Positions 1-58,186 of a stretch of 58,186 nt of DNA are shown here, one piece after another. The notes below the pieces were generated by a model. It was not told where the DNA came from and ran no database searches. It saw nothing but the letters and a program-made list of their open reading frames with translations. The position numbers and the translations under genes are program-made. How positions within the stretch are numbered: the first letter of the stretch is position 1; each line of letters begins with the position of its first letter. This DNA comes from Deltaproteobacteria bacterium (GTDB lineage Bacteria > Desulfobacterota > DSM-4660 > Desulfatiglandales > Desulfatiglandaceae): the NCBI GenBank assembly GCA_019307945.1, contig JAFDIS010000016.1:1-58186 (forward strand). The letters run 5' to 3'.

Positions 1-31
1 CTGTCTGCGTGCGGGACACGCACAGGCAGGC
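1..31. repeat. GC-rich palindromic repeat, cut by window edge
   Basis: The first 31 bases are the reverse complement of the palindromic element at 25395-25427, with one extra base in the loop. The arms are CTGTCTGCGTGC and GCACAGGCAGG-like. The outer CCTGCCTG/CAGGCAGG theme also appears in the elements at 27160-27198 and 29225-29254. The left end may continue outside the window. Confidence 0.6.
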
Positions 32-68
32 AACACCGAAGATGCTGCAAAATCGGAAATCCCGGAGG

Positions 69-203
69 GTTTCAAATTTTGATGATCGAATGAAGACCCA
101 CGCTCCGCTTGGGCAAACCCCGTTGGGTGGTGATTCAGACAGCCTCATTGCAAGCGATCTCCCTAAAAACAATGAGGAACAGTTCCTCATCAAAATTTGA
201 AAC
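69..203. repeat. 135-bp element with perfect 17-bp terminal inverted repeats
   Basis: GTTTCAAATTTTGATGA at 69-85 returns as an exact reverse complement at 187-203. Next to the right arm lies a second palindrome, ATGAGGAAC-A-GTTCCTCAT (172-190). The right arm plus one base on each side (186-204) is found again, inverted, at 55208-55226. No convincing protein is encoded between the arms. The structure resembles a small non-autonomous mobile element or a paired regulatory site; no target-site duplication is obvious. Confidence 0.6.
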
Positions 204-268
204 GCTCAATTTGGGTTGGAAATAGTACAGGAAATTCTCTCGTTAAAACTTGAAGCGCCTTATCGCTG

Positions 269-1201
269 TCAGGCCCTTTCGCCCCTCAGCGCCTGGTAGG
301 CCTCCGCCCCGACTGATGCACAGATAACGACCATGGCCACCACCTGCCACACGGTGAGTCCCTGCCCCAGGAATACCACGGCCAGGAAGGCCGCGATCAC
401 CGGTTTGAGGAAAAAGATATAGCTGCCCCGGGTGATATCGGGCACCGCCGCGAGCCCCCCGATCCAGAGGAACTGGGTAATGGTGGTGTTGTAAAGCGAA
501 AGAGTCAGGAGTGCCGCCACCTGCCCCCCTGCCCTGGCGAACAGGGTGGCGGGATTGACCCAGATCCCCCAGAAAACGCCCACCACGAGCCACAGGCCCA
601 CTGCACCCATGAACATGGTGATTGCCGTGATGCGCAGCGCGCCGTAACGCCCGATGATGGGCCGCACCATGACCGTGTACAGGCTCACCACGGCCGCACA
701 ACCCACGGCCATGAAGACCCCAACCAGGTTGCGTGCTTCGCCTGCCAGCTTTGCCAGATACCCGTCTGTAATGAGCAGGGCCACGCCCAGCATGGCGCAC
801 ACCCCGCTGATGATCTTGGGGGTACCGAAAGGCTGGCGGTTGACCCAGAGGTTCGCCAGGCCCACGAAGATGGGGATGGTGGTGACCATGGTGGCCACCT
901 GGGACACGGTGGCGAAATCCAGGGACCAATGGAAAAGGAGGTAACCCAGGCTCACGCCGAGGATGGAAAGCCACACAAGGCGCAGGCCTTCCCGCTTGAA
1001 CGGTTCCAGGAGGTTCCGAGAGGAGGGCATGATGAGTGCCAGAATCACGAGTCCCGCGCCTCCCAGCAGAAACCTCCACACGGAAAGCTCTGGTCCCTTG
1101 ACCCCGCTCAGGACGGAAACGAATTCGCTCGAGGCGTGACCGCACACGCCCAGGAACACGGCCAGGTAGGCCACCCACGCGTACTTGTGCCAGAGACCCA
1201 T
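269..1201 (-). CDS. DMT-superfamily (EamA) permease
   Basis: This is a 310-residue integral membrane protein with about ten hydrophobic segments arranged as two repeated EamA halves, the usual build of drug/metabolite exporters. Its substrate cannot be read from sequence. The start at 1201 (MGLWHKYAW) is chosen because AAGGAGATATA lies just upstream and the first membrane helix follows directly. A longer open frame reaching 1339 adds an Arg/Cys-rich stretch overlapping a GC-rich palindrome and is unlikely to be translated. The gene stands alone, downstream of and in the same direction as the UvrA gene, about 430 bp away. Confidence 0.85.
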   Translation of the reverse strand: MGLWHKYAWVAYLAVFLGVCGHASSEFVSVLSGVKGPELSVWRFLLGGAGLVILALIMPSSRNLLEPFKREGLRLVWLSILGVSLGYLLFHWSLDFATVSQVATMVTTIPIFVGLANLWVNRQPFGTPKIISGVCAMLGVALLITDGYLAKLAGEARNLVGVFMAVGCAAVVSLYTVMVRPIIGRYGALRITAITMFMGAVGLWLVVGVFWGIWVNPATLFARAGGQVAALLTLSLYNTTITQFLWIGGLAAVPDITRGSYIFFLKPVIAAFLAVVFLGQGLTVWQVVAMVVICASVGAEAYQALRGERA

Positions 1202-1632
1202 AACCTTATATCTCCTTGAATTGAGGCGTTTTCGAGTTTGCCGCAGATCCACCTGCCCGACGCCGGCGGGCCTGCGGCAGGAAGATGCACGGCGCCCGGA
1301 AGCGAAGGCCTGCGTTGCGCACGCCGCGGCTTTCAGCAATGCAGCAGATGGGGTGAAATCGGAGATCCAAAAGCGTTTTCAATCCCGGATCTCCTTTGCG
1401 AAGGACAACAGGATGTTGGCCAAAGCCTCGGGCCGGTCAAGGTAAAAGGACATTCAACCTCGATCGGCCCACCGCGATCGCTTCGCCCCAAAGGGACATT
1501 GGCACAAAGCATTCCGGCTTCTTTGATCTCTTTGTCCTCCCGAAACATCATGCCCACGATACGCCCGCTGCAACAGCGTGCGCTCCGTGTTGCTCCAAGG
1601 CAAGTGGAGAAAAAAGGCACCATCCAGGGCTG
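1202..1632. other. Intergenic region between exporter and uvrA
   Basis: No credible gene was found in these 431 bases. Around 1250-1284 there is a GC-rich interrupted palindrome (ACCTGCCCGACGCCGG then CCTGCGGCAGG) that may belong to the same loose family as the CCTGCC...GGCAGG elements elsewhere. Open frames here have compositions unlike protein and no ribosome-binding site. Confidence 0.4.
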
Positions 1633-4600
1633 TCAGGAGCCCACGTACGCCTTGAGATACCGGGCCGTGTGAGATTCTCCCGGACGCTTCACCAGGTCCT
1701 GGGGGGAGCCCGCGGCCACCACCCGGCCGCCCGCGTCCCCGCCCCCGGGGCCCAGGTCGATGATGTAGTCCGCCTCCTTGACCACCTCCAGGTTGTGCTC
1801 GATAACGGCCACCGTGTTCCCCTGATCCACCAGGGCCTGGAGCACCCGCAGGAGATTCTTCACGTCTGCCCCGTGAAGGCCGGTGGTGGGCTCGTCCAGG
1901 ATGTAGAAGGTCCTGCCCCTTGAAGGCCGCGCGAGTTCCTGGGCCAGCTTGATGCGCTGGGCCTCGCCGCCTGAAAGTGAGGGACTGGGCTGACCCAGCC
2001 TCAGGTATCCCAGGCCGATGTCGCACACGAACTGGGTGGCCTTGCGGATGGCGGGGACCGCCCCGAAAAAAACCCTCGCCTCTTCGAAAGTGAGATCCAG
2101 CACCTCGGAAATGGTCTTTCCCTTGTACCGGACCGCCAGGGTTTCGTTTTCGAACCGCCTACCGTCACACGTCTCGCAGTGGACGTACACATCCGGCAGA
2201 AAACTCATGACCACCTTGAGGCTGCCATGCCCCTTGCAGGCAGGACAACGGCCCTCGGGCATGTTGAAGGAAAACCGACCCGGCAGGTACCCCCGGGCAC
2301 GCGCTTCGGGAGTGAGGGCAAAGAGTCTTCGAATGTGCGACAGAAAACCCACGTATGAAGCCGGCACCGACCTGGGCGTCCTACCGATGGGGCTGTGGTC
2401 CACTTCCACCACACGGTCCAGGTGTTCCCATCCGGTGATGCGCCTGCACGGACCTTCGGGCCCCTTCTTTTTCAGTATCCTGTTACGCAGCCCCTTGAAG
2501 AGGGTTTCCTTGAGGAGTGTGGATTTCCCCGAACCTGACACTCCCGTGATACAGATCAATGTCCCCAGCGGAAAATCCGCGTCCAGATCCTTGAGATTGT
2601 GAGCCGAAGCCCCCCGCACCCGCACCCTGGCTCGGCCCTTCGTATCCCGCAGCCTGGATGTGATGGGCCGAGCCCTTGCCTGGATCAGGGCTGCGGTGAG
2701 GGAATGGGGCACTTTCTTGATCTGTTCCAGGGTCCCGGCAGCCACCACTCTTCCCCCCTCGCGGCCCGCGCCCGGCCCAAGATCCACCACGTGGTCCGCC
2801 GCCCTGATGGTCTCCTCGTCGTGCTCCACCACTAAGATACTGTTGCCACGGTCCCTCAGTTCCTTTAAGGCCTCCAGGAGGACACCGTTGTCCCGCGGGT
2901 GAAGCCCTATGGTGGGCTCGTCCAGGATGTAGCATGCCCCGGTGAGGTTGGAGCCCAGTTGGGCGGCCAGCCTCACGCGCTGTGCCTCCCCGCCCGAAAG
3001 GGTGTCCCCCGCCCTTGCCAGGGGCAGGTAGGAGAGACCCAGCCGATTCAGGAGATCCAGACGGGTTAGAATCTCAGAGAGCACAGGTCGGGCCGCCGCG
3101 GCTTCCCTGGGGCCGAACCTGAGCCCCACGATGATCTCCCGCGCCCGGGAGACCGGGTGCCGCACCAGGTCCCAGATGTTCAATCCCCCCACTTTCACGG
3201 CCAGGGCCTCGGGCCGCAGACGGCTCCCCCCGCACCGGGGGCAGGGGATCCTTCCCCCGTTTCCGCGGCGCTGCTCCTTTTCCCCCAGCCCGTCGCAGGA
3301 AGGGCATGCCCCCTGGGGGCTGTTGAAGGAAAAGAGCCTGGGATCCGGGGGCTCGGCCCCCACCCCGCATACGGGGCAGAATCCTTCGCGGCCGAAGACC
3401 TCCTCCCGTCCTTCCCGGTCCTTCACCAGGAGATGGCCCCCGCCCTCTTCCAGCGCCCGCAGGACCAGTGCCTCGCCTTCGGGGTCCGGGAGCCTGCCCA
3501 CCACCAGCTCGATGGTGTGCTCCCGATAACGGTCCAGGCTCATGCCCGGCGCAAGGGCCCGGACGACACCGTCGATGCGCGCCTCGTGGAACCCTTTTCG
3601 TAGCGCGCGTTCCAGGAGATCCCGGTGGTACCCCTTGCGGCCGTAAACCTTGGGCGCCATGAGGAGGCCCTCTCGTTCCCGGTACCGGGCGCAGACCTCA
3701 CCCGCCAGGCCTTCCGCCCCCAATGCCGTCAGCCGCCTCCCACAACTTGGGCAGTGGGGCGTGCCCGCCTTGCTGAAAAGGAGACGAAGGAAATGGTAGA
3801 TCTCCGTCAGGGTGGCCACCGTGGACCGCCTGCCCGCATGGCTCACCCGCTGCTCTATGGCCACCGTCGGGGGAATACCCGCCACAAGGTCCACGTCGGG
3901 CCGCTCCTGGACCTTCATATATTGCCTGGCATAAGGGGTCAGGCTGTCAAGATACCGCCTCTGACCCTCGGCAAAGAGGATGTCAAAGGCCAGAGTCGAT
4001 TTCCCCGATCCTGAAACTCCCGTAAACACCACCAGCCGGTTTCGCGGGATCTCGAGGTCCAAGTTTTTCAGGTTGTGCTCCCTGGCCCCCCGTACGAGGA
4101 TGCCGGCGGCCGGAGTCTGGGCGGCCGAAGTTTTTCCGGGCCGTTTGCGGCGACCGGTCTTCAAACGGCCCTTGCGGGACAGGTAAGCCCCGAGGTATCG
4201 GCCTGTGTGGGAGTGCTTTTCGCGTGCCACCACCTCGGGCGGCCCCTGGGCCACTACCTCGCCCCCGGCCTCTCCTCCTTCCGGACCCAGGTCGATGACC
4301 CAGTCTGCCGTCTTGACCACTTCCATGTTGTGCTCGATGACGAGCACCGTGTTTCCCGACGCCACCAGCCGATCCAGGCAGGAGAGGAGAACGCGGATGT
4401 CTTCGAAATGAAGTCCCGTGGTGGGCTCGTCGAATATGAACAGCCTTCGGGTCCCGCCTTCCCCAAGGTATCGCGAGAGCTTGAGCCGCTGGGCCTCCCC
4501 CCCCGAAAGGGTGCTCACGGGCTGGCCCAGGCGCAGGTACCCCAGGCCCACCTCCGCCAGGGGCCTCAACGCCGACACTATCCTCTTCTGATCCTTAAAA

Positions 4601-6915
4601 AAGGCCATGGCCTCATTCACGGTCATGGCGAGAATTTCATGGATGTTCTTGTGCCGGTAGGTGACCTCCAGGACCTTGGCCTTGAAACGGGCTCCCCCGC
4701 AATCGGGACAGGACACGAAGACATCCGAGAGAAACTGCATCTCGATTTTTTCGTGCCCTTCCCCCTTACATGTCTCGCATCGCCCTCCCGGGACGTTGAA
4801 AGAAAAGTGCCCCGGCCCCAGGCGCCGGCGCTTTGCCGCGGGCGTGGCCGCAAGGAGCTTTCGGACCGCGTCCATGGCCTTGGTATAGGTAAGGGCATTG
4901 GCCCTGGGCGTTCGCCCGATGGGCCGCTGGTCCACGAGGAGTGCGTCTGATACGAGGTCAAGGCCGCGGATCCCGCCGTGCCGTCCCGGGGTCCCCTGGG
5001 GGTCTCCCTTGGCCCGCTTGACGGCGCGGTAGAGGATTTCCTCGGCCAGCGTTGATTTCCCGGCCCCGGAAACCCCGGTGAGACATACAAAGAGCCCCAG
5101 CGGGATGCGCACCCTTATCCCTTTGAGGTTATGCTGGGAAGCCCGCTCCACGGTGAGCCACTGGCCCCGCTTCGGTTTGCGCCGCAAACGGGGCACGGCA
5201 ATACTCCGTTTCCCCGTGAGGTACTGACCCGTCAAGGACCCTTTTACCTTTGCCGTAGGGCCGAAGTAGATTACCCGCCCACCGTTTTCCCCCGCACCCG
5301 GGCCCAGGTCCAACAGGAAATCCCCCTTGCGGATAATCTCCGGGTCGTGCTCCACCACCACCACCGTGTTGCCAAGTTCTCGAAGCCCCTCCAGGATACG
5401 CACGAGGCGATGGCTGTCCCGGGGGTGAAGGCCGATGCTGGGCTCGTCCAGGACGTAGAGGGTGTGGACCAGGGAAGAACCCAGGGCGCCGGCCAGGGCC
5501 ACACGCTGGACCTCGCCGCCTGAAAGGGTCCGTGACTGACGGTCCAGAGTGAGGTATCCGAGCCCCACCTCGTAAAGGTATCTCAGGCGGTTTCGCACCT
5601 CCCCCAGCACAAGCACCGCCGCCTCATCCTTTTCAGGCATGCGGAGTGAAGAAAAAAAATCAAGGGCCCCCTCCACGTTCATTGCGTACACCTGTCCCAG
5701 GTCAAGGCCCCCGAGGCGGTAGAGCAGGGCCTCTTTTCGGAACCTGGAACCGCCGCAGTCCGGGCAGGGCCGATAGCCCCGGTAGCGGGAAAGGTAGACC
5801 CGCACGTGCATCTTGTAGGTCTTGGTCTCCAACCAACGAAAAAAGCCCCGCACCCCGTAATAGCTGGGCGTTCCATTTATGACCGCATCCCGGTGGGCCT
5901 TTTTGAGTTTGCGGAAGGGTACATCCATGGGAATGCCCTCGGCGCGGCAGAAGGCCCGAAGGTCCTCGTACTCCATCCGGCCCGCCTCCCGCCCCCCGAA
6001 GGGCTTGATGGCCCCCTGTTCCAGGGAAAGTCCTTGGTCCGGAATGACGAGGTCGAGGTCCACGTCGATGATCCTTCCGAAACCACGGCACGTCTCACAG
6101 GCCCCCACCGGACTGTTGAAGGAGAAGAGGTTGGGCCCGGGCGGCGCATAATCGATCCCGCACCGATCGCATGTCAGTCGATTGCTGAAGCGAAGATGCC
6201 TCCGCGGGGGAATCCACGCGTCCACTACTCCGTTCCCGTACCTGTAGGCCCGCTCCACGGATTCGATCAGCCGGGAACGCTGAGATTGGTCGAAGGGCAG
6301 GCGGTCGGCCACCACGTGAAGGACCCCAGAGGTTTGAGCCGGTTCCCCCTCTTCCAACGACTCCACGCGCCCCTCGCTGTAGATCCGGTGAAAACCTGCC
6401 TGGAGGAGGGATAGGATGGTCCGGCGGGCTTCCGCCTTTTCAACACGTACGGGGAATGTCAAGATCAGGGGGGTACCCGCAGGCGTGTTCCGGATCCTGG
6501 ACCAGACCGCCTCGGGCGCATCCTTCGAGACGGGCTCACCGCACTTTTCGCAGTGAAGCAGGGCGAGCCGCGCATAGAGGAGCTTGACGTAGTCCGTAAT
6601 CTCCGTCATGGTCCCAACCGTGGAACGGGAGGTCCGCACCGGCGCCTTGCGGTCGATGGCGATGGCGGGTGGAATGCCCTCGATCCGCCTCACCCTGGGC
6701 CTGTCCATCCGGTCCATGAACTGGCGGGCATAAGGAGAAAAGGTCTCCACGTACCGCCGCTGGCCTTCGGCATAGAGGGTGTCGAAGGCCAGGGAGGATT
6801 TCCCGGAGCCGCTCACGCCGGTCACCACGGTAATATGATGAAGTGGGATGTCGAGATCCAGGTCTTTGAGGTTGTTCTGTGAGGCCCCGGTGATTCGGAT
6901 GACTTGACACGCCAT
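1633..6915 (-). CDS. uvrA: Tandem-duplicated UvrA (two UvrA units in one chain)
   Basis: A single 1760-residue chain holds two complete UvrA-like units, roughly residues 1-910 and 945-1760, joined by a basic Lys/Arg/Thr/Ala-rich linker. Four ABC sites are visible: Walker A GVSGSGKS or GVSGAGKS near residues 32, 612, 966 and 1457; four LSGGE signatures; and four Walker B motifs (VLDEPSIGLHP, IFDEPTTGLHF, ILDEPTIGLHP, ILDEPTTGLHG). Cys-X2-Cys zinc-binding pairs recur (CEKCG, CDRCG, CPDCGG, CETCKGEG, CPACKGHG). Ordinary UvrA has about 940 residues and works as a dimer in nucleotide excision repair, so this looks like a covalent dimer. Each half keeps a segment of about 100 residues where UvrA1 has its UvrB-binding domain, but I cannot judge UvrB binding. 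Start 6915 (MACQVIRIT) has AAAGGA upstream; a longer frame to 6999 lacks support. No uvrB or uvrC is nearby. Confidence 0.93.
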   Translation of the reverse strand: MACQVIRITGASQNNLKDLDLDIPLHHITVVTGVSGSGKSSLAFDTLYAEGQRRYVETFSPYARQFMDRMDRPRVRRIEGIPPAIAIDRKAPVRTSRSTVGTMTEITDYVKLLYARLALLHCEKCGEPVSKDAPEAVWSRIRNTPAGTPLILTFPVRVEKAEARRTILSLLQAGFHRIYSEGRVESLEEGEPAQTSGVLHVVADRLPFDQSQRSRLIESVERAYRYGNGVVDAWIPPRRHLRFSNRLTCDRCGIDYAPPGPNLFSFNSPVGACETCRGFGRIIDVDLDLVIPDQGLSLEQGAIKPFGGREAGRMEYEDLRAFCRAEGIPMDVPFRKLKKAHRDAVINGTPSYYGVRGFFRWLETKTYKMHVRVYLSRYRGYRPCPDCGGSRFRKEALLYRLGGLDLGQVYAMNVEGALDFFSSLRMPEKDEAAVLVLGEVRNRLRYLYEVGLGYLTLDRQSRTLSGGEVQRVALAGALGSSLVHTLYVLDEPSIGLHPRDSHRLVRILEGLRELGNTVVVVEHDPEIIRKGDFLLDLGPGAGENGGRVIYFGPTAKVKGSLTGQYLTGKRSIAVPRLRRKPKRGQWLTVERASQHNLKGIRVRIPLGLFVCLTGVSGAGKSTLAEEILYRAVKRAKGDPQGTPGRHGGIRGLDLVSDALLVDQRPIGRTPRANALTYTKAMDAVRKLLAATPAAKRRRLGPGHFSFNVPGGRCETCKGEGHEKIEMQFLSDVFVSCPDCGGARFKAKVLEVTYRHKNIHEILAMTVNEAMAFFKDQKRIVSALRPLAEVGLGYLRLGQPVSTLSGGEAQRLKLSRYLGEGGTRRLFIFDEPTTGLHFEDIRVLLSCLDRLVASGNTVLVIEHNMEVVKTADWVIDLGPEGGEAGGEVVAQGPPEVVAREKHSHTGRYLGAYLSRKGRLKTGRRKRPGKTSAAQTPAAGILVRGAREHNLKNLDLEIPRNRLVVFTGVSGSGKSTLAFDILFAEGQRRYLDSLTPYARQYMKVQERPDVDLVAGIPPTVAIEQRVSHAGRRSTVATLTEIYHFLRLLFSKAGTPHCPSCGRRLTALGAEGLAGEVCARYREREGLLMAPKVYGRKGYHRDLLERALRKGFHEARIDGVVRALAPGMSLDRYREHTIELVVGRLPDPEGEALVLRALEEGGGHLLVKDREGREEVFGREGFCPVCGVGAEPPDPRLFSFNSPQGACPSCDGLGEKEQRRGNGGRIPCPRCGGSRLRPEALAVKVGGLNIWDLVRHPVSRAREIIVGLRFGPREAAAARPVLSEILTRLDLLNRLGLSYLPLARAGDTLSGGEAQRVRLAAQLGSNLTGACYILDEPTIGLHPRDNGVLLEALKELRDRGNSILVVEHDEETIRAADHVVDLGPGAGREGGRVVAAGTLEQIKKVPHSLTAALIQARARPITSRLRDTKGRARVRVRGASAHNLKDLDADFPLGTLICITGVSGSGKSTLLKETLFKGLRNRILKKKGPEGPCRRITGWEHLDRVVEVDHSPIGRTPRSVPASYVGFLSHIRRLFALTPEARARGYLPGRFSFNMPEGRCPACKGHGSLKVVMSFLPDVYVHCETCDGRRFENETLAVRYKGKTISEVLDLTFEEARVFFGAVPAIRKATQFVCDIGLGYLRLGQPSPSLSGGEAQRIKLAQELARPSRGRTFYILDEPTTGLHGADVKNLLRVLQALVDQGNTVAVIEHNLEVVKEADYIIDLGPGGGDAGGRVVAAGSPQDLVKRPGESHTARYLKAYVGS

Positions 6916-7194
6916 GTTTGTTTCAGTCCTTTCACAATCCCCGGCGGAAAGGGGCACAGCAGGCCTCCCCGGCCGAGGCACTCGCTCGCATGGTGGCACC
7001 TTAATCCTTTGGCAAGAAAAACTGAACCCGAAAAGGCCCCGGGAAACCTCCAGGGACAGACGTCGAAATAGAACTCACCAAACAGGTTGACAGAATGCCC
7101 GCCCGATGTGAAAAAAGCCGGAACCGTGGACTCCCTGGAGACACACCAACCCCAGGGAGGCGGTACGTTGCCTTGGCCGGCGGAGGCGAAGATC

Positions 7195-7868
7195 ATGGCC
7201 GAAAAGGAAAACGAACCCATCAAAGCCCTGCTCGTGGCAGGCTTCCTGGGTGGTGGCAAGACCACCCTGCTCCGGCATTTGTTGACTTCTTCGGAGGACC
7301 TCTCGAACACCATGGTCATCGTCAACGAGTTCGGAGACCTGGGGATCGACGGATCCTTCCTTCAGGGGGATTCCTCGGACGTGGTGGAACTCACCAGCGG
7401 GTGCATCTGCTGCACCCTTGTGCTGGACCTGGAACGCACGCTCCTGGCCGTTCCGGAACGCTTTTCACCCCGCAGGATATTCATCGAGGCCCCGGGGGTG
7501 GCGGACCCCCAGGGGATCCGTTCCGCCCCGGGGTTCAAGGGGCTTCGGGGCCGCGTCAGCCTGTACCGGGCCGTCACGGTGCTGGACGTCAAACTTTGGC
7601 GGGCGCGGCCCATGCTGGGAAGGGTCTTCTGGGCCCCCAATGCTTCGCCCGGTTTCTCGACTCCCTGCCTTTCCGGGTTTTCCGCATCAAGGGCAGGGTC
7701 CGATTCCCCGAAAAAACGCGCTTCCGCAACTACGTGGGGGGGCAGGCCGGCTGGACCGACCTGGGAAACGCTGGGGACACGGAACTGGCCTTCGTGGCCT
7801 GGGACACGGACCCCGGGCCCCTGCTGGAACGGCTGGAGTCGTGCAGGGTCCGGCCTCCGCTTCCCTAA
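7195..7868 (+). pseudogene. CobW/COG0523 G3E GTPase, internally deleted and frameshifted
   Basis: The N-terminal part (from ATG 7195, with GGAGG eight bases upstream) reads as a COG0523 metallochaperone GTPase: Walker A GFLGGGKTTLL, the metal-binding GCICCTL motif and FIEAPGVADP. After about residue 140 (AVTVLDVKLW) the frame loses homology. The typical CobW C-terminal domain (FRVFRIKGRVRFPEK ... ELAFVAWDTDPGPLLERL) continues in another frame to the stop at 7868. The NKxD guanine-specificity motif and roughly 100 residues between the two parts are missing. A normal member has about 320-350 residues; only about 224 codons remain. The end overlaps the convergent thiolase gene by four bases. The gene is probably non-functional unless the assembly is wrong. 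Confidence 0.85.
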
Positions 7869-9034
7869 TCCACCCTCTCCAGAATCTGGATCCCGCAAAC
7901 GACGGCGGACTCATTCCCGCCGAAAAGCACGCTTCCCAGCATCTGCGCCAGACCGATTCTGGCACCTTCCACCTGATAGCCGCCGGCCTGATTCCGCAGT
8001 TGTCTCGTCACCTCACAGTTGACCCTCGCGCCGCTGGCTCCCAGGGGATGGCCCAGCGAAAGCAGTCCGCCGCTGGTGTTGATGGGGAATTTTCCGTTCA
8101 GATCAAAATACCTTTCACGAACATACTTGATGCATTCTCCTTCCGGACAAAACCGCATCGGTTCATAAGCGGCCACCTCCTCGCCGGAAAAGGCATCGTG
8201 GATCTCAGCGAAATCCAGGTCCTTCGGGTCGATGCCCGCCATGTGGTATGCCTTGTCCGCCGCTTCCCGGTTGACGTGGCTGAACAGGGGGTCTTTCCGG
8301 GTCGACAGCCATCCACTGCTGTGGACGACGGAGGCGGCGATCCTGATTTTGGGCTGGTTGTTCACATTATGCTTCTTGAAATATTCTTCCGAGCAGAGAA
8401 TCACGGCAGCACCGCCGTCGCTCTGGGGGCAGCATTGAAGAACCGTGATGGGGTCCACCACCACTGGGGAGGCCATAATCTGCTCGTAAGTGAGGGGCTT
8501 GTTGTACTGAGCCAGGGGGTTGAACTGGGCGTTGTAATGGTTCTTGATGGCCGGGTAGCACAGGTCTTCCATAGTGGCGCCCCGTTCATCCATCAGCCGT
8601 TGATAGACGAAACTGAAAAACCCGGGCATTGTGAGTCCCATCATCCCGCCGAAATCTTCTTTGATGGCCAGGAGGCCTTTCCCTGCCTGCTTGGACGCCT
8701 GGGTCAGGGACTCGAAGCCCGCCGCCAAACCCACCTCGCAGAACCCACCTGCAATGTCCCGGTACAACATATGAATGGCCGTGTTCCCACTGGCACAGGC
8801 ATTGTCCAGATTGGCGATGGGAATGGATCCGATTCCCAGGCGTGTAAAGGCCATTTGGGCCTGGGTTGAAGGGCCTCTGCAATAGCCCGCATAGGCCACC
8901 TGAATCTCCTTGGCACTGATGCCTGCATCCTTCACCGCTTCGACCGATGCCATCACCCCTAAATCGACCCCGGTATACTCTTCAAAGACACCGAATTTCG
9001 TCTGCCCGATCCCGAGCACGTATACGTCTCTCAT
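7865..9034 (-). CDS. Thiolase family protein (SCP-x / acetyl-CoA acetyltransferase type)
   Basis: This 389-residue thiolase-fold protein has the nucleophile region NACASGNTA (Cys near residue 80) and the C-terminal GHPLGASG motif carrying the catalytic His. The family performs thiolytic cleavage of 3-oxoacyl-CoA or the reverse condensation. The sequence resembles the SCP-x/lipid-transfer branch, which usually acts in a complex with a DUF35 OB-fold protein; such a gene lies only 15 bp upstream (9050-9475). It is the last gene of a minus-strand run with DUF35, an NDP-forming acyl-CoA synthetase subunit and a PLP enzyme. The substrate is not evident. Start MRDVYVLGIGQTKFG is the normal family N-terminus. 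Confidence 0.9.
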   Translation of the reverse strand: MRDVYVLGIGQTKFGVFEEYTGVDLGVMASVEAVKDAGISAKEIQVAYAGYCRGPSTQAQMAFTRLGIGSIPIANLDNACASGNTAIHMLYRDIAGGFCEVGLAAGFESLTQASKQAGKGLLAIKEDFGGMMGLTMPGFFSFVYQRLMDERGATMEDLCYPAIKNHYNAQFNPLAQYNKPLTYEQIMASPVVVDPITVLQCCPQSDGGAAVILCSEEYFKKHNVNNQPKIRIAASVVHSSGWLSTRKDPLFSHVNREAADKAYHMAGIDPKDLDFAEIHDAFSGEEVAAYEPMRFCPEGECIKYVRERYFDLNGKFPINTSGGLLSLGHPLGASGARVNCEVTRQLRNQAGGYQVEGARIGLAQMLGSVLFGGNESAVVCGIQILERVD

Positions 9035-9049
9035 GATTCTTCACCCCCC

Positions 9050-9475
9050 TTATCCTTTCGGTACAAAGTAGTAGCCGATGACATCGATCGTCTCTTTCGA
9101 TTTCGTCTTCTTGTTAAAGATGGTCTCTTCGAAAAGTTTCCCGAACTTGACGGTCAACTTGTCGCCTTTCTTGATTTTTACACTCTCATCTTTTTCAACA
9201 CGGCCTATGGTTCTGATTTCATCTTCCATGTCCACGATGGCCAGCGTGAACGGGGGGTCGTAGGGAGGCACCGGCATTCGCGTTGTCGTGGCTGCGAGAA
9301 CCGTCGCTTCATCCCCGAGGAAAACATTTTCCAGTTTGTCCGAAGAACAGTAGGGACAAAATTCAGTCGGGGGGAAAATCTTTTTCCCGCAATCCCCACA
9401 AAGCCGCCCCATGAGGGCCAAGGAACCATCTTTCTCCCCGATAATCCCCTCTATCAAATACCTTTGCTTGTTCAT
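9050..9475 (-). CDS. DUF35 Zn-ribbon/OB-fold acyl-CoA-associated protein
   Basis: A 141-residue protein with an N-terminal rubredoxin-like zinc ribbon (CGDCGKKIFPPTEFCPYC) and a following beta-rich OB-fold. DUF35 proteins pair with SCP-x thiolases, where they are thought to shuttle CoA thioesters. Start 9475 (MNKQRYLIEG) is preceded by GGAGAAAGGAAGAA. The upstream extension to 9706 has no protein-like composition. It lies directly upstream of the thiolase and is probably cotranscribed with it. Confidence 0.88.
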   Translation of the reverse strand: MNKQRYLIEGIIGEKDGSLALMGRLCGDCGKKIFPPTEFCPYCSSDKLENVFLGDEATVLAATTTRMPVPPYDPPFTLAIVDMEDEIRTIGRVEKDESVKIKKGDKLTVKFGKLFEETIFNKKTKSKETIDVIGYYFVPKG

Positions 9476-9733
9476 TTCTTCCTTTCTCCTTTCTTCTACG
9501 GGTCCTTTCTCTTGAAGGCCGGGAAGGCCAAGACCCCTTCCCTGGCCGTGCATTCCTCTCGTTCGCCCCCCCGGCTGTGTTCCTTCATCAACCCTGGGGA
9601 GCGCTGTCCCGATGATGGGGTCACGTCTTGATTTATTCGTTTCCATTGTTTCTCCGCCCTTGGCCGCAGCTTCACCCCGCTCCCTTGCCTCATCGCATCG
9701 GCACAAGGGTGCGACGAAAAACCCGCGCGGTTC

Positions 9734-11122
9734 CTACCCCAGCCTCTCCCGCACCCGGGCGTACCTGCGCATGTTGGCAAAGGCCCGAACCGCCATTTCG
9801 GGAAAAAGGCAGACGGGGAGTTCGTTCTCCTCGAAAAATGCGCGGTTCATCTCCACGCTTTCCCGTTCACCGAGCAGGGAGAAAAACACGGGCTTTCTCT
9901 TACGCTCCCGGACCAAGTCCACCACGGGCCTGTAAGGGTCCGGGGTGGGCGTGGCAAAACAGATGAAAAGAATGCCGTCTACGCCATCGTCTTCCAGCAG
10001 GGCACCCACGATCTCCGTGGAGATCTTCTCGAATCCGTGCACGTTCATGTCCGGGTAAATGTCCACGGGGTTTCGAGCCTTGCTGGACGCTGTGATCACC
10101 CTGCCCAATCGTTCCTGTGTCTCCCTGGCAAACCGCGCGACCTGCAAGCCTTCGTCCGCTGCCGCGTCGATGCTCATGATGGCCTGGGCCCCGCTGAAGG
10201 TGACTAGCGCCAGCCGGTCGCCCCGTGGAAGGGGCATGAATCGAAAGCCCAGCAGGCTCATCATGAGTTCATCGATGCCCCGGACCCTGACGACCCCGGC
10301 CTGGCGCAGGGCCCCGTCCAGCACCGCGTCATCCACGGCCAGGCTCGCCGTGTGCGTGGCGGTGGCCCTGGCGCCGGCAGAGGTCCTGCCGCCTTTGAGC
10401 ACCAATACGGGCTTCCTGATCACGGCCTTTCGAGCCGCCTCGAGAAATCGGGCTCCATCACGGATATCTTCCAGGTAGAGTCCCACGATCTGCGTCTGCG
10501 GATCGTCCATGAAGAACTCCAGGGCGTCCGACTCGTCCACATCCACCTTGTTTCCCAGGCCCAGGGCCTTGGACACCCGGAAGGCCTCAAAGGAACTGAG
10601 GTAGCGCAGCAGCGCCCCCACGAAGATCCCGGACTGGGCCGCAAAGCCGATGGGGCCGGGCCTCACCATGCGCTCGTCTGCAAAATAGGCCGTGGTCAGG
10701 CCCGTCTGGGTGTTCAGGATCCCCATGGTATTGGGTCCGATGCCCCTCATGCCCGTGGCCTTGAGGATTTCCCGGACCTCCTGCTGGTAGGCCGCGCCTT
10801 CGGGACCGGTCTCCGCGAACCCCTCCGATGAGATTACCACTCCCCTGAGGCCGTGTTCCGCACAATCCTTGACACATTGGGGCACGGAGGCCGTAGGCAC
10901 GATCAAAGCGGCCAGGTGCACGGGAAAGGGCACATCATCGAGGCTGGGGTAAAGCGGTACACCGTGGGTCTCTCCGCCTTTGGGGTTGAGCCCCGCAAAC
11001 TTCCCGCGGAATCCCGTCTCCTTGAGCACTTTGAGCAGCATCGATCCCGGTTTGTAGGGGTCTCTCGAGGCCCCCATGACCACCAGGTTTTCAGATTCCA
11101 TTACGTCCTTGAGTGAGAACAT
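9734..11122 (-). CDS. NDP-forming acyl-CoA synthetase, CoA-binding alpha-type subunit
   Basis: The 462 residues comprise a CoA-binding Rossmann domain (VVMGASRDPYKPGSMLLKVL at about 10-30) followed by two succinyl-CoA-ligase-like flavodoxin domains. The HTASLA motif carries the His that is phosphorylated in the acetate/acyl-CoA synthetase (ADP-forming) family. These enzymes conserve energy by converting acyl-CoA to acid plus ATP, or run in reverse. The ATP-grasp beta domain is absent from this chain and from the window, so a partner must be encoded elsewhere or the protein acts otherwise. Start 11122 follows AGGGAGGTTTC. Neighbours on the same strand are the PLP enzyme upstream and DUF35/thiolase downstream. 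Confidence 0.85.
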   Translation of the reverse strand: MFSLKDVMESENLVVMGASRDPYKPGSMLLKVLKETGFRGKFAGLNPKGGETHGVPLYPSLDDVPFPVHLAALIVPTASVPQCVKDCAEHGLRGVVISSEGFAETGPEGAAYQQEVREILKATGMRGIGPNTMGILNTQTGLTTAYFADERMVRPGPIGFAAQSGIFVGALLRYLSSFEAFRVSKALGLGNKVDVDESDALEFFMDDPQTQIVGLYLEDIRDGARFLEAARKAVIRKPVLVLKGGRTSAGARATATHTASLAVDDAVLDGALRQAGVVRVRGIDELMMSLLGFRFMPLPRGDRLALVTFSGAQAIMSIDAAADEGLQVARFARETQERLGRVITASSKARNPVDIYPDMNVHGFEKISTEIVGALLEDDGVDGILFICFATPTPDPYRPVVDLVRERKRKPVFFSLLGERESVEMNRAFFEENELPVCLFPEMAVRAFANMRRYARVRERLG

Positions 11123-11198
11123 GAAACCTCCCTTCCTTCTGAAAAGCCCGCTCACGCGGGCACATGGACCGATCGTTTAGCAACCGCCGGGGGACGAT

Positions 11199-12650
11199 TC
11201 AATCCTCCTCCGGATCCGGTACGAAGGCATTGTTGGTGTAGGCCGTGAGCAGCCGCTCACGGACTTCCGGGGGAAGACCGTCCAGCACGTCGTTGATCCC
11301 CGCCATGCGTGAAGGAAGCCCTCCGCCCGAAATCCCCGCGGCTTCCATGAGAGCCGAAACTTCCTCATCCCCCAGGTCTCCCAGGTCCACTCCTTCGGCC
11401 CCAGCGCCGACCACCGCGGCCGGTTCCATGGGCGGTGTCTTTTTGACGATATCCACACACGCCCGCAGGTCTTCAAGAAATCGGTCGACCCATGCCACAT
11501 TTGAGGCGCTGATGGATAAATGGACATGCTTTGGGGAGTTTTCGTAGGAAAGTGCGGGCTGAATGTACCATCCCCTGCCGTTCATCTCGTCGATCAGGTG
11601 AAAAACGTCCAGTGTCTCGGACGAGAAGGCCACCAGGGGCATATCGGGACGGGTCAGGAGGCTCAGATCCGGAATCGCCTCTATTCCCTCCGCAACGTGT
11701 CGCACGGCTTCCAACTTCCTCCGAGCCAGTTCGAGATATCCCTCGTCCCCGATGAACTGGAGAACCGCCCAAGCGGCGGCCATGGGCCCACCCGACTTGG
11801 AACTCTGGATCGTATTGTTCACCATGGTGTAGCCGGTCCACCTGGAACAGGCGAAAATCTGATGCCGTCTCAATTCCTTGTCCCTGTACAGGATGATGGA
11901 AGCCCCTTTGGGGGTGTAAGCGTATTTGTGAAGGTCCATGGAAATGCTGGTGACGCCCGGCACGCTTAAGTCAAAGGGCGGCACCGGCTCTCCCAGCCTC
12001 CGCAGATAAGGCAGGAGGAATCCGCCCATGCAGGCGTCCACGTGGAGCAAGATCCCCTTTTCCCAGGCGAGGGCCCCCATCTGTTCGATCGGATCCACCA
12101 CGCCATGGGTGTAGGAAGGAGCCGAGCCCACCAGCAGTATGGTCCGTGGTCCTACGGCACGCCTCATTTCCGCCACGTCCGCCCGAAAGCTGTTAGGGTT
12201 CACGCCTGTCTGCACCACTTTGACGCCGAGGTAGTGGGCGGCCTTATGGAAGGCCGCGTGGGCCGTGACGGGAAGGATCATCTCGGGCTCTCCCACCTGG
12301 GGCCTGGTGGCGCGGGCATAGTCCCTTGCCGTCTTGACGGCGAGGATAATGCTCTCCGTACCGCCGCTCGTAAAATTACCCACAACCGCCTCGTCCCCGC
12401 CCAGATGCGCCCTGGCCATGCCCACCAGGTCGTTCTCCAAACTCATCAGGCTGGGAAAGGAGGTAAAATCCAGACCGTTTTCCGTGAGGAACATGGCGTA
12501 TGCCTCCTTGCCCACCTCCATGGCCTCGGCCCCCGGGTCAAAGACATAGCCGAAGACCCGGCCGGACCGCCAGTCCACGTCTCTTTCCCGGTATGTTTCC
12601 AGGCGTTCGAACAACGCCTTTCGATCCAGCCCTTTTTCCGGCAAGCGCAT
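11199..12650 (-). CDS. PLP-dependent group II decarboxylase / sphingosine-1-phosphate-lyase-like
   Basis: A 483-residue fold-type-I PLP enzyme. It shows the phosphate-cradle motif FTSGGTESI, the HVDACMGGF Asp that contacts the pyridine nitrogen, and the Schiff-base Lys in SMDLHKYAYTPKGAS. This pattern is shared by sphingosine-1-phosphate lyases and glutamate/tyrosine decarboxylases; the DLHKY(A) form favours the lyase branch. The C-terminal extension of about 60 residues is acidic and not recognised. Start 12650 (MRLPEKGL) has GGGAGGGGGAATGAC upstream. It is the first gene of the minus-strand run ending at the thiolase. The true substrate is unknown. Confidence 0.85.
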   Translation of the reverse strand: MRLPEKGLDRKALFERLETYRERDVDWRSGRVFGYVFDPGAEAMEVGKEAYAMFLTENGLDFTSFPSLMSLENDLVGMARAHLGGDEAVVGNFTSGGTESIILAVKTARDYARATRPQVGEPEMILPVTAHAAFHKAAHYLGVKVVQTGVNPNSFRADVAEMRRAVGPRTILLVGSAPSYTHGVVDPIEQMGALAWEKGILLHVDACMGGFLLPYLRRLGEPVPPFDLSVPGVTSISMDLHKYAYTPKGASIILYRDKELRRHQIFACSRWTGYTMVNNTIQSSKSGGPMAAAWAVLQFIGDEGYLELARRKLEAVRHVAEGIEAIPDLSLLTRPDMPLVAFSSETLDVFHLIDEMNGRGWYIQPALSYENSPKHVHLSISASNVAWVDRFLEDLRACVDIVKKTPPMEPAAVVGAGAEGVDLGDLGDEEVSALMEAAGISGGGLPSRMAGINDVLDGLPPEVRERLLTAYTNNAFVPDPEED

Positions 12651-13011
12651 GTCATTCCCCCTCCCCGCATCTTTCTTCCAACGCCCCTCCGGGGCGAACG
12701 ATCCACTCCCCGGGCTCTCCGGATTCCCAAACGGCCCGCTGGAAGCGTGCAAGTATCGTCTTATAGCAGATTCTCAGGAAAACCGCATCTGCAGATTGGG
12801 AAGTTGAGAGCCTTCTCCGCACCTTGCGGCCCTCGCACTTTCGCCCCCCCTTCATAGGCCCCAAGGCATACACCTCATCCTCCCCTTGCCTCATTTGCAC
12901 TACCGGGATCGGCCCAACTGTGCTATTCTTTCGGCCTTGCAAGGATCTCCTTGCCGCAACAGGGGGGCAGTTCATCCTCATCTCCGTCATGTTCAGGGAG
13001 GATCAGCAGTC
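12651..13011. other. Divergent intergenic region (PLP enzyme / glnS)
   Basis: These 361 bases separate two divergently transcribed genes and should contain both promoters. I see no gene and no strong -35/-10 pair. A Shine-Dalgarno GGGAGGA lies just before glnS. Confidence 0.4.
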
Positions 13012-14709
13012 ATGAACGAAAAGGAATCCAAGTCGCCTTCCAATTTCATTAGAAGCATCATCGAAGAAGACCTTCGGACGGGCCGCTGGGAAGGTCGCGT
13101 TCATACCAGGTTTCCGCCTGAACCCAACGGTTTTCTTCACATCGGACACGCCAAGTCCATCTGCCTCAATTTCGGAATCGCCGCAGACTACAACGGGCTG
13201 TGCAACCTCCGATTCGACGACACCAATCCCCTCAAAGAGGAACAGACATACATCGACGCCATCATGGAAGATGTCAGGTGGCTGGGTTTCGACTGGGGGG
13301 ACCGTCTCTATTATGCCTCGGACTATTTCGAGCAGCTATACGAATACGCCCTGAAGCTCATAAGGGACGGCAAGGCCTACGTGGACGACCTTTCCGCCGA
13401 ACAGATTCGACAATACCGCGGGACCCTCAAAGAACCGGGCCGGGAAAGCCCATACCGAAACCGGTCGGTGGAGGAGAACCTGGATCTTTTCGAGCGTATG
13501 CGCGCAGGCGAATTCGAGGAAGGCTCCAAGGTGCTCCGGGCCAGGATCGACATGGCCGCGCCCAACCTGAACCTGCGAGACCCGGTCATGTACCGCGTAC
13601 TCTACGCAACCCACCCCCGCACGGGGGACAGGTGGTGCATTTATCCCACATATGATTTCACCCACGGCCAGTCGGATTCCATCGAAGGAATCACCCATTC
13701 CCTGTGCACCCTGGAGTTCGAGGACCACAGGCCGCTCTACGACTGGTTCCTGGACAACCTCGAAATATACCACCCCAGGCAGATCGAGTTCGCCCGCCTG
13801 AACCTGACCCGAACGGTCATGAGCAAACGAAAACTGCTCCGCCTCGTGGAAGAAGGCCACGTAAGCGGCTGGGACGACCCTCGCATGCCCACCCTTTCAG
13901 GGCTCAGACGTCGCGGGTACACCCCGGAGTCGATACGCAACTTTTGCGAGCGGATCGGGATATCCAAGAAGGACAGCACCGTTGACATCGCATTCCTGGA
14001 GCACTGCGTGAGGGAGGACCTGAATCGCCGGGCCCCCAGAGTCATGGCCGTATTGCGCCCCTTGCGAGTGGTCCTGGAGAACTACCCCGAGGACCGGGTG
14101 GAGGAACTGGAGGCCGTGAACAACCCCGAGGACGAAGCCATGGGGACCCGCAAGGTGCCCTTCTCAAAGGTCCTCTACATCGAGCGGGACGATTTCATGG
14201 AAGAGCCGCCCAAGAAATTCTATCGACTGGCACCCGGGCGCGAGGTGAGGCTCAGATATGCCTATTACGTCAAGTGCAATGATGTGATCAAAGACGAAAA
14301 CACGGGGCAGGTAGTGGAACTTCGCTGTACCTATGATCCCGAGACCCGCGGGGGATGGGCCCCCGACGGAAGGAAGGTGAAGGCGACCCTTCACTGGGTC
14401 TCAGCCCGTCATGCCCTTTCGGCGGAAGTGCGCCTGTATGATCACCTCTTCGCCAGCGATCACCCGGAGGAGGCGGCCGACGGGACGGACTTCGGCTCGG
14501 TCCTCAATCCCGACTCCCTGGAAACACTCACGGACTGCAAACTGGAGCCGAGCCTCGAGAGCGCAAAGCCGGGCGACCGGTTACAGTTTGAAAGGCTCGG
14601 CTATTTCTGCGTGGACCCACTGGACTCAAGGCCCGGCCGCCTCGTTTTCAACCGGACCGTGACGCTGCGAGACACTTGGGCCAAGATCCGGAAGGCCGGG
14701 AAAAAATAG
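13012..14709 (+). CDS. glnS: Glutaminyl-tRNA synthetase
   Basis: A 565-residue class I aminoacyl-tRNA synthetase that charges tRNA-Gln. The HIGH motif is HIGHAKS, preceded by [16 protein letters not shown], the standard GlnRS N-terminus. The KMSKS loop is present as VMSKRKLL. The C-terminal half is the two-beta-barrel anticodon-binding domain. The length matches Escherichia coli GlnRS (about 554). Start 13012 ([10 protein letters not shown]) is chosen by GGGAGGATCAGCAGTC upstream; a longer frame from 12886 runs through the intergenic region. An MBL-fold gene follows after 23 bp and may be cotranscribed. Confidence 0.96.
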
Positions 14710-14732
14710 ACTCAATCGGAGGATGGCGACAC

Positions 14733-15641
14733 ATGCGCGTTCGAGAACCCGGAAAGATAGCCGAGGGGCTCTGGTTCCTCGGAGAAGAAGAAACCTGTGT
14801 ATACCTGCTGGAGGGGGAAAGGGAATCCATGATCCTGAGCGGCGGCATGAGCTACATCGCGCCAACCGTGCTGCGGCAGTTTTCCGATTTCGGGATCGAT
14901 CAAGACCGTATCCGTAGGCTTCTGATCCTTCACGCCCACTTCGATCATGTGGGCATCGTCCCGCTTCTGAAAAAGCGGATTCCGGATCTTGAGATCCTTG
15001 CCTCGGCCCGCGCCTGGGAACTCCTTGGAGAGGACCGTGTGATTCAGACCATCAACGAGTTCAGCCGCCTTGTGGCACGGGCAAGGGGCAGACTCGGGGC
15101 ATATGACGAATATGAACTGGAATGGCGCCCGGGCGTTACGGGAAGCACCGTGAAAGAAGGAGATCGAATAGAACTGGGAGGAGTCTCGGTGCGTATCTTC
15201 GAAACGCCGGGGCATTCCTCATGCTCCATATCGGCCTACGTGCCGGAGCTAAAGGCCCTCTTCGCCTCGGACGGAGGGGGCATCCCCTACCGCGACACGA
15301 TCATCTCTTCGGGCAATTCCAATTATACCCGCTACCAGGAGAGTCTCGAAAAACTCCGGGATCTGGAAGTTGACTACGCCTGCGCTGATCACTACGGCTA
15401 CATCAAGGGCGAAGAGGCCCGTAGTTTCATATCCGATTCCATCCGTGAAGCGGCCCGCCGCCGCGCCGACATGGAGAGAGTCTATCTTCAAACGAGGGAT
15501 ATTGAGAAGGCCGTGGAGGAAATGGCCCAGGCCTTTCAGCGGGAAAACCCCGACTACATCATCGCCCCTGAGATCAACCGTGGAATATACCGGCAGATGA
15601 TCCGGCACATCGCCGGGGTGATCGAAGGCCGTGATTCATAG
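14733..15641 (+). CDS. MBL-fold metallo-hydrolase
   Basis: The 302-residue protein has the metallo-beta-lactamase metal motif HAHFDH near residue 70 and later ligands in ETPGHSSCS, ASDGGG and CADHYGYI. The family includes glyoxalase II-like thioesterases, flavodiiron-like proteins and many uncharacterised hydrolases; the specific substrate cannot be deduced. Start 14733 has GGAGGATGG upstream. It sits 23 bp behind glnS on the same strand. Confidence 0.85.
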   Translation: MRVREPGKIAEGLWFLGEEETCVYLLEGERESMILSGGMSYIAPTVLRQFSDFGIDQDRIRRLLILHAHFDHVGIVPLLKKRIPDLEILASARAWELLGEDRVIQTINEFSRLVARARGRLGAYDEYELEWRPGVTGSTVKEGDRIELGGVSVRIFETPGHSSCSISAYVPELKALFASDGGGIPYRDTIISSGNSNYTRYQESLEKLRDLEVDYACADHYGYIKGEEARSFISDSIREAARRRADMERVYLQTRDIEKAVEEMAQAFQRENPDYIIAPEINRGIYRQMIRHIAGVIEGRDS

Positions 15642-15949
15642 ACCCAACAGGGCGTTGAAATACTCAGCCATCGCTTCCAACAGGCTGTTGTAAGAGTACT
15701 GCACTTGCGGGTGCTCAGGTCAAAATTCGGCTCAGATCTCGTCTCACTTTGCCTTGTCCGCGCTCCCTTTTTTCAACACCCTTGCTACGGCAAGATAACA
15801 TGAGGCTTAAAAGTCCACGCCGCGCGTGATAAATCAGCGCCTCCGGCTGAATGCGATTCACCACCATCAACCGCACTGCTTTCTCAGCATCCGGCGAGAG
15901 GGAGCGGCCGACCTCTGTCTGTTACTCAGACCATATCGGTTCTTGAGTC
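15642..15949. other. Intergenic region, convergent genes
   Basis: These 308 bases separate the MBL gene from the end of the EAL-CZB gene on the other strand. No gene was seen. A short A/T-rich stretch after 15760 marks the change towards the AT-richer EAL gene. Confidence 0.35.
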
Positions 15950-17116
15950 CTACGCCGTCACATAATCATACACAAGAGAATTTTCGCAATCCTGAAGCTT
16001 GTGAATCAACCGGTGGTGCAACCTGTTGAAGTCATCCAATATATGAGCCTGATTGTGCATGACTTCACAGTTTTCATCGAGAATTTCAGTTAATCTCAGC
16101 GACTCATCATGAATATTCGAGTGTATTTTCTCTATCTCCTCGAGAGACTGAGAAGAAAGGCTTTTTGCCAGGAGTTTTTTGCCCTCGTTGTAGAACCACT
16201 CTCCAACCCTGCATTGGCGGTGTGATGTAATCGGTCGGGGGGAAAAATTATCGTTCGTTTTTTTTGACCGGGACATCGCATAATAGACAAAATCTCTGTA
16301 CCACAAGAGATGATCTACAAACATCATGTGGATTTGACCGGCCGCACTCCCCGGAAAGCGTACACCCTTCTTGATAAAACCTATGAATTCATGGAGCGGC
16401 AGGGGTTTGGATATCCAAAAGCCTTGTACCATGGTACATCCCATGTAGTGCAGCAAGTCGTATTGCTGACGATTCTCCACCCCCTCCGCGACAACATCAA
16501 TCTTCAATAGATGGGCCATCCTGATAGCCGTCTTGGCGATGAACTTTTTCTTATTATCACAGACTATGTCCTTTATAAGATCATAATCCAGCTTGAGGGC
16601 TGAAAATGGATAATCCGCAAGCACATTCAGAGAAGAATAACCGGACCCGAAATCATCCATTGAAACTCCAACACCACTACCAACGATTCTGTTCAGATTA
16701 TCCTTAACCGCCGGTTTTGATTTTATTAGTTTTGACTCTGTTATTTCCACTTCCAGACTGTTCGGTGGCAATTTCCTTGATTTAAGAGCATCAATAATAT
16801 CCTCTGTAAGTTCGTCTGTCTCAAGATCATCTGCAGTGACATTGAATGAAATACGCAGGGGCTTGATTTCCTGAATAAGAGGGAGACTGTGTTTCAATTT
16901 CTTGAATAAATATAATGTTATTTCTTTAATTAGACCTCTTTCTTCGGCAAGAGGAATAAAAGCACCCGGAGATACGATTTCTCCGCTCGGTTTTATCCAT
17001 CTTATCAGAGCCTCTGCGCCGACAAGCTCACCCGTAATCAGTGAGACTTTCGGCTGATAAAAATAGTCGAATTCATCGTCCCTTAATGCGTTCTTGATAT
17101 TCTCTTGAGATATCAT
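15950..17116 (-). CDS. EAL-domain c-di-GMP phosphodiesterase with C-terminal CZB zinc sensor
   Basis: The 388 residues from MISQENIKNAL form an EAL domain followed by a chemoreceptor zinc-binding (CZB) domain. The EAL active-site residues look complete: EALIRW, the Asn in SFNVTADDLE, EITES, DDFGSGYSSL, the Lys in ALKLDYDLI, AEGVE and the Gln in VQGFW. The CZB part has a His in VDHLLWYRDF and the HRQCRVGEWFYNEG motif, whose His/Cys ligands bind zinc. Inference: zinc- or redox-tuned hydrolysis of c-di-GMP in the cytosol; no membrane helix is seen. The start is uncertain. An open frame reaches ATG 17284, whose first 56 residues look poorly protein-like, and neither start has a strong ribosome site. 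The gene is visibly AT-richer than its neighbours, suggesting transfer. Confidence 0.88.
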   Translation of the reverse strand: MISQENIKNALRDDEFDYFYQPKVSLITGELVGAEALIRWIKPSGEIVSPGAFIPLAEERGLIKEITLYLFKKLKHSLPLIQEIKPLRISFNVTADDLETDELTEDIIDALKSRKLPPNSLEVEITESKLIKSKPAVKDNLNRIVGSGVGVSMDDFGSGYSSLNVLADYPFSALKLDYDLIKDIVCDNKKKFIAKTAIRMAHLLKIDVVAEGVENRQQYDLLHYMGCTMVQGFWISKPLPLHEFIGFIKKGVRFPGSAAGQIHMMFVDHLLWYRDFVYYAMSRSKKTNDNFSPRPITSHRQCRVGEWFYNEGKKLLAKSLSSQSLEEIEKIHSNIHDESLRLTEILDENCEVMHNQAHILDDFNRLHHRLIHKLQDCENSLVYDYVTA

Positions 17117-17264
17117 TTTCAAACCCGTTTGTTGAGTTGCCCCGCAAAACGGCCTTGCCATGACCTCGGTGCCCGTTCGTGCATGGCACGCGGACAACTC
17201 AATTTGTTGGATTTCAAAGTGATTCCCCGGTTGGTTGAAACTCGCCGGTTCACATAATCGATTT

Positions 17265-17284
17265 ATGAATAGGCGCCTATTCAT
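17265..17284. promoter_or_regulatory. Perfect 20-bp palindrome overlapping upstream ATG of the EAL gene
   Basis: ATGAATAGGCGCCTATTCAT is its own reverse complement over all 20 bases. Its minus-strand ATG is the first possible start of the EAL-CZB frame. The sequence could be an operator or an RNA hairpin acting on translation. There is no T-run, so a terminator is unlikely. Confidence 0.5.
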
Positions 17285-17290
17285 TGCTAT

Positions 17291-17446
17291 TCAATCCACG
17301 TGTTTCTGATCGACGTTTTCATACCAGGCCTTGAACATTTCCTGTGAAGCGCACGCGGGGACCCGCCCGAGCCTGACATCCTCGGGCCCTCCCGAGCGGG
17401 CAGGCGTTCTGGCGGTATTGACACGGAAAGAAACGTCGGGCATCAT
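17291..17446 (-). CDS. Possible small protein upstream of the EAL gene
   Basis: A 51-codon frame (MMPDVSFRVNTARTPARSGG to WYENVDQKHVD) ends six bases before the ATG at 17284, which would allow translational coupling to the long form of the EAL gene. The final third (EMFKAWYENVDQKH) looks protein-like, but the ribosome site is weak and I recognise no family. It may be the tail of a degraded gene. The rest of the gap up to 17726 shows no other gene. Confidence 0.25.
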   Translation of the reverse strand: MMPDVSFRVNTARTPARSGGPEDVRLGRVPACASQEMFKAWYENVDQKHVD

Positions 17447-17726
17447 CACTCTCTTGATCAGAATCCATCAACTCGTGGTCAGGTTCTCGTATGGTTCGCG
17501 GACCGCGCTCACTGACTCGGTGGAGGAATTGCGCAGGACATCTCTGGATTTCTGATGATATATTTTTGAGATTTCCATAAAATGCGAGCGACTGAACTTT
17601 TCCCGCTTTTTCTCGATATCTCCCCGGTCTCTTACCATGCGATGGCGCCTGAGATGATCGCATGGTAGATCACAAAGGAGAAAAGGGGACGACAATTAGA
17701 TATTAATCCCAGATGGAGGACATGCA

Positions 17727-18125
17727 ATGACTGACGAGGCCATAAAGGAAAGGACACGGAAAACCGCGGCAACGCTGTTCGGCAAGGGGGCCAAGATCGA
17801 CCCCCCTTATCTCTTGTGGAAGGCCTTTGACCGGGAACTGGCCAACGATTTTTCCAAGTTCATCACCGGAAATCTCTACTCGCGGACCGTGCTCAGCCTG
17901 CCGGAAAGGCAGATGGTGGCATGTGCCATGCTTGCTGCCCTCCGGGCCGTCGACGAACTGAAACTGCACGTAAATGCGGCCCTCAACGTGGGATGCGATC
18001 CGCGCAAACTGGCGGAAGTCTTTTTCCAGGTAGCCCCTTACGGCGGCATGCCTGCGGTGAATGAGGCCCTGGCCGCCTTTCGCGATGTTCTGGAAGAGCG
18101 GGGGGAATGGCCCCTGGAGGGATAG
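17727..18125 (+). CDS. Carboxymuconolactone decarboxylase (CMD)/AhpD-like protein
   Basis: A 132-residue all-helical CMD-family protein. The core LSLPERQMVACAMLAALRAV followed by DELKLHVNAALNVGC resembles gamma-carboxymuconolactone decarboxylase. The redox CxxC of AhpD-type members is absent, which argues against a peroxidase partner role. GGAGG lies 10 bp before the start. It is a single gene convergent with DUF1847. The function in this organism is unknown. Confidence 0.8.
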   Translation: MTDEAIKERTRKTAATLFGKGAKIDPPYLLWKAFDRELANDFSKFITGNLYSRTVLSLPERQMVACAMLAALRAVDELKLHVNAALNVGCDPRKLAEVFFQVAPYGGMPAVNEALAAFRDVLEERGEWPLEG

Positions 18126-18185
18126 CCGGCATTCCCAAGGGCACGGCACGTCCGCCCACCGAATCCCCCCGATCCACCCTCTCCT

Positions 18186-18878
18186 TCAGGGAACGGTGAT
18201 CTTCCGGTAATAGGAGTCGGACAGGTAGACCGCCGCCAGGGGATTGTGACCCGTAACCCGGTCTTTGGCCGCCAGGACCGTGACGGGGGCCTCGGCATAT
18301 CGGAAGAACAGGGAGTCATGCCCTACGCAGAGGCCCAGAAGCACGTTGAAGTCCGTTTTTTCGTGGTTGAGCAGCTTGGCCTGAAAAATAGGGTTGCACA
18401 TGGTCTCGTCCGTCCCCTGAAAGATCTTTTCCTCATCGCGGATGCCGATGGCGGCTTTGGGGGTCCTTCCGGCCTTGCAAAGCACCGAGACTACCTCAAA
18501 ACCGTGGTTTTGGAATATCTCCGTGACAACGCGCGCCTCCTTGACCAATCCGATGCAGAAGGCCAATCCCAATCGCTTGTAGTGCATCCTTTTTGCAAAC
18601 TCGCAGATCTCCACGATACGAGTCTTGGTAGGCTGAAGCACATAGGGCCGCTCGTGCCGGTTGGCGTAACACTCGGCCTCCTGGATGGAGGCCTGTCTTG
18701 CGAATTCGCGGACCTCCTCGTCCTCATACTCCCGCTCGGCCTCGGCAAGCACCTCCACCCGCCCAAGCGTAGGGCAACCCTTGGATGCCTTTCCCTCCTC
18801 GGTATAGCAGATCCTGCCCCGAGGTTCCACTTCGCACGTAGCGCATGATGGCATAATACCTTTCTTGTCATCTCCCAT
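18186..18878 (-). CDS. DUF1847 metal-binding protein
   Basis: The 230-residue protein has an N-terminal Cys cluster (PSCATCEVEPRGRICY and KGCPTLG) and the conserved core RIVEICEFAKRMHYKRLGLAFC ending in CVGHDSLFFRYAEAPVTVL. The call is from resemblance to DUF1847; the biochemical role is not established. Start 18878 is preceded by AAGGAGAAAAAG. It is transcribed divergently from the acyl-CoA ligase at 19045, with both promoters in the shared AT-rich gap. Confidence 0.8.
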   Translation of the reverse strand: MGDDKKGIMPSCATCEVEPRGRICYTEEGKASKGCPTLGRVEVLAEAEREYEDEEVREFARQASIQEAECYANRHERPYVLQPTKTRIVEICEFAKRMHYKRLGLAFCIGLVKEARVVTEIFQNHGFEVVSVLCKAGRTPKAAIGIRDEEKIFQGTDETMCNPIFQAKLLNHEKTDFNVLLGLCVGHDSLFFRYAEAPVTVLAAKDRVTGHNPLAAVYLSDSYYRKITVP

Positions 18879-18932
18879 CTTTTTCTCCTTCCCCCGGACA
18901 GAGCGCCCGCCGGATCGCCTCCCTGATTTCCC

Positions 18933-18962
18933 TTGACAGTTCCAGAAATATTTAATTATAAA
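18933..18962 (+). promoter_or_regulatory. Sigma-70-type promoter for the acyl-CoA ligase operon
   Basis: TTGACA (18933-18938) and TATAAA (18957-18962) are separated by 18 bp, in an AT-rich island ahead of the ligase start at 19045. An inverted repeat TTAATT-N4-AATTAA (18952-18967) overlaps the -10 region and could bind a repressor. Confidence 0.55.
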
Positions 18963-18981
18963 ATTAATCAAATCTTGTCAA
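18955..18981 (-). promoter_or_regulatory. Overlapping divergent promoter for the DUF1847 gene
   Basis: On the minus strand a perfect TTGACA (18976-18981) and a perfect TATAAT (18955-18960) are 15 bp apart, shorter than ideal. They interlock with the plus-strand promoter, so the two directions probably compete or share the TTAATT/AATTAA operator. Confidence 0.45.
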
Positions 18982-19044
18982 CCGCAAGAGCCTCGGCCTT
19001 CCTGTCCGCATCCGGCTGAGGACACGGCTGGAGGAGTTTAAACC

Positions 19045-20580
19045 GTGGAAATGACGCTGGGAGAGTCCTTTGCGCGCTCCGCGAGAAAGTATCCGCGGAA
19101 AATAGCCTGCAAGGACGACGATTCGAGTATCACCTACGACCTTCTCAACCGCAGGGTCAACCGCTGGGCCCACGCCCTGGAGGGCCTGGCCATCGGCAAG
19201 GGTCGCCACGTGGCCACCCTTGCCAACAACTGCATCCTCCTCATGGAGGTCTACCTCGGCAACCTGAAGGCGGGAGTCGTGACCGTGCCCCTGGACTCCC
19301 GCGGTACCATTGAGGACATCCGCTACGAGGCCCAATCCACCGATTGCAACACACTGCTGTTTCACGCGGATTTCGCCGAAGAGGCCGAGGCGCTCAGGGA
19401 GACGGTCCCGGCCCTGAAGACCTTTGTCTGCATGGGAGAGGGGGCCCCCGGATTTGCCGCCTCATACGAAGACCTGCTGGCACGGGCCTCGGACGAGGAG
19501 CCCGACTCCCCCGTTCGCGAGCAGGACGATGCCTTTCTACTCTTCACGGGAGGCACCACGGGCAGGCCCAAGGGCGCCATCCTCACCCACAAGAGTCTTT
19601 TGTGGAATATCATCTGCGTCACCACGGAGAACCGGAGTCCCACACCCGAAGATCGCATCTTCTATCCCATGCAGATGTACCACACCGCGGCTCTGAGCCG
19701 GTTCCTGGCCTACATGTATGCGGGCGGCACCTTCATAGGCAGCAAGACGTTCGATCCGGACGTCTACCTGGACGTGGTGGAACGTGAAAGGACCACCTTC
19801 ATCGTGGGAAACCCGACGATCTACCGCATGCTCCTAGAGGCGAACCGCAAAAAACGCCGGGATACCTCATCCATGAAGCGATGGCTCTGCAGCCAGGGCT
19901 TTCTCCACAGGGATCTGAAGGAGGAAATCGAACGGGAACTGTGGCCCCGCGGTAGGATGTACGGTTCCTATGCCCTGACCGAAGCCTCCCCCGCCGTCAC
20001 CATCCTGAAGCCGGAAGACCGGCCAGTCGAATGGGGAAGCGTGGGCAGGCCCTACATGTGCACGGAGGTCCGTATTGCGGACGAAAACGACCGGGATCTG
20101 CCCGTGGGGAGCGAAGGGGAAATCCTCGTCCGGGGCCCCACCGTGTTCAAGGGCTACTACAAGAACCCCGAGGAAACCGCGCGGGCCCTCAGGGGAGGGT
20201 GGCTCCATACGGGCGACGTGGGTCGATACGACGAACGAGGCTATCTCTACATGGTGGACCGGATCAAGGATATGATCAAGACCGGGGGCATCAACGTCTA
20301 TTGTGCGGAGATCGAGGAGGTCCTGGCCCTTCACCCGGACGTGGCAGAAGGCGCGGTTATCGGCGTCCCCCACGAAAAATGGGGCGAATCTATCCGTGCG
20401 GTGGTAGTCCCCCGAAAGGGCGCGCAACTCACGGAGGAGGTGGTCATCGACCACTGCCGCCGCCACCTGGCAAGTCACAAAAAGCCCACCTCAGTGGTCT
20501 TCGTGGACGAACTCCCCAAGGGAACATTCGGGGGCAAGGTCCTCAAACGGGTCTTGCGCGAGAAGTACGGCCGTGCATAA
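19045..20580 (+). CDS. Acyl-CoA ligase (AMP-forming)
   Basis: An adenylate-forming ligase of 511 residues. The P-loop is FTGGTTGRPKGAILTH, followed by the YALTEASP region, the hinge around GDVGRYDERGYLYMVDR and the C-terminal catalytic Lys in GTFGGKVLKR. It activates a carboxylic acid to its CoA thioester. GTG at 19045 is the better start, with GGAGGAG eight bases away; an in-frame ATG lies at 19051. First gene of a plus-strand run with an acyl-CoA dehydrogenase, an Fe-S flavoprotein and a second ligase. The substrate is unknown. Confidence 0.9.
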   Translation: MEMTLGESFARSARKYPRKIACKDDDSSITYDLLNRRVNRWAHALEGLAIGKGRHVATLANNCILLMEVYLGNLKAGVVTVPLDSRGTIEDIRYEAQSTDCNTLLFHADFAEEAEALRETVPALKTFVCMGEGAPGFAASYEDLLARASDEEPDSPVREQDDAFLLFTGGTTGRPKGAILTHKSLLWNIICVTTENRSPTPEDRIFYPMQMYHTAALSRFLAYMYAGGTFIGSKTFDPDVYLDVVERERTTFIVGNPTIYRMLLEANRKKRRDTSSMKRWLCSQGFLHRDLKEEIERELWPRGRMYGSYALTEASPAVTILKPEDRPVEWGSVGRPYMCTEVRIADENDRDLPVGSEGEILVRGPTVFKGYYKNPEETARALRGGWLHTGDVGRYDERGYLYMVDRIKDMIKTGGINVYCAEIEEVLALHPDVAEGAVIGVPHEKWGESIRAVVVPRKGAQLTEEVVIDHCRRHLASHKKPTSVVFVDELPKGTFGGKVLKRVLREKYGRA

Positions 20581-20613
20581 AGAAGACCTTTCCGCCTCAT
20601 TGGAAACGGAGAT

Positions 20614-21768
20614 ATGATGGAAATTCTGACGGACACGCTTTTTTCCGAAGAACATCGCCTGGTCCGCCGGACAACACGGAAATTCGCGGAAAAGGAACTG
20701 GGACCCATAGCACAGGAAATCGACGAACAAGAGCGATTCCCCATCGAAGTATACAGAAAGGCCGGCCAAAACGGACTCATCGGGTCAACGATCCCGGAAG
20801 AATATGGGGGCGGGGGCGCCGACCTCCTAACCAACGCCCTGGTCAAGGAAGAGCTTTGCAGAGTGGCGGCGGGTTTCGGCATGTCCGTGAACATGTGCAC
20901 CACGAACTTCTGTTTTTTGATCTCCAAGTACGGCACCGAGGAGCAGAAGAGGACCTTCATCCCGCCCGTGCTCCAGGGAAAGGCGCTGGCCGCCTTCTGT
21001 CTCACGGAACCGGGGGCCGGCTCGGACGCCCTTTCCATAAAGACGGTCTACGAGTCTGCCGGGAAGGGATTCAGGATCCGCGGCTCTAAGACCTTCATAA
21101 CCAATGCGCCCCTGGCCGACTACTTCATGGTGGTCACCCGAAAGGCGGGGAGCCGGGGCACCCAAGGGGGAACCCTCTTCATACTGGAGCGGGGCATGCC
21201 GGGTCTTTCCACGGGAAAGCCATTCAAAAAGATGGGGATGCGCTGCTCCCCCACGGGCGAGGTCTTTTTCGACCAGGTTGAGGCCGGCCCCCGGAACGTT
21301 CTGGGCGGTGAGGGCCGCGGTTTTCAAATCATGTTCGAAATCCTGGACGAGGAACGGATCCTGGGCGCCAGCACCGCCCTGGGGATCGGGCAGGCCTGCC
21401 TGGAAACCGCCGTGCATTACGCCAAGGAGCGGATACAGTTCGGAAAGCCCATCGCTTCCTTCCAGATGGTCAGGAACCTGCTGGCGGAAATGGCCACCCG
21501 CCTTGACATCACCCGGACCTACACCTATGCTCTATGTCCGCTGGTGGATAAGGGTGTCAAGATCACCAAGGAGGCGGCCATCGCCAAGTACTATGCCTCC
21601 ACCATGGCCGTGCGCCTGGGGCTGGACGCGGTCCAGGTGCTGGGCGGGTACGGATACATGCGTGAGTACCCGGTGGAGCGCTACATGAGGGACGCCAAAC
21701 TGCTGGAGATCGGGGGCGGGACCTCTGAAATCCAAAAACTCATCATCGCGAGGGAACTCCTGCGGTAG
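20614..21768 (+). CDS. Acyl-CoA dehydrogenase, isovaleryl/long-chain-type active site
   Basis: A 384-residue FAD-dependent acyl-CoA dehydrogenase. The medium-chain-type catalytic Glu near the C-terminus is replaced ([12 protein letters not shown]). A Glu is present in [10 protein letters not shown], about residue 243, the position used as base by isovaleryl- and long-chain-acyl-CoA dehydrogenases. The FAD/substrate motif [11 protein letters not shown] and the [19 protein letters not shown] helix are intact. It oxidises acyl-CoA at C2-C3 and passes electrons to ETF. GGAGAT lies upstream; it follows the ligase by 33 bp. Confidence 0.9.
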
Positions 21769-21827
21769 GAGGGGGCGCGCGCCCAGGGCCGCCGGTTCCC
21801 CGTGCACAGGAGGCCAAAAGGAGGGTC

Positions 21828-22484
21828 ATGATCAAGCTGTTGGGAATCTGCGGGAGTCCGGTATCGGGAGGGAACACGGAAGCACTGCTAAGGGCCTCCA
21901 TGGCCCACGTGGACGCCATGCAAGACGTCGAGGCGGAGGTGGTCACCCTTGGGGACCTCTCTTTTTCAGGATGTCTTCACTGCAACTGGTGCGTGAAGAA
22001 ACAGACAGAGGGAAAATTCTGCTCCCAGGAAGACGACCTCGCCGCGGTTTATCCCAAGATCCTCGCGGCGGACGGGATCATTCTCGCCTCTCCCGTCCAC
22101 TTCGGCAGACTTTCCGGGACCATGGCCAACATGGTGGACAGGCTCCGGGCCTTCGTCCACGGAAACCTCTACCGGGAACGCCTGCGCAACAAGGTGGGGG
22201 GCAGTCTGGCCGTGGCCTTTTTCCGCGGAGGCGGTGTGGAGACCACGCTGGCCACCCTCAACGCGGTGTTCCTCGTCTTTGAAATGCTGGTGGCCACCTC
22301 GCGGCTCTACCAGATCGGGGCGGCGGGCCTGAGTAGCCTGGGCGGCACCGGCAAGGTGACCAGGGGTGTGCGGCACATGGCCATGGAGGACGACTTCGGT
22401 GTGGCCTCGGGCAGGATGCTCGTGGACCGGGTGATCGAACTGGCCAGGATCGTCAGGGCCGGCCAAGAGGCGCTGGGAAAATGA
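21828..22484 (+). CDS. NADPH-dependent FMN reductase-like iron-sulfur flavoprotein
   Basis: The 218-residue flavodoxin-like protein has the FMN phosphate loop GICGSPVSGGNTEALL. A Cys motif GCLHCNWCVKKQTEGKFC (CX2CX2CX9C) resembles the compact [4Fe-4S] motif of archaeal and anaerobe iron-sulfur flavoproteins. These proteins transfer electrons; placed between an acyl-CoA dehydrogenase and a CoA ligase it may serve the same pathway. AAGGAGGGTC precedes the start. Its stop overlaps the next gene's ATG (ATGA), showing translational coupling. Confidence 0.82.
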   Translation: MIKLLGICGSPVSGGNTEALLRASMAHVDAMQDVEAEVVTLGDLSFSGCLHCNWCVKKQTEGKFCSQEDDLAAVYPKILAADGIILASPVHFGRLSGTMANMVDRLRAFVHGNLYRERLRNKVGGSLAVAFFRGGGVETTLATLNAVFLVFEMLVATSRLYQIGAAGLSSLGGTGKVTRGVRHMAMEDDFGVASGRMLVDRVIELARIVRAGQEALGK

Positions 22485-24001
22485 ACACCGGCAGGTGGCT
22501 CTTCAAGCGAAGTCTGGTCTCACCTCAAAGGCCGGCGGTACTCTTCGAGGAGCACACCCTCACCTACGAGGACTTAAACCGGCGCGTCAACCGCCTGGCC
22601 CACGCCATTTTGGGATGGGGTCTTTCGGCCGGGGACCGCGTGGGGGTCTTGAGCCGCAACTGCCCCCAGTTCCTGGAAGTCTACTTTGCCTGCGCGAAGA
22701 CGGGCCTCATCTTCGTGCCCCTCAATTTTCGTCTGGCCCCCCCGGAAGTGGCCTACCAGATCTCTGACAGCGGTCTCAAGGCACTTTTTTTTCACGCAGA
22801 GCTTTCAGATCTGGTCCGAAAGGCTACCGAACTGCTTGCCGGGCCCTCCCCCATTCTGGCGGCCTGGGCCCACGGGGTTCCGCCGTCGGTCCCTTCCTAC
22901 GAGGGCCTCCTGGAAGAAGCGTCGGCGGATGAACCGCCCCCCGCGCCCACGAATCTGGACACGCCCCAGATGATCATGTATACCTCCGGGACCACCGGGA
23001 CCCCCAAGGGTGCGCTCCTTTCCCACGGAAAGACCCTGTTCAACACCCTCAACGCCCAGATCTACTTCGACCTGGGCGCCCGGGACACCATGCTCCTGGT
23101 GCTCCCCCTGTTCCATTCAGGGGGGCTCAACATCATGGCCGTCCCCACCCTGTACGTGGGTGGGCGTATAATCCTGCGGGACCGCTTCGACCCCCACCGG
23201 TTTCTGAGGGACATCGAAACGCACCGTGTGACCCAGGCCATGCTGGTGCCCACCATGCTGAATACAATCCTCAAGGAAGCCCGGGCCCCAGACTTTGACC
23301 TTTCAACCTTGCGCGCCGTGCTCATCGGCGGGGAGCCCGCCTCGGCTCAACTGGTCCGTGAGGCCCAGGACCAGGGTCTGCCCGTGCGCCAGATCTTCGG
23401 CCAGACCGAGACCTCCATCGAGCTGTGGGTCCCCCCGGAAATGGCGCGGGAAAAGGCGGGGGCCGTGGGGCTTCCCGTATTTCACGGCGAAGTGCAGGTG
23501 GTGGATCCCGAGGGACGGCCCGTGCGGCCCGGCGAGATCGGCGAAATCGTGGTCCGGGGGCCCATCCAGATGCTCTCCTACTGGAACATGCCCGAGGAGA
23601 CTCGCGAGACCATCCGGGACGGGTGGCTCCACACGCGGGACCTGGGCCGCGTGGACGAGGAGGGCTTCGTGTACGCGGTTGACCGCATGGGTGACATGTA
23701 CATCAGCGGCGGAGAAAACGTCTACCCCGCGGAGGTGGAGAAGGTCCTCCTGGGGCATCCGAAGATATACGAAGCGGCCATCGTGGGAATCCCGCATCCC
23801 AGGTGGGGCAAGGTGGGGCACGCCTTCATCAAACCGCGTCAGGGCATGGAAATCACCTTGGATGAGGTGGTCTCATTCCTCAAGGACCGGGTGGCGGCCT
23901 ACAAGATCCCGAGGAGCATGGAAATCATAGAGGAGTTTCCCAAGACCGCCTCGGGAAAAATCAAGAAGAGTGAATTGAGAAAGGACATCGAGACCCCGTG
24001 A
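22481..24001 (+). CDS. Acyl-CoA ligase (AMP-forming), second copy
   Basis: A 506-residue adenylate-forming ligase. The P-loop is MYTSGTTGTPKGALLSH, then FGQTETSIELW, the hinge DLGRVDEEGFVYAVDR and the C-terminal Lys in KTASGKIKKSEL. It is clearly diverged from the ligase at 19045, so it is not a recent duplicate. Translation is coupled to the flavoprotein through ATGA. It likely activates a different acid from the first ligase; the substrate is unknown. Confidence 0.9.
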   Translation: MNTGRWLFKRSLVSPQRPAVLFEEHTLTYEDLNRRVNRLAHAILGWGLSAGDRVGVLSRNCPQFLEVYFACAKTGLIFVPLNFRLAPPEVAYQISDSGLKALFFHAELSDLVRKATELLAGPSPILAAWAHGVPPSVPSYEGLLEEASADEPPPAPTNLDTPQMIMYTSGTTGTPKGALLSHGKTLFNTLNAQIYFDLGARDTMLLVLPLFHSGGLNIMAVPTLYVGGRIILRDRFDPHRFLRDIETHRVTQAMLVPTMLNTILKEARAPDFDLSTLRAVLIGGEPASAQLVREAQDQGLPVRQIFGQTETSIELWVPPEMAREKAGAVGLPVFHGEVQVVDPEGRPVRPGEIGEIVVRGPIQMLSYWNMPEETRETIRDGWLHTRDLGRVDEEGFVYAVDRMGDMYISGGENVYPAEVEKVLLGHPKIYEAAIVGIPHPRWGKVGHAFIKPRQGMEITLDEVVSFLKDRVAAYKIPRSMEIIEEFPKTASGKIKKSELRKDIETP

Positions 24002-24005
24002 AACG

Positions 24006-24025
24006 CTCCCCCGGTACCGGGAGGG
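24006..24025. terminator. Hairpin between convergent genes
   Basis: CTCCCCCGGTACCGGGAGGG folds into a strong GC stem around CCGGTACCGG. It lies between the end of the ligase operon and the end of the convergent crotonase gene, as expected of a bidirectional terminator, though no T-run follows on either strand. Confidence 0.45.
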
Positions 24026-24032
24026 CACGCTC

Positions 24033-24842
24033 TCACCTGCCCCGAAAACGCGGCTCACGTTTTTCCAGGAAAGCGTCGAGGCTCTCCTTGAAATCCTCCG
24101 TACCAAAGCACACGTTCTGAGCATAGCTCTCGAATTCGAGCTGAGCGGCATAATCCCCGGGCGCAGACCTCCGCATCCCCCGTTTGATCAAGGCGATAGC
24201 CACGGAGGGCCCCCGGGCGATCTTCCGGGCCAGTGCCTCCACCGCCGCCTCCAAGCCCTCATGGGGAACCACCCGAGTGACCAATCCTATGCGCAGGGCT
24301 TCCTCCGCATCAAGCAATTCACCGGTGAACGCCATTTCCATGGCCCGGTCCAGACCCACGGTACGGGGCAGGAGCCCCGTGGCTCCCACGTCCGGCACGA
24401 GTCCCCGTCGTACCCACACCGCACCGAATCGCGCCTTGTCCGAGGCGATCCGGATATCACAAAGCAAGGCCAGGGAAAGGCCCGAGCCCGCACAGACGCC
24501 GTTGACGGCCGCGATGGTAGGCTTTCCAAATTCATAAAGGGCCCTTCCGAAATACCCAACGGGCCGTAAGAGATCCCCGCCGGCCCCCGGGGCCTTTTTC
24601 CCCTCTACCCTTGCGGCAAGGCGTTCCGAGGCGTCGGAACCGGCACAAAACCCGCGGCCCGCCCCCGTGAGCACGAGCACTTTGACCGTTTCGTCTTCAT
24701 CCGCGGCAGCGGCCGCCTCCACCAGGCCGTCGTACATCGCCGTGGTGCAGGCATTGAGTTTTTCCGGGCGGTTCAGGGTCAGGGTGGCCACCCCGTCCCG
24801 CACCTGATAAACAAGTTCGTCCGTCAGCCTAGTCGATGCCAT
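24033..24842 (-). CDS. Crotonase-fold enoyl-CoA hydratase/isomerase, PaaG-like
   Basis: A 269-residue crotonase. The oxyanion-hole segments are present (TGAGRGFCAGSDAS and VNGVCAGSGLSLAL). Both hydratase glutamates are missing: the first is Ser in GLSLAL, the second Trp in FGAVW. Instead the LVPDVGATGLLPR motif, with its Asp, matches the PaaG/isomerase branch. It is therefore more likely an isomerase or another crotonase activity than a simple hydratase. It lies downstream of the eroded DUF499 gene on the same strand, with a gap of about 70 bp. Confidence 0.85.
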   Translation of the reverse strand: MASTRLTDELVYQVRDGVATLTLNRPEKLNACTTAMYDGLVEAAAAADEDETVKVLVLTGAGRGFCAGSDASERLAARVEGKKAPGAGGDLLRPVGYFGRALYEFGKPTIAAVNGVCAGSGLSLALLCDIRIASDKARFGAVWVRRGLVPDVGATGLLPRTVGLDRAMEMAFTGELLDAEEALRIGLVTRVVPHEGLEAAVEALARKIARGPSVAIALIKRGMRRSAPGDYAAQLEFESYAQNVCFGTEDFKESLDAFLEKREPRFRGR

Positions 24843-24910
24843 AAGATGCCTCCGAAATTATATATGTTTTCCGTCTCGAGGGATACTGCCTCGGTCTGAG
24901 GGACAACGAT

Positions 24911-25536
24911 TCAAAAAGAAGTATCATCGTCCATTTCGAGTTCGATGTCCGCCTCATCAAGCGGTTCTTCGACCGCGTTCCGAAGCCATGAGGGATCGTA
25001 GCCATCTGCGGCCGTACCCTCAATGCGTATCTTCACTTTTTCATCATCGGACTTGTCTGCCAGGTTTGCTATGGCCGGGAACGCCTTGAAAACCTGGTCC
25101 CTGGTCGCCTTGAAAACCAGGGAGATTCTTTTCAACCGGTCAGTAGGGGTAGTTGCTGGACCTGCCCCTGTTCCGCTGGGTGGAGTGAGATGCCCCGGCT
25201 TGGCCGGTGAACCATCCGATATGCCGCCTGGGGTCTGTTCTTTTCCGCTGTAATGCTCATCCGGCACACATGAAGGAACCATGAGAAAGCCCGAATCCAA
25301 ATCAACTTCATCCTCGGCAAGCGGCCTGTCTAAAACCACCTTCTCCCGGGGCACCTGAAACTTCCCGTCCTCGCCCAACTTCGGAAGCCCTCCGCCTGCC
25401 TGTGCGTGCCCGCACGCAGACAGGCGGCAATGGCACCGAGATCAATGGCAAACACCGCCTCAGTGAGCGCTCCGGCTTCCACGTCGGGGTGGAGCTTTAC
25501 CAGGTCTGTCCATGGACGAAGGGTATGTGTACTCAT
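24911..25536 (-). pseudogene. DUF499 ATPase remnant (N- and C-terminal ends only)
   Basis: The 5' end encodes LRPWTDLVKLHPDVEAGALT and AVFAIDLGAIA, the standard start of DUF499 ATP-binding proteins, beginning at ATG 25536 inside the stop of the AlbA_2 gene (ATGA). After about 38 codons a palindromic element (25395-25427) intervenes. In a different frame follows a DUF499-like C-terminus (VPREKVVLDRPLAEDEVDLD ... AFPAIANLADKSDDEKVKIR). DUF499 proteins have around 1000 residues, so some 800 codons with the ATPase core are missing. Intact relatives accompany DUF1156 methylases and large helicases in defence-type islands. Confidence 0.75.
25395..25427. repeat. GC-rich palindromic element at DUF499 deletion junction
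   Basis: CCTGCCTGTGCGTGCC followed by CGCACGCAGACAGGCGG forms a 33-bp imperfect palindrome lying exactly where DUF499 similarity breaks. A near-identical inverted copy starts the window (1-31). Confidence 0.7.
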
Positions 25537-26828
25537 TCGTATACCTCATATTTGAGTTTCTTCTGCTCCGGATCAGATGCCCAGATCGTCAATAGCAACT
25601 CCGCATCGTCGATCAGCCTGTATTCAGGTTTGCGCCCGCTCAACTTCAGGCTCTCTTCCAATATGATCGGAACTCCCTCTCCGCGTTTGTCCATCAAGAA
25701 ATCCCTGTGAGGAGCATACATCTCCTCTCCTTCACCAACTGGACAGCGGGCGAGGAGACTGGTTATTGCCTCGTTTCGGACCGCTTGCCGAAATGGAAGA
25801 CTCTCTATCGTCATGGTGTTGACAATCGTTCCTGGAGAATAGATTTCGAGCCGGTCGGCAAACATCTTCAAACGGATCTTCGACCCGTACACCGAGTAAT
25901 CACGATGTGCTACTGCATTGACTACGGCTTCGAAAACCGCTTTCATGTCGAACTGGGGGAGATCGCGGCGACCCTCGTTCTTGAACGCAGCAACCTTCAT
26001 GTTTTTTCGCACAAAGTGACAGGCATCCAGTATCTGCTTGTCGAGAGGTCCGGTGATATCGGCGGCGTCCAATTGATACGCTGTTTTAGGATCAGGAACG
26101 GCCGTTGATCCGCGATAGGTGACTGCCTGAATAAAGGCATTGGGGAGCCACTTTCGCGCATCATAGCATGCAAACAAGACCCCGGTTACCGTGGGCCGGA
26201 TGAAGCCGTCTTCGTCCTGGCGGGCCATAGCGAGCTTCATTAGCAGATCCTCGCGGCCATCACGGGAACGAGGCGATGCAAAGCGCTGCCAGAGTTCCGG
26301 AACCAGATCATCCAGGCTTGCATCAGCAACTATTTGTTCATCGAAACAGATCATGCGCGCCTGACTTCGCTGCTGGAAAAGTCTGGCCAGGTAATCCGGT
26401 CGCATAGCTCGCTTTGCGCTCCCCACACGGTGCATATACCCCCCCGGACTCTGATGAACAAATAGACTCCGCCCCACGTCGACCCGGATGACCGGCACTC
26501 TATCACCGCCAGCGGTTACCGGCAAGAAAAGGCGTTCGATGTGGGGAGTAAGAGGTGGTTCTATGGAATCCACACATAGCTCCCTCACGAAATTTTCAAC
26601 CGCATCCAGCCTTTCAAGCGGTATTCCAATGATTTTGCGCGTCTTGTCGTCAACGCCCAGTACGCACACCCCGCCTCTCGTATTCGCAAAAGATGCCAAC
26701 TCGTCTGCCAGGGAATTACGTCGGGGAGAGCTTATTCTCCTGCCGGCAAAGCGTACTTCCTTGAGTTCAAGAAGAGCATCTTCCCCCAATCTAATCTTTT
26801 CGAGAAGTTCCGTAACAGTATCAAACAC
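25533..26828 (-). CDS. AlbA_2 (Schlafen-like) / ATP-binding RecG-related protein
   Basis: The 431 residues contain an N-terminal AlbA_2 domain (ELKEVRFAG ... SLADELASFANTRGGVCVLG) and a C-terminal HATPase_c_4-like segment (VFEAVVNAVAHRDYSVYGSK and IRLKMFADRLEIYSPG). This is the COG2865 layout, often annotated as putative transcriptional regulator or RecG-like helicase and common in defence and mobile islands. It appears full length, in contrast to its neighbours. It starts 33 bp after the DUF1156 remnant, and its stop overlaps the DUF499 start. Confidence 0.82.
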   Translation of the reverse strand: MFDTVTELLEKIRLGEDALLELKEVRFAGRRISSPRRNSLADELASFANTRGGVCVLGVDDKTRKIIGIPLERLDAVENFVRELCVDSIEPPLTPHIERLFLPVTAGGDRVPVIRVDVGRSLFVHQSPGGYMHRVGSAKRAMRPDYLARLFQQRSQARMICFDEQIVADASLDDLVPELWQRFASPRSRDGREDLLMKLAMARQDEDGFIRPTVTGVLFACYDARKWLPNAFIQAVTYRGSTAVPDPKTAYQLDAADITGPLDKQILDACHFVRKNMKVAAFKNEGRRDLPQFDMKAVFEAVVNAVAHRDYSVYGSKIRLKMFADRLEIYSPGTIVNTMTIESLPFRQAVRNEAITSLLARCPVGEGEEMYAPHRDFLMDKRGEGVPIILEESLKLSGRKPEYRLIDDAELLLTIWASDPEQKKLKYEVYE

Positions 26829-27159
26829 AGCACCACCTCTTGCCTAATGAAACATTTTACGCTATCCTGTCTTTCTATCGATATCCGACAGCCGTGTTTC
26901 GATAAGCGCATTCCAATTCGCAACCAGTTTCTTCAATGCTGCCTGCTCTTTTGGCGGCGTATACCCTCCGGATCCATAATTTTCCAGCACCCCAACGCTC
27001 CCACCCTCTAAAGCAGTGCCGGCTAGGGCTTGGGCGACCAGGCGGAAGCGTTCACGCTCGGGCCGGGCCTCATCGAGAAAGCGATTCAGGTTTCGGGGCT
27101 CATTCTCAATGAGCCACAGGATGCGGTGCAGCGCATCGATGAGCGGCGCAGGAGCGCCG

Positions 27160-27198
27160 CCTGCCTGCGCCGCGGAGCCGCGCGACGTGGCAGGCAGG
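27160..27198. repeat. Palindromic element inside the DUF1156 remnant
   Basis: A 39-bp element with outer arms CCTGCCTGC and GCAGGCAGG. Compared with the 30-bp copy at 29225-29254 it has nine extra bases (GCCGCGCGA), which keeps the reading frame. Confidence 0.7.
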
Positions 27199-27203
27199 TC
27201 GGT

Positions 27204-27252
27204 GCTAATCGCCTGAATCGGCAGGTAGTCTTCAATAAGTCTGCGGTCGTCA
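27204..27252. repeat. 49-bp perfect direct repeat, copy 1 (DUF1156 5' end)
   Basis: These 49 bases are identical to 28822-28870 in the same orientation. They encode the first residues of DUF1156 (DDRRLIEDYLPIQAIS) in both places. Confidence 0.85.
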
Positions 27253-27253
27253 T

Positions 27254-27598
27254 TCATAGCGCCAATACTTTTCGCAAGGCCTGGTCCACCTTTGCGGTTT
27301 CAACACAATTGCCGATTACCTTGTCGATTTCTCTTTCCAGAACGGTTGCAAGATTGTCGGCCACGATCACCGAATTAGTGATAATTCCCATGTGCTTTCC
27401 AAGTTCGCTCTTTTTCTCCACAAGCACCCGGGTTGGCCCAGTTCTATTGAGGTTCGAGGTGATCAAGGCGATAATTTTTTGGGACAGGCCAGTATCCAAG
27501 TCATCTGCCTGAACGATCAGGGCGGGACGCTTCTTGTATGTTTTCAGATCGGAGTTGGGAAAGCGCACAAGGACGACATCTCCACGCTTAAAGCTCAT
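27254..27598 (-). CDS. MazF/PemK-like endoribonuclease toxin
   Basis: A 114-residue PemK/MazF-fold protein: MSFKRGDVVLVRFPNSD at the N-terminus, KKRPALIVQADD, then a strand ending IALITSN. The length is normal for the family, which cleaves mRNA in toxin-antitoxin pairs. The upstream frame, ending WDAPGMEGYDEL, overlaps its start by 11 bp and is the probable antitoxin. The start is one of two adjacent ATGs (27601 or 27598). The stop overlaps the start of the DUF1156 remnant. Confidence 0.82.
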   Translation of the reverse strand: MSFKRGDVVLVRFPNSDLKTYKKRPALIVQADDLDTGLSQKIIALITSNLNRTGPTRVLVEKKSELGKHMGIITNSVIVADNLATVLEREIDKVIGNCVETAKVDQALRKVLAL

Positions 27599-27971
27599 CA
27601 TAGCCCTCCATGCCCGGCGCATCCCAGTCTTCCTCGAATGTTTGAAGACGCAGCCGGGTTTCAAGAGCCTGCTCCCGTGACCAGCCCAGATCGTCGATCA
27701 ACATCCTCTTTGCTGATGTACGGACGGTGATCACAGCATCACGGCTTAGTTGTTCTAGCCTCCAGGGATCTGCTATCGCCGTAACCGTTTGAAATGTGGT
27801 CACGAAAGAGCGTCCGATAAGCTCTGCCATACCGGTTAAATCAAGGCCTTTTTCAGGGGGTCTCTCGGGGCTATCACACCAGAAACCGGTTGCAGGGACC
27901 TGTATCATCGACCCTTTGTCAAAGAGATCAACGGTATGAGCACTGCTATTCACCTGAAAACCTCCTTTCAA
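27588..27971 (-). CDS. Probable antitoxin, possibly fused to a TIGR04255-linked protein
   Basis: The 127-residue frame seems to have two parts. The first about 75 residues (HTVDLFDKGSMIQVPATGFW, then LTGMAELIGRSFVTTFQTVT) overlap the end of the TIGR04255 gene and resemble no antitoxin I know. The last about 50 (VRTSAKRMLIDDLGWSREQA, then FEEDWDAPGMEGYDEL) resemble small antitoxins that precede PemK-like toxins. It may be a natural fusion or another deletion product like its neighbours. The open frame begins at 27971, overlapping the upstream gene by 26 bp. An exact start is not clear. Confidence 0.55.
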   Translation of the reverse strand: MKGGFQVNSSAHTVDLFDKGSMIQVPATGFWCDSPERPPEKGLDLTGMAELIGRSFVTTFQTVTAIADPWRLEQLSRDAVITVRTSAKRMLIDDLGWSREQALETRLRLQTFEEDWDAPGMEGYDEL

Positions 27972-28719
27972 GCTCTCCCTCTATCATCTTAAAAAACCAG
28001 TCATCCGTAAGTTCATGCGCAGCATCAATCCAACCATCAAAGGCTTTTGGCATTTCGGGCAGGTCATCACCATCTGATTCCACGATGTTTTCCCAGACAA
28101 CCGCAGGTGTATTGTTCTTCTGCCCCGTGGCAAATCGGATATTGATACGCCCTTTCGGTTTCTGACACTTGAAGGAAGACTGCCATGTGAAACTGCTTGC
28201 GTTATTTTCAACACCAGTGTCTTGAAATAGGTTATCCGGCAATGCCATGGCAAGTTTTAGCTTATCTTTCAGAAAATTAAAAACATTGTCTACACCGTAA
28301 TCAAAATCAATCGCATTAATGTAGCGAAGAATCAAATTGGTTATCTTCAATTCTTCAACTTTTGGATGTGCATCGTATAGTTTTTCTATAGCAGACAAAA
28401 CGCGAGGGCGAAAATCTTCCCATTTGTAGTCTGCTGTAGAGTTCACAGTAAAAATCCCTGGTCCAACCTGAACCAACGGCCATGAGTTTGCAGCCACGCG
28501 AAAACGATGCTGAACAGAATGGCCTGCCAGCTCGTCAGGGATGTTAGCGATTGGAAGTTGTTCATGCTCAGGATAATCATGGAGCATTCGATCAAACAGA
28601 CGTCCAAGTAGGAGCTTGTAATGGGGATCAATCTGAGGACCTGGCGGCGTGCCTTGTAGTTTCCATCTGATTTCCAAGATGGCTTCAACGAGCGGTTTAT
28701 TTTTCAGTTCTTTGACCAT
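27946..28719 (-). CDS. TIGR04255 family protein
   Basis: The 257-residue protein starts with the family pattern KNKPLVEAILEIRWKL and continues with GRLFDRML, LVQVGPGIFTVN and ILRYINAIDFDY, as in TIGR04255 proteins, which are sporadically distributed and often found in defence or mobile contexts. No catalytic motif is known to me. GAGGTGAAAAT precedes the ATG. It is full length and lies between the two copies of the DUF1156 5' end, together with the toxin-antitoxin genes. Confidence 0.75.
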   Translation of the reverse strand: MVKELKNKPLVEAILEIRWKLQGTPPGPQIDPHYKLLLGRLFDRMLHDYPEHEQLPIANIPDELAGHSVQHRFRVAANSWPLVQVGPGIFTVNSTADYKWEDFRPRVLSAIEKLYDAHPKVEELKITNLILRYINAIDFDYGVDNVFNFLKDKLKLAMALPDNLFQDTGVENNASSFTWQSSFKCQKPKGRINIRFATGQKNNTPAVVWENIVESDGDDLPEMPKAFDGWIDAAHELTDDWFFKMIEGELERRFSGE

Positions 28720-28737
28720 ATTTTCACCTCACCCTTG

Positions 28738-28875
28738 TTATCCCAGTTCACTGGTTTCATTTACCGCTTCCGACGGTAGCTCGGAGAACCGTGCAGCTAC
28801 GATCTTACGCAATGCCTCATGGCTAATCGCCTGAATCGGCAGGTAGTCTTCAATAAGTCTGCGGTCGTCAGACAT
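28738..28875 (-). pseudogene. Second copy of the DUF1156 N-terminus, truncated
   Basis: A 45-codon frame: SDDRRLIEDYLPIQAISHEA then LRKIVAARFSELPSEAVNET. Only the first about 22 residues match DUF1156; the rest is foreign and ends at 28738. Its ATG lies 8 bp inside the helicase remnant, the arrangement expected of the original methylase gene in a helicase-methylase operon. It is therefore likely the original 5' end, and 27257 a displaced duplicate, or the reverse. Confidence 0.6.
28822..28870. repeat. 49-bp perfect direct repeat, copy 2
   Basis: Identical to 27204-27252. The two copies bracket the TIGR04255 gene and the toxin-antitoxin pair, so recombination between them would excise about 1.6 kb. 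Confidence 0.85.
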
Positions 28876-29353
28876 GAAGGAATTCCTCTTCGGTGATCGG
28901 CAAATCGGTGCTTGCCTTGGCTGTGATCCAACTCAACATATTCAAATGACGTACTGTCAGTGCCACTTCCTTTTCAATCTGGTGCGGCAGAGTACGGATA
29001 CCCGAAAGACTCACCGCGAATTGACGGTCGTGTGCATACGCGAGACGGATGCGAGAAGATTCAACCAGAAGACGAAGCTTATCAGCATCCACGGGCTTGG
29101 CTGATTCGGAGACCTCTTGGTCGGCCCCAAGGATTGATGCGGCCTCAGCAGCAGAGATTACAGGCTCTTCCAACGAACCGTCGGGAAGGCGAACACGACA
29201 CTCGTATCCTGATGAAGCATCTGACCTGCCTGCCGCGTCCGCGGCGCAGGCAGGCCCCAAGGGCCTCACATCCTCCAGGACAACCGGGACATCGAAGTGT
29301 CCCGGAAGCGAAATACGATGTCCGATACGGGTTGTGAACAGAGGACTGTTCAT
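28868..29353 (-). pseudogene. N-terminal remnant of a large SNF2/RapA-like helicase
   Basis: The 161-residue frame reads RIGHRISLPGHFDVPVVLED, then after an inserted palindrome YECRVRLPDGSLEEPVISAA, and VDADKLRLLVESSRIRLAYA with SLSGIRTLPHQIE. This matches the N-terminus of large phage-defence-type SNF2 helicases, where the PHQIE segment leads into the helicase Walker A. Here the sequence switches after PHQIE to about 34 residues of unrecognised origin ending EEEFLHV, so all helicase motifs are gone. Ten residues (PACAADAAGR) are encoded by the in-frame palindrome at 29225-29254. Confidence 0.7.
29225..29254. repeat. 30-bp palindromic element inserted in frame
   Basis: CCTGCCTGCCGCGTC then CGCGGCGCAGGCAGG. 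It sits inside the helicase frame and adds exactly ten codons, with coding sequence resuming normally on both sides. Confidence 0.75.
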
Positions 29354-29472
29354 CCTTCATCTTCTTTTCTCGGGGGATTGGAGGCTCGCTCTGCCCGTTT
29401 CCTGCATACCCGTGTCTGCTTAATAAGAGGTGTCCGTCAATTTGCTCCTTGAAGTCGGGGCAAATCGTCAAA

Positions 29473-29501
29473 ACTATACCCACCCCTGAAGATGCCGTCA
29501 A
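29473..29501 (-). promoter_or_regulatory. Promoter of the eroded defence-type operon
   Basis: Minus-strand TTGACG (29496-29501) and TATAGT (29473-29478) are 17 bp apart, about 110 bp upstream of the helicase remnant start at 29353. The rest of the gap 29354-29672 holds AT-rich sequence and no gene. Confidence 0.6.
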
Positions 29502-29672
29502 GGGAAATTCATCACATTTTTGTTTTATTTATGGAATTTGCTATGGATTGGGCGATATAAGACAATATGAGATCGGATGGACCGGTTTCCTTCATGCCCC
29601 TTACCGGCCTTTCCGGTCCCTAGTATGGGGCACGCATTGGTAGCCGTGTTGCCCCTTCGTTACCCCCCAACC

Positions 29673-30650
29673 TCAGCCGTCGGCCAGGGAATATAGGATG
29701 ATTCCGTTCCTGTCTTCCTTTCGGACCTTTCCCTTCTCCGTGAGGTATTTCAGGTGGGCGATGGCCTCCCCGGTGGCGAACCACTTCTGGGAGACCGGGA
29801 AGTCGTCCCAGTTATCACAGTCGATGTCCCAGGTCATTTCCGCTGCCACCATGAAGGCGCTGCGGGTCCCCCCGCCGAGAATACCGAGGATCTCCTCCGC
29901 CCTTGCGCGGTGGTGTTCCTTGAGTTCCCGGATTCTCCCATGGCAGTCCTGGAAAATTCGTCTGTGTCCGGGCAGAACCAGGTCCACCTCCATTCCGTCC
30001 ACCCGCTCCAGGCTTTCGAGGTACCACTCCAGGGGGTTGTCCCGGTCGGACCACAACTGGATGTTGGGAGTGATATCGCCCAGGATGTGATCCCCTGAAA
30101 AAAGGATCCTCTTCCGGGCCTCGTACAGGCAAAGATGCCCCCACGTGTGGCCCGGGGTCTCCACGCACTGGAGGCGAAAACCGCCCGCCTCGATCACGTC
30201 CCCGTCCGAGAGCAGGGTGAGGGGCAAATCGAACTTGGATCCGTACTTATAGCCGGGGTGGTTCTTGAGGGCCGCCTCCAGTTCATCTTCCGGAAAACCA
30301 TTGCGGCCTGCATACTGGACGATATCATCCCACGAGCCCCGCTTTCCCGCAACCCGGTCGTAATCGGGCCCATTGAAATAGACCACGGCTCCCTCGCCCG
30401 CCAGGGACAGGGCCAGGGCCGAGTGGTCCGCATGAAGATGAGTGATAAAAAAATCGGTCCGGCCCGGATCCACACCCAGTTCGCGCAGGCCTTCCAGTAA
30501 CACGTCCCGGCATTCTTTACGATTGAGACCCGTGTCGATGACCAGGTTCCGTTCCGGGTCCCGGATCACATAGGAGTTGACCGCCTTGAGCGGATTCTTG
30601 GGAAGCGGCACCTCGATTCGGTGGATATTTTCGTAAACCTGTTCAACCAT
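29673..30650 (-). CDS. MBL-fold metallo-hydrolase
   Basis: A 325-residue metallo-beta-lactamase-fold hydrolase with THLHADHS, the TPGHTWGHLCLY His, FSGDHIL and VLPGHRR, which supply the two-metal ligands. The C-terminal about 80 residues (AIAHLKYLTEKGKVRKEDRN) look like the winged-helix tail seen in many such proteins. Start 30650 follows TGAGGAATTTC. The substrate is unknown. It lies 23 bp downstream of a small Cys-containing protein and belongs to the fatty-acid-type gene run on this strand. Confidence 0.87.
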   Translation of the reverse strand: MVEQVYENIHRIEVPLPKNPLKAVNSYVIRDPERNLVIDTGLNRKECRDVLLEGLRELGVDPGRTDFFITHLHADHSALALSLAGEGAVVYFNGPDYDRVAGKRGSWDDIVQYAGRNGFPEDELEAALKNHPGYKYGSKFDLPLTLLSDGDVIEAGGFRLQCVETPGHTWGHLCLYEARKRILFSGDHILGDITPNIQLWSDRDNPLEWYLESLERVDGMEVDLVLPGHRRIFQDCHGRIRELKEHHRARAEEILGILGGGTRSAFMVAAEMTWDIDCDNWDDFPVSQKWFATGEAIAHLKYLTEKGKVRKEDRNGIILYSLADG

Positions 30651-30673
30651 GAAATTCCTCAAATCAGGGGCAC

Positions 30674-31000
30674 CTACCAGAACTGGACCTGGCTCACCCC
30701 TTCCTTCTTGGTTATGAGTTCCCGGAGCGCCCTGCGGATCTCTTCGTCCCTTACCGGATCCAGTTCCGACGTGGGACAGCCGTCCTCGTCCCGCCCAGAC
30801 TTCCAGCCCACCACGGCGCCGGGGACCACCGCGTAATGGCATCCTCCCACGCCGCAACATGACGAATCAACGGCACCGTTTCCCACAAGGTAGAGATACT
30901 CCTGCTCCCCGTGGGTGATACGATCTTCCTTGACGATCTCGTACCAACCTGAGATGCTCCGCACCTCGCTCTGCAATTCATGTCTGTAAGTCTTGGTCAT
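30674..31000 (-). CDS. Conserved-looking hypothetical protein with a Cys cluster
   Basis: A 108-residue soluble protein not assigned to a family. It contains AVDSSCCGVGGCHYAVVPG, a Cys-Cys...Cys cluster that could bind a metal. Three ATGs stand in a row (31006, 31003, 31000); the last has the best distance to GGAGG. It is positioned directly ahead of the MBL hydrolase and probably cotranscribed with it. Confidence 0.6.
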   Translation of the reverse strand: MTKTYRHELQSEVRSISGWYEIVKEDRITHGEQEYLYLVGNGAVDSSCCGVGGCHYAVVPGAVVGWKSGRDEDGCPTSELDPVRDEEIRRALRELITKKEGVSQVQFW

Positions 31001-31208
31001 CATCATCCTCCCCGGTTGACTCCCGGGTCCGGTAAACGGAACGCAGGCCCTCTTGTGGGCCCTCTACGACCCTCAGACCGCTGCTGGAGCACTCCTCGTC
31101 CAGCTCCTTAGCATCCCCGGCATTTATTGCTTACCCCCCCCTCGTACCTGGTCCCCTGCCGGATACCCGGAAGAGGGCTGCAGTTCACGGGTCCGGGAAA
31201 GGCCCTGA

Positions 31209-32390
31209 TCAGGAGAGGTCCCGGAAATCGCCGGGCACGTGGAGCCTGGGGCGGTTCGCCTTCTTGACCCCCAGGGCGTCGTCCGCTATGAGGAGTCTCA
31301 TGACGTTGGCGGTTCCCTCCCCCACCTGGTAGAGCTTGGAGTCGCGGTAGTATTTCTCCACCGGCAGCTCGAGGGAATAGCCCATGCCACCGTGGATCTC
31401 CATGGCCATCCCGGCTGCCTTGACCACCGCCTCGCCTGCAAAGTACTTGGCCACGGCGATCTCCCGGGTGAAAGGCCGGTCCTGGTCGTTGAGCCATGCG
31501 CCCCGGCGCACCAGGAGGCGCGATGCCTCCACCAGGGATACCATTTCGGCGATAAGGCCCTTAACAAGTTGGTATTCCCGGATCAGCTTTCCGAACTGCA
31601 CACGCTCATTGGCATAGCGTACGGATGCGTCCAGGCAGGCCTGAGCCAGTCCCACAGCGCCGCTGCCCACACTGATGCGCCCCCGGTCCAGGGCCGTCAT
31701 GGCCACCTTGAAGCCGCCCCCCCATTCCCCCAAGAGATTCTCCTTGGGAGCACGGACGCCGTCCAAGTGGATCTCGGCGATGGGAGAGGACTTGTCCCCC
31801 AGTTTCGGCGTCTCCCGCGCGCTCCAACCCGGCTGGTCCGTCTCCACCACCACGGCGCACAGCCCCCGGTGTTTCAGGGAACGATCATGGGAAGCATACA
31901 CCACGGCCACCTCGGCCACGGTGCCGTTGGAAATCCAGGTCTTGGCCCCGTCGATCCGATAGTGGTCCCCCTCGTCGGTGATGCGCGTCTCCGTAGAAGC
32001 GATGTCCGAACCCACGTTGGGCTCGGAAAAGCAGGTGCACCCTATGCGCCGGCCCAGGATTAGATCCTGCACATACCGGCTCCGGGTCTCCGGCATGCCC
32101 CACTCCATGATTGTGTAAGGCACGGTCATGGCCTGGAGGTTGAACAGGGCCCGGAGCCCGGAATCGGCCCTCGAGATCTCCTCGCACACCACGGAGTGGG
32201 CCAGGAAGCCCGCTCCGGAGCCGCCGATTCCCGGCGGAAATGCGCACCCGAAAAGGCCCAGATCCCCCATCTTGGAGACCAGGTCGCGCTTGAAACCGTC
32301 CTCCCGTATCCTGGGCAGGACCTCCCGCTCGGCGAAACGGCGGGCCATGTCCTGCATGACCTTCGTTTCCTCGTTCAGATCAAAATGCAT
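31209..32390 (-). CDS. Acyl-CoA dehydrogenase
   Basis: A 393-residue acyl-CoA dehydrogenase. The catalytic Glu is at the medium/short-chain position in YQVGEGTANVMR near residue 363, while the alternative position is Gly (LDRGRIS). CFSEPNVGSDIAS supplies FAD/substrate contacts. The C-terminal RNRPRLHVP-like tail is unusual. Start 32390 (MHFDLNEET) has GAGAGG upstream; a longer frame to 32423 is possible. It lies 60 bp downstream of the 3-hydroxyacyl-CoA dehydrogenase gene, consistent with one beta-oxidation operon. Confidence 0.9.
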   Translation of the reverse strand: MHFDLNEETKVMQDMARRFAEREVLPRIREDGFKRDLVSKMGDLGLFGCAFPPGIGGSGAGFLAHSVVCEEISRADSGLRALFNLQAMTVPYTIMEWGMPETRSRYVQDLILGRRIGCTCFSEPNVGSDIASTETRITDEGDHYRIDGAKTWISNGTVAEVAVVYASHDRSLKHRGLCAVVVETDQPGWSARETPKLGDKSSPIAEIHLDGVRAPKENLLGEWGGGFKVAMTALDRGRISVGSGAVGLAQACLDASVRYANERVQFGKLIREYQLVKGLIAEMVSLVEASRLLVRRGAWLNDQDRPFTREIAVAKYFAGEAVVKAAGMAMEIHGGMGYSLELPVEKYYRDSKLYQVGEGTANVMRLLIADDALGVKKANRPRLHVPGDFRDLS

Positions 32391-32450
32391 GGCTAAAAGC
32401 CTCTCCCGTGCCGCAGTCCGCATCCCGGAGAGGGGAGTGCGTCGCGTCGG

Positions 32451-33323
32451 CTATTTTTTGCGGGTGCCGTCCTCGTTGTACTCATACCATCCTCTTCCCG
32501 CCTTTCGGCCCAGGTGTCCGGCCAGGACCTTGCGGCGCATGAGTGAAGGAGGATAAAACCGGATGTCCTTTTCCTCTTCGTAGACGTTGGTATAGGCCAT
32601 GAGTGAAACCTCCAGCCCGACCAGGTCGCCAGTCTCAAAGGGGCCCATCTTCCGTCCGAAGGCCAGCCGCATTCCCTTGTCGATGTCCTCGGGCGTGGCC
32701 ACTCCCTGCTCCACGAGCCGGATGGCCTCGATGTTGGAAACCATGTTGATCCGGTTTAGAATGAAACCTGCGATGTCCCGGTGCACCATGATGGGCTCTT
32801 TGCCGATGTACCGGATGAAATCCGCGCCGTACTGGAAAGTCTCGTCGGTGGTGGAAATGCCCCGGATCACCTCCACGGCCATCATCATGGGAACGGGATT
32901 GAAAAAGTGGAGTCCCACGAAATTCTCGGGCCGCTTCACCACCGACGCGATCTGCGTAATGGGGATGGCGGAGGTGTTGGAGGCCAGGATCGTGTCAGGA
33001 CCAGCCGCCTCGTCGATCTTCTTGAAGACCTCGTGCTTCACCTCGATTTTCTCGAATACCGCCTCGATCACGAGGTCCGCCTCCCCCGCAGCCTCAAACC
33101 CCTGTGTGGTCCGGATCCTTCCCATGATCGTTTCCAGGTCTTCGGACACCTTACCCTTTTCGATGAACTTGGAAACCGACCAGCGGATGTTCCCCACCGC
33201 CTTTTCGAGCATTTTCTCCGATATATCGGACAGAACCACCGACAGACCCTTCTGGGCGCAGACCTGGGCGATCCCGTTGCCCATGGTGCCGGCGCCCACC
33301 ACGAGAACTTTCTTGATGTCCAT
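32451..33323 (-). CDS. 3-hydroxyacyl-CoA dehydrogenase (3-hydroxybutyryl-CoA type)
   Basis: A 290-residue NAD-dependent dehydrogenase. The Rossmann motif is VVGAGTMGNGIAQV. The catalytic Ser/His/Asn set is in SNTSAIPIT, GLHFFNPVP and GFILNRI. The length matches stand-alone Hbd proteins. It oxidises 3-hydroxyacyl-CoA to 3-oxoacyl-CoA. ATG 33323 is favoured by AAAGGAG at eight bases; GTG 33332 is also open. The promoter region upstream carries two copies of CTAATTAAATT. Confidence 0.93.
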   Translation of the reverse strand: MDIKKVLVVGAGTMGNGIAQVCAQKGLSVVLSDISEKMLEKAVGNIRWSVSKFIEKGKVSEDLETIMGRIRTTQGFEAAGEADLVIEAVFEKIEVKHEVFKKIDEAAGPDTILASNTSAIPITQIASVVKRPENFVGLHFFNPVPMMMAVEVIRGISTTDETFQYGADFIRYIGKEPIMVHRDIAGFILNRINMVSNIEAIRLVEQGVATPEDIDKGMRLAFGRKMGPFETGDLVGLEVSLMAYTNVYEEEKDIRFYPPSLMRRKVLAGHLGRKAGRGWYEYNEDGTRKK

Positions 33324-33358
33324 ATACACCACTCCTTTCCAGCAGGGGCTTCCCCTGA

Positions 33359-33409
33359 CTAATTAAATTATTTATTAAGAATCTAATTAAATTTTCTCTC
33401 CCCTGTCAA
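33359..33409 (-). promoter_or_regulatory. Promoter with duplicated CTAATTAAATT sites
   Basis: Minus-strand TTGACA (33404-33409) with TAGATT (33380-33385) at 18 bp spacing drives the hydroxyacyl-CoA dehydrogenase operon. CTAATTAAATT occurs at 33359-33369 and again at 33383-33393, 24 bp apart, overlapping and following the -10. This suggests a repressor binding on one face of the DNA. Confidence 0.5.
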
Positions 33410-33440
33410 GGGAAAAGCAGGATCGAGGGGGGCCCGGGAA

Positions 33441-34232
33441 CTACCTGCCGCGAAAGACCGGTTTTCTTTTTTCCAGGAAGGCCATCATGCCCTCCCGACG
33501 ATCCTCGGTGGTATAAAGCAGCGATGCGCAATGGGCCTCGTAATCCAAAGCCGATTTCAGGTCCAACCGGAGCCCCACACATTCACCGCCTGCTTGCAGA
33601 AGGCCACGGACAGAGGCGGGTTGGCCGCGATTTGCTCCGCCAGGGAAAGGGTCTCGCCCATGAGATCTTCCACAGGGACCACCCGGTTCACCACTCCCAG
33701 GCGCAAGGCCTCTCGGGCATCCATGAAACGGCCCGTGAAAAGCAGTTCCTTTGCCGGAGCCGGGCCGATGAGCCTGGGCAGGCGCTGGGTGCCGCCCGCC
33801 GCGGGCATCACCCCGATCCTGGCCTCGGGCAATCCGAAGCGCGCCGTCTCCGACGCCACCCGCAGGTTGCAGGCCAGGGCCAGTTCGAAGCCTCCCCCCA
33901 CCGCCACGCCGCTCACGGCTGCTATAACCGGCTTTTCCAGGTCTTCTATTTGATTATAGAAATCGTGGTTTTTGCGCTGGGCGAAATAGAACCGGGTCTG
34001 GGTGAGCTGGAGCCCAGTGCGTTCCTTGATATCCGCACCGGCGCAGAAGGCCTTCTCACCCCCCGTGATCACCACCACGCGTACCGTCTCGTCCGCCACA
34101 GCATCCTGCAGTGCGGCCGTCACCTCCCCCTTGAGGGTGGGATTAAGGGCGTCCAGCCGCTCCGGCCTGTTCAGGGTCACCATGGCGGTATGCCCCGTCT
34201 TTCTTTTCATACAAAATCGTCTCGTATGTCAC
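33441..34232 (-). pseudogene. Enoyl-CoA hydratase with two frameshifts
   Basis: The gene begins at GTG 34232 behind a perfect AAAGGAGGAGTAAC site with TYETILYEKKDG. An extra G in the run at 34193-34196 shifts the frame. The body (MVTLNRPERLDALNPTL ... CAGADI, GGGFELALAC, FGLPEA) keeps both hydratase glutamates. At 33576-33580 a duplicated CA dinucleotide shifts the frame again, and the expected end (LRLDLKSALDYEAHCASLLY, then FLEKRKPVFRGR) is read in another frame to 33441. Without the two indels the protein would be a normal hydratase of about 260 residues. Either the gene is newly dead or the indels are sequencing errors. It lies one base after the ligase stop. Confidence 0.85.
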
Positions 34233-34233
34233 G

Positions 34234-35778
34234 TTACTCCTCCTTTCGGGCGTAACGTTCCCGGAGCATGCGCTTGAGGATCTTGCCCGCAGGATTCTTT
34301 GGCAGCTCCTTTACGAAATCCACCGACTTGGGGCACTTGTAGCCCGCAATCCTGCTCCTGCAGAATTCGATAATCTCCGATTCGGAGGCCTCTCTTCCGC
34401 TTCGGGGCACCACCACGGCCTTGATGGCCTCACCCCAGGTGGGATCGGGGACACCGATCACCGCGGCCTCGGCGATCTTGGGATGGGCGTAGAGGACCTC
34501 TTCCACCTCCCGCGGGTAGACGTTTTCCGCCCCCGTGATGATCATGTCCTTTTTCCGGTCCACGATGTACAAGAAGCCCTCTTCGTCCAGTCGCCCCAGA
34601 TCCCCCGTATGCATCCAACCTCCCCTGAGGGCCTCTGCCGTTGTCTCCGGGTCCTTGTAGTAGCCTTTCATGAGATTGTTCCCCCGGAACAGGACCTCTC
34701 CCACTTGTCCCGGGGGCAGATCCCGATCCCGCTCGTCCACCACCCGGACCTCCACCGTGGCCAGGGGCTTGCCCACGCAGGCCACCTTCCGCCGCGAATC
34801 CCGGGGCTTGAGGGTGGTGATGCCGCCTGCCGCCTCGGTCATGCCGTAGTTGTCAAAAGTTCCCACTCCCGGAAACACCTCTTCCAGGCGCCTCCGGGTA
34901 TTCACAGGCATGATGGCCGCGCCCCACCCCAGGAGCCTCACGGAACGCACGTCGTAGCGTTCCAGGTCCGGAAGCTGAAGCAACATGCTGAACACCGTGG
35001 GCGCTGCGGCCCAGCGGGTGATGCCCTCCCTTTCGATGGTGGCCATGCAGTCGGCCGGGTCAAAGGTCTTCTTGAGAAACACGGTGCCGCCCAGGTAAAC
35101 ATAAGTCAGGATATTGGCAATGGCGGCCACGTGGTAGAGGGGGAAGACCTGCAGACTTCGGTCATCCGCCTGATAGGTCTCGGAATAGGCCCAGTTCACC
35201 GCACTCCAAAGACAGGCGTTGTGGGTCAAGAGAACCCCCTTAGGCCTCCCGGTGGTCCCCGCCGTATAAACCATGAAGGCCTCGTCGTCTCCTGAGACCT
35301 CGATATCGGGAGGGGAATCCTCGCCCATGTCCAGGATTTCGTCAAAGGACCGGGCCCATGAAGGCGCACCTTCTCCCAGCATGGCGAACAGGCGAACGTG
35401 ATCTAAACCGGGCCGAAGTTCCTCGGCGGTCTGCCTGAAATCTTCCGAAAACAGGAATGCCGCAGCGTCCGAATGATCCAGGATCCAGTCCAACTCCGAA
35501 GCGGCCAGCCGAACGTTGAGGGGCACTATCATGCCCCCCGCCTTCAGTATGCCGAAAAATGCCACCAACAGTTCGAGACTGTTCAGGGACAGTGTGGCCG
35601 CATGCCGGCCTTTTTCGAACCCGAGGGCCCGAAGACCATTGGCGAACCGGTTGCTCTGCAGCTCCAGCTCGCCGTAGGAGATCACATGCCCCTCATGAGA
35701 GACAAAAGCGGCGTGGCGCGGGGCCCGGGCCGCCGTCCTTCGAAGCATTGCACCGAGGTGGATGGTATTTACGCCCAT
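34234..35778 (-). CDS. Acyl-CoA ligase (AMP-forming), third copy
   Basis: A 514-residue adenylate-forming ligase with P-loop VYTAGTTGRPKGVLLTH, NYGMTEAAGG, the hinge DLGRLDEEGFLYIVDRKKD and the C-terminal Lys in KNPAGKILKRML. Start 35778 (MGVNTIHLGAM) follows GGAGGGTTTCGGAT; upstream sequence to 35904 is not protein-like. It precedes the frameshifted hydratase without a gap, so the two once formed a coupled pair. The substrate is unknown. Confidence 0.9.
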   Translation of the reverse strand: MGVNTIHLGAMLRRTAARAPRHAAFVSHEGHVISYGELELQSNRFANGLRALGFEKGRHAATLSLNSLELLVAFFGILKAGGMIVPLNVRLAASELDWILDHSDAAAFLFSEDFRQTAEELRPGLDHVRLFAMLGEGAPSWARSFDEILDMGEDSPPDIEVSGDDEAFMVYTAGTTGRPKGVLLTHNACLWSAVNWAYSETYQADDRSLQVFPLYHVAAIANILTYVYLGGTVFLKKTFDPADCMATIEREGITRWAAAPTVFSMLLQLPDLERYDVRSVRLLGWGAAIMPVNTRRRLEEVFPGVGTFDNYGMTEAAGGITTLKPRDSRRKVACVGKPLATVEVRVVDERDRDLPPGQVGEVLFRGNNLMKGYYKDPETTAEALRGGWMHTGDLGRLDEEGFLYIVDRKKDMIITGAENVYPREVEEVLYAHPKIAEAAVIGVPDPTWGEAIKAVVVPRSGREASESEIIEFCRSRIAGYKCPKSVDFVKELPKNPAGKILKRMLRERYARKEE

Positions 35779-35946
35779 ATATCCGAAACCCTCCTTCTTC
35801 CCTCCTCCGCGGCCTGTCAGGACCCTGCCACGGATGTGACCGACTTTCGAGGCAACTCCGCCTCCCGAGCCCCTCCACCCACAGTACCTCCCCACGCCCT
35901 CCACCCTCGCACGCCCGGACCGGATCCTCCAACACCACCCTTCCGT

Positions 35947-36789
35947 CTACTCCAACCCCAACACCTTCCTGGCATTCTCCACCAGCACCTTGGGCCGTAC
36001 CTCGGGCTTTATGTCGAGCTTCTCGAAATCCCGAAGCCACCTGTCGGGCTTTATGAACGGATAATCGGTCCCGAAGAGGGCCTTGTCCTGGAGCCTGCTG
36101 TTAACCTCCCTGACCAGTTGGGGCGGAAAGTACTTGGGCGACCACCCGGAAAGATCCACGAACACGTTGGCCTTGTGAACCGCCATGGCGATGGCCACAT
36201 CCGTCCAGGGCCAGGCAGGATGCGCGCAAATGATCTTGAGTTCCGGGAAATCGGCGGCCACATCGTCTATGGGCAAGGGATCCACATATTTCAGCTTGAT
36301 CCCAAGGCCACCCGGCATTCCCGCCCCCAGGCCCGTGGTGCCGCAGTGAAAAAGCACCGGGATCCCCAGCTCCACGCACTTCTCCCACAGGGGATAGAAT
36401 CGGCGGTCATTGGGAAAAAAGGCCTGAGAGGCCTGCTGGAACTTGGCGCCCCGGAGCCCCAGATCCTTGACCGCCCTTTCAAGCTCCTCGATAGCGGCCT
36501 TCCCTTTCCAGGGATCCACCCCCGCAAAGCCGATGAAGGTGTCCGGGAACATCTTGACCATGTCCGCCACGTACTCGTGGGGAATGGGCTTGATGCCCGA
36601 GACCGATTCGTCGTCCACGGGCAACAGGACACCCATGATATCATGCTCCCGGTAGTAGTTGCCCATCTCCTCTTCCGTCATGACCTCCAGCTTGAACCTG
36701 AAGTAGGTCTCCAGGGCATCGCCGTAATGACCCCACTTGCGGCGACCCTCGGCCGTGGAAAAATGCACGTGTACGTCTATGGCCTTCAT
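35947..36789 (-). CDS. Amidohydrolase family TIM-barrel protein (ACMSD-like)
   Basis: A 280-residue metal-dependent TIM-barrel protein of the amidohydrolase_2/ACMSD type. Metal ligands are visible in IDVHVH at the N-terminus, LFHCGTTG, ICAHPAWPW and the Asp in FGTDYPF. Members decarboxylate or hydrolyse ring-cleavage and related acids. AAAAGGAGGAAGAC precedes the ATG, which overlaps the end of the CoA-transferase remnant (ATGA). The substrate is unknown. Confidence 0.85.
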   Translation of the reverse strand: MKAIDVHVHFSTAEGRRKWGHYGDALETYFRFKLEVMTEEEMGNYYREHDIMGVLLPVDDESVSGIKPIPHEYVADMVKMFPDTFIGFAGVDPWKGKAAIEELERAVKDLGLRGAKFQQASQAFFPNDRRFYPLWEKCVELGIPVLFHCGTTGLGAGMPGGLGIKLKYVDPLPIDDVAADFPELKIICAHPAWPWTDVAIAMAVHKANVFVDLSGWSPKYFPPQLVREVNSRLQDKALFGTDYPFIKPDRWLRDFEKLDIKPEVRPKVLVENARKVLGLE

Positions 36790-37124
36790 GTCTTCCTCCT
36801 TTTACGAATCCCGTTGCACGATCTTTCGTCCGGGGTCCCCGGGGTGGCCCGGGGACGACTTTTGTCAGAGATCTCCCAGGAAATGGCCTCGTCACGATTC
36901 CGAATCCCCGGGTTGCGGATGAGACCGGTCAGTACGAATTCATCATGTCTTCCGGCCCTTTTGAACACGCCGAGGGTGGAGACCAGTGTGCGCACACGTT
37001 CTCCCGGACTAGTGACATAGGGGACCCGGGACACGAAACTGCCGGGTCGCTGGGAGGCAGTTACAACGATCTCCCGGGCCGCGCAGGCTATGTCGTTGGC
37101 GCCGCCCGAACCCCGCACTTGGTG
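36786..37124 (-). pseudogene. C-terminal fragment of a family I CoA-transferase beta subunit
   Basis: The frame reads RGSGGANDIACAAREIVVTA then FVSRVPYVTSPGERVRTLVS and TLGVFKRAGRHDEFVLTG, which matches the distal part of glutaconate-CoA-transferase-type beta subunits. About 80 recognisable residues remain of a usual 250-270, and no start codon or ribosome site fits. The sequence follows directly after the SDR stop. The final 35 codons look unrelated. The remnant explains the otherwise empty 345-bp gap. Confidence 0.7.
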
Positions 37125-37134
37125 GCCGCGGGGT

Positions 37135-37923
37135 TCATGCCGTGCAGTACCCACCGTTCACGCTGATCACCTGACCCGTCACATAGGATGCCCGATCCGA
37201 GGCCAGGAACACCACCATGTCTGCGATCTCTTCCGGCCTTGCGTACCGGCCCAAAGGATACGCCTTCAGGATCTTTTTCTGGAGCGCCTCCGCCTTCTCC
37301 TTGCCCAGGGTCTTTTCCCGCTCCCTGCGTCTCTCAAGGGTGGTCTCCGTCTCCGTGGCGCCGGGCGAGACAACGTTCACGGTAATACCGTGTGGCCCAA
37401 GCTCCTTGGCCAAGGCCTTGGCGTGCCCTATTATGCCCGCCTTGGAGGCCGAATAGACCGACATGCGCGGCTCCCCTATGCGCCCTGCGTCCGAGGCGAT
37501 ACACAGGATCCTTCCCGACCCTCCGGCGATCATGTGCTCCACCACGGCCCGGTTGCAGTGAAGGGTACCCATGAGCCCGATCCCCAGGACCCTGTCCCAG
37601 TCCCTTTGGGTCAGTTCGGTGAAGAGTTTGCCCCGGTCCCCCACACCCGCGTTGTTCACCAACACATCTATGTGTCCAAACCGGCCCAGGATGTCGCTCA
37701 CCATGTCCCGGACCTCGTCGTAGTCCGTGATGTCCGCGGGGCAGGCAAGTGCCTCCACGCCCAATTGCACGCACTCGCGAAGCACGGCTTCGGCCCGTTC
37801 GGGCACCAGGTCGTTTACGGCCACCCGGGCCCCCTCCCGGGCAAAGCCCAGGACCACCGCACGGCCGATCCCCCGGCCCGCGCCGGTCACCAGCACGGTC
37901 TTTCCCTTCAAGCCCAGGTCCAT
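37135..37923 (-). CDS. Short-chain dehydrogenase/reductase (3-oxoacyl-ACP reductase-like)
   Basis: A 262-residue classical SDR: cofactor motif VTGAGRGIGRA, NNAG, catalytic Ser in IASDAG, and YSASK. The C-terminal signature is SYVTGQVISVNGG. It likely reduces or oxidises a hydroxyacyl intermediate with NAD(P)H. ATG 37923 is chosen because GGAGGAGAAA precedes it; ATG 37935 is an alternative. It lies 46 bp downstream of the XRE-cupin regulator, on the same strand. Confidence 0.9.
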   Translation of the reverse strand: MDLGLKGKTVLVTGAGRGIGRAVVLGFAREGARVAVNDLVPERAEAVLRECVQLGVEALACPADITDYDEVRDMVSDILGRFGHIDVLVNNAGVGDRGKLFTELTQRDWDRVLGIGLMGTLHCNRAVVEHMIAGGSGRILCIASDAGRIGEPRMSVYSASKAGIIGHAKALAKELGPHGITVNVVSPGATETETTLERRREREKTLGKEKAEALQKKILKAYPLGRYARPEEIADMVVFLASDRASYVTGQVISVNGGYCTA

Positions 37924-37969
37924 TTTCTCCTCCATACCCCTGCGGTCCCCGCACAGGGAACCGGAGCGA

Positions 37970-38578
37970 TCAGGGGATCCATCTCTCCAGGGAGCTGAGG
38001 GGAAGGGGCGTCATGACCCAGAGGACCCGCAGCTCCCCGGTTCCTGAATTGTCCCAGCAATGGGGGCACTCCGACTTGAAGTGGATGCTGTCCCCCTCGC
38101 CCAGCACATATACCTCGTCCTCGATCAAGAAGGACATCTGTCCCGAAAGCACCAGAAAGAGTTCCTCGCCCAGGTGAGACTCGGGCCGTGAACCGCTCTT
38201 GGAGCCGGGGCCGAAGGTGAAGATGCATGACTCCAACTCCCCCCCCTCCAGGCACATGGCCAGGACCTCCATACGAGCACCTGAAGGACTCGTGAGCACC
38301 CGGCGCTGTGCCCCGCGGACCACCTCCACCCGTTCCTTGAAGTGGAAATACCCGTTGTCTTCCTGGGTGAAATATCCGATCCCCTTTTTGAGGGCCCGCG
38401 CGATCTTCATGAGCACGGTAATGCTCGGGATCATTTCCCGTTTTTCGATCTTGTGAACGGCCGCGGGTGAGACCCCTGCATTCCGAGCCAACTGGTTCAG
38501 GGTGAGGCCCGCTTCCTTTCGACAGTCGCGGATCTTTTCTCCGATTCCACCGACGATCTCTTCGACGCTGTCCACCAT
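37970..38578 (-). CDS. XRE-family regulator with C-terminal cupin
   Basis: The 202 residues carry an N-terminal HTH_3 domain (LTLNQLARNAGVSPAAVHKI, about 25-45) and a C-terminal cupin_2 domain (GEELFLVLSGQMSFLIEDE, about 135-155). This architecture commonly regulates genes for small-molecule metabolism, the cupin sensing a ligand. It is transcribed divergently from the SDR at 38794; both promoters contain the TTTACTAT element, suggesting autoregulation and control of the neighbour. Confidence 0.9.
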   Translation of the reverse strand: MVDSVEEIVGGIGEKIRDCRKEAGLTLNQLARNAGVSPAAVHKIEKREMIPSITVLMKIARALKKGIGYFTQEDNGYFHFKERVEVVRGAQRRVLTSPSGARMEVLAMCLEGGELESCIFTFGPGSKSGSRPESHLGEELFLVLSGQMSFLIEDEVYVLGEGDSIHFKSECPHCWDNSGTGELRVLWVMTPLPLSSLERWIP

Positions 38579-38606
38579 CTATTTCTTTTCCTATGGTTTT
38601 TGCGAT

Positions 38607-38635
38607 TTTTTATTTACTATCAGAAAAATTGTCAA
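38607..38635 (-). promoter_or_regulatory. Regulator promoter with embedded TTTACTAT site
   Basis: Minus-strand TTGACA (38630-38635) and TAAAAA (38607-38612) at 17 bp spacing. TTTACTAT (38613-38620, plus strand) lies between them and matches the site before the divergent SDR. Confidence 0.5.
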
Positions 38636-38707
38636 GGCAAAACGAGGGGCCGGGTTGCGCTTATTGGACATGCTCCCAAGGTCCCCGTGCGGAATCCCGT
38701 TTTTCGG

Positions 38708-38753
38708 TTGACAGGAGGGAACGGGGACGGCTAATGATTTTACTATTGTAAAC
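38708..38753 (+). promoter_or_regulatory. SDR promoter with palindromic operator TTTAC-N4-GTAAA
   Basis: TTGACA (38708-38713) and TAATGA (38732-38737) are 18 bp apart. TTTTACTATTGTAAAC (38738-38753) begins at the -10 and contains the inverted repeat TTTAC/GTAAA. It shares TTTACTAT with the regulator promoter. Confidence 0.55.
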
Positions 38754-38793
38754 AAACTCAGTCCTGAACCATGCGTGAGAAAGGAGGTTGACC

Positions 38794-39549
38794 ATGAGAC
38801 TAAAAAACAAGGTTGCGCTGCTCACGGCGGCGGCGGGCGCCGGGATCGGCCAGGCCACGGCAATGGCCATGGCCCGGGAAGGGGCCAGCATCGTCCTGAC
38901 CGACGCCCATCCCAAGAGGCCTTTTTCCGTTGCCGAGAAAATCCAGGAAGAAACAGGCGCAGAATGCCTCGGCATGCAGTGCGACGTAAACGACCTGGGC
39001 CAGGTCAAGGCCGCGGTCCGGGCCGCGGAAGAACGATTCGGCCGGGTGGACATCCTCTTCAACAACGCGGGCATCAACCGGCTCGCACGGGTGGAGGAAA
39101 TGACGGACGAAGTCTGGGAACTGGTGATCAACACATGCCTCCGGGGAACCTTTTACACATGCAGGGCCGTGCTGCCCGGCATGATCGAGCGGCGCTTCGG
39201 GCGCATCGTGAACGTAGCCTCCATCGCAGGGCACCTGGGTCTTGCGGACGGCCAGGCCCATTATGCGGCCGCAAAGGCGGGCATAATGGCCCTTACTCGC
39301 TGTATTGCCGCTGAAAACGCCCCCCACGGCATCACGGCCAACACCATAGCACCAGGCTTCATCTACAATGAGTTCCTGGCCAGGATCTATCCCGAAAAGG
39401 AGATCAGCCGGATGCTGGAATCGATCCCCTACGTGCGGAAGGGCACGCCCCAGGACATTGCAAACATCGCCGTGTTCCTCTCATCGGATGAAGGGGAATA
39501 CCTCACGGGCCAGACTCTGTGCGCCACGGGCGGAAGCTTCATGCATTGA
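38794..39549 (+). CDS. Short-chain dehydrogenase/reductase
   Basis: A 251-residue SDR. The cofactor loop is atypical (TAAAGAGIGQA instead of TGxxxGIG). NNAG, the catalytic Ser in NVASIAG, YAAAK and the C-terminal GQTLCATGG are present. AAGGAGGTTGACC gives a near-perfect ribosome site for ATG 38794. It is divergent from the XRE-cupin regulator, which likely controls it. An FAD-linked oxidase follows after about 100 bp. Confidence 0.9.
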   Translation: MRLKNKVALLTAAAGAGIGQATAMAMAREGASIVLTDAHPKRPFSVAEKIQEETGAECLGMQCDVNDLGQVKAAVRAAEERFGRVDILFNNAGINRLARVEEMTDEVWELVINTCLRGTFYTCRAVLPGMIERRFGRIVNVASIAGHLGLADGQAHYAAAKAGIMALTRCIAAENAPHGITANTIAPGFIYNEFLARIYPEKEISRMLESIPYVRKGTPQDIANIAVFLSSDEGEYLTGQTLCATGGSFMH

Positions 39550-39655
39550 CCCTTTCGTGCTATGATGGTGGCGCCCCCAGGGAAAAAGGGCTCGGAATGC
39601 GCCCGACACCTTTCGCCCGGGGACTCACCATCCAACCTTTGGGAAGGGAGCGGAC

Positions 39656-41062
39656 TTGGAGCCTTCGCCCATCGTGCAAAGACTCATCCAGGCCCTGGGC
39701 CCTGAGCTGGTCCTCACCGATCGGGTCACCCTCAAGGACCGACGCCACGACTACTGGCTCCTGAGCCAGCTCGAAGACCTCCAGGGCCGCGGGGTACCTG
39801 ATCCTCTCTGCGTGGTGGCTCCGAAGGATCGGGCCGACGTCGTGACCACGGTAAACCTCTGCCGGGAATCTCTTACGCCCGTCGTGCCTTTCGGCCTGGG
39901 ATCGGGTGTGGTGGGCGGGGTCAGGACCGGTCCCGGGGCCGTGCTCCTGGACATGAGCGCCATGGCCCGGGTACTGGAAATCCAGGTGGACAACCTCACG
40001 GCCACCTTCCAGGCGGGGGTGCGGGGTGCGGACGCAGAAGCGGCCTTGGCGCACTGCGGCCTTACCCTCGGCCATTATCCCCAGTCCATTGACCTGAGCA
40101 CCGTCGGGGGATGGGTGGCCACCCGCTCCTCAGGGCAGTTTTCCACCGCCTACGGCAGCATAGAAGATATACTGCTGGGTCTCGAGGCGGTCCTTCCGGA
40201 TGGGAGCCTCCTAGAAACCCGGTGCGTTCCGCGCGCCTCAACGGGCCCCGACCTCAAGGCCCTGCTCACCGGCAGTGAAGGGACCCTGGGGGTCATTACG
40301 GCCGTGACCCTTTCCGTGAGATGGCGTCCCGAGACGAGGGATTTCAACGTGTTCACCGCACCCGGCATGGAGGAGGGCTTCGAAACACAACGCTACATCC
40401 TCCAGTCGGGCTGGCGGCCCGCGGTGATGCGCCAGTATGACGAAGCGGACGCAGCCCGCCTTTTCCCCGGACTTGTGAATGAAAACCTGGTTCTCCTGCT
40501 CCTGGTCCATGAAGGTCCGTCGGCGGCCGTAGAGGCCGAAAAGGAGGCCTGCTCGGCGCTGGCCAGGGAATTGGGATGCACACCCGGGGACCCGGCCATA
40601 GGGCCTCGATGGATGGAAGAGCGAAACCACGTACCCACTTTCGAAGAGTTTCTCAAAGAAGGAATTGTCCTGGACACCATCGAGGTGGCGGCCCTGTGGG
40701 ACCGCATGGGAGCACTCTACCGAAGCGTCATGGAATCCTGGAAAACGGTGCCGGGCATTCTTTACAGGGCGGCCCACAGCTCCCACGGCTACCGTTCGGG
40801 CCTCAACCTCTATTTCACCTTTGCGGCCAAGCCCGATCGCCCCGGGGAAATGGCGTCCCTCTACGAGAATTGCTGGGAAAGGGCCATGGAAGCCACCCTG
40901 GACGTTGGCGGGACCATCTCACATCACCACGGCATCGGCAGGGTCCGCAAGGCCAAGCTGGAGCGGGAGCTGGGCCCTGGCGGCATCGGGCTCCTGCGCA
41001 AGATGAAACAGGTCCTCGATCCTTGGGGCATTATGAACCCCGGGGTGCTTATCCCCGACTGA
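39656..41062 (+). CDS. FAD-linked oxidase, alkylglycerone-phosphate-synthase/GlcD-like
   Basis: A 468-residue VAO/PCMH flavoprotein. The FAD domain shows VPFGLGSGVVGG and DLSTVGGWVATRSSGQFSTA. The C-terminal half ends with GTISHHHGIGRVRK, where the His run is typical of alkylglycerone-phosphate synthases (ether-lipid synthesis), though glycolate or lactate oxidases share the fold. The best start is TTG at 39656 with GGGAAGGGAG seven bases upstream. No partner Fe-S subunit is adjacent. Ether-lipid synthesis is a reasonable but unproven reading. Confidence 0.83.
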   Translation: MEPSPIVQRLIQALGPELVLTDRVTLKDRRHDYWLLSQLEDLQGRGVPDPLCVVAPKDRADVVTTVNLCRESLTPVVPFGLGSGVVGGVRTGPGAVLLDMSAMARVLEIQVDNLTATFQAGVRGADAEAALAHCGLTLGHYPQSIDLSTVGGWVATRSSGQFSTAYGSIEDILLGLEAVLPDGSLLETRCVPRASTGPDLKALLTGSEGTLGVITAVTLSVRWRPETRDFNVFTAPGMEEGFETQRYILQSGWRPAVMRQYDEADAARLFPGLVNENLVLLLLVHEGPSAAVEAEKEACSALARELGCTPGDPAIGPRWMEERNHVPTFEEFLKEGIVLDTIEVAALWDRMGALYRSVMESWKTVPGILYRAAHSSHGYRSGLNLYFTFAAKPDRPGEMASLYENCWERAMEATLDVGGTISHHHGIGRVRKAKLERELGPGGIGLLRKMKQVLDPWGIMNPGVLIPD

Positions 41063-41092
41063 ATCGAATTGCGCACCCCCCTCCTCTCAAGG

Positions 41093-41611
41093 TTAGGCAA
41101 TCCAGTCCCCCCAGCGGAGTCCGGGCGCCGGGACCACCCGTCGCCCCCGCAGTTTGCACCCCTCATGCAAGAGAAGCCATTCCTTCCGCCAAAGGCCGCC
41201 CCCGTATCCCGTGAGCCTGCCGTCAGCCCCCACCACGCGGTGGCAAGGGGCCACCAGGGCGATGGGGTTCCGGGCGTTGGCAGCGCCCACGGCGCGCGAG
41301 GCCCTGGGATTTCCCACGGCCCGTGCCAGAGCCCCGTAGGAAACGGCCTGGCCGTAAGGGATTTCCAGTAACGCCCGCCATACCCGGACCTGAAAAGGAG
41401 CACCGGTCGGCGACAGAGGAAGGTCGAAGCGCCGCACCTCGCCTTCGAAGTAGGCCCGGACCTGCCTGCAGGCCTCCCGCACCAGGGGATGAGCGCGGGC
41501 CCCGGCCCTTCGGGCGTCCACGAAATGCAGTGAGGTCACATGTTCTGCGGTGCCCCCCACTTCCACGAGGCCTATAGGGGATTCGTAATAGGCATGATAC
41601 CGGGCGGTCAT
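41093..41611 (-). CDS. ogt: Methylated-DNA-protein cysteine methyltransferase
   Basis: The 172-residue protein carries the PCHRVVG active site whose Cys accepts the alkyl group from O6-alkylguanine. RAVGAANARNPIALVAPCHR is the usual recognition/active-site block, and IPYGQAVSYGALA precedes it. No AdaA regulatory domain is attached. AAAGGAGCCTC supports ATG 41611. It is convergent with the flavoprotein gene. Confidence 0.95.
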   Translation of the reverse strand: MTARYHAYYESPIGLVEVGGTAEHVTSLHFVDARRAGARAHPLVREACRQVRAYFEGEVRRFDLPLSPTGAPFQVRVWRALLEIPYGQAVSYGALARAVGNPRASRAVGAANARNPIALVAPCHRVVGADGRLTGYGGGLWRKEWLLLHEGCKLRGRRVVPAPGLRWGDWIA

Positions 41612-41663
41612 GAGGCTCCTTTCCGGGTGATGAAATGCCACCCTCTCCCCGGAACTTTCGGGG

Positions 41664-42512
41664 TCAGACGCGATCCCTGATCCAGGAGACTAGGTCCGCC
41701 AGGACCCTGGCGCGGTCCGCCCCTGCCTCATTGTAAACCTCGTGATAGAGACCGTCGTAGACCTTGAGGATGCGGTCCGTCACTGAGAGGCGCTCGAAAA
41801 ACCGTCTGGATCCATCCGGGTTCGCCAGTTGATCATCGCCTGCCACCTGCATGAGAATCGGGATTTGGATCTGGGCCGCCTCCCGGTGGGCCGCCTCCAT
41901 CGCCCCCAGGAATTCGGTGAACCACCGCGCCGTTACCCGGTCGTGCACAAGGGGGTCTTCCTGGTAGGCCTTCACCACATCGGAATCGCGGCTGATCTTG
42001 GTTGCGTCCAGTTCGTTTCCCATGGAAAGGCCGGGATAAAGCCTGGACATGACCTTCCCAAGCATCCGCTTGACCGCCGGTACCCGTACGGTGAGCCCAA
42101 GGGCCGGGGAAGAAGCCACCACCCCGTCCAGCACGTCCCCGTGACCCTGGGCGAATCGGACGGCCATGAGTCCCCCGAGGCTGTGACCCAACAGGAATAA
42201 TTTCATGTCGTCGGGCTTGTCCGCGCGGGCCAGGTCCACCATTCTGCTCAAGTCGTCCAGATAATCGTCAAAGGCCCTCACATGTCCCCTGGCGCCCCCG
42301 CTCCTGCCGTGTCCCCGGTGGTCGGGCGCCCATATGGAGACTCCCGCCGGTACCAGGGCCTCCAACACATTGCCGTACCTGCCGGAATGCTCGCCGAGGC
42401 CGTGGGCGATCACCATGCGGGCCCGCTCGTCCACGGCCTTTACCTGCCGGTAAAAGATCTCGATTCCGTCCGAGGCCTTGAACACTCCGGTCTTTCCCTC
42501 GTCCTGCCACAT
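41664..42512 (-). CDS. Alpha/beta hydrolase, lysophospholipase/monoglyceride-lipase-like
   Basis: A 282-residue serine hydrolase with the nucleophile elbow GHSLGG, the N-terminal VIAHGLGEHSGRYGNV and APDHRGHGRSGG motifs typical of monoacylglycerol lipases, an Asp in AGDDQLANP and the terminal His in DGLYHEVYNE. No signal peptide. GGAGGAAAAAGACC precedes ATG 42512; the longer frame to 42728 is not protein-like. It could act on lysolipids or monoglycerides. Confidence 0.9.
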   Translation of the reverse strand: MWQDEGKTGVFKASDGIEIFYRQVKAVDERARMVIAHGLGEHSGRYGNVLEALVPAGVSIWAPDHRGHGRSGGARGHVRAFDDYLDDLSRMVDLARADKPDDMKLFLLGHSLGGLMAVRFAQGHGDVLDGVVASSPALGLTVRVPAVKRMLGKVMSRLYPGLSMGNELDATKISRDSDVVKAYQEDPLVHDRVTARWFTEFLGAMEAAHREAAQIQIPILMQVAGDDQLANPDGSRRFFERLSVTDRILKVYDGLYHEVYNEAGADRARVLADLVSWIRDRV

Positions 42513-42759
42513 GGTCTTTTTCCTCCTTGACGGGCGATTCCAGCGGCCGGTCCGCCGAGACGCCACTATAGCCCGTGAGAACCACCGCCCCACGACTTGA
42601 ATACCGCAACCGCGCCGGATTTGTAAAGGGGATCCGAACCGGAATGGTTCGAATGCGGTAGCCTGTTTTTCAGGATAAAGGGATCGCGGCGCGAGCAGGG
42701 AGCGGAAGGGGTCCCCGGCCGCCGTCACCGCCGCTTGAGGGTCATGCGGAATGGGGCAT

Positions 42760-43113
42760 TCACTCGGCCTGGATCCTTCCGCCGATCATGTAGAGAGTAT
42801 ACGTCTTGTTCCCTGACTCGTGGTACGCCCGCATGTTATAGCGCGTGGGAGACAGACGCGTGCATGAAATCCAGACGCCCTGGGAGGTATAAAAACCATA
42901 TGAAAACCCGGTGATCCGGGCGATGCTGTCGGCGTATTCCTCGTGGTCCGTGAAATAGCCTTCCTGGGCCGTTGCCGCGTTTCTCAGGTCCGCCTCGGCT
43001 GCTGCGTTGAAGGACTTGGCGCGATATGCGTTGAACTGCGGGATGGCCACCGCGGCCAGGATACCCACAATGGCGATGACGATCATAAGCTCTATGAGTG
43101 TGAAGCCTCTCAT
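42760..43113 (-). CDS. Type IV pilin (short PilA-like)
   Basis: The 117-residue prepilin has a very short leader (MRG) ahead of the prepilin-peptidase site GFTLIELMIV and a hydrophobic assembly helix to about residue 25. The mature globular part has many Tyr/Phe and two Cys-free strands, with GFSYGFYTSQGVW, similar in size class to the small pilins of Geobacter and relatives. No pilus assembly genes lie within the window. Two repeat units begin about 150 bp upstream. Confidence 0.88.
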   Translation of the reverse strand: MRGFTLIELMIVIAIVGILAAVAIPQFNAYRAKSFNAAAEADLRNAATAQEGYFTDHEEYADSIARITGFSYGFYTSQGVWISCTRLSPTRYNMRAYHESGNKTYTLYMIGGRIQAE

Positions 43114-43264
43114 GTTCCACCCCGCTCATTAAGGTTAATAGATTTTAGATATAATCGGTTATTTTTTTGTTCAGTGAAAGAATTTTTTCCAATGCAAAGA
43201 ATTTTCTGATGAGAAATTTGTTTGAAAAGGCACGAGGAAAGGCCGTCCCGCCCCCCCTCACCCG

Positions 43265-43640
43265 GATGTTGTCGGCCTCCGCAAGTATGTACCGACGCAA
43301 GAGGCAAGAAATGAAAGGCTCACAACCGCACATCAGGGGGCCCGAGGGGCGGGATGGTTTCCGTAGCGGCGTGTTTTTGCCCGGTGAGGCATGGACGCCG
43401 AACGGGCAAAAACAGCAGCTCCCGAGACACGATGTCGAGGGAGCGAAGCGGAGGAAATCATACCGACCCCCGCGCCCTCCCCCCAAAGAAGCTCCAGAGA
43501 CCACAACACCACCATGATGTTATCGGCCTTCGGAAGTACGTGCCCACGCAAGAGGCAAGAAATAAAAGGCTCTCAACCGCACATCAGGGGGCCCGAGGGG
43601 CGGGATGGTTTCCGAAAGCGGCGTGTTTTTGCCCGGGGAG
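43265..43640. repeat. Two direct repeat units of about 124 bp
   Basis: 43265-43388 and 43516-43640 align over their length with few mismatches and one base of length difference. Both contain CGCAAGAGGCAAGAAAT, CCGCACATCAGGGGGCCCG and GCGTGTTTTTGCCCGG. Between them GTTTTTGCCCG (43373-43383) pairs perfectly with CGGGCAAAAAC (43403-43413). No reading frame is convincing, so the 43114-43820 gap is non-coding, perhaps a structured RNA or the trace of a duplicated element. Confidence 0.65.
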
Positions 43641-43820
43641 GACCACCGCGCCGGGGCTCAGCATGGGATCTACGAGAAACGAAAGGCCTCCCAGTGTGAT
43701 GTGGTGGGTGGCGTGGCGCACGAGCCTGATCTTCATGGGGTGCTTCTCCCTTCTTGCCTTCACATGTTTTCCCGTAGAAAAAGGCGGGCGGGAACCGAAA
43801 CACCGCCGTGTGTCCTCCCC

Positions 43821-45488
43821 TTAACGGGCCGCCAGCACCTGAGCCACTTTGCGACCCAGTTCGTCACTGCTGAAGGGTTTCTGGACAAAGGCCACTCCCT
43901 CGGGGAGCACCCCCCTGCGCGCTATCACATCCGCCGTGTAGCCCGACATGTAGAGCACTTTGATTCCGGGCTTGATCGCCTCCATCCGCTCCTTTAGTTC
44001 CTTTCCGTTCATCCCGGGCATGACAACGTCCGTGAGCAGGAGGTGGATGGGCCCATCGTGCTGCTCCGAAAGCCTGATCGCCTCTTCCGGCCGGGGCGCG
44101 GTTATAACCCGGTAGCCCAGCTTCTTGAGGATGATTTTTCCAAGCTCCAGGATCTGGGGGTCGTCTTCCACCACAAGGACCGTCTGACCGGCGGCAGCCG
44201 GTACCGGGGTCTTTCCCGGTGTCTCTTCCCGGGCACTCCCCTCGTGCCGGGGCAAATAGATCTTGAAGGTCGTTCCCCTGCCGGGCTCGCTGTAGACGTT
44301 GATGCCGCCTTTGTTCTGTTTCACGATGCCGTACACGGTGGAAAGCCCCAGCCCGGTGCCCCTGCCCTCTTCCTTTGTCGTGAAAAAGGGCTCAAAGATT
44401 TTCTCCAGGGTCTCGGGGTCCATGCCGCACCCCGTGTCGCTGAACACCAGCATCACGTACTGCCCCGGCTTGCACCGGGCGAACTCCGCCTCGTACCCGT
44501 CGGCCAGGGTCTTGTTGCCGGTCTCTATGGTGATGGTGCCCACCCCCTCAATGGCGTCCCGCGCGTTCACCGCCAGGTTTGCGAGAATCTGGTCCACCTG
44601 TGAAGGGTCCATATAAACGGACCAGAGGTCCTCACCGGCTATAAACCGAACCTCCACGTCTTCCCCCACCAGGCGGCCCAGCATCTTAAGGCTGTCTTCC
44701 ACCAGCCGGTTGAGATTCAATACCCGGGGGGAGGCGGTCTGACGCCTGGCAAAGGCCAGGAGCTGGCGCACCAGCCCCGCCGAACGTCTGGCCGCCTTGA
44801 GGATCTCTCCCAGGTCCTTTCGCACGGGGTGGTCGCGCTCCAGGCGCTCCATGGCGAGATCCCCGTACCCGGTGATGATGCTCAGCATGTTGTTGAAATC
44901 GTGGGCCACGCCCCCCGCAAGCCTCCCCACGGCCTCCATCTTCTGGGCCTGCCGTAGCTGGACCTCCAGGGCCTCGCGCTCGGCCTGGGCCCTTCGCTCG
45001 GCCGTAATGTCCGATAGGATGTGGACAGCCCCGGAAAACGCGCCGTCGTCATCCAGCAGGGGGTCCACGCTCACCCGGAAAACCCGATCGCCCAGCGAAA
45101 GCACGATTTGCTCCCGCTGGAGGCTCTTCTTGGTAAGCTCAAAGGGGCATCCCTCCGGGGGGCAATGGGTTCCGTGCACCACCTCCCAGCATCTCCGGCC
45201 CTCGACTTCACCCGCCTTTTTGCCGAATACCTCCAGAACGGCGCGGTTGTACCGAAGCACCCGCCGGTCCGCATCCAGGAGCATGATGGTGTCGGAGACC
45301 GCATTAAAAACCGTCTCCCACTGCCGGACTGATCTAGCAAGTGCCTTTTTGAGGGCCTCCACGCGCAGTATATAGGTCTTGTCCTCACCAATGAGGACGT
45401 CCACCTCGCCCCGCCTGATGGCCGAAAGGGTCTCCTCCGCAAGGGCGAGCCTTCGTTTCAGCTCCTTGTAGCCGGGTTCCTTGCTCAC
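43821..45488 (-). CDS. PAS histidine kinase with C-terminal receiver domain, Kai-linked
   Basis: A 555-residue hybrid kinase. In order: a short N-terminal coil (LALAEETLSAIRRGEVDVLI), a PAS domain (about 55-165) including the Cys-rich HGTHCPPEGCPF, HisKA with the phospho-His in GGVAHDFNN (about 195), HATPase (NLAVNARDA, DTGCGMD, GTGLGL) and a receiver with LVVEDD, the phospho-Asp in LLTDVVMPGMNG and QKPF. No membrane segment, so a cytosolic sensor. The start is GTG at 45488 overlapping the kaiB stop, i.e. tight coupling. By position it is probably the output kinase of the KaiC/KaiB pair. Confidence 0.9.
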   Translation of the reverse strand: MSKEPGYKELKRRLALAEETLSAIRRGEVDVLIGEDKTYILRVEALKKALARSVRQWETVFNAVSDTIMLLDADRRVLRYNRAVLEVFGKKAGEVEGRRCWEVVHGTHCPPEGCPFELTKKSLQREQIVLSLGDRVFRVSVDPLLDDDGAFSGAVHILSDITAERRAQAEREALEVQLRQAQKMEAVGRLAGGVAHDFNNMLSIITGYGDLAMERLERDHPVRKDLGEILKAARRSAGLVRQLLAFARRQTASPRVLNLNRLVEDSLKMLGRLVGEDVEVRFIAGEDLWSVYMDPSQVDQILANLAVNARDAIEGVGTITIETGNKTLADGYEAEFARCKPGQYVMLVFSDTGCGMDPETLEKIFEPFFTTKEEGRGTGLGLSTVYGIVKQNKGGINVYSEPGRGTTFKIYLPRHEGSAREETPGKTPVPAAAGQTVLVVEDDPQILELGKIILKKLGYRVITAPRPEEAIRLSEQHDGPIHLLLTDVVMPGMNGKELKERMEAIKPGIKVLYMSGYTADVIARRGVLPEGVAFVQKPFSSDELGRKVAQVLAAR

Positions 45489-45796
45489 GCATCTTCTCCT
45501 TCTTCGGGAAGACCCAGGGCCTCCAGGACCTTGCGCACGTCCCGCAGGGAACCGATGATGGTGATCGGGGGCTCGGGCGGCGCAATGATCAGCGTGGGGG
45601 CCACAAGCACATTGTTCTCAATGGCCGCCTGGAAGTCTTCCAGGACGTCCACCACCTCCACGGTGGCGCGGCCCTTGAGGCGGGTTTCGCAGAGGTGGCG
45701 CACCGTGTCCCTGGCCTTCCTGGAGTTGGGCTCCTCACCCGCCACGAAGAGCCTCAGGTGATAGGTTTTTCCATTCGTAAAACCTTTCGCTGACAT
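45485..45796 (-). CDS. kaiB: KaiB-like thioredoxin-fold protein
   Basis: The 103 residues match KaiB: YHLRLFVAGEEPNSRKARDT at the N-terminus, then VVDVLEDFQAAIENNVLVAP and TLIIAPPEPPITIIGSLRD. KaiB binds the KaiC ring and, in cyanobacteria, resets its phosphorylation cycle; the role outside cyanobacteria is less defined. ATG 45796 follows GTGAGGATGCA and lies seven bases after the KaiC stop. The longer frame to 45907 overlaps kaiC and is not needed. Confidence 0.9.
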   Translation of the reverse strand: MSAKGFTNGKTYHLRLFVAGEEPNSRKARDTVRHLCETRLKGRATVEVVDVLEDFQAAIENNVLVAPTLIIAPPEPPITIIGSLRDVRKVLEALGLPEEGEDA

Positions 45797-45803
45797 TGCA
45801 TCC

Positions 45804-47516
45804 TCACTGCCCGCGGGGCCCCGGGCCGTTCTTTTCACCGCCCCGCATTCGCACGATTCGTTCCCGGTCTTCCCGGACCCTTTTCCACTCCATGTCCAGG
45901 GCGGCAAGCTCCGCCTGCGCCTCCTGCAGTTCCGCCTCCAGCCGTGCCTTGAGGCTTTCGATCTCCGCGCGCTTGGCGCGCCGCGTCAATTCCAAGCGCT
46001 CCAGTTCCAGGGCGTCGGCTGACTCGCGGATCTTTCGGGCCGTGCCCGTGAGCACACCGCCTGCGCCCGCGTAGAAGTCCTGGATCATGAGGCCCTGCTT
46101 CGTGATCACGAACTCGCGGAACTGGTTGGAATGGGCCATGCCCCTGCCCTTGACCACCTGGATGGCCCGGTTCGTCTCGCCGTCCCCCTGGACGTAGGTG
46201 ATGAAGATCACCGTGTCGATCATGGAGGAGATGTCGTTGCCCGAAATCTCCAGTTGGCTCTTGGCCCCGCTGGTCTGGTTCGTGAGGAACACGGTGATAC
46301 CCCGGGTCTTGAGGAAGTGGAGGGTCCGCATGAGGTATTCCATGGCGGCCCGCTTTCCGCCCATGCGCTCGCAGGCGGAGATGGCGTCCAGGATGACGTG
46401 TTGGGGATCGGTGCGTTCCACCCGGTCCATGAGAAACAGGAGGTGCTCCTCCGCGCCCATGGCCTCGGGCATGAGGGCCTCAATGTCCAGGAGGCCCGCC
46501 TCCCGGTGGGGCTGAAGGTCCACGCCCGCGCTCCGCACGTTCTGCACCAGGGCCTCTGCGGATTCCTCGAAGCTCAGGTAGAACACGCGCTCGCCCGCCT
46601 TGCAGGCCCGGGCCGAAAAGGCGGAGGCCACGAGGGTCTTTCCGGTGCCGGGCTCCCCCGCCACGACCACGCAGGATCCTCGAAAGTAACCCCCTTCCAG
46701 GAGGGCGTCGAGGCGGTCGATCCCGGTGGGGAGTTTATCGCCAAAGGGCTGGTGGTCCAGGAGCAGGCCGGTCACGGGCACCAGGCGGAACCCGTCTTCG
46801 GTGATCACGTAGGGGTACTCGTTGCGGCCGAAGCTCGCCCCCCGGTACTTGACCACCCGGAGCCTGCGCGTGGCCACCTGGGCCACCACGCGGACCTCCA
46901 GGTCGACCACGCAGTCCGCCATGGAGTAAAAGAATTCCTGGAACTCCCGGGCGGGTTCGGTCTCGCGGGGCTTGAGGGTAAGGAGGGCGGTGAGGCCCGA
47001 GTCCTTGAGCCATCCATTGAGCAGATGGAGTTGGGCACGGACGCTGGCAGGCTCGTCGAAGAGCCGCAGGAGGACGTCCATGGCGTCCAAGACGATGCGG
47101 CGGGCCCCCATCTCCCGTGCCTTTCCGGAGATGATGCCCAAGAGCCCCTTGAGGCTGAATTCGCCGCTCAGGACCGCGTCGGGTTCGATCCCGCTCTGAA
47201 GGAGAAACAGGCGGCCCTGGGATTCCAGGGCCGCCAGGTCCCAGCCCAGGGTGGCCGCATTTTCCCGGACCTCCTCGGCGGGCTCCTCGAACCCGATGAA
47301 GATGCCGGGTTCGCCCGCAAGCGCCCCCCGGTAGAGGAACTCGAGGCCCAGGACCGTCTTGCCGCTTCCCGGGGCCCCGATCACCACGCTGGTGCGGCCC
47401 CGGGGAAAACCACCCTCCAGGATCTGGTCCAGTCCCTCGATCCCCGTTGGAATCTTTTTGAGGGGCACTCTGCCCCGCATCTCCCCAGCAAACGTCTGAT
47501 TCCGCTCATTCGTCAT
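45804..47516 (-). CDS. kaiC: KaiC-like double-domain RecA-family ATPase
   Basis: The 570-residue protein has two KaiC domains. CI has Walker A GAPGSGKT (about 47-54) and the Glu pair in FIGFEEPAEEV. CII has GEPGTGKT (about 285) and YLSFEESAEAL. The segment GNDISSMIDTVIFITYV aligns with the Ser431/Thr432 phospho-site region of cyanobacterial KaiC and offers two Ser (about 430-431), so autophosphorylation is plausible. A C-terminal coiled coil (about 505-560, LELERLELTRRAKRAEIESL) replaces the A-loop tail; no KaiA is seen. ATG 47516 has GAGGTGA upstream; GTG 47522 is also possible. First gene of kaiC-kaiB-kinase. Confidence 0.93.
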   Translation of the reverse strand: MTNERNQTFAGEMRGRVPLKKIPTGIEGLDQILEGGFPRGRTSVVIGAPGSGKTVLGLEFLYRGALAGEPGIFIGFEEPAEEVRENAATLGWDLAALESQGRLFLLQSGIEPDAVLSGEFSLKGLLGIISGKAREMGARRIVLDAMDVLLRLFDEPASVRAQLHLLNGWLKDSGLTALLTLKPRETEPAREFQEFFYSMADCVVDLEVRVVAQVATRRLRVVKYRGASFGRNEYPYVITEDGFRLVPVTGLLLDHQPFGDKLPTGIDRLDALLEGGYFRGSCVVVAGEPGTGKTLVASAFSARACKAGERVFYLSFEESAEALVQNVRSAGVDLQPHREAGLLDIEALMPEAMGAEEHLLFLMDRVERTDPQHVILDAISACERMGGKRAAMEYLMRTLHFLKTRGITVFLTNQTSGAKSQLEISGNDISSMIDTVIFITYVQGDGETNRAIQVVKGRGMAHSNQFREFVITKQGLMIQDFYAGAGGVLTGTARKIRESADALELERLELTRRAKRAEIESLKARLEAELQEAQAELAALDMEWKRVREDRERIVRMRGGEKNGPGPRGQ

Positions 47517-47857
47517 GGTCACCTCGCGCGTGAGAGTTCTTGTGGGGTGTGTTGGGCGGCTCCTGTTAGCCTTCGGGGCTGGAAGAGATCCTCCTCTGAA
47601 GGGAACAGGGACCGCCTGCGGAACTTTTGCCGCCTGAAAGGCCCAAGATTATTATCTTAACTTGATCCTCCAGACCTTTTCAAGGATTTTTCCCCGGGCT
47701 CAGGCCCCACCGGGGAACACCGGGCACGAATCCCGGGCAGGAGGCGCGGTCCAACGGGCCGGGATTTACGATTGACGGCACCTGTCCTGATCTCCTACCC
47801 TGTGGAGGCTCGATCCACATGCCGTCCTTTCCCCCGGCGCCGGAAACGGAGGAACGC
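47517..47857. other. Divergent intergenic region, kaiC / cation efflux
   Basis: These 341 bases hold no convincing gene. An AT-rich patch AAGATTATTATCTTAACTTG (47643-47662), containing the inverted repeat AAGAT-N4-ATCTT, is the likely kai promoter or operator area. I do not see a clean -35/-10 pair. Confidence 0.4.
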
Positions 47858-48883
47858 ATGGAGACCGCCCACATCGCACGGACCCGGACCCGAATCACGG
47901 CCATCGCGGTCTCTTTTTTGGTGGGGATCCTCCTGCTGGTCATGAAGTTCTACGCCTTCCGCATCACCGGGTCTTCGGCCATCCTGTCCGACGCGCTTGA
48001 GTCCATAATCAACGTGGTTGCCGCGGGCTTCGCCCTGGCGAGCGTGGTCCTGTCCTCCCGCCCGCCGGACGAATCCCACCCCTACGGGCACGGCAAGGTA
48101 GAATATTTTTCCGCAGGGTTCGAGGGCGCTCTGATCATCCTCGCGGCCGGAGGGATCTTTTACACGGGCGTCGACCGCCTGCTCCACCCCAGGGTCCTCC
48201 TCCGACTCGAGGAAGGCCTGCTCCTGGTCCTGGGGGTGGGTACCGTCAACCTGGTCCTGGGATTGGCCCTGATACGGGTGGGACGCCGCACCGATTCCAT
48301 CGCCGTGACAGCGGACGGAAGGCATGTACTCACGGACGCTTACACCTCGGGCGGCCTGCTGCTGGGCCTCTTGTTGGTCCGCTGGACCGGATGGTACAGA
48401 CTCGACGGAATCATCGCATGCCTGGTGGGGCTCAATATCCTGTGGTCGGGCGGGAGGCTGGTGCTTCATGCCTTTTCCAGGCTCATGGACGCCTCGAGCC
48501 CTGCGCTCCTGGAGCGAATCGCCGCTTTTCTAATCGACCGGAGAAGAGAAACCTGGATCGACATCCACCAACTCCGGGCCTGGCGGGCCGGACCCCTGGT
48601 CCACATGGATTTTCACCTGATTCTGCCGCGTGGCCTCTCCCTGGAAGAGGCCCATCTGGAGGGCAAGGAACTGGAAAGGGTACTGGTGGACCATTTCCAC
48701 GGTGAGGCGAGCGTGCTGATCCACCTCGACCCATGCCTTGAGGAGGACTGCCCGGTGTGTGGCAATACCCGATGCAGGCTCAGGGTGCAAGACCTGCAGC
48801 AGGAAGTCCCGTGGGACGTGCGGACCCTTACCATGCGGGGAGGCATCCACGCGGCAAGGGACAACGCCCGGGGGCGAGACTGA
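47858..48883 (+). CDS. Cation diffusion facilitator (CDF) metal efflux protein
   Basis: A 341-residue CDF transporter with about six membrane helices. The first metal site is in SDALESIIN, the second in HVLTDAYTSGG, with HPYGHGKVEYFSAG between helices. The C-terminal cytosolic domain has His/Cys-rich LVHMDFHLILP, HLDPCLEEDCPVCGNTRC. CDF proteins export Zn, Fe or Mn in exchange for protons. ATG 47858 (GGAGGAACGC upstream) looks better than ATG 47819, which also has a GGAGG but further away. The DUF6765 gene follows after 18 bp. Confidence 0.9.
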   Translation: METAHIARTRTRITAIAVSFLVGILLLVMKFYAFRITGSSAILSDALESIINVVAAGFALASVVLSSRPPDESHPYGHGKVEYFSAGFEGALIILAAGGIFYTGVDRLLHPRVLLRLEEGLLLVLGVGTVNLVLGLALIRVGRRTDSIAVTADGRHVLTDAYTSGGLLLGLLLVRWTGWYRLDGIIACLVGLNILWSGGRLVLHAFSRLMDASSPALLERIAAFLIDRRRETWIDIHQLRAWRAGPLVHMDFHLILPRGLSLEEAHLEGKELERVLVDHFHGEASVLIHLDPCLEEDCPVCGNTRCRLRVQDLQQEVPWDVRTLTMRGGIHAARDNARGRD

Positions 48884-48901
48884 ACTTGAGGGGGATATCG
48901 T

Positions 48902-49831
48902 ATGGAAAAGGATTTTCATTTCTACGTGACTTATGCCCTGGCCGAGCGCGCGGGCTTTGACCCCGGAACGGCCCATACCATGGCCTATGCGTCTCAGTAC
49001 GTGGACGACAACAATGAGGGCCAGTACCCCAAAAAGGACGGCCCCTCTCAGTTTCCGGCTGCCATCAGGGTCCGGGACGGCCTCTTCCGGCCCGTCATGA
49101 CCCAGTCCCTTTCGGTCAAGTCACTGGTCTACGAGATCCAAAAATTCGTTTACGTACCTTTCCATTTCCTGCCCGGAGATAACAACCGCCCCATCAAGGG
49201 CCGCTACAACCGCTACAGCACCACTCCCGGCTCCGAAAACGCCACGGCCGTCATGCGAGAGGCCCTGGGCTCTGGAGACCCGTACCGGGTGGGAATCGCG
49301 CTTCACACCTTCGCAGACACGTGGAGCCACCAGAATTTCACCGGGTACGAGGAAGACTGGAACGCGGTATTTTCCTGGCGCAATCCCTTCCGGGCCCTGG
49401 CCCCCAACATCGGTCACGCCGACGTGGGCCACCTACCCGACGAAATCTCCACCGTCTGGAACGACTACCGCTTTGAAAAACCGTATCGGAGGCGCGAAAA
49501 TCAAAAGATCGCTTTAGAGGCCTGCAAGCGTATCTTCCAGGAACTGCGTCGGGCCACCGGGTCCGGCACCTACTGGACACATGTTCGGGCCGATTTTGCG
49601 CGCATCATCCGGGCCCGGGACTATGACGAGCGGGTGGAGGCGGTCAGGGACTACGTGGGAAGACCCGATCTTCGATATGAAAAAGACGCCTGGGTGGGAG
49701 AAGCAGTCCATGGCAGGGAAAACGAGGTCCTGGAAGCAGCGGACCGTTTCGAGGAAACCCACTGGTACCGGTTCCAGATGGCGGCCAGGGAGCACCTCGC
49801 TCTGGTCATGAATCTCCTAAAGCGTCTCTAA
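48902..49831 (+). CDS. DUF6765 family protein
   Basis: The 309-residue soluble protein starts MEKDFHFYVTYALAERAGF and has His/Asp-rich motifs in HTMAYASQYVDDN, GIALHTFADTWSHQNFTGY and NIGHADVGHLPDE. This pattern resembles zinc-dependent phospholipase C/S1-P1-type helical folds, and the family is known to me as DUF6765; catalysis is not established. It follows the CDF gene closely, so a link to metal supply is possible. Confidence 0.7.
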   Translation: MEKDFHFYVTYALAERAGFDPGTAHTMAYASQYVDDNNEGQYPKKDGPSQFPAAIRVRDGLFRPVMTQSLSVKSLVYEIQKFVYVPFHFLPGDNNRPIKGRYNRYSTTPGSENATAVMREALGSGDPYRVGIALHTFADTWSHQNFTGYEEDWNAVFSWRNPFRALAPNIGHADVGHLPDEISTVWNDYRFEKPYRRRENQKIALEACKRIFQELRRATGSGTYWTHVRADFARIIRARDYDERVEAVRDYVGRPDLRYEKDAWVGEAVHGRENEVLEAADRFEETHWYRFQMAAREHLALVMNLLKRL

Positions 49832-49883
49832 AGGAACAGTGCCCGGGGCCCTAATTCCTCGAGCCATCACGAGAAAATGGGCT

Positions 49884-50252
49884 TTACGAGGCCCCGCGGA
49901 GTTTCTCATCGGCCTCCTGGGCCTTCTTGCATTCGATACAAAGTACGGCCACGGGCCTGGCCTTGAGTCTGGCCTCCGAAATCTCTCCGCCGCACGATTC
50001 GCAGATGCCGTAGGTGCCCTCTTCCAGGCGCTCCAGGGCCTCCTGCAGCTTGGCCACCATGTTCCCGTGGCGCTGCTTCATGTGAAAGCTCAGGTCCATT
50101 TCCGCCTCATGGGTGGCCTGGTCCGCAAAATCGAGCCCCTCCTTCACGGGTACCGAATCTTCCCCGGAAGGGACAGGCCTTTCGGCCAAGAGGGCCTCGA
50201 GCTTCCGGGTCAGGAGCTTCTTGAAATACGCCTTTTTCTTCTTCGTCAACAT
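49884..50252 (-). CDS. DksA/TraR-type zinc-finger protein
   Basis: The 122-residue protein has a basic N-terminus, a helical hairpin coiled coil (LEALLAERP ... FHMKQRHGNMVAKLQEALER) and the C4 zinc finger CESCGG...CIECKK. This is the DksA/TraR layout; such proteins enter the RNA polymerase secondary channel and act with ppGpp. Acidic residues in EEGTYG before the finger fit the family. It is divergent from the FapA-type gene. Confidence 0.9.
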   Translation of the reverse strand: MLTKKKKAYFKKLLTRKLEALLAERPVPSGEDSVPVKEGLDFADQATHEAEMDLSFHMKQRHGNMVAKLQEALERLEEGTYGICESCGGEISEARLKARPVAVLCIECKKAQEADEKLRGAS

Positions 50253-50556
50253 GAGAATTCGCCCTCCTGCGCCACATCACGAATCGTCTCCCTCCATCGG
50301 GAGGAGCGAGATTTTACCCTATTTTCCCATTCCCATCAAGCCGGTTGTTGATCGGGGCAAGGAAAAACCCAGGTGTCTCGCGGAGGGCCGAGGCCATCAT
50401 CGTGGTAGCGGCTTCAGCGCTTTCGCGGCAGCATCCTCGAGAGGCATGCCCGGCATCCCGGCCTCCGAAGGGCGGTCGCACTCAAGTTTGACTGAAATCG
50501 GGCCGAATAAAGAAATGACAGCTGATCCGCCAATCCGGAGCCCAGGAGACCTAGCC
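50253..50556. other. Divergent intergenic region, dksA-like / FapA-type
   Basis: No gene was seen in these 304 bases. The FapA-type open frame extends back to 50113, but this part overlaps the DksA-like gene and has no protein-like features; AGGAG before 50557 marks the true start. Confidence 0.4.
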
Positions 50557-52812
50557 ATGGCGTCTTCCGAGAACGCCCCCCAAGAAGCGCTCCTTGAATG
50601 CCCATCCTGCAAGGCCCGCGCGCGCGCCCCTTCGCACCTTCGTGGAAAAACGGTGGCATGCAGGAAATGCGGAGCAACCTTCCTCGTGCAGTCCTCATCA
50701 GGACCCGGAACCTCTCCTCCCCGTACGCCAACGCCCGACGAAAACGAGATCTTCGGCGGCGGATCTTCCTCCTTCATCGGAGAAATGGCGGAAAAATTCG
50801 GGTATGTGACGGCCGAGCAGGTAAGAGAAGCCCTGGAACAGCAACGAAGAATGGAACAAAGCGGCGGGGAGCGCATTCTTCTAGGCCAACTGCTTGTCCA
50901 GCGCGGCCTTATCACGGAAGAACAACTCGACCTGATCCTCCTGCTCCAGAAGATGAAACAGACAAGGAGTGATGACCGCGCCTTCTGCGAGCTGGCTGTG
51001 GAGAGGGGTTTTGCAACGGAAGAGGAGGTTCAAGAGGCCCTGGGAATCCAGCGGAAGACATTTGTGGAGTCCAAGACCGTTGCCCTGGCGGGAGACATTC
51101 TCGTCGAGCAAGCCGTCTTGACCCGGGAGCAGCGCGACACGATCCTAAGAACCCAGGGGCGGCTCGAAAAGCCCCTCGCCAACAAGGGGGATTCTCAGAA
51201 TGAGGCGGATGATGCGTCCGCTCAGGACGAGAGGCCCGAACCAGCACTGGTGGTTTCCGAAGACCATATGGCCGTAAGCCTACAATTGGAGAGTATAGAT
51301 CCCGCCCTGGTAACAATTCAAAAGGTAAAGGAGTTGCTCTCTTCCCATCAGGTCGAATTCGGCATCCTGCCGGACGATGAGATCCGGCATAACCTCGAGG
51401 AGGCCGGGGAAGAACCCGCCTCAATCCTGGTTGCCAAAGGAGAGGAGCCCCGGGCCGGGCAGGACGCCAAGATAACCTATTTCTTCGACACGGACCCCCT
51501 CAAGATCGGGACCCTCACCCGGGGGGGGACGATCGATTTCCGAGACCGAGGAGAAATACCGCATGTTGTCACCGGAACGTTGCTTGCCGGAAAGAAGCCG
51601 CCTGTCCCCGGCAAACCAGGCCGTGACGTGTTCTCAAAGGTGATCCCGGCATCCAAACCAAAAGACGTGAAACTCCGGTGCGGGAAGGGCGCCTCACGCT
51701 CGGAAGACGGGCTGGAGGTCCATGCCGCAATGGATGGGGAACCCGTTGTTTCGCCGGACGGCAAGATCTCGGTCCTTCCTAACCGCAAGATCCAGGGCGA
51801 CGTGGACCTCAAGACCGGGCATGTGGAATTCGAAGGCGGTATTGACGTCACCGGGAGTGTCCGGGATGGATTTCGCGTCAGGGGCGGGCGCCTCGCCGCT
51901 CATGAAATCCTCAGGGCAGACATCCGTGTCTCCGGCGACATCGTAGTAAGAGGCGGCATCATCGGCGCCACCATCCGGGGAGACGGGAATTTGAAGGCAA
52001 AATACGTCCAAAATGCCAGGATTCTCGTCCTGGGAGACGTGGCGGTGGAAAAGGAGGTGCTTGACTCGGAAATCGTCACGAGCGGGGCCTTCCTCATGCC
52101 GGCTGGAACAATCTTGAACTCCAGGATCTCGGCCAAGAAAGGAGTCGATGCAGCTCAGATCGGATCCAACGAATCCAAGCCCTGCCGCCTTCAGGTCGGA
52201 ATCGACGAGGGCGCCCTGACCCAGATCCGAGAACTCGAGCAACGAAAGAAAAAGAACCTCGAGAAGCGCGACAAGTACATGAGAGCAGCAGGGAAACTCC
52301 AGGATTTCGCCTCTGCCATGCTTCCGGAGATCACGGAACTCGCCCAGGTCCAGGACCGGGGGACACTGAGGCGTAAGGAACTCGAGGAAACGCTCGCGCC
52401 CGGCCAGGCCGAAGGCCGTAAAGAGGAGACAGCAAAGCTTCGCCTGGAAATCGAAGCGCTTGAGGAAAAGATCCAGGGGGCGGCCGCAAGACTGGAAAAG
52501 CTAATGGACCTCCAGGACCGAATCGTGGCCAAATGCGAGGCGCTGGAAAACAGGGCCGGCGAAATGGATGCGGAAAACCAGGCCCTTGACGAGGACATCG
52601 AGGGCATCGAAGAATGGTCCCGCTCAAGTGTGGGGGCGGCCCTTGTGAAAGTTCGGCGGAAGATCTTTCCCAACACGGAGATCAAGGGCCCCCACGGCCT
52701 GGTTCGTCTGAGGGTGGGGCAGGAAAACTGCATGATCCAGGAGAAGAGAGTGGCCGGGCCCGAAGACCAAGAACCGGCCTGGAAAATGAGGGTGTCAGGT
52801 CTCAACATTTGA
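50557..52812 (+). CDS. FapA-type (DUF342) protein with N-terminal zinc ribbon
   Basis: The 751-residue protein starts with an MJ0042-type zinc ribbon (LECPSCKARA ... VACRKCGATF). Two helical repeats follow (about 70-200) like those of pilus/secretion-associated proteins (FGYVTAEQVREALEQQ, RGFATEEEVQEALGIQ). A DUF342/FapA beta-helical core (about 300-550) carries repeated GDI/GGI turns (IRVSGDIVVRGGIIGATIRG). A long coiled coil (about 560-690, LEIEALEEKIQGAAARLEKL) leads to a small C-terminal domain. FapA-like proteins are cytosolic scaffolds in polarity or envelope processes; the zinc ribbon and repeats are additions. AGGAG lies nine bases before ATG 50557. Confidence 0.85.
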   Translation: MASSENAPQEALLECPSCKARARAPSHLRGKTVACRKCGATFLVQSSSGPGTSPPRTPTPDENEIFGGGSSSFIGEMAEKFGYVTAEQVREALEQQRRMEQSGGERILLGQLLVQRGLITEEQLDLILLLQKMKQTRSDDRAFCELAVERGFATEEEVQEALGIQRKTFVESKTVALAGDILVEQAVLTREQRDTILRTQGRLEKPLANKGDSQNEADDASAQDERPEPALVVSEDHMAVSLQLESIDPALVTIQKVKELLSSHQVEFGILPDDEIRHNLEEAGEEPASILVAKGEEPRAGQDAKITYFFDTDPLKIGTLTRGGTIDFRDRGEIPHVVTGTLLAGKKPPVPGKPGRDVFSKVIPASKPKDVKLRCGKGASRSEDGLEVHAAMDGEPVVSPDGKISVLPNRKIQGDVDLKTGHVEFEGGIDVTGSVRDGFRVRGGRLAAHEILRADIRVSGDIVVRGGIIGATIRGDGNLKAKYVQNARILVLGDVAVEKEVLDSEIVTSGAFLMPAGTILNSRISAKKGVDAAQIGSNESKPCRLQVGIDEGALTQIRELEQRKKKNLEKRDKYMRAAGKLQDFASAMLPEITELAQVQDRGTLRRKELEETLAPGQAEGRKEETAKLRLEIEALEEKIQGAAARLEKLMDLQDRIVAKCEALENRAGEMDAENQALDEDIEGIEEWSRSSVGAALVKVRRKIFPNTEIKGPHGLVRLRVGQENCMIQEKRVAGPEDQEPAWKMRVSGLNI

Positions 52813-52834
52813 CAAGCCTGGATAATCTTGCGCA

Positions 52835-52921
52835 TTACATGATGGGTTTATTCTTGCGCCCCGAACGCGTGATTCGGCCCCCAATCCCGGCCCTGGGGCC
52901 CATCCGCGGCTTGGTCGTCAT
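52835..52921 (-). CDS. Possible 28-residue basic peptide
   Basis: MTTKPRMGPRAGIGGRITRS begins a short Arg/Lys/Gly-rich frame. AAGGAGGTGA, a near-perfect anti-16S match, lies ten bases upstream, and its ATG overlaps the stop of another small frame (ATGA). Nothing similar is known to me, so this rests only on signals. Confidence 0.3.
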   Translation of the reverse strand: MTTKPRMGPRAGIGGRITRSGRKNKPIM

Positions 52922-53046
52922 TCTACAACAATCACCTCCTTGCACGACCCCTTCACGATGATTAATTTCCCACGCGGTCGAATTAGCACAACCCTGCAGG
53001 AAGGATCTTCCCCTGTGTGACCCAGGAAGAAAACGGCGCCGATCAT
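52918..53046 (-). CDS. Possible 42-residue small protein
   Basis: The frame MIGAVFFLGHTGEDPSCRVV then LIRPRGKLIIVKGSCKEVIV has alternating hydrophobic residues typical of beta strands and ends coupled (ATGA) to the 28-residue frame. The start lacks a clear ribosome site and may lie further upstream (open to 53136 but antisense to the GT4 gene). Coding status is uncertain. Together the two frames would fill the gap 52813-53113. Confidence 0.3.
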   Translation of the reverse strand: MIGAVFFLGHTGEDPSCRVVLIRPRGKLIIVKGSCKEVIVVE

Positions 53047-53113
53047 CCCAGGGGACAATAAAGTACCCGGAAATCCAGGGGTCGTGATCCCTGGAATGCA
53101 AGGAGGGGTAAGT

Positions 53114-54253
53114 ATGAGAATCGGTATCGTGTCCACCTATCCGCCGATCGAGTGCGGTATCGCAACCTACTCTCAATACCTGACCGAAGCGCTCCGGGAG
53201 CAGAGATGCGATGTGTATGTGGTGTCCCATTTCGGAGGAAGCGGGCCGCAGGTATTTCAGGCCTTTGATTACGAAGACGCGGACCTGGCCGAAAAGGCCT
53301 TTCGGGTCCTGGTGCGCCTCACGCCCGATGTGGTCCACATTCAGCATGAGTTCGGTCTGTACGGCAAACATCATGGCGTGGCCGTAATCCCCCTCATCAT
53401 GCAGCTCCGCATGGCCGAAGTCCCTGTGGTAACGACCCTGCACACGGTCTACCGCGAGGTACCGAGGCAGCACCGGGTGATCATCGAAGCCATCTGCTCC
53501 AACAGCGACCGTGTCGTGGTCCACGAATCCTATCAGGTGGAGACCCTTCGCAAGGTGCTTCACTCCCGCCTTGCGGAAAAGGTGGTAAGAATCCCCCATG
53601 GTGCGAGGCTGGTGGAACCGATAACCGATGCGAAGCAGCGCCTCGGGCTGCCCACCGACAAGAAGATCATCCTGATCATAGGATATTTCCGGCCGTCCAA
53701 AAACTTTGAATTGGCCGTTGAGCTCTTCCCGGAAATCAGGCGCCGCTTCCCGGATGCGGTCCTGGTGGTGGCCGGAAAGACCCGGGGCGGAGAGCACAAG
53801 GCCTACCGCGATTTCCTTTTCGAAAAAATCGCCGATTCGGACGAAAAAGACGGCATCTATTTAATCCGCGGCCAGCTCCCCCAGGCGGTGTTCGACACGA
53901 TCCTTTCCGCCGCCGATGTGGTGATGCTTCCCTACAACATCTCCTCCCAGAGCGGGATAATGGCCCACTGCCTCGCTTTTGGAAGGCCCGTGGTTACCAG
54001 CGACACGGAAGCCATGCGTCAGACGCTGGCCAAGACCGGCGCGGGCATCGTATGTCAGAACCCCAGGAACTATGTCGATTCGGTGGTCAGGATCTTGAGT
54101 GACGATGATTTCGCCCGGGATTTGTCGGACAGGGCCCGGGAATACGTGCGTTCGGAAATTTCATGGCCCCTGGTCACACAACGCCATATCGAACTCTATG
54201 CCGACCTGATGGACATCCCCCGAATCCAGTCGAACATCATTCTCGTGGACTGA
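53114..54253 (+). CDS. Glycosyltransferase family 4 protein
   Basis: A 379-residue GT-B enzyme. The N-terminal MRIGIVSTYPPIECGIATYS with its acceptor-side Gly loop is typical of GT4. The donor domain shows IIGYFRPSKNFELAVELFPE and the EX7E-like region SSQSGIMAHCLAFGRPVVTS. It transfers a sugar from a nucleotide donor; the acceptor is unknown. AAGGAGGGGTAAGT precedes the ATG. The GH130 gene follows 14 bp downstream. Confidence 0.9.
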   Translation: MRIGIVSTYPPIECGIATYSQYLTEALREQRCDVYVVSHFGGSGPQVFQAFDYEDADLAEKAFRVLVRLTPDVVHIQHEFGLYGKHHGVAVIPLIMQLRMAEVPVVTTLHTVYREVPRQHRVIIEAICSNSDRVVVHESYQVETLRKVLHSRLAEKVVRIPHGARLVEPITDAKQRLGLPTDKKIILIIGYFRPSKNFELAVELFPEIRRRFPDAVLVVAGKTRGGEHKAYRDFLFEKIADSDEKDGIYLIRGQLPQAVFDTILSAADVVMLPYNISSQSGIMAHCLAFGRPVVTSDTEAMRQTLAKTGAGIVCQNPRNYVDSVVRILSDDDFARDLSDRAREYVRSEISWPLVTQRHIELYADLMDIPRIQSNIILVD

Positions 54254-54267
54254 AAGGAGATGATGAA

Positions 54268-55206
54268 ATGATGGAACGGATCTTTCCTTTTCAACGATAC
54301 CGGCAAAACCCGATTCTCACCAAATCGGATGTTCCCTATGCATGCAATACGGTATTCAATGCCGCGGCGTGCAGGTTCAAGGATCAGTATTTGCTCATCC
54401 TGCGCATCGAGGACCAGGCCGGGAAAAGTCACTTCACCCTGGCCCGGTCGGGGGATGGGAGAAATTTTAAAATCGACCCCCAGCCCTGGGTGACCCCTGA
54501 CACAGACCCCCGCTGGGAGCCTTACGAGCGCTACGGCATCGAGGATCCGCGCGTGACCCGGATTGGAGATGAATATTTCATCACATATACCGCCTTCGGC
54601 CCCTTCGGACCGCGGGTGGCCATCGGCAAGACTTCCGACTTCGTGGGATTCGAGCGGGTGAGCCTGGCCACTGAAGTGGACAACAAGGACGCCGTGCTCT
54701 TTCCGGAAAGGATCCGGGGCGATTACGTAATGCTGGATCGACCTTCCGGGGTGGGTCGAAGGGGTGGGTCGATATGGATAACCTATTCGCCGGACCTGGT
54801 TCACTGGGGGAGGGCCCGGGCCATCCTGGCTCCGGAGCCCGGGTGGAGCAACTCACGCCTCGGAATCTGTACTCCGCCTATCCGCACGCATGAAGGCTGG
54901 CTCACCCTCTATCACGGGGTTAGGGAGACAGCCGGGGGGAAACTCTATCGCATGGGCGTTCTGCTACTGGACCTTCATGACCCGGCGAAGATAGTGGGTT
55001 ATTCTCCCTATTTCATTTTCGGCCCCGAGGAGATCTATGAACGGGTGGGAGACGTGCCCAACGTGATCTTCGCATGCGGCTTGCTTCCCGAGGATGACGG
55101 AACGGTCAAGATGTACTACGGTGCCGCGGACACATGCATCGCCCTTGCAGAGGCGCGCCTCGAAGACCTGGTACGAATCTGCCTCGGTGTCTCACACCTA
55201 GGATGA
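54268..55206 (+). CDS. GH130 family glycoside phosphorylase (mannoside-type)
   Basis: The 312 residues form a five-bladed propeller of GH130 type, with the key YGIEDPRVTRIGDEYFITYT block whose Asp acts as acid, plus NTVFNAAACRF and MYYGAADTCIALAEA. Family members phosphorolyse beta-mannosides (beta-1,4 or beta-1,2 mannooligosaccharides). Coupled to a GT4 transferase it may belong to a reserve or surface mannan route rather than diet degradation; that is inference. AAGGAG lies eight bases before ATG 54268, with a second ATG right after. Confidence 0.87.
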   Translation: MMERIFPFQRYRQNPILTKSDVPYACNTVFNAAACRFKDQYLLILRIEDQAGKSHFTLARSGDGRNFKIDPQPWVTPDTDPRWEPYERYGIEDPRVTRIGDEYFITYTAFGPFGPRVAIGKTSDFVGFERVSLATEVDNKDAVLFPERIRGDYVMLDRPSGVGRRGGSIWITYSPDLVHWGRARAILAPEPGWSNSRLGICTPPIRTHEGWLTLYHGVRETAGGKLYRMGVLLLDLHDPAKIVGYSPYFIFGPEEIYERVGDVPNVIFACGLLPEDDGTVKMYYGAADTCIALAEARLEDLVRICLGVSHLG

Positions 55207-55207
55207 A

Positions 55208-55226
55208 CGTTTCAAATTTTGATGAG
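55208..55226. repeat. 19-bp motif shared with the window start
   Basis: CGTTTCAAATTTTGATGAG is the exact inverse of 186-204. It begins one base after the GH130 stop and marks the boundary between GC-rich sequence and the AT-rich cassette. Confidence 0.6.
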
Positions 55227-55257
55227 ATATTTTTTCATGCGTATCAAGCAAACATAT

Positions 55258-55274
55258 AGTGATCTTCGATCACT
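55258..55274. promoter_or_regulatory. Short hairpin AGTGATC-TTC-GATCACT
   Basis: A perfect 7-bp stem with a 3-base loop just inside the cassette edge, overlapping the start of the 97-bp repeat. Possible operator or weak terminator after the GH130 gene. Confidence 0.4.
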
Positions 55275-55367
55275 GCTGTCCAAAAACAAGGAATTTCTAA
55301 GAGTATCACCTGATATTTCAATATGTTAGAACACCGAGATAATGTTCTGGGAAATTAGGTTATCGCC
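55271..55367. repeat. 97-bp direct repeat flanking the AT-rich cassette, copy A
   Basis: It aligns without gaps to 57957-58053 with ten mismatches, in the same orientation. The central 37 bases, from ATTTCTAAGAGTATCACC onward, are identical. The rest of the gap to 55526 holds no recognisable gene. Confidence 0.85.
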
Positions 55368-55526
55368 CTGCGCTTCCTGGTAATAAAGCTGGAGAAGTGA
55401 CTGGTCGCCATTTTTTTAAGTCTGTTTTTCAAATAGCAAAAATTGCTTTTAGAAGGCAACATCAGAACATTTTCATTGCCCTTGACAGTGTGGCTATAAA
55501 ACAGTCGGCGATGATAATCGCATGAT

Positions 55527-55755
55527 TTGTTCAGGACTCCCTATCTTAGGGCCTTCAGCAGCAATGGCCAGAGCACAAGCCTGTGCTCTGGCCAGGGCAT
55601 AGCCATGGACAGAGGCCATGATCCGAGACGTCAATGCCGGTGGAAAACGCCCTCCCGGCCCCCTTAACGACAAGGACCCTAATGTCTCTATCATTGTCCA
55701 GCTGAATAAGCGCCTAATTCAGTTCCTTAGCCATTTCCGAAACGGTTTTATAAGA
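55527..55755 (-). pseudogene. Decayed enoyl-CoA hydratase/isomerase
   Basis: Reading the minus strand from 55755: SYKTVSEMAKELN, then an in-frame TAG (55714-55716) where the family has Gln, then ALIQLDNDRDIRVLVVKGAG and RAFSTGIDVSD, a textbook crotonase N-terminus. The next about 30 codons are gone and the frame shifts to VHGYALARAQACALAIAAEG with PKIGSPEQ. A stop, a deletion and a frameshift make it clearly dead. It precedes the acyl-CoA dehydrogenase end by about 60 bp. Confidence 0.8.
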
Positions 55756-55817
55756 GGTTCTTCCCATCTTTTGGAAATAGCGGTCGGTTAGAAACGAATT
55801 ACAAGCCCTGTTGATCC

Positions 55818-57035
55818 TTATCTATCCATTATATAGGGATAATAGCTCTGGACCACATCCAAACGCGCAAGTTGACCGCCGCCCAGCCATAGCTGGATGA
55901 TCTTGCTATCCCTAAGGTATTTCTCCACGTGATATTCTCTCACATACCCGTATGAACCCATAAGTTCCATGGCCCTGTTGCAGACCATCTCGGTCACATC
56001 ACAGGCATATACCTTTGTAGCACTGGCCTGGGCCATTAGGAAATCATCACCAGGACTACCATATTTCTTGCGATTATTGAACATGGTGGCCACTGAAAGA
56101 TAATAGGCACGGGCAGACTCAATGCCGATGGCCATGTCTGCGATCATAGCCGCCTGGAGAGAATGGTTCCGAACAGGTTTTCCTCCATAGGATCTGGTCG
56201 CTGTATATTCCGTAATAATCTCCAGGACCGCCTGGGCATTGCCCAGGGTCATGGGGGCGCTGGTAAGCCTGCCCCAGCTGACGTTGTTCCTAAATAGCTT
56301 CCAGTCAATGCCAGGCCCCCCGGCCCGGTATTCCTTGGGCACCCGCACATTATCGAAGTAAATGGCCGCATTGACATCCGTCACCCTCATACCCATCTTA
56401 TCTTCCGGTTTCCCAAAGGAGAGCCCGGGGGTATCTTTGGGAACGTAGATCAGGGCCACGCCCTCTTCCTTCTGACCGGGATCAGTAGTGCATACAACAC
56501 AGTAAAGGTCGGCAACGCTCGCGCCACTGGGCCACATCTTCTCACCGTTGATGACCCATTCGTCCCCCTCCAGTTTGGCCCTGGTACGGATAGTAAGACC
56601 TTGCTCTGCTGCATCTTCGATATTGCAGCCCCCTGCCGGCTCGGTGATGGCCAAACAGCCGCACCGAGGGGTATCTTCACAAAACATGGGCGTAAACTTG
56701 TCCATAATGACCGTATTCCGTGCACCCATGGCCGCTGCCATGCACCACGGAATAATGAGGGAGTGCAAAGAAAGTCCACTGTCCGCCCGGGATATTTCCT
56801 CGGATATGGCACATATCGTAGCCGCCGACCTGATGCCCAGGCCCCCGTATCTCGGAGAAAAGCCTCGCTTCTGAACGCCAAGCTTCACCAGGCCCCCATA
56901 CGCCTTCTCAAAGGCAGCATAATCCTCATCCAGTTGCATTCGCAAAGGCATCACTTCTTTGTCAATGTATTTGCGGATGGTCGTCAAAAAAGCGAGATCT
57001 TCCTCCGATGTGATAAACTCCCCATACCTTTTCAT
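55818..57035 (-). CDS. Acyl-CoA dehydrogenase lacking the canonical catalytic Glu
   Basis: A 405-residue acyl-CoA dehydrogenase by fold: SEEISRADSGLSLHSL, AITEPAGGCNIEDAAEQG, GEKMWPSGASVADLY, MGSYGYVREYHVEKYLRDSK. At the usual base position the motif is IIQLWLGGGQ, with Leu for Glu. The alternative base site is Gly in NNVSWGRLTSA. Special-substrate members such as alicyclic-acyl-CoA dehydrogenases use other acidic residues, so it may handle such a substrate; this is inference. AAAGGAGGTAGTTTGT precedes the ATG. It is probably controlled by the GntR gene 108 bp upstream. Base composition is AT-richer than the main region. Confidence 0.88.
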   Translation of the reverse strand: MKRYGEFITSEEDLAFLTTIRKYIDKEVMPLRMQLDEDYAAFEKAYGGLVKLGVQKRGFSPRYGGLGIRSAATICAISEEISRADSGLSLHSLIIPWCMAAAMGARNTVIMDKFTPMFCEDTPRCGCLAITEPAGGCNIEDAAEQGLTIRTRAKLEGDEWVINGEKMWPSGASVADLYCVVCTTDPGQKEEGVALIYVPKDTPGLSFGKPEDKMGMRVTDVNAAIYFDNVRVPKEYRAGGPGIDWKLFRNNVSWGRLTSAPMTLGNAQAVLEIITEYTATRSYGGKPVRNHSLQAAMIADMAIGIESARAYYLSVATMFNNRKKYGSPGDDFLMAQASATKVYACDVTEMVCNRAMELMGSYGYVREYHVEKYLRDSKIIQLWLGGGQLARLDVVQSYYPYIMDR

Positions 57036-57143
57036 ACAAACTACCTCCTTTCATCAACACATAGCTTTGCAATATGAATCACAGTGACACAACTTCCCCT
57101 CGCGGCGCATGTCCACCACCTATTACCCTTCTTTCCCCTTGGC

Positions 57144-57818
57144 CTATTTCTCCTGTTTTTCTCCCCGTTGTGCTCTCTCGTCAATAAGGGCTGTCAAGAT
57201 ATGATCCTTTACCGCATTCTCCGCCTCTTGAGGGTCCCCCCCTCTCAGCGCATCAATAATTTTCACATGGCTGCTGACAGCATGCTCAATATCGTGCATG
57301 AAATAATACGAGGTAACCCTCGGTCTTACATATCGTTTTCGCAGGTTCCCAATAAGATCAATCAGTATCTTGTTACCACAAGCCGAAACAAATACCTCAT
57401 GGAATCGACAATGGGTGATTGTATATCCATTAATTGAATAGCCTGTTACCTCCTCTTCCATTTCTTTTATAAGTTCATCCAGTTGGCTAAAATGCCACTC
57501 TGTCAGCAGGGGGACGGCGAGCCTTGCGGCAAGACCTTCAAGACTGGCCACAACAACCGTTGTGTCGTTCAGCTCTTCAAGGCTGATATCGCTCACATAG
57601 GCCCCTTTTCTTGGAATGCGAATGACAAGACCTTCCCGTTCAAGGACACCCAGCGCCTCTCTTATAGGGGACCTGCTTGTCTCAAATATCCTCTGGAGGC
57701 GCGGTTCGCTCAGCTTTTCCCCCTGTTTGAGCTTGCCGCTGGCAATAGCCTCTCTCAGGGAATTGCTGATCTCTTCCACAAGCAACCGGGGCCTCTTGAA
57801 ATGTACCTTCTGCCTCAT
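57144..57818 (-). CDS. GntR-family regulator, FCD ligand-binding type
   Basis: The 224 residues contain the GntR winged helix (LREAIASGKLKQGEKLSEPR, then SRSPIREALGVLEREGLVIR) and a helical FCD domain with His/Asp metal-site residues (CRFHEVFV, HDIEHAVSSHVKIIDAL). FCD regulators sense organic acids or acyl-CoAs. ATG 57818 (MRQKVHFKRP) is preferred; an upstream TTG at 57839 is open too. The palindrome TATTGTCGACAATA directly before the ATG fits the FadR-type T-GT...AC-A operator and implies autoregulation. It likely controls the acyl-CoA dehydrogenase downstream. Confidence 0.9.
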   Translation of the reverse strand: MRQKVHFKRPRLLVEEISNSLREAIASGKLKQGEKLSEPRLQRIFETSRSPIREALGVLEREGLVIRIPRKGAYVSDISLEELNDTTVVVASLEGLAARLAVPLLTEWHFSQLDELIKEMEEEVTGYSINGYTITHCRFHEVFVSACGNKILIDLIGNLRKRYVRPRVTSYYFMHDIEHAVSSHVKIIDALRGGDPQEAENAVKDHILTALIDERAQRGEKQEK

Positions 57819-57820
57819 AA

Positions 57821-57834
57821 TATTGTCGACAATA
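57821..57834. promoter_or_regulatory. GntR/FadR-type operator palindrome
   Basis: TATTGTCGACAATA is a perfect 14-bp palindrome two bases upstream of the regulator's ATG. TTGTCGACAA matches the FadR-subfamily TNGTnnnACNA pattern. Confidence 0.65.
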
Positions 57835-57956
57835 GACAATTTTGCCCAACCCTGTCAAATCTAAAATCCGGTGTTGCTTTTGCTGATAGAAATCATCTGT
57901 TGCATGAAATGGTTGTGGGCCAGACTACGATAACCATTTAAAATTACTATAAAAAT

Positions 57957-58053
57957 CACTATTGTCTAAAAACAAGAGATTTCTAAGAGTATCACCTGAT
58001 ATTTCAATATGTTAGGACACAGAGACAGTGTTCTGGGAAATTAGGTTGTCGCC
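57957..58053. repeat. 97-bp direct repeat flanking the AT-rich cassette, copy B
   Basis: Partner of 55271-55367. It lies upstream of the GntR gene; no gene was seen from 57840 to the window end, and sequence after about 58053 turns GC-richer again. Confidence 0.85.
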
Positions 58054-58186
58054 AATCGGCCATGCTGTCCAATGGATATCAACCCGGGGCCTCGGGTTGA
58101 GTGGGACTTTAACCCACCTGAAACGTGTGCTGCCAGGCACACACTATGGGCCTGTCCGACTTCCCTGCGCCCGTTCGTCACAGCCG

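Follow-up and report, generated by a model that had tools for sequence, protein, structure and literature searches.

A KaiC2-type kaiC-kaiB-kinase operon in a desulfobacterial genome with a putative Kai-coupling module at the N-terminus of its output kinase

The window analysed here is a stretch of 58,186 nucleotides (contig JAFDIS010000016.1) from a deltaproteobacterial genome of the Desulfatiglandaceae, which contains on its minus strand genes for KaiC, KaiB and a hybrid histidine kinase (Table 1). A sequence-only reading of this DNA had described a compact kaiC-kaiB-kinase operon without kaiA, joined by a 7-bp gap and a GTGA overlap. The gene order and both junctions agreed with the sequence, and no kaiA was present within the operon, which is the scope in which that claim holds. 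The tight packing of the three genes supports a shared pathway. An alternative start of kaiC is possible at a GTG at position 47522, and 2 promoter-like sites were found upstream of this gene, compared to 0.5 expected. It is hardly credible that the locus is a non-functional remnant, since the catalytic motifs are intact in all three proteins and the spacing is tight, although some relatives have decayed, as a kaiC-kaiB relic in genome G036 shows. The organism had also been called an anaerobe, a claim with which the genome, yielding no match to heme-copper oxidases, is consistent, and it stands as a matter of consistency only. From what was seen, the organism appears to be non-phototrophic.

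Table 1. Positions of genes and sequence features at the kai locus, numbered from the first nucleotide of the window
Feature	Position	Strand	Basis
Promoter-like site TTGAAA-18-TAAGAT 5' of kaiC	47654..47683	-	weak, consensus match only
kaiC (KaiC2-like, 570 aa from ATG)	45804..47516	-	PF06745, PRK09302, 8DBA relative, tree
Ser430-Ser431 codons, presumed phospho-site	46224..46229	-	alignment to T. elongatus and R. sphaeroides KaiC
KaiC C-terminal helix, residues 493-558, presumed coiled coil	45843..46040	-	AlphaFold2; collinear with 8DBA tail
kaiC-kaiB gap, 7 bp	45797..45803	-	sequence
kaiB, 103 aa	45485..45796	-	PF07689; PDB KaiB relatives E 1e-14
GTGA overlap of kaiB stop and kinase start	45485..45488	-	sequence
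Hybrid histidine kinase, 555 aa, GTG start	43821..45488	-	Pfam HisKA, HATPase_c, Response_reg, PAS_4; His196, Asp487
Kai-associated N-terminal module, kinase residues 7-46, invariant Asp30	45351..45470	-	profile A1, conservation
Kinase PAS domain, residues 61-166	44991..45308	-	Pfam PAS_4 E 3.3e-12
HisKA and HATPase_c, residues 188-414, His196	44247..44927	-	Pfam
Receiver domain, residues 437-547, Asp487	43848..44180	-	Pfam

KaiC had been described as a protein with two ATPase domains and a Ser-Ser pair at the phospho-site, and this was borne out by the Pfam KaiC domain, which matched twice (E 2.5e-99; residues about 22-245 and 257-480), and by the alignment, in which Ser430-Ser431 line up with S431/T432 of T. 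elongatus KaiC and with the two serines of its R. sphaeroides counterpart. Both Walker A loops and both catalytic Glu pairs are kept. The protein scored 508.6 bits against the NCBIfam equivalog PRK09302, above the cut-off of 408, and 293 bits against TIGR02655 (KaiC1, cyanobacterial circ_KaiC), below the cut-off of 546, and the Ser-Thr site of the latter is also missing. The R-linker of the CI domain, the absence of which is a criterion for KaiC2 (PMC5520375), is absent, with Ala-Thr in place of Arg217-Arg218. The tail was predicted as a single helix of 66 residues, with a block pLDDT of 64-83 over most of its length in AlphaFold2, and the best relative in the PDB, R. sphaeroides KaiC (8DBA, E 3.7e-114), could be aligned through this tail. 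The heptad periodicity gave a p value of 0.14, and R. sphaeroides KaiC, whose coiled coil is known, fails this test as well. The long coiled-coil tail put forward earlier is supported as a predicted helix collinear with that of 8DBA, but it is an already known feature with a solved structure: in R. sphaeroides two hexamers are connected by a 12-helix bundle of their tails, and the C-terminal extension has been described as mostly a KaiC2 feature, along with the two serines (PMC10076222). The genome encodes a second KaiC (C97), which was considered as part of the system and set aside as a different type, having a Ser-Phe site and no KaiB alongside. KaiB itself exceeded the Pfam gathering score of 27 (55.9 bits, E 3.6e-15) and remained below the cut-offs of the cyanobacterial equivalogs TIGR02654 (63 versus 145) and PRK09301 (64 versus 110).

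In a tree of 57 KaiC proteins, those from kaiC-first loci were split from a kaiB-first, Ser-Thr group with supports of 0.984 and 0.988, respectively, and T. elongatus KaiC falls in the latter group, while the window KaiC joins the R. sphaeroides side. Members of the kaiC-first group whose site was readable by pattern have Ser-Ser, with the exception of L072 (Ser-Thr). The window KaiC clusters with an Aminicenantes protein and two relatives from its own phylum (support 1.0), within a subclade (0.792) that includes Gallionella-type betaproteobacteria, whereas R. sphaeroides lies outside, in the sister subclade. The Ser pair, the tail, the missing R-linker and the tree together suggest that the window KaiC is of the KaiC2 type. 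The betaproteobacterial KaiC proteins of this subclade stop before the tail, yet their loci still carry the kinase module described below, which indicates that this module is independent of the coiled coil.

The description of the third gene product as a PAS kinase with a receiver was correct, as PAS, HisKA, HATPase_c and receiver domains with their phosphoacceptor residues are all present. Its resemblance to NCBIfam CckA (396.9 bits, cut-off 1000) is confined to the kinase core, and no KaiB match, and hence no KaiB-like N-terminal domain of the SasA type, was found in the kinase. The proposal that a KaiA-free KaiBC switch acts on this kinase remains the best reading, but that it feeds directly into a phosphorelay is a conjecture from the hybrid architecture, and the operon showed neither an HPt protein nor a partner regulator. 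The earlier description passed over the conserved N-terminal segment of the kinase, which is its most informative part.

The kinases encoded after kaiB belong to different catalytic classes, yet their N-termini are similar. In the window kinase this segment of 40 residues has the motif L..RL.EAEETL.AIR.GEVDALVV, and it was captured in a profile, A1, of 24 rows and 40 positions. The kinase itself matched with an E value of 7.2e-16 and was the sole convincing match in its genome, which has 66 HATPase_c matches; the next best matches to the profile were partial and weak. All of 75 non-redundant copies have Asp30, and conservation reaches about 81-97% at positions with Leu, Arg, Ala, Glu, Leu/Ile, Ala and Gly. 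Comparison of the profile with Pfam and NCBIfam gave no family, and the PDB no convincing match; a periplasmic binding protein in the PDB (E 0.009, positions 12-31 only) was dismissed as a chance similarity. AlphaFold2 predicted the module at low confidence and without a confident fold, which would fit a segment that folds on binding, or equally a shallow alignment. A search of openly readable papers, without their supplements, did not find the module or a link to sigma-54 described, so its novelty is provisional.

To describe the distribution of the module, matches with an E value below 1e-5 were taken as strong. The 297 genomes of the window's phylum contained 29 strong matches, 26 of which adjoin an independently found KaiB. 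The three exceptions are a module following a fused remnant of the KaiC CI domain and the KaiB end (G036), an orphan module whose genome has several kai operons (G231 C303), and a degenerate module (GEGDG) in a relative without KaiB (G103). Because the majority of this phylum's kai loci went into profile A1, what is informative here is the scarcity of matches elsewhere in these genomes. In a second phylum, that of G297 (299 genomes), eight of nine matches were located at kaiC-kaiB loci and the ninth was weak and partial. As a held-out test we used 396 genomes from the phylum of the Aminicenantes genome G301, none of which had contributed to the profile. Outside G301 itself they yielded 26 matches, 22 of them beside a clear kaiB, with one of the remaining four beside a weak kaiB (L178), one beside kaiC (L160), and two with neither gene within 1.5 kb. 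If modules fell randomly among the kinases of a genome, with 1/66 or even 1/20 of these beside kaiB, the probability of the held-out result would be <1e-24. The module is tied to kaiB in three phyla. It was also found in 37 of 40 kaiC-first loci that had not been chosen by the module (the others being L039, L051 and L053), and in none of five kaiB-first loci. A few copies do occur away from kai genes (G231 C303, L180 and L181). A plasmid search with module consensus peptides, a test limited by low-complexity filtering, returned three records, all at kai loci.

The output proteins that carry the module are diverse. Hybrid HisKA kinases, as in the window, are represented by many examples, and the module was further found on HisKA kinases without PAS (L042 and L044), on the HWE kinase of R. 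sphaeroides, on HisKA_3 kinases (L047, L162, L164, L173 and L175), on sigma-54 activators (L063, L067, and L050, which has the module twice in tandem and lacks a kinase), and on a GGDEF-EAL protein (L154). An apparent KaiB-kinase fusion in L064 spans a run of undetermined bases and was dropped. This diversity bears on the possibility that the segment belongs to a single ancient kinase lineage as no more than a signalling helix or PAS cap, was kept in kai operons by descent and makes no contact with Kai proteins, so that the kinase would mainly read its own PAS ligand. In favour of this, the module opens with a long amphipathic helix and in most copies directly precedes a PAS domain, and in a co-inherited operon association alone does not imply contact. 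Nevertheless, we consider descent improbable as the explanation, since the segment occurs on the unrelated HWE, HisKA, HisKA_3, sigma-54 AAA+ and GGDEF-EAL classes, also where no PAS domain follows (L042, L044 and the double copy of L050), and, in the genomes that have it, is missing from almost every other kinase. Being present almost only beside kaiC or kaiB, and on very different output proteins, the module is instead a good candidate for the missing plug between Kai proteins and their outputs, and we infer that it is a putative Kai-coupling (docking) module.

The gene directly upstream of the module is nearly always kaiB, and the module might bind KaiB alone, for example a fold-switched form released from KaiC, in which case the kinase would sense free KaiB and not the KaiC ring. 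This is rather unlikely, and two loci speak against it: in L160 kaiC lies alongside and the stretch examined contains no kaiB, and in G301 the frame of the module overlaps the 3' end of kaiC in an assembly that yielded no KaiB, although the contig ends there. The G301 arrangement hints, if weakly, that the module's partner is KaiC and not KaiB.

It is fairly probable, on the basis of sequence, homology and gene association, that the operon encodes a KaiC2-type KaiBC timer or switch with its own output kinase, which is reached via a Kai-specific module. By homology to R. sphaeroides, KaiC would autophosphorylate its Ser pair without KaiA, the tails would join two hexamers into a dodecamer, and KaiB would bind one state of KaiC and help to reset it. 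The phase would be set by the ATP/ADP ratio, making the system an hourglass or energy gauge and not a free-running clock; in R. sphaeroides itself, KaiC autophosphorylates without KaiA and responds to this ratio (PMC10076222). Judged from its association, the 40-residue module may then relay to the kinase which state KaiC, or its complex with KaiB, is in, by binding the Kai complex and switching the kinase through the PAS linker, and the signal would be passed on by His196, Asp487 and a further partner. It is also conceivable, if doubtful, that the system is a stress or metabolic switch and not a timer, with KaiC reporting the ATP/ADP ratio instantly and without an hourglass delay. An apparently non-phototrophic organism without heme-copper oxidases would suit such a switch, as would the stress role reported for a Legionella KaiC2 homologue, as cited in PMC5520375, but in R. 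sphaeroides KaiC2, which shares the tail and the Ser pair, phosphorylation and dephosphorylation are slow, as suits an hourglass (PMC10076222). The most likely function of the operon is that of a KaiC2-type timer, either of energy state or of the hourglass kind, with a kinase as its output.

Since other output enzymes elsewhere use the same module, it behaves like an exchangeable plug. We lean towards the view that this undescribed domain of ~40 residues serves KaiC2-type, KaiA-free systems generally as their output plug, docking onto the KaiC or KaiC-KaiB ring and moved between HisKA, HWE and HisKA_3 kinases, sigma-54 activators and GGDEF-EAL proteins. If so, one timer design would drive phosphorelays, direct transcription and second-messenger turnover in several phyla. 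How non-cyanobacterial, KaiA-free KaiB-KaiC timers transfer their state has been little explained, as most work has concerned KaiC itself. With the module as a marker, outputs could be found by sequence and what they control predicted, and R. sphaeroides offers a tractable host with the same operon.

The kaiC-kaiB-kinase architecture is already known, and it is the usual context of KaiC2 and not special to this genome. The same order occurs in R. sphaeroides (NC_011962) and on rhizobial plasmids, in Pararhizobium with kaiB in tandem, a kaiC-kaiB-PAS kinase operon has been figured for R. palustris (PMC4794148), and according to a survey almost all kaiC-kaiB clusters outside cyanobacteria are immediately followed by a histidine kinase or GGDEF/EAL gene (PMC3164672). 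The operon noticed in the sequence-only reading is therefore a further case of a known type. The closest likeness is with the KaiBC hourglass of R. sphaeroides (Cereibacter), which shares the gene order, gaps of a few bases, the Ser-Ser pair, the C-terminal coiled coil and the kinase's N-terminal module, and whose operon likewise has no KaiA. However, its KaiC is about 41% identical to that of the window and belongs to another subclade, and its kinase is of the HWE type without a receiver, whereas the window kinase is a HisKA kinase with a receiver and has one PAS-like region fewer. The R. palustris operon has the same three genes in order, a presumed single promoter and a longer KaiC C-terminus, but it comes from an alphaproteobacterial phototroph. 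Like the window kinase as interpreted here, cyanobacterial SasA is a histidine kinase that reads the Kai state via its N-terminus, which in SasA is a KaiB-like domain, in contrast to the 40-residue module. In Ramlibacter a kinase adjoining kaiC has a conserved N-terminal domain, RtaNt, that was proposed to bind KaiC (PMC3164672); going by its description, RtaNt differs in being receiver/SasA/KaiB-like and in occurring in kaiB-less, Ser-Tyr loci, while the window module is shorter and occurs in kaiC-kaiB loci. Against these known systems the operon taken alone is ordinary, and the N-terminal module of its kinase is the part worth following.

The N-terminal Kai-associated module of the hybrid kinase was also found on sigma-54 activators. 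At locus L050, such an activator follows kaiC-kaiB and carries two tandem copies of the module without a kinase domain, and here the Kai system is apparently coupled straight to transcription. At another locus (L067), kaiC and three kaiB-like genes share one operon with a kinase and a sigma-54 activator that each carry the module. In G036, part of the CI domain of KaiC is joined in frame to the KaiB end, and the module kinase downstream of this kaiC-kaiB relic is intact.

The window's own genome (G000) encodes a second, distant KaiC (495 aa, 28% identity) with a Ser-Phe site, which adjoins receiver and kinase genes, without kaiB. In the window itself, a direct repeat of two 105-nt copies (90% identity, spacing 251 nt) lies immediately downstream of the kinase gene, and an antisense open frame of 509 aa runs opposite kaiC, the latter probably being a mere by-product of G+C-rich codon usage.

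Coordinates of the features described
Locus	Position	Strand	Feature
L050	377-1798		module sigma-54 activator
L067	1881-7737		kai operon
L077 (G000, contig C97)	911-2398		second KaiC
L119 (G036)	5680-6186		kaiC-kaiB relic
L143	6632-17590		mixed kai cluster
Window	43259-43363		repeat copy
Window	43510-43614		repeat copy
Window	46131-47660	+	antisense frame

At L143, a kaiB-first Ser-Thr KaiC adjoins a kaiC-first Ser-Ser KaiC within one cluster, and three module proteins surround the two. In the R. sphaeroides-like subclade, differing kaiB genes often occur in tandem pairs (L057-L064, L066, and L156-L179).
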